From positions 1 to 15,342 of the forward strand of contig DMQJ01000276.1 of NCBI GenBank assembly GCA_003455715.1: 15,342 bases of DNA, given 5' to 3'. The position numbers and the translations under genes are program-made. This stretch comes from Acidimicrobiaceae bacterium. GTDB taxonomy: Bacteria; Actinomycetota; Acidimicrobiia; Acidimicrobiales; Ilumatobacteraceae. Of this stretch, positions 1 to 15,342 are shown piece by piece. The first letter of the stretch is position 1, and every line of letters begins with the position of its first letter. A model generated the notes under the pieces. That model had not been told where the DNA came from. It saw nothing but the letters and a program-made list of their open reading frames with translations, and made no database searches.

Positions 1-2718
<2,718 letters not shown>

Positions 2719-2727
2719 CTTCCTCCG

Positions 2728-4014
2728 GTGACCTCTCCCGCCGTCGCGCCACCGTCTGCTTACCCCGAGGAGCAGTGGCCAGCACTGCAGCAGCGCACCA
2801 TGACGGTGCTCCGTCTGGGGCAGATCCCTGGCCAAGCCGCGGTGGCGGGCGTGGTCGCAGTGGTGGCGTTGTTGGCCAAGGATCTCCTCGGCGGCAACGA
2901 CCAGTTGGCGGGCACAGGCAGTGCAGCCTTCACCCTCGGCTCAGCGTTCCTGGCCGTGCCACTGGCCGCGTACATGCGTCGACGTGGTCGGCGGCCGGGG
3001 TTGATGCTGGCGTTCGGGCTTGGTGCCGTTGGTGCCGCCGTGGCGGGCCTGGGTGGCCAGATGCGAGTGTTCGCCGTGTTCATCGTCGGCATGGCGCTGT
3101 TCGGCGGGGCGCAGGCGGCCACCCTGCAGGGGCGCTACGTCGCGGCCGACCTGGCTCCGGCCTCGGGACGAGCGAAGGCCATCGCAGGCATCGTGTGGGT
3201 GGGCACACTGGGCGCCATCTTCGGGCCACTGCTCACGCCATGGGAGAAGCGAGCGGGCGAGGCAGTTGGGCTCGACGAGTACATCGGGCCGTTCTTCTTT
3301 GCGTCGGCGCTGCTGGTGGCGGCCTTCGTCATCATCGCCGTGTACCTGCGGCCCGACCCGCTGGCGGTGAACGGCCAACTCGACCCGCATGCCACGCGGG
3401 TGAACCCCTTCGCTCAGGTGCGAGTGTCGGCTGGGGTCATTGCCCGCAGCAAGCTGGCGCCGCTCGGGCTGGCCGCAATGGTGATCTCGCAAACCGTGAT
3501 GGTGGCGGTGATGACCATGACCCCGCCGCACATGAAGGATCACAACCACGACGACCTGTCGGCGTACGTCATCGCGCTGCACATCGTGGGCATGTACTTC
3601 TTTGCCCCATGGATCGGTCGCTTCGTCACACGTGTGGGGGCGGTGAAGTCGGTGATGATCGGTGCGGTGGTTACGGGTGCAGGCACCCTCGCCTCGGTGA
3701 TCGCCGGGTACGTGCCGTGGTTGATGTTCGTCGGCTTGTGGCTGCTCGGGGTGGGGTGGAACGTTGGCCTCATCGCCGGGTCGACGCTGCTCACCAATGC
3801 AGTGCCCGAGGATGCTCGGGTGGAGGTGCAGGGCACGGCCGACCTCACGATGAGCCTCTGCGGCGGCACGGCGGCCTTCGCCTCGGGCTTCATCAAGCAG
3901 GCGTGGGGCTTCCATCTACTGGCCGACGCTGCCACCGTGGTGGCCGGGCTGCTGCTGGTGATGGCCTATGCCCAATACCTGCGCGACGGCCGCAGCGTTC
4001 GACCGGCGACCTAG
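2728..4014 (+). CDS. Major facilitator superfamily transporter
   Basis: A 428-residue polytopic membrane protein, predicted to be a secondary transporter or efflux pump with the usual 12-helix MFS layout; substrate unknown. The cytoplasmic loop between helices 2 and 3 carries an MFS motif-A-like stretch, RRRGRRPGL (residues 84-92). Between the halves a His- and Asp-rich loop, MTPPHMKDHNHDD (near 264-276), is followed by AYVIALHIVGMYFF. From memory, a similar 'HM..H.H...' loop followed by a 'HIxGMY' helix occurs in a conserved group of actinobacterial MFS proteins. The start used is GTG at 2728, 9 nt after the uvrA stop; no good Shine-Dalgarno is visible, so expression probably depends on uvrA read-through. 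An alternative ATG lies at residue 25 (near 2800), closer to the first hydrophobic segment. The gene ends 11 nt before the convergent rhomboid-like gene, with no hairpin terminator seen between them. Confidence 0.9.
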   Translation: MTSPAVAPPSAYPEEQWPALQQRTMTVLRLGQIPGQAAVAGVVAVVALLAKDLLGGNDQLAGTGSAAFTLGSAFLAVPLAAYMRRRGRRPGLMLAFGLGAVGAAVAGLGGQMRVFAVFIVGMALFGGAQAATLQGRYVAADLAPASGRAKAIAGIVWVGTLGAIFGPLLTPWEKRAGEAVGLDEYIGPFFFASALLVAAFVIIAVYLRPDPLAVNGQLDPHATRVNPFAQVRVSAGVIARSKLAPLGLAAMVISQTVMVAVMTMTPPHMKDHNHDDLSAYVIALHIVGMYFFAPWIGRFVTRVGAVKSVMIGAVVTGAGTLASVIAGYVPWLMFVGLWLLGVGWNVGLIAGSTLLTNAVPEDARVEVQGTADLTMSLCGGTAAFASGFIKQAWGFHLLADAATVVAGLLLVMAYAQYLRDGRSVRPAT

Positions 4015-4025
4015 CCGGGCCCAAC

Positions 4026-4904
4026 TCAGCGGTTGCGCAGCTTCTTGCTCAGTTCGTTGAGGCGCGCCTTCTCGGCAGCCGTGAGCGAGTCGAGGCCGGA
4101 GGCGCTGGTCTTGTCGAGCAGCACATCGAGTTCGGCCTGCTCGAGCGGGGTGAGCCCGCTCGGTGCGGGCGACGACCCCTGCCAGGGCCCCTGCACCACG
4201 GCTTGCCCGGTGCGGCGCTTGCCGCTCTTCTTGCGGCTGGATGTCGACGAACCCGGTGACCCGAAGCGAGGGATGAACGACAGATCGTCGAGCAGGCCGT
4301 ACTGGCGGCCAATGACGAGGCCGACGATGATGGCACCGAGCTCGACCAGCAAGGCACCCCACAGACGCAGGCCGACCAACTGCAGCACGTCGAGGCCGAC
4401 GAAGACAAGTGCGATGATCCAGGCCGGGATGCCGAAGAACCACATGGCGTTCGGGCTGTCGAAGGCCAGCACGACGAGCATCGAGATGCTGAGGATGCTG
4501 AGGCCGTAGGCGACCCCCGTATCGGACGCGAACTGGAAGAGGGTGACCACCGCCGCGGGGATGATGGTCATCGACGCCACCATCACGGTGAATCGTTGGC
4601 GCCCCACGCGCTCTTCCACCTGATGGCCGATGATCCAGAAGAACACGAGCGTGAGGAGCACCCAGATGCGGTTCGGCGGGTTGTACAGCGGCCACGTGAC
4701 CAGGCGCCACACCTCGCCATCGCGCACCAGCGGGCCGACGTAGCCCAGCTTCTGGGCGGTGGCGATGTCGGCCGCATAGAGGAACATCGAGGCCACGCCA
4801 AGGATGACCAACAGCGCGGTGGTGGTGACGTCGAGCGAGCCGATGCGGAACCAGCCGTCGCGGGAACGGCGTTCGGGAAGTGAGAACTGGTAACGGCCGG
4901 GCAT
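4026..4904 (-). CDS. Rhomboid-fold membrane protein lacking catalytic residues, with C-terminal DUF6576-like tail
   Basis: A 292-residue protein with about six membrane segments. It has rhomboid landmarks: the amphipathic GEVWRLVTWPLYNP entry, then a helix ending IIGHQVEERVGRQRF, matching the family pattern 'G..lE...G..rf'. Active rhomboid proteases use a Ser in GxSG and a late-helix His. Here the GxSG position reads SDTG (127-130), with Thr129 in place of Ser. The only histidine in the whole protein is the one in IIGHQVEE, so the catalytic His is also absent. It is therefore predicted to be a pseudoprotease, comparable in principle to iRhoms or Derlins. After about residue 205 a basic linker (SSRKKSGKRR) leads to a soluble tail, LDVLLDKTSASGLDSLTAAE, resembling the DUF6576 tail of many bacterial rhomboid-like proteins. 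The ATG start lies 25 nt from the divergent uvrC start; no Shine-Dalgarno is seen. Partner or substrate is unknown. Confidence 0.85.
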   Translation of the reverse strand: MPGRYQFSLPERRSRDGWFRIGSLDVTTTALLVILGVASMFLYAADIATAQKLGYVGPLVRDGEVWRLVTWPLYNPPNRIWVLLTLVFFWIIGHQVEERVGRQRFTVMVASMTIIPAAVVTLFQFASDTGVAYGLSILSISMLVVLAFDSPNAMWFFGIPAWIIALVFVGLDVLQLVGLRLWGALLVELGAIIVGLVIGRQYGLLDDLSFIPRFGSPGSSTSSRKKSGKRRTGQAVVQGPWQGSSPAPSGLTPLEQAELDVLLDKTSASGLDSLTAAEKARLNELSKKLRNR

Positions 4905-4913
4905 CAGTGGGCA

Positions 4914-4923
4914 ACCCTATCCT
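4914..4923. promoter_or_regulatory. Overlapping divergent -10 boxes for uvrC and the rhomboid-like gene
   Basis: The 25-nt gap between the two start codons contains ACCCTATCCT. On the plus strand TATCCT (4918-4923) fits the actinobacterial -10 consensus TANNNT and ends 6 nt before the uvrC ATG, the spacing expected if the transcript begins at the A of the start codon. On the minus strand TAGGGT (complement of 4914-4919) lies 9 nt before the rhomboid ATG. The two hexamers share two base pairs, so polymerase could occupy only one at a time. No convincing -35 box is seen for either. This is inferred from sequence only. Confidence 0.5.
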
Positions 4924-4929
4924 GGCCCC

Positions 4930-6819
4930 ATGGTTGCCCGCCCGCCGTCCGGCACGATTCCTGATACTCCCGGGTCGTACCAGTTCAAAGACAGGGACGG
5001 CCGCGTCATCTACGTCGGCAAGGCGTCGAGCCTGCGCCAGCGGCTCTCGAACTACTTCCAAGACCCGCGCAACCTTCACCCGCGTACTGCCCAGATGGTT
5101 GCCACTGCCGCCACGGTCGAGTGGATCGAGGTACGCAACGAAGTCGAAGCGTTGATGCTCGAGTACAGCCTCATCAAGCAGCATCGGCCGCGCTTCAACA
5201 TCCGCCTGCGCGACGACAAGAGCTACCCGTTCCTGGCAATCACCCTCGACGAGCAGTTTCCACGTGCGCTGGTGATGCGCGGCCGCAAACGAAAGGGCAC
5301 CCGCTACTTCGGGCCCTATGCGCATGCCTACGCCATCCGCGACACGCTCGACCTGCTGTTGCGGAGCTTCCCCATCCGCACCTGCAGCCCTGGCAAGTTC
5401 AACGAGCATCACCGGCTGGGCCGTCCGTGCCTCCTGTTCCACATCGAGAAGTGCAGCGGCCCGTGCGTGGGTGAGATCGACGAGATGCCGTACCGCCAAC
5501 TCGTGCAAGAGCTGTGCGACTTCCTCGACGGCGACACCGACGACATCGTGCGGCGCTTGGAGGCCGAGATGGCGTCCGCCGCCAAGGAGTTGGAGTACGA
5601 GCGCGCCGCGCGCGTGCGCGACCGCCTGCTCGCCGTGCGCAAGGCCATCGAGAAGCAGCAGATGGTGGCCGAACGCAGCGAAGACATCGACATCATCGGC
5701 ATCGCCGACGACGAGTTGGAAGCGGCTGTGCAGGTGTTCTTCGTGCGCAAAGGCCGTGTCGTGGGTCGGAAGGGCTTCATCCTCGACAAGGTGGAGGAAC
5801 TCACCCCGGGCGGCCTGGTGGATCGCATCCTCGAGAACCTCTACGGCGACGAGCCGCCCGCCGGTGTGCCCAAGCAGGTGTTGGTGCCTGTCGAGCCCGA
5901 CGACCTACCGACGTACGAAGAGTGGCTCAGCCATCTGCGTGGCAGCCGGGTACAGGTGCGCGTGCCCCAACGTGGCGACAAGCGGGCGCTGCACGAGACG
6001 GTCACCCGCAATGCCGGCGAGGAGTTCGTGCGCCATCGCCTCCGCCGGGCAGGCGACCACAATGCCCGTAGCCGGGCGCTCACCGAACTGCAAGACCTGC
6101 TCAGCCTCCCTGAGGCGCCCCTGCGTATCGAGTGCTACGACATGGCCCATCTGCAGGGCACCGACTATGTGGGATCGATGGTGGTACTGGAGGACGGCCT
6201 GCCCAACAAGCGCGAGTACCGCCGTTTCAAGGTGAAGACGGTGGCAGGCAACGACGATTACGCGGCCATGGAAGAGGTACTCACCCGGCGCCTGCAGGCC
6301 TACATCAACGAGCGCGACGCACCGCTCGACGACGACCTGGTCGACGGCCAGGCGGGCAAGCGGCCGAAGAAGTTCGCCTATCCGCCGCAGTTGTTGGTGG
6401 TCGACGGGGGCAAGGGTCAGCTTGCCGTCGCCGAGCGTGTGGTCAGGTCGCTCGGGCTGGCCGACGAGATTCCCATTGCCTCATTGGCGAAGCGCTTCGA
6501 AGAGGTCTACGTGCCCGGGCGGAGCCAGCCGGTGGAAGTGCCGCGGGGCAGCGATGCGTTGTTCATGCTCCAGCGGATCCGTGACGAAGCCCACCGTTTC
6601 GCCAACACGTTCCACCGCGAATTGCGTGGCAAGCGTATGACGGCGTCGTCGCTCGACGGCATCCCAGGGCTCGGTGAGGCACGCAAGCAGAAGCTGGTCA
6701 AGGCGATGGGCGGGGTCAACGCGGTGAAGAAGGCGTCGCTGGACGAACTGCAGGCCCTGTCGTTCCTCCCGGCCGCTGTGGCCGAAGCGATCCACGCCAA
6801 GTTCCACAGCGCTCAGTGA
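4930..6819 (+). CDS. uvrC: UvrABC system protein C, excinuclease nuclease subunit
   Basis: UvrC makes the 3' and 5' incisions around a lesion held by UvrB. The 629-residue protein has the full family layout. The N-terminal GIY-YIG nuclease domain shows IPDTPGSYQFKD ... VIYVGKA. Four cysteines (152, 167, 175, 179) match the spacing of the [4Fe-4S] ligands reported for E. coli UvrC. The UVR motif that contacts UvrB is near 195-240 (LEYERAARVRDRL). The RNase H-like 5' nuclease domain has ECYDMAH (Asp404), VVDGGKGQL (Asp492) and DEAHRF (His555), matching the known D-D-H triad. A C-terminal helix-hairpin-helix pair starts at SLDGIPGLGEARKQKL. The ATG at 4930 has no Shine-Dalgarno but lies 6 nt after TATCCT, so a leaderless mRNA is likely. 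The TGA overlaps the stop of the convergent LLM gene by 7 nt. Confidence 0.98.
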   Translation: MVARPPSGTIPDTPGSYQFKDRDGRVIYVGKASSLRQRLSNYFQDPRNLHPRTAQMVATAATVEWIEVRNEVEALMLEYSLIKQHRPRFNIRLRDDKSYPFLAITLDEQFPRALVMRGRKRKGTRYFGPYAHAYAIRDTLDLLLRSFPIRTCSPGKFNEHHRLGRPCLLFHIEKCSGPCVGEIDEMPYRQLVQELCDFLDGDTDDIVRRLEAEMASAAKELEYERAARVRDRLLAVRKAIEKQQMVAERSEDIDIIGIADDELEAAVQVFFVRKGRVVGRKGFILDKVEELTPGGLVDRILENLYGDEPPAGVPKQVLVPVEPDDLPTYEEWLSHLRGSRVQVRVPQRGDKRALHETVTRNAGEEFVRHRLRRAGDHNARSRALTELQDLLSLPEAPLRIECYDMAHLQGTDYVGSMVVLEDGLPNKREYRRFKVKTVAGNDDYAAMEEVLTRRLQAYINERDAPLDDDLVDGQAGKRPKKFAYPPQLLVVDGGKGQLAVAERVVRSLGLADEIPIASLAKRFEEVYVPGRSQPVEVPRGSDALFMLQRIRDEAHRFANTFHRELRGKRMTASSLDGIPGLGEARKQKLVKAMGGVNAVKKASLDELQALSFLPAAVAEAIHAKFHSAQ

Positions 6820-7721
6820 ACGTGCGCAAGCACCTCGGCATTGAGGCGCTCGAGTCGTTCGCGACGCTCGCCGGCAGAGCTTCCGAGGTTGAAGTCGGGC
6901 ACTGCAAACTCGTCGACGCCCAACGCCGTGTACTGGTGCAACAGCTCGATGAGTTCGCCCGCTGTTCCGACGAGCGACATGCCGGGCGTGGCGGCACCCA
7001 CGGCTCGCTCGCGCTGCGCAGGAGTGTCGATGAGGAAGACCATCGCCTGCGTTGAACGGCGCAACGAGGCCGGGTCGCGTCCTTCCACTTCGCAGGCCGT
7101 GTCGACCACCGCACTCCGTTGCGCGAACTGCGTCGTGTCGCCCCAGGTGTTCCACTCGTCGGCGAAGCGAGCCGTGAGCCTCGCCATCCGCGGGCCTTTC
7201 GAGCCGATGAGAATCGGCAGCTGGCCCACGGGTCGGGGCCGACAGGCAACGTTGTCGAGTTGGTAGTACTCGCCGTTGAACGTCACCTGGTCGTGGCGCA
7301 GCATGCCGTGCACCACCTGCAGGGCTTCGGCGAAGCGGCGCACCCGTGGCCCAACAGCCAACAGATCGAACCCGTAGGCCTCGTGTTCGTTGCCCTGCCA
7401 GCCAGCACCGAGGCCCAGCACAGCTCGGCCGCCCGACACGTGATCGGCAGTGATGGCTCGCTTGGTGAGCACGACAGGGTGGTGGATGCTCACGGGTGAC
7501 ACCATCGACACGAGGCGCACCCGCGGCACCGCCGCGCCCACTGCGGTGAGCACCGACCAACACTCGAGCACATCGTCGTCGGGGCGGCTGTCGTCGGGAC
7601 CGTTCACCAGCAGGTGATCGGCAGCCCAGAACCCGCTGAAACCGTTGGCCTCCGCCCATCGGGCGAGAGCGATCGTTTCCTCCCATGAGCGGTCGAACGA
7701 TGGCCAGATGGCGAACTTCAT
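6813..7721 (-). CDS. LLM class F420-dependent oxidoreductase
   Basis: A 302-residue luciferase-like monooxygenase-fold (TIM barrel) protein. In actinobacteria this branch typically uses coenzyme F420 to reduce or oxidise small organic substrates; the substrate here is unknown. Features seen: N-terminal strand MKFAIWPSFD, then ALARWAEANGFSGFWAADHL, the mid-barrel VSPVSIHHPVVLTKRA, and the glycine-rich GGRAVLGLGAGWQGNEHEAY segment typical of F420-binding LLM proteins. The QLPILIGSKGPRMARLTARF segment is also characteristic. It is the second gene of an operon with the TetR-SnoaL gene, whose stop lies 9 nt upstream. A good Shine-Dalgarno (AGGAG, 6 nt from ATG) supports this start. The 3' end overlaps uvrC on the opposite strand by 7 nt. 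FMN-dependent use cannot be excluded, but the sequence looks F420-type. Confidence 0.9.
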   Translation of the reverse strand: MKFAIWPSFDRSWEETIALARWAEANGFSGFWAADHLLVNGPDDSRPDDDVLECWSVLTAVGAAVPRVRLVSMVSPVSIHHPVVLTKRAITADHVSGGRAVLGLGAGWQGNEHEAYGFDLLAVGPRVRRFAEALQVVHGMLRHDQVTFNGEYYQLDNVACRPRPVGQLPILIGSKGPRMARLTARFADEWNTWGDTTQFAQRSAVVDTACEVEGRDPASLRRSTQAMVFLIDTPAQRERAVGAATPGMSLVGTAGELIELLHQYTALGVDEFAVPDFNLGSSAGERRERLERLNAEVLAHVH

Positions 7722-7727
7722 GAGTGG

Positions 7728-7732
7728 CTCCT
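7728..7732 (-). promoter_or_regulatory. Ribosome binding site of the LLM gene overlapping the upstream stop codon
   Basis: On the minus strand the TAG stop of the TetR-SnoaL gene runs directly into AGGAG (TAGGAG), followed by 6 nt and the ATG of the LLM gene. This is a near-ideal Shine-Dalgarno spacing and suggests that termination on the regulator gene and initiation on the LLM gene are coupled. Confidence 0.75.
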
Positions 7733-8768
7733 AGGCGAAGCGATGGATGCGCTCGAAGACACGCTCGGCGAAGAGCCAGGTGCCGTCGCGGCGCACATAG
7801 CGGTCGGTGAAGACGCCCAGCACCGAGTTGATGTCGCTGCCCTTTCGGCGCTGCCACTGCTCGGTGACGGTGACCCGTCCGGTGGCCGTGCCCGCCGACT
7901 CGTCGACCTCGAACACGGCGTTGGTGCAGCCCTGAACGACCCATTTGCACGACCCGTAGCGCTGGTCCCACAGCTCCATCACGGCGTCGATTCCCTCGGC
8001 GACGTCGCCTGCCTCCCAACGAGCGTCCTTCACCCACAGGGTGCGGGCCTCGTCGGCATCGAGCCGAGCCGCTGAATCGGCGAACCGGGCAACGAGCTGA
8101 CGCAGCGCAGTGTCGGTGATGGGGGAGGGGCTGCGCGGGCCGGGCCGCTGCGGCACCTCGGTGTCGCGAAGCGCGGCCGGTTCGAGGCCCACTTCCCACG
8201 CTGCCAACGTGCGCACATGGTCGATGAGCTGGTCGCGGGTCATCATCCCGTCGTGTGCAGCGAACTGAACGGCGAGGCCATCGACCACGGCGGTGAGCCG
8301 TGTCGCTGCTGCGCTGGGATCGTCGCAGGCGAACTCGCCGCGCGCGACGCCGTTGGCGATGACGCGGGCCAACAACTCCGCCGACTGCTCGTCGAGTTCC
8401 TGGCTGATCTTGCGCATCATCGGGTTACGTAGCGCCTCGCCCCATCCGTCGATCCACAGCATCCACTCAACGTCGCCGCTGCCTTCGGGCACGTAGTTCT
8501 GGATGGCGCGGTCGAGCTGGCCGACGGAGGTGGGCGCGGCTTCGATTTCGGCTTCCATCTCCGCGAGGTCTTTGCGGGCGTAGTGCGCGAACGCCTCGGC
8601 CAGCAACTGCTCCTTGGAGTCGAAGTGGTAGTGGATGAGACTGCTCGACACGCCGAGACGTTTGGCGACGTCGGCGATGCGAGTGGCGGCGAACCCCCGC
8701 TCGATGACGACCTCACAGGTGACCTCGAGGATCTCGGCGCGGCGCTCTTCGACGGTGGGCTTCTTCAC
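7731..8768 (-). CDS. TetR-family regulator fused to a SnoaL/NTF2-like domain
   Basis: With the GTG start at 8768 this is 345 residues, far longer than a normal TetR protein (about 190-220). Residues 8-56 are a canonical TetR helix-turn-helix domain: AEILEVTCEVVIERGFAATR, then IADVAKRLGVSSSLIHYHFDSKEQLL. Residues about 75-195 form a helical ligand/dimerisation domain (EWMLWIDGWGEALRNP, RLTAVVDGLAVQF), BetI-like in style. A Pro/Arg-rich linker (about 200-218) leads to a SnoaL_4-type alpha+beta domain (about 220-345): LVARFADSAARLDADEARTL ... ATGRVTVTEQWQ ... FTDRYVRRDGTWLFAERVFE. SnoaL-fold proteins bind polyketides, steroids and similar compounds. The 'HxxxN' pair common in SnoaL_4 members reads QGCTN, so this domain may sense rather than catalyse. 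GTG 8768 is preferred over GTG 8816 because the family start (KKPTVEERRAEIL) follows it and TATCGT lies 8 nt upstream. It probably controls itself, the LLM gene and the divergent PPOx-SDR operon. Confidence 0.85.
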   Translation of the reverse strand: MKKPTVEERRAEILEVTCEVVIERGFAATRIADVAKRLGVSSSLIHYHFDSKEQLLAEAFAHYARKDLAEMEAEIEAAPTSVGQLDRAIQNYVPEGSGDVEWMLWIDGWGEALRNPMMRKISQELDEQSAELLARVIANGVARGEFACDDPSAAATRLTAVVDGLAVQFAAHDGMMTRDQLIDHVRTLAAWEVGLEPAALRDTEVPQRPGPRSPSPITDTALRQLVARFADSAARLDADEARTLWVKDARWEAGDVAEGIDAVMELWDQRYGSCKWVVQGCTNAVFEVDESAGTATGRVTVTEQWQRRKGSDINSVLGVFTDRYVRRDGTWLFAERVFERIHRFA

Positions 8769-8776
8769 TGCCGCGC

Positions 8777-8812
8777 ACGATACCGGCAGACACTTGCCAA
8801 GGACGCGATGAT
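8777..8812. promoter_or_regulatory. Divergent promoter/operator region between TetR-SnoaL and PPOx genes
   Basis: The 50-nt gap carries candidate -10 boxes for both directions: TATCGT on the minus strand (complement of 8777-8782), 8 nt before the GTG of the regulator, and a weaker GATGAT (8807-8812) on the plus strand, exactly 6 nt before the ATG of the PPOx gene. Between them is an imperfect inverted repeat GGCA-N6-TGCC (8785-8798), placed where a TetR dimer could block both promoters. The repeat is short and could be chance in GC-rich DNA. No good -35 boxes are seen. Confidence 0.4.
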
Positions 8813-8818
8813 CCACAC

Positions 8819-9247
8819 ATGGACCTCGACGAGATCAAGCAGAAGGCAGCCGCACTCAGCCCGTGGGCGCACATCGCCACGGTGCGCCCCGACGGCACTC
8901 CCGATGTCACCCCGGTGCACCCCTGTTGGGAAGGTGACACCCTCTGGATCATGGTGTTCACCGGAGCGGTGAAGGCACGCAACGTGGCCGCCAACCCGAA
9001 GGTGGCGTTGCACTGGCAGGTCACCGAGAAGGGCGACGGGCTGGAGTTGTGGGGTACCGCCACGCTGCACACCGACCTCGCCACCAAGGAACGCCTGTGG
9101 AACGGAGTCTTCGACTACGACCTCAATCTGTTCGCCCCTGACGGCCCATCGTCGCCACAGGTGGCCTTCCTTGCGGTCGAACCTCACCGCGCCGTCTACC
9201 TCGCGGCATACGGGATGGCGGGCACGTTCCGTTGGGCCCGGCAGTGA
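8819..9247 (+). CDS. Pyridoxamine 5'-phosphate oxidase-fold protein, probably F420-dependent
   Basis: A 142-residue split beta-barrel protein of the PPOx/FDOR superfamily, whose actinobacterial members bind F420 or FMN. It shows the typical opening ALSPWAHIATVRPDGTPDVT, the barrel strand DTLWIMVFTGAVKARNVAAN with its cofactor-phosphate-binding Lys-Ala-Arg-Asn turn, then PKVALHWQV and LELWGTATLH. The C-terminal strand PHRAVYLAAYGMAGTFRW completes the fold. Length is normal for single-domain members. It is the first gene of an operon with the SDR gene, whose GTG overlaps the TGA in a 4-nt GTGA. The ATG lacks a Shine-Dalgarno and lies 6 nt after a possible -10 box, so it may be leaderless. F420 as cofactor is an inference from family resemblance; FMN is the alternative. 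Confidence 0.85.
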   Translation: MDLDEIKQKAAALSPWAHIATVRPDGTPDVTPVHPCWEGDTLWIMVFTGAVKARNVAANPKVALHWQVTEKGDGLELWGTATLHTDLATKERLWNGVFDYDLNLFAPDGPSSPQVAFLAVEPHRAVYLAAYGMAGTFRWARQ

Positions 9248-10038
9248 GTCGCCTGACGTCGCTCAACCGTTCGGTGGCGGGAAAGCGGGTCATCGTCACG
9301 GGGGCTGCATCGGGCATGGGCAGGGCGACCGCTCACCTCTTCGCCGATGAAGGCGCGTGGGTGGCAGTCGTCGATGTCAGTGCCGATCGTGTCAATGAGG
9401 TGGTCGGCGAGATTCACCGAGTTCACGGCCCCCAACGCGCCCACGGGTTCGTCACCGACGTGGGCCGCCACGACGACCTCCGTCAGTTGGTGTCCGATGT
9501 CGTCGACACAGTGGGCGGGGTCGATGCGCTGGTCAACAATGCCGGTATCTCGCTGGTCAACTCGGCCTTCCAAGAGGAAGCCGAGTACGAGGCCAACTGG
9601 GCGCGCACACTCGACGTGAACCTCACGGCTCACTCAAGGCTCATCCGGCTGTGCCTGCCGTTTCTGCGGGCAGCGGACGGCGGGGGGCGGGTGGTGAACA
9701 TCGCCTCCACGGAGGCCATCGTCACCACGGCCGGGCTCGCTGCCTATGCGGCCACCAAGGCCGGCGTGGTGGGGCTCACCAAGAGCTTTGCAGTCGAACT
9801 CGGCAGATTGGGCATCACCGTCAACTGCATCTGTCCGGGGCCGATCAACACCGGTATGACGGCACCGATCCCAGATGAAGCCAAGGAGGTGTATGCCAAG
9901 CGACGCGTGCCGCTGCGCCGCTACGGCGACCCCGAAGAGGTGGCCCACATGACCCTCAGCCTCTGCATGCCCGCCAGCAGTTTCGTCAACGGTGCCATCG
10001 TGCCTGTCGATGGAGGGATGAGTATTCGCCACACGTGA
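9244..10038 (+). CDS. Short-chain dehydrogenase/reductase (SDR), classical type
   Basis: A 264-residue NAD(P)-dependent oxidoreductase of the classical SDR family. The cofactor loop is TGAASGMGRAT (19-29); an Asp at the end of strand 2 (VAVVDVSAD) favours NAD(H) over NADP(H). NNAGIS follows, then the catalytic Ser155 (NIASTEA) and the Tyr168-x3-Lys172 pair (YAATK). PGPINTGM and a C-terminal FVNGAIVPVDGG are typical of the 3-oxoacyl-ACP-reductase/3-hydroxysteroid-dehydrogenase-like branch. The substrate is not determinable. GTG at 9244 is chosen as the start because it overlaps the PPOx stop (GTGA), implying translational coupling, and because the family N-terminus follows at once; a TTG four codons upstream is in frame but less likely. 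The gene ends 17 nt before the convergent AttH/CrtC-like gene. Confidence 0.95.
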   Translation: MSRLTSLNRSVAGKRVIVTGAASGMGRATAHLFADEGAWVAVVDVSADRVNEVVGEIHRVHGPQRAHGFVTDVGRHDDLRQLVSDVVDTVGGVDALVNNAGISLVNSAFQEEAEYEANWARTLDVNLTAHSRLIRLCLPFLRAADGGGRVVNIASTEAIVTTAGLAAYAATKAGVVGLTKSFAVELGRLGITVNCICPGPINTGMTAPIPDEAKEVYAKRRVPLRRYGDPEEVAHMTLSLCMPASSFVNGAIVPVDGGMSIRHT

Positions 10039-10055
10039 GCGGTGGCGCTGGTGCC

Positions 10056-11201
10056 TCAGCCGGCGTAGCCGTCGAGTATCCCGGTGAGCCCGGTGGGGTG
10101 CGGCCCGATGGCCAACTGCTCGAGGATGCCCTGACCGTGCTCTTGGCGACCGTCGGGCAACGTGATGGTGGCCGTGCAGAGAGCCTGCACGTGAATGTTC
10201 TCGCGTGTCAGCGCCTGAGCCACCGGGGTATCGAGGCGCTCGCCCGTGGTGACGGCTTCACCCTTCCAGGCCCCGTGGGTGAACTCGGGGTGCCCGTAGC
10301 CGATGCCCCGCATGTAGAACTCGAACTGCGGGGTGAGTCGCACGGTGCTCACCCCACCGTCCCAGTCGATGAGGTCGTATTCGAAGTGGTCGGCCCATCG
10401 GGTGCCCGGACGCCACTGCACACGCCAGTCGACGGTGCGCATCATGCGCGGCTCGGCGCCGACGGGTGCGATGGTGCCGGTCTCGTGCCACCGCCGCCCG
10501 TCGCCGAAGTCGTTGACATCGAAGTGGGTGCTCATCGACGGGAAGTTGATCGGCGCCCACAGCCAGAAGAACTGAGGGAGTGCCACCGGTGCGCCGCTCG
10601 GGCCGGCTTCGCCGACCGGCCGGATGCCCCACGACCGGTCGCGCGAACCCCAGACGTCGTCGGGCGTGATGGCATGGTGGACGCCGTCGAGTTCGATCCA
10701 ACCGCTCCACGTGCCGAACTGGGTGAGACGGGTGTAGTCGAAGAACGGCCGAACCCCGGCGCGCTGGAAGAAGTGGGGCTCCTCGATCGCGGGGGAGCGA
10801 GACTCGAAAACGAGGTCGGCCGCAATGCCCTGATCGGGAGCATCGACGCGCAGCCGTAACCGATGGAGTGGTTCCAGCACCTCCACGACGATGGGTCCGA
10901 GCGACGTCGCGTCGCGCCGATCGTCGGGTGCCCGCTGCGACCGAAAGACGCTGGTTTGCCGGCCACCGTTCACCACGCAGAACGCGGCGTCGGCGACATG
11001 ACGGTTGGGGTACAGGCCCATGGCTGCGGCGAAGTACACGCTGCCGTCGCGGGTGTAGCCGTTGAAGAAGTAGCGGTCGTAGTGGTTCAGATCGGCGGTG
11101 GCAGTGTGGGCGACCGGCACCGAAGCCTGGTGGATGGGGTAGTCGTCGAAGCTCGTCAGCACGTCGCGAACCGTATCCACCCGTGTGGCTGGCCCCCGCA
11201 C
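10056..11201 (-). CDS. AttH/CrtC-like (lipocalin-type) protein of unknown function
   Basis: A 381-residue protein without evident signal peptide or membrane segments. It resembles a family common in actinobacteria and proteobacteria with a double lipocalin-like beta-barrel related to AttH and to the carotenoid hydratase CrtC (DUF7064/DUF7065-type). Recognisable elements are NHYDRYFFNGYTRDGSVYFA near 40-60, GLYPNRHVADAAF, RLTQFGTWSGWIELDG, and the hallmark GSRDRSWGIRPVG (roughly 184-196). CrtC hydrates carotenoid double bonds and homologues often sit near steroid or lipid catabolism genes, so a hydrophobic substrate is plausible but unproven. The start is GTG at 11201, 24 nt from the divergent ctaA start; an internal GTG (VDTVRDV) is an alternative. 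No Shine-Dalgarno is seen. Confidence 0.75.
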   Translation of the reverse strand: MRGPATRVDTVRDVLTSFDDYPIHQASVPVAHTATADLNHYDRYFFNGYTRDGSVYFAAAMGLYPNRHVADAAFCVVNGGRQTSVFRSQRAPDDRRDATSLGPIVVEVLEPLHRLRLRVDAPDQGIAADLVFESRSPAIEEPHFFQRAGVRPFFDYTRLTQFGTWSGWIELDGVHHAITPDDVWGSRDRSWGIRPVGEAGPSGAPVALPQFFWLWAPINFPSMSTHFDVNDFGDGRRWHETGTIAPVGAEPRMMRTVDWRVQWRPGTRWADHFEYDLIDWDGGVSTVRLTPQFEFYMRGIGYGHPEFTHGAWKGEAVTTGERLDTPVAQALTRENIHVQALCTATITLPDGRQEHGQGILEQLAIGPHPTGLTGILDGYAG

Positions 11202-11213
11202 TGTGACGCGCCG

Positions 11214-11219
11214 TAGCCT
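11214..11219 (+). promoter_or_regulatory. -10 box of ctaA, leaderless arrangement
   Basis: TAGCCT fits TANNNT and ends exactly 6 nt before the ctaA ATG at 11226, the same geometry as TATCCT before uvrC. No Shine-Dalgarno lies between them, which is consistent with transcription starting at the start codon. No clear -35 box is seen in the 24-nt divergent gap or the adjoining coding DNA. Confidence 0.5.
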
Positions 11220-11225
11220 GTCGGC

Positions 11226-12263
11226 ATGTCACGTCTCACAGCACTCGTTCGTCGGGTGCGAGCGGAAGGTTTCACTCCGCGCGAGTTCCGCACGGTTGCC
11301 ATCACGGCATTGGTGCTCCTCTCGGTCATCGTCGTCACGGGTGGAGCAGTGCGTCTGTCGGGTTCCGGCCTGGGCTGCGACGACTGGCCGAACTGCAACA
11401 ACGAACGCTTCATCGACGTCTCCACCGGCCATGCCGCAGTGGAGAACATCAATCGGCTGTTCACCTTCTTGGTCGGCTTCGGTGTTCTGCTTGCCGCGCT
11501 GGCGGCCTGGTACCGGCGGCCGCGGCGGCGCGACCTGGTGGTGTACGGCCTGGTGATGCTCATCGGTGTGCCGGCGCAGGGCCTGGTCGGCGCGGTGGTG
11601 GTGTGGACCGATCTGCATCCCGCGGCGGTGCAGTGGCACTTCTTGTTGTCGATGGTGCTGGTTGCCGCCGCCGTGATGATGCTCGTGCGCGCCGGCGAGC
11701 CCGACGGCCCGCGTCGCATCGCCACCGTGGTGCCCCGGGTCCGCAGGCGTGTCCGCCTGCTGGCGGTGTGGACCAGCATCACCGTCGTCCTAGGCACGAT
11801 TGTCACCAACACCGGCCCTCACGCCGGCGACGAGTACGCCAAGCGCTTCTGGGGCATCGCAGACGTCGACGCCAGTGGTGAGCGCATCTTCCGGGTGAAC
11901 GGCGACGCATTGTCGTGGGTGTCGCGCGTCCACGGCGTGGTGGTGTGGGTCACCGTGGCCGTTGCCTTCTCGCTGCTCTGGACCCTGCGGAATCTTCGGA
12001 AAGACCGCGGGATGCTCGATGCACCGCTCACGGCGTGGCTGCTGGTGGCCATCGTGCAAGGCTCGGTCGGTTACGTGCAGTATTCCGCCGGGCTGCCGGT
12101 GGGCCTGGTGGCCGTTCACCTTGCTGGTGCCACAACGCTGGTGGGTATCACCACGTGGTTGTGGGCCGCCACGAGCACCACCGCCGAGCGTGCGGGCGAC
12201 ATGGTGGAGCGCGTGGCCGGTCGTACTCGCCGCCCGAGGCGGGGCACATCCCTCGGATCCTGA
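11226..12263 (+). CDS. ctaA: Heme A synthase (COX15/CtaA family)
   Basis: Heme A synthase oxidises the C8 methyl group of heme O to give heme A for cytochrome aa3 oxidase, in the cytoplasmic membrane. The 345-residue protein has about eight membrane helices in two homologous four-helix halves. Family marks: GGAVRLSGSGLGCDDWPNC with the extracytoplasmic cysteine pair C51 and C57; TNTGPHAG (194-201); and heme-ligand histidine candidates H138 (QWHF), H236 (RVHG) and H298 (AVHLAG). The first-half position read as Glu-x-x-His in B. subtilis CtaA is ENIN here: Glu73 is kept, and the His is replaced by Asn76. I recall the same Asn in many actinobacterial homologues. A basic cytoplasmic tail (RTRRPRR) ends the protein. 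The next gene starts 5 nt after the stop, so the two are probably cotranscribed. Confidence 0.93.
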   Translation: MSRLTALVRRVRAEGFTPREFRTVAITALVLLSVIVVTGGAVRLSGSGLGCDDWPNCNNERFIDVSTGHAAVENINRLFTFLVGFGVLLAALAAWYRRPRRRDLVVYGLVMLIGVPAQGLVGAVVVWTDLHPAAVQWHFLLSMVLVAAAVMMLVRAGEPDGPRRIATVVPRVRRRVRLLAVWTSITVVLGTIVTNTGPHAGDEYAKRFWGIADVDASGERIFRVNGDALSWVSRVHGVVVWVTVAVAFSLLWTLRNLRKDRGMLDAPLTAWLLVAIVQGSVGYVQYSAGLPVGLVAVHLAGATTLVGITTWLWAATSTTAERAGDMVERVAGRTRRPRRGTSLGS

Positions 12264-12268
12264 GGCGC

Positions 12269-13789
12269 ATGGCTCGCCGCGATGTCGCTGTCAGCGGCGT
12301 GCTGTGGGGGCTGGGTGCGTCAATCGTCGTGGCATCGAGCCGCGCGGCCTCGGCGGTGGCGGTGCAGGCCGACGACCTCCTCAATCTGTTCGTGATCGAT
12401 CACGATGGATCCAGCCCTGGTCGGGCAGCGTGGGCTCGCTTCTGGGCGCAGCTCGAGGCGTGGGGTACGGGTGAAACCGACCACTTCTCGCCGTTGGGGT
12501 CGGGCCTCGACATCTGGATCAAGCGGTGGATGGTGGAGCAGCCGTTCGGTCTCTCGATGCACCAGACCCATCACCTGGCCTTCCTCGTTGCCGCGCTGCT
12601 GTCGTTCGTCGCTGCCACGCAGTTGGTCCGTCACGCGCTCGGTGTGTCGGCGTCGTCGTGCGCCGTACCCGTCGCCATCGGGTGGGCGGCGTGCGCGCAG
12701 GTCACCACCGTGTGGTCCACCTACGACCCGCTCGTCGTTCACCCCACGTACGGCGTGTTGGTCACCGCCGTCGGCTTGTGGTTCCTGGTTGCGGTTCAGC
12801 ACGTCGTGGCCCGGCCGGAGCACCGCCGGTGGAGGTTCGCCGCAGCAGGGCTGGGGGTGACGGGTGTTGCCCTCTACGTGGGGTTCACCGTGTTCGTCGT
12901 TGCTGCTCTGGCGTTGGTGCTGTGGCCCACCCGCGCCCTGCCTCGTTCAGAGCGGCTGCGCTCGCAGCGCATCCCCCTAATGTGGGCGCTGCTGCCCGCA
13001 GCAGGGTTGGTGCTCGTCACCCGCGTGTGGAGCGCCATGATGAGCGAGTCGGTGTACGAAGGCACGTCGGTGCAGTTCGGGTTGTCGTCAATCACCGGCA
13101 CGTCGTCGGGCACCTACAGCACATTGCCGATGGCCAACTGGGGCCGGGCTCGGGTCGCGGCCGAGGCATCGGGCGTGGAGTTCGGCCTGCCGTCGCCATG
13201 GTGGCTGACGGGCCTGCTGGCGGCAGCAGCGGCATGGTGGTGGGCCTACGGACGATCGGCGAGCACCTCGCCGACCACAACGATGGGAGTCGACGACAGC
13301 CGCCCCTCGGGCGCACGCTCTCTGGCGGTGTGTCTGGTCGTGGTGGGCATCGGCTCGGTATCACTGTTCGCTCTCACCGGGTTGTGGGGTCCGTACCTCA
13401 GCGTGCCGGGCAACACCTACATGGGTGCCTCGTCCACCTACTGGGTGTGCTCGGCTGTGTTGGGCATCTGCTTGCTTCGGGCGGCGCAACGCTCGGGCAT
13501 GTGGGCGGGCGTTGCGCTGGTGGCCGTGGCATCGCTGGCCGTCGTGCAATGGAGTGTCAACGACGCCGTCGTAGAGGTAGAGCGTCGGTCGCCCTCGCCG
13601 TTCGGAGTCGATCTGGTCGAGTTCATCGACAGCGGCGTCCCTGCCGACGAGCCTGCCCGCTGCGACGCCCTCGGCGGCGTCCCCCAGGCGGCCGACCTCG
13701 ATCGGTGGTACGACCGCCTCAACGCCGTGTACGCGGAGCGGCACGGCGAGCCGTTCTGCTCGTCGGTGCCTACTCCGTCAGGCCCTTGA
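12269..13789 (+). CDS. Polytopic membrane protein, possible GT-C-type glycosyltransferase
   Basis: A 506-residue integral membrane protein with about ten hydrophobic segments; I do not recognise a named family. After the first helix comes an acidic pair in a periplasmic-side position, QADDLLN (D35, D36), and then HFSPLGSGLDIW (from H72). An acidic first-loop motif followed by a short amphipathic stretch with 'FSPL' is seen in GT-C-fold glycosyltransferases that use lipid-linked sugars, so that is my best guess. A long loop (about 254-310) is Ser/Thr/Gly-rich (SSITGTSSGTYS). The C-terminal 70 residues are soluble and contain two cysteines (ARC ... PFC). ATG at 12269 is 5 nt after the ctaA stop, with a weak TGAGG upstream. 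A much longer open frame extends upstream inside ctaA but is an overlap artefact. The 3' end overlaps the small gene on the other strand by 20 nt. Confidence 0.7.
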   Translation: MARRDVAVSGVLWGLGASIVVASSRAASAVAVQADDLLNLFVIDHDGSSPGRAAWARFWAQLEAWGTGETDHFSPLGSGLDIWIKRWMVEQPFGLSMHQTHHLAFLVAALLSFVAATQLVRHALGVSASSCAVPVAIGWAACAQVTTVWSTYDPLVVHPTYGVLVTAVGLWFLVAVQHVVARPEHRRWRFAAAGLGVTGVALYVGFTVFVVAALALVLWPTRALPRSERLRSQRIPLMWALLPAAGLVLVTRVWSAMMSESVYEGTSVQFGLSSITGTSSGTYSTLPMANWGRARVAAEASGVEFGLPSPWWLTGLLAAAAAWWWAYGRSASTSPTTTMGVDDSRPSGARSLAVCLVVVGIGSVSLFALTGLWGPYLSVPGNTYMGASSTYWVCSAVLGICLLRAAQRSGMWAGVALVAVASLAVVQWSVNDAVVEVERRSPSPFGVDLVEFIDSGVPADEPARCDALGGVPQAADLDRWYDRLNAVYAERHGEPFCSSVPTPSGP

Positions 13790-13967
13790 CGAACTGGCCG
13801 ACCTTGTCGATGAGCGCGGCGAAGAAGTTGCCGACGCCTTTCACGAAATCCATCGTGGCCTGTGCCGAGCCGCCCGGGTCTTGCCATAGGTGAATCGCCA
13901 GGAAGGCAATCACGAGGTAGAGCGCGATGCGGCCTGCAGCCTTGAGTTGTTCGAGCAGCGCTGCCAT
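13770..13967 (-). CDS. Small membrane protein with amphipathic C-terminal helix
   Basis: A 65-residue protein. Residues about 9-28 (KAAGRIALYLVIAFLAIHLW) form one hydrophobic, probably membrane-spanning helix. After a QDPGGSAQ turn, residues about 38-62 (MDFVKGVGNFFAALIDKVGQ and onward) form an amphipathic helix with Phe/Val/Leu on one face and Lys/Asp on the other. The start is well supported: GGAGGT lies 6 nt before the ATG, the strongest Shine-Dalgarno in the window. An in-frame extension upstream exists but crosses the NMO-like gene's end and has low-complexity Ser/Arg composition, so I reject it. No named family is recognised; similar short 'LW.DP.GSA' proteins may be conserved in actinobacteria. 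Its 3' end is antisense to the last 20 nt of the membrane-protein gene. The function could be structural, a membrane-stress peptide or toxin-like; none is shown. Confidence 0.7.
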   Translation of the reverse strand: MAALLEQLKAAGRIALYLVIAFLAIHLWQDPGGSAQATMDFVKGVGNFFAALIDKVGQFVKGLTE

Positions 13968-13973
13968 GGGGTG

Positions 13974-13979
13974 ACCTCC
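13974..13979 (-). promoter_or_regulatory. Strong Shine-Dalgarno of the 65-residue membrane protein
   Basis: GGAGGT on the minus strand, 6 nt before the ATG at 13967. It fixes the start of the small gene and contrasts with most first-in-operon genes here, which have no ribosome binding site. Confidence 0.8.
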
Positions 13980-14003
13980 GTGTATGCCAAACACGCCCAG
14001 GTC

Positions 14004-14019
14004 TCCACCCGCTGGTGGA
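14004..14019 (-). other. Short hairpin just after the NMO-like gene
   Basis: TCCACC-CGCT-GGTGGA is a perfect 6-bp stem with a 4-nt loop, starting 4 nt past the NMO-like stop codon and 25 nt before the small gene's Shine-Dalgarno. No U-tract follows, so it is at best an atypical terminator, or a structure in the leader of the small gene. A TAGCCT (complement of 14020-14025) overlapping the NMO-like stop could be a -10 box for the small gene. Confidence 0.3.
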
Positions 14020-14022
14020 AGG

Positions 14023-14976
14023 CTACACGTATCGACCCAGTTGGGTGAGGCATTCGCGGAACGCTCGGACCGTGCCGTGGATGATCGACTCCACCGGCTC
14101 GACCGATTCGACTCGGCCGGCAACCTGGCCGGTGAGTGCGATGGCAGCTTCCATGTCGCCGCCGAAGTACAGGTCGAGGGCTCGGCCGAACACCGAGAGG
14201 TCGACCTGCTGCTCGCGCTCGAGCCGGGAGGTGAACTCTGTGCGGAGGGCCCGCAGCCCTGGCCGACCGAAGCGGTTGAGGAACACGGTGTCGGTCTCGG
14301 CGGCGTCGACGATGGCCTGCTTCCAGTTGTGGTGTACCGGCGACTCGGCAGCGCTCACCATTCGGGTGCCCATCTGCACGCCTTCTGCGCCGAGGGCGAA
14401 CGCGGCGGCCATGCTTGGACCGTCAGTGATGCCGCCGGCCGCAATGATGGGTACGTCGACCTTGCTGGCCACCAGCGGCAACAGCACCATCGTGCTCACG
14501 TCACGCGGGTTCTTGAAGCCGCCGCCCTCACCGCCTTCCACCACCAATCCGTCGACGCCGGCATCGACCGCCTTCAGCGCCGCGGCCAGCGTCGGGACCA
14601 CGTGGAAGACGGTGAGCCCGGCCCCCTTCAGCGTGGCGGTGTACTTCGTGGGGTCGCCTGCTGACGTGGTAACGAAGCGCACGCCCTGCTCGATGACGAA
14701 CTCGGCAATGGACGGATCGCGCACGAATGCTTGGGCGATGTTGACCCCGAAGGGACGGCTGGTGAGTTCGCGCATGCGCACGATCTCGGCGCGCACGTTG
14801 TCGAGTTCTCCGCTCGACGTCTCGATGATGCCGAGCGCGCCCGCGTTGCTGACGGCTGACGCCAACTGGCTGCGGGCGATCCAGCCCATCGGGGCCTGGA
14901 CGATCGGATAGTCGACGCCGAGCAGTTCGCTGACACGATTGCGGATGGGCGGGGGAGGGGCGACCTCGGTACTCAT
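14023..14976 (-). CDS. Nitronate monooxygenase-like FMN oxidoreductase
   Basis: A 317-residue TIM-barrel flavoprotein of the 2-nitropropane dioxygenase/NMO superfamily. Visible marks: LLGVDYPIVQAPMGWIARSQ at the N-terminus, LASAVSNAGALGII, then GVDGLVVEGGEGGGFKNP, and the FMN-phosphate loops IIAAGGITDG and LGAEGVQMGTRMV. In class I nitronate monooxygenases the glycine-rich loop reads GGHxG with a catalytic His; here Phe154 occupies that place. Many actinobacterial relatives of this kind are annotated as NMO but probably act on other substrates, for example acyl-CoA or steroid-ring intermediates (the IpdC type is one to compare). The ATG at 14976 overlaps the stop of the upstream histidine-phosphatase gene (ATGA), implying coupling. 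No separate Shine-Dalgarno is needed or clearly seen. Confidence 0.9.
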   Translation of the reverse strand: MSTEVAPPPPIRNRVSELLGVDYPIVQAPMGWIARSQLASAVSNAGALGIIETSSGELDNVRAEIVRMRELTSRPFGVNIAQAFVRDPSIAEFVIEQGVRFVTTSAGDPTKYTATLKGAGLTVFHVVPTLAAALKAVDAGVDGLVVEGGEGGGFKNPRDVSTMVLLPLVASKVDVPIIAAGGITDGPSMAAAFALGAEGVQMGTRMVSAAESPVHHNWKQAIVDAAETDTVFLNRFGRPGLRALRTEFTSRLEREQQVDLSVFGRALDLYFGGDMEAAIALTGQVAGRVESVEPVESIIHGTVRAFRECLTQLGRYV

Positions 14977-15342
14977 GACAGCACCGGATCGTACAGATGA
15001 TGGCAATCGTTGGCCGTCACCACGACCGGGCCCACAGGGCTGAGCCGCAGCTGGGAGATGCTGGTGTTCTCCACCGTCAGCCAGGCGCTGCGGTGGATGC
15101 CGAACACGTGCGCAAGGTAGGCACCGATCACCCCACCGTGGCACACCACGGCGATGCACTGCCCCCGATGCTGCTCGGCGAGCGACTCGACCACCGCGGC
15201 GACGCGGGCGCGGAAGGCGTCGTCGCCTTCTGCCCCAGGAATGCCGTCCCACCGGCCGGTGAGGCTCCACGCCACCCACTCGGGGTCGCGGGCCGCAGCC
15301 CGTCGGCGGAACTCACCGTTGCTCCAGTCGCCGACGCGTACC
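14973..15342 (-). CDS. Histidine phosphatase (phosphoglycerate mutase-like) family protein (5' partial)
   Basis: The frame is open to the window edge, so the N-terminus, with the RHGxT phospho-histidine motif, is missing. The visible 122 residues begin VRVGDWSNGEFRRRAAARDP and continue GIPGAEGDDAFRARVAAVVE. The second catalytic histidine is in VVCHGGVIGAYLAHVFGI, a classic histidine-phosphatase motif. The protein ends DCHHLYDPVLS. The family includes phosphoglycerate mutases, alpha-ribazole phosphatase (CobC) and broad small-molecule phosphatases; the substrate cannot be assigned. It is coupled to the NMO-like gene by a 4-nt ATGA overlap. Confidence 0.88.
   Translation of the reverse strand, partial: VRVGDWSNGEFRRRAAARDPEWVAWSLTGRWDGIPGAEGDDAFRARVAAVVESLAEQHRGQCIAVVCHGGVIGAYLAHVFGIHRSAWLTVENTSISQLRLSPVGPVVVTANDCHHLYDPVLS

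Follow-up and report, generated by a model that had tools for sequence, protein, structure and literature searches.

A TetR regulator joined to a SnoaL-type barrel without the catalytic dyad, and the gene slot it shares with its separate halves

TetR regulators normally sense through their own helical domain. In the window, the stretch of 15,342 nucleotides of DNA that was analyzed here, one gene encodes a TetR protein that continues into a SnoaL-type barrel. One bacterial family adds in this way to TetR a domain with an enzyme fold and without the catalytic dyad of that fold. The questions raised by this locus are whether the two halves truly form one gene, how they came together and what the barrel does behind a regulator.

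Reading frame and spread of the fusion

The fusion lies in a single unbroken frame with a longest extent of 7731-8816; the features of the locus are listed in Table 1. A Pfam search with the protein found domains of the TetR and SnoaL types only: TetR_N at residues 13-59 (E 3.8e-15; 55.8 bits versus a cut-off of 24), TetR_C_6 at residues 84-189 (E 1.6e-21; 77.1 versus 27 bits) and SnoaL_4 (PF13577) at residues 220-336 (E 3.3e-12; 46.9 versus 24 bits). With all three domains above their cut-offs, the search confirmed the claim of a preliminary description of this DNA that two complete domains are present in one frame. The top fold matches of the full-length model were 4ich and 4kwa, and 4kwa aligns to residues 8-182 of the fusion protein (E 4.6e-24). 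The BetI equivalog models are not reached (TIGR03384, 61.5 versus 201.3 bits; NF001978, 55.6 versus 118 bits). Judged by its sequence, the protein is a TetR member joined to a SnoaL_4 member, and it is neither a BetI equivalog nor a dyad enzyme.

Table 1. Coordinates of the fusion gene, its parts and its neighbors in the window
Feature	Position	Strand	Basis or remark
TetR-SnoaL fusion gene	7731..8768	-	345 aa, GTG start at 8768
TetR_N DNA-binding domain (residues 13-59)	8592..8732	-	Pfam
TetR_C_6 (BetI-type) helical domain (residues 84-189)	8202..8519	-	Pfam; nearest solved structures 4ich/4kwa
Variable linker (residues 193-215)	8124..8192	-	Mean pairwise identity 0.33
SnoaL_4 / NTF2-like barrel (residues 220-336)	7761..8111	-	Pfam and fold model
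Ala234 codon, site of the catalytic Asp in LinA/BaiE	8067..8069	-	Alignments; never Asp in 85 members
Gln279 codon, site of the catalytic His	7932..7934	-	Alignments; counts over 85 members
TATCGT, likely -10 box of a leaderless transcript	8777..8782	-	8 nt ahead of GTG
50-bp gap between the divergent regulator and PPOX genes	8769..8818	.	Candidate operator place
PPOX-class oxidoreductase gene, divergent neighbor	8819..9247	+	PNPOx_N 2.7e-15; TIGR03618 under cut-off
SDR dehydrogenase gene	9232..10038	+	Pfam
Rv3169-family gene	10056-11201	-	NCBIfam NF053593, 383 bits; no Pfam domain
ctaA, heme A synthase (COX15-CtaA)	11226..12263	+	Most constant neighbor of the fusion
LLM-class oxidoreductase gene	6813..7721	-	9 bp downstream of the fusion

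At least 832 homologues of the fusion protein were found at E ≤ 1e-5 among 7,996 candidates scored. All 120 matches listed, the window's own protein among them, contain the three domains, with 63-100% identity to the query and a coverage of 93-100%; many homologues also have PF12680 (SnoaL_2) among their precomputed domains. Within the window's own family 81 of 221 genomes match the fusion at E ≤ 1e-25, and 65 are full-length, which means a match from residue 1-6 to residue 304 or later (counted by hand). TetR-SnoaL fusions elsewhere were sought with own-family sequences as query in 296 genomes of the class and 396 genomes of the phylum. At the level of the class 20 genomes match at E ≤ 1e-30, with full-length matches in six, all from the own family. 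At the level of the phylum the 85-row alignment finds 25 genomes at E ≤ 1e-40, with full-length matches in three (the window genome and two of its genus) and matches to the TetR half only in the remaining 22. The TetR half is the same in loci L036 and L097, the latter from the window's own genus.

These data also bear on a trivial explanation of the fusion, namely that a frameshift or an assembly error joins two genes, which the preliminary description had named as the finding that would speak against it. Although the frame breaks in two relatives (L079 and L085), 65 of 221 own-family genomes have a full-length match and all 120 of the matches listed contain every domain; an artefact is therefore rejected as exceedingly improbable. 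The two frame-broken copies (L079 1051-2141, with the break in the barrel, and L085 3218-4196, with the break in the TetR half) reflect either sequencing error or decay. The genus g149 has a full-length match in 23 of its 29 genomes, and the genomes with hits measure 1.0-2.2 Mb. Because the fusion is kept even in genomes of this small size, it is probably important to its bacteria.

Start codon, promoter and neighboring genes

The upstream regions of 54 loci (48 fused, 6 TetR-only) were compared. The start codon is GTG in 53 of them, and a TANNNT box is present 6-9 nt 5' of the start codon in 53 of 54, whereas 300 shuffles gave 3.4 loci on average and 10 at most. A Shine-Dalgarno-like sequence occurs in just two loci. 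This TANNNT/GTG pattern is the sequence signature of a leaderless transcript from the GTG at 8768, which is likely the start of the fusion gene; the longer start at 8816 is unlikely because of the position of the box in nearly all loci.

Since the regulator and PPOX genes diverge across the 50-bp gap, both promoters would be within reach of a repressor that binds in it. Inspection of the 54 upstream regions by eye gave no inverted repeat, as a possible operator, that is kept across clades. In five loci (L037, L045, L047, L048 and L081) an ACGCTA or ACGTTA box, again seen by eye, faces the divergent gene as a mirror of the regulator's TAGCGT box. These look as if both promoters use one type of -10 box, and they could share one operator.

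Next to the fusion, CtaA is the most frequent gene: of the 39 fused loci for which 3 kb or more of upstream sequence is available, it is found in 37, Rv3169 in 19, SDR in 17 and PPOX in 8. When the nearest of three divergent reference genes was recorded in 47 loci, it was CtaA in 24, SDR in 13, PPOX in 8 and none of them in 2. CtaA may be a target, or it may merely mark a stable gene order. The LLM gene follows the fusion in one of 44 fused loci, which is that of the window; as the gap is 9 bp, the two genes are probably co-transcribed in the window genome, and the LLM gene is not a general target. The preliminary description had suggested that the regulator controls two flanking F420 redox genes. 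As stated, this was not supported by the comparison: the LLM gene is a neighbor of the fusion in 1 of 44 loci and the PPOX gene in 8 of 39, as against 37 of 39 for CtaA. In addition, the LLM and PPOX proteins each fall short of the cut-off of the best-matching F420 subfamily model in NCBIfam (61.2 versus 79.05 and 207 versus 231.4 bits), so that F420 is a putative cofactor for both.

Four states of one gene slot

The slot in which the fusion resides is bordered on one side by CtaA, Rv3169, SDR or PPOX, and on the other side by a methyltransferase, M23 peptidase or histidine phosphatase, which is also the usual right flank in fused loci other than the window. The right flank of the window itself (4930-7721, with the LLM and UvrC genes) is seen in 1 of 44 fused loci and represents a rearrangement or a contig join.

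Four states of the slot were found. The fusion is the state of 65 own-family genomes, with the slot itself checked in a subset of loci. In one genome, G484, a separate SnoaL_4 gene lies after the TetR gene, and then come a second SnoaL_4 gene and an alcohol dehydrogenase. TetR alone is present in five genomes (G485, G240, G362, G366 and G408); with 14 fused barrels and two separate SnoaL proteins as queries, these stretches gave no SnoaL match at E ≤ 1e-3. SnoaL alone is present in seven, namely G027, in which it lies on one contig of 4.83 Mb, and six genomes of genus g11 (G363, G365, G369, G371, G372 and G373; the upstream side is missing in G371). None of these seven genomes has a TetR match above 50 bits; the TetR proteins of the six genomes with separate or sole TetR genes score 230-265 bits. 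The genus g11 contains both TetR-only and SnoaL-only species. Broken or cut copies in G479, G375, G305 and G298 were left out of these counts.

Outside itself, the separate SnoaL of G484 is most similar to the barrels of the fusions in two g10 genomes (46% and 45%), and next to the SnoaL-only protein of G027 (43%). The second SnoaL_4 gene of G484 (L115 4401-4931), between the separate SnoaL and the alcohol dehydrogenase, encodes Asp at the first position of the catalytic dyad. The window genome contains a standalone SnoaL_4 paralogue on contig C520 (L003 1441-1863), which adjoins an SDR gene and a TetR-like ORF and so forms another SnoaL/SDR/TetR neighborhood. No common neighbor was recognized for the TetR-only relatives from four genomes that lie outside the family.

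The phylogenetic relationship of the halves was analyzed in separate trees. In the TetR tree (73 rows, 51 fused and 22 single) two TetR-only rows of g11 fall among the fused rows, so that the label 'fused' has to change twice; constraining the fused rows to a single clade does not lead to rejection (p-AU 0.125). The same two rows share S43, Y63, V93, G96, S97 and E101 with the fused proteins, and the other four near TetR-only proteins do not. In the main SnoaL tree (61 rows, 50 fused) the 50 fused rows make up one side of a branch (75/90, not starred), and a topology that joins the g11 SnoaL-only rows to the fused rows of g8, g12 and g149 is rejected by the AU test (p-AU 0.009). Relatives of the barrel that stand alone comprise 18 proteins, many on short contigs, of which only P0137-P0139 were used; in the resulting 64-row SnoaL tree with these three distant paralogues the fused rows are not on one side (2 changes). 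Long branches weaken all of these TetR and SnoaL tree results. Fission of the fused gene in g11 was considered and not adopted: the TetR tree suggests it, and the SnoaL tree disfavors it through the p-AU of 0.009, albeit with the long-branch caveat. The simplest account, likely though not proven, would be an ancestral TetR/SnoaL gene pair that fused once, with loss of one partner elsewhere. With a single fusion event probable and either half able to survive by itself, the barrel probably constitutes an independent module for metabolite binding.

The slot states are informative for a structural role, in which the barrel would stabilize or shape the TetR dimer by surface contacts and bind no ligand. 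NTF2-fold proteins often oligomerize. LinA is a trimer (PMC3507683), and the SnoaL-like extension of ECF41 sigma factors, for which such a role is proposed, provides a precedent (PMC8999054, PMC7730460). However, TetR occurs without the barrel in five genomes and the barrel without TetR in seven, and the SnoaL-only loci, which show that the barrel is of use without the TetR half, weaken a purely structural role. The full-length model (pTM 0.66) does not fix the relative placement of the domains and hence offers no confident inter-domain arrangement. We regard a structural role as rather improbable.

The barrel: missing dyad, constraint and role

The C-terminal domain was modeled as an NTF2/SnoaL alpha+beta barrel with a pLDDT of 97; the closest structures are the scytalone-dehydratase-like 3ef8, LinA and BaiE. 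Structure prediction thus returned the SnoaL fold on which the preliminary description had staked its claim. A phmmer search of PDB sequences with the window barrel alone gave mainly WD-repeat matches, which were taken for chance, and only the LinA row was used. LinA and BaiE carry a catalytic Asp-His dyad, according to sources that include PMC3507683. In our alignments this dyad reads Ala234/Gln279 in the window protein. Position 234 is Asp in none of 85 members and is mostly I, V, N or L; position 279 is Q in 66, H in 10, E in 8 and P in 1, and position 283 is N in 43. The QxxxN motif had been read correctly for the window in the preliminary description, which saw the change at Gln279 and missed the second changed catalytic position, Ala234. 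Its preference for binding over catalysis gains support now that both positions have been compared. The dyad positions are I/Q in the six SnoaL-only proteins aligned in full, and likewise in that of G371; they are H/H in the separate SnoaL of G484.

The halves have evolved unequally. Mean pairwise identity among the 85 members is 0.87 for residues 1-60, 0.72 for residues 61-192, 0.33 for the linker and 0.44 for the barrel. Nine of 12 pairs with a TetR dS < 0.5 (TetR dN < 0.02) have dN/dS values of 0-0.04 in TetR and 0.05-0.16 in the barrel; the other three pairs, which are more diverged (L094-L102, L090-L094 and L090-L106), have barrel values of 0.28-0.94. In many more distant pairs, too, the barrel ranges from 0.28 to above 1, and these high values, with those of the three pairs, are taken for putative saturation. 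Both halves are under purifying selection in close pairs. Across 51 fused proteins 90 TetR positions are invariant or nearly so, and W105, D107, W109, E111, A112 and R114 are also kept in all six near TetR-only proteins and in at least 12 of 16 farther ones. The TetR branch is long where there is no barrel; this was considered as a sign of coupling and dropped, since sister tips have similar path lengths.

The barrel could be a passenger, the leftover of an accidental fusion under weak constraint. Its fast divergence, shared with the linker, and the existence of TetR-only orthologues would fit this idea. On the other hand, the frame is open through the barrel in 64 of the 65 full-length genomes (in the remaining one, G308, a stop was read through), and the low dN/dS of the barrel in close pairs also argues against a passenger, which we consider very improbable.

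The best supported reading, with a probability of about 0.5, is that the TetR protein represses its own gene and that the barrel serves it as a second module for a ligand, without catalysis. The BetI-type TetR would sit in the short gap between the two promoters and would repress itself and the divergent gene, which is PPOX-SDR in the window and ctaA or SDR in relatives. The barrel, devoid of the Asp-His dyad, would be a further site for a small molecule, through which the repressor is tuned; it would derive from a separate protein, encoded beside the TetR gene and fused to it once in the own family. Repression, its targets, ligand binding by the barrel and an effect of the ligand on DNA binding are all predictions of this reading. 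Binding would be the simplest function of the barrel because SnoaL-only barrels have a use without the TetR half, and also without the dyad. The two-input sensor of the preliminary description receives indirect support, because proteins with and without the barrel do not differ in their TetR core residues and the barrel occurs alone at the slot. Several points speak against this reading. No operator motif was seen in the upstream regions by eye. The His at position 279 in ten members and the H/H pair in the separate SnoaL of G484 make other chemistry possible. The model, at a pTM of 0.66, leaves the domains without a fixed placement. SnoaL persists without TetR, so that it need not serve the regulator. 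Finally, barrel dN/dS values of 0.28 to above 1 occur in three of the 12 pairs and in many more distant ones.

The chain could instead unite an enzyme with a regulator. The barrel would then catalyze a step in the pathway of the neighboring oxidoreductases via non-dyad residues, possibly consuming the inducer. The SnoaL-only loci keep this explanation alive, but none of the 85 members has the general-base pair, with other residues at the Asp position, and a barrel identity of 0.44 versus 0.72-0.87 in TetR would be unusual for one shared reaction. We regard such an enzyme as possible, albeit doubtful.

If the repressor with a second ligand module is taken further, a tentative scenario can be drawn. 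A metabolite-binding SnoaL acting in trans beside an ancestral TetR repressor may have become a second input in cis by fusion, giving a two-input one-component repressor, while sister lineages kept one half. In small genomes with ctaA as the sole constant divergent neighbor, the fusion might make the synthesis of heme A and the assembly of respiratory oxidases responsive to a metabolite. New is that the slot states survive side by side as two genes, as a fusion and as each half alone; they permit a direct test of how a pathway protein joins a regulator and of whether a TetR can integrate two ligands.

Among the titles and abstract openings listed from an open-licence library no description of a TetR-SnoaL fusion was found. 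BetI-type regulators (4ich; 4kwa with choline; 4jnn with benzamidine) have the same DNA-binding and helical domains; the fusion differs from them by its C-terminal SnoaL barrel and by its 61.5 of the 201.3 bits required of a BetI equivalog. The SnoaL_4 proteins LinA, BaiE and scytalone-dehydratase-like 3ef8 have the Asp-His dyad, whereas the barrel has Ala234/Gln279 and is fused to a regulator. The same family of bacteria also has standalone SnoaL_4 proteins of the same subfamily, which lack the dyad as well: those of G027 and g11 (I/Q) are 35-43% and L003 (V/Q) is 31% identical to the separate SnoaL of G484. They are unfused, and those of G027 and g11 stand alone at the slot of the regulator. 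The nearest precedent is found in the ECF41/ECF56 sigma factors (SigJ, SigG1), which like the fusion have a SnoaL-type barrel behind a transcription factor; contacts of this extension with the sigma core, and an effect on its activity, are reported or predicted (PMC8999054, PMC7730460). The core is a sigma factor in these proteins and a TetR in the fusion, and the two are likened here by their architecture.
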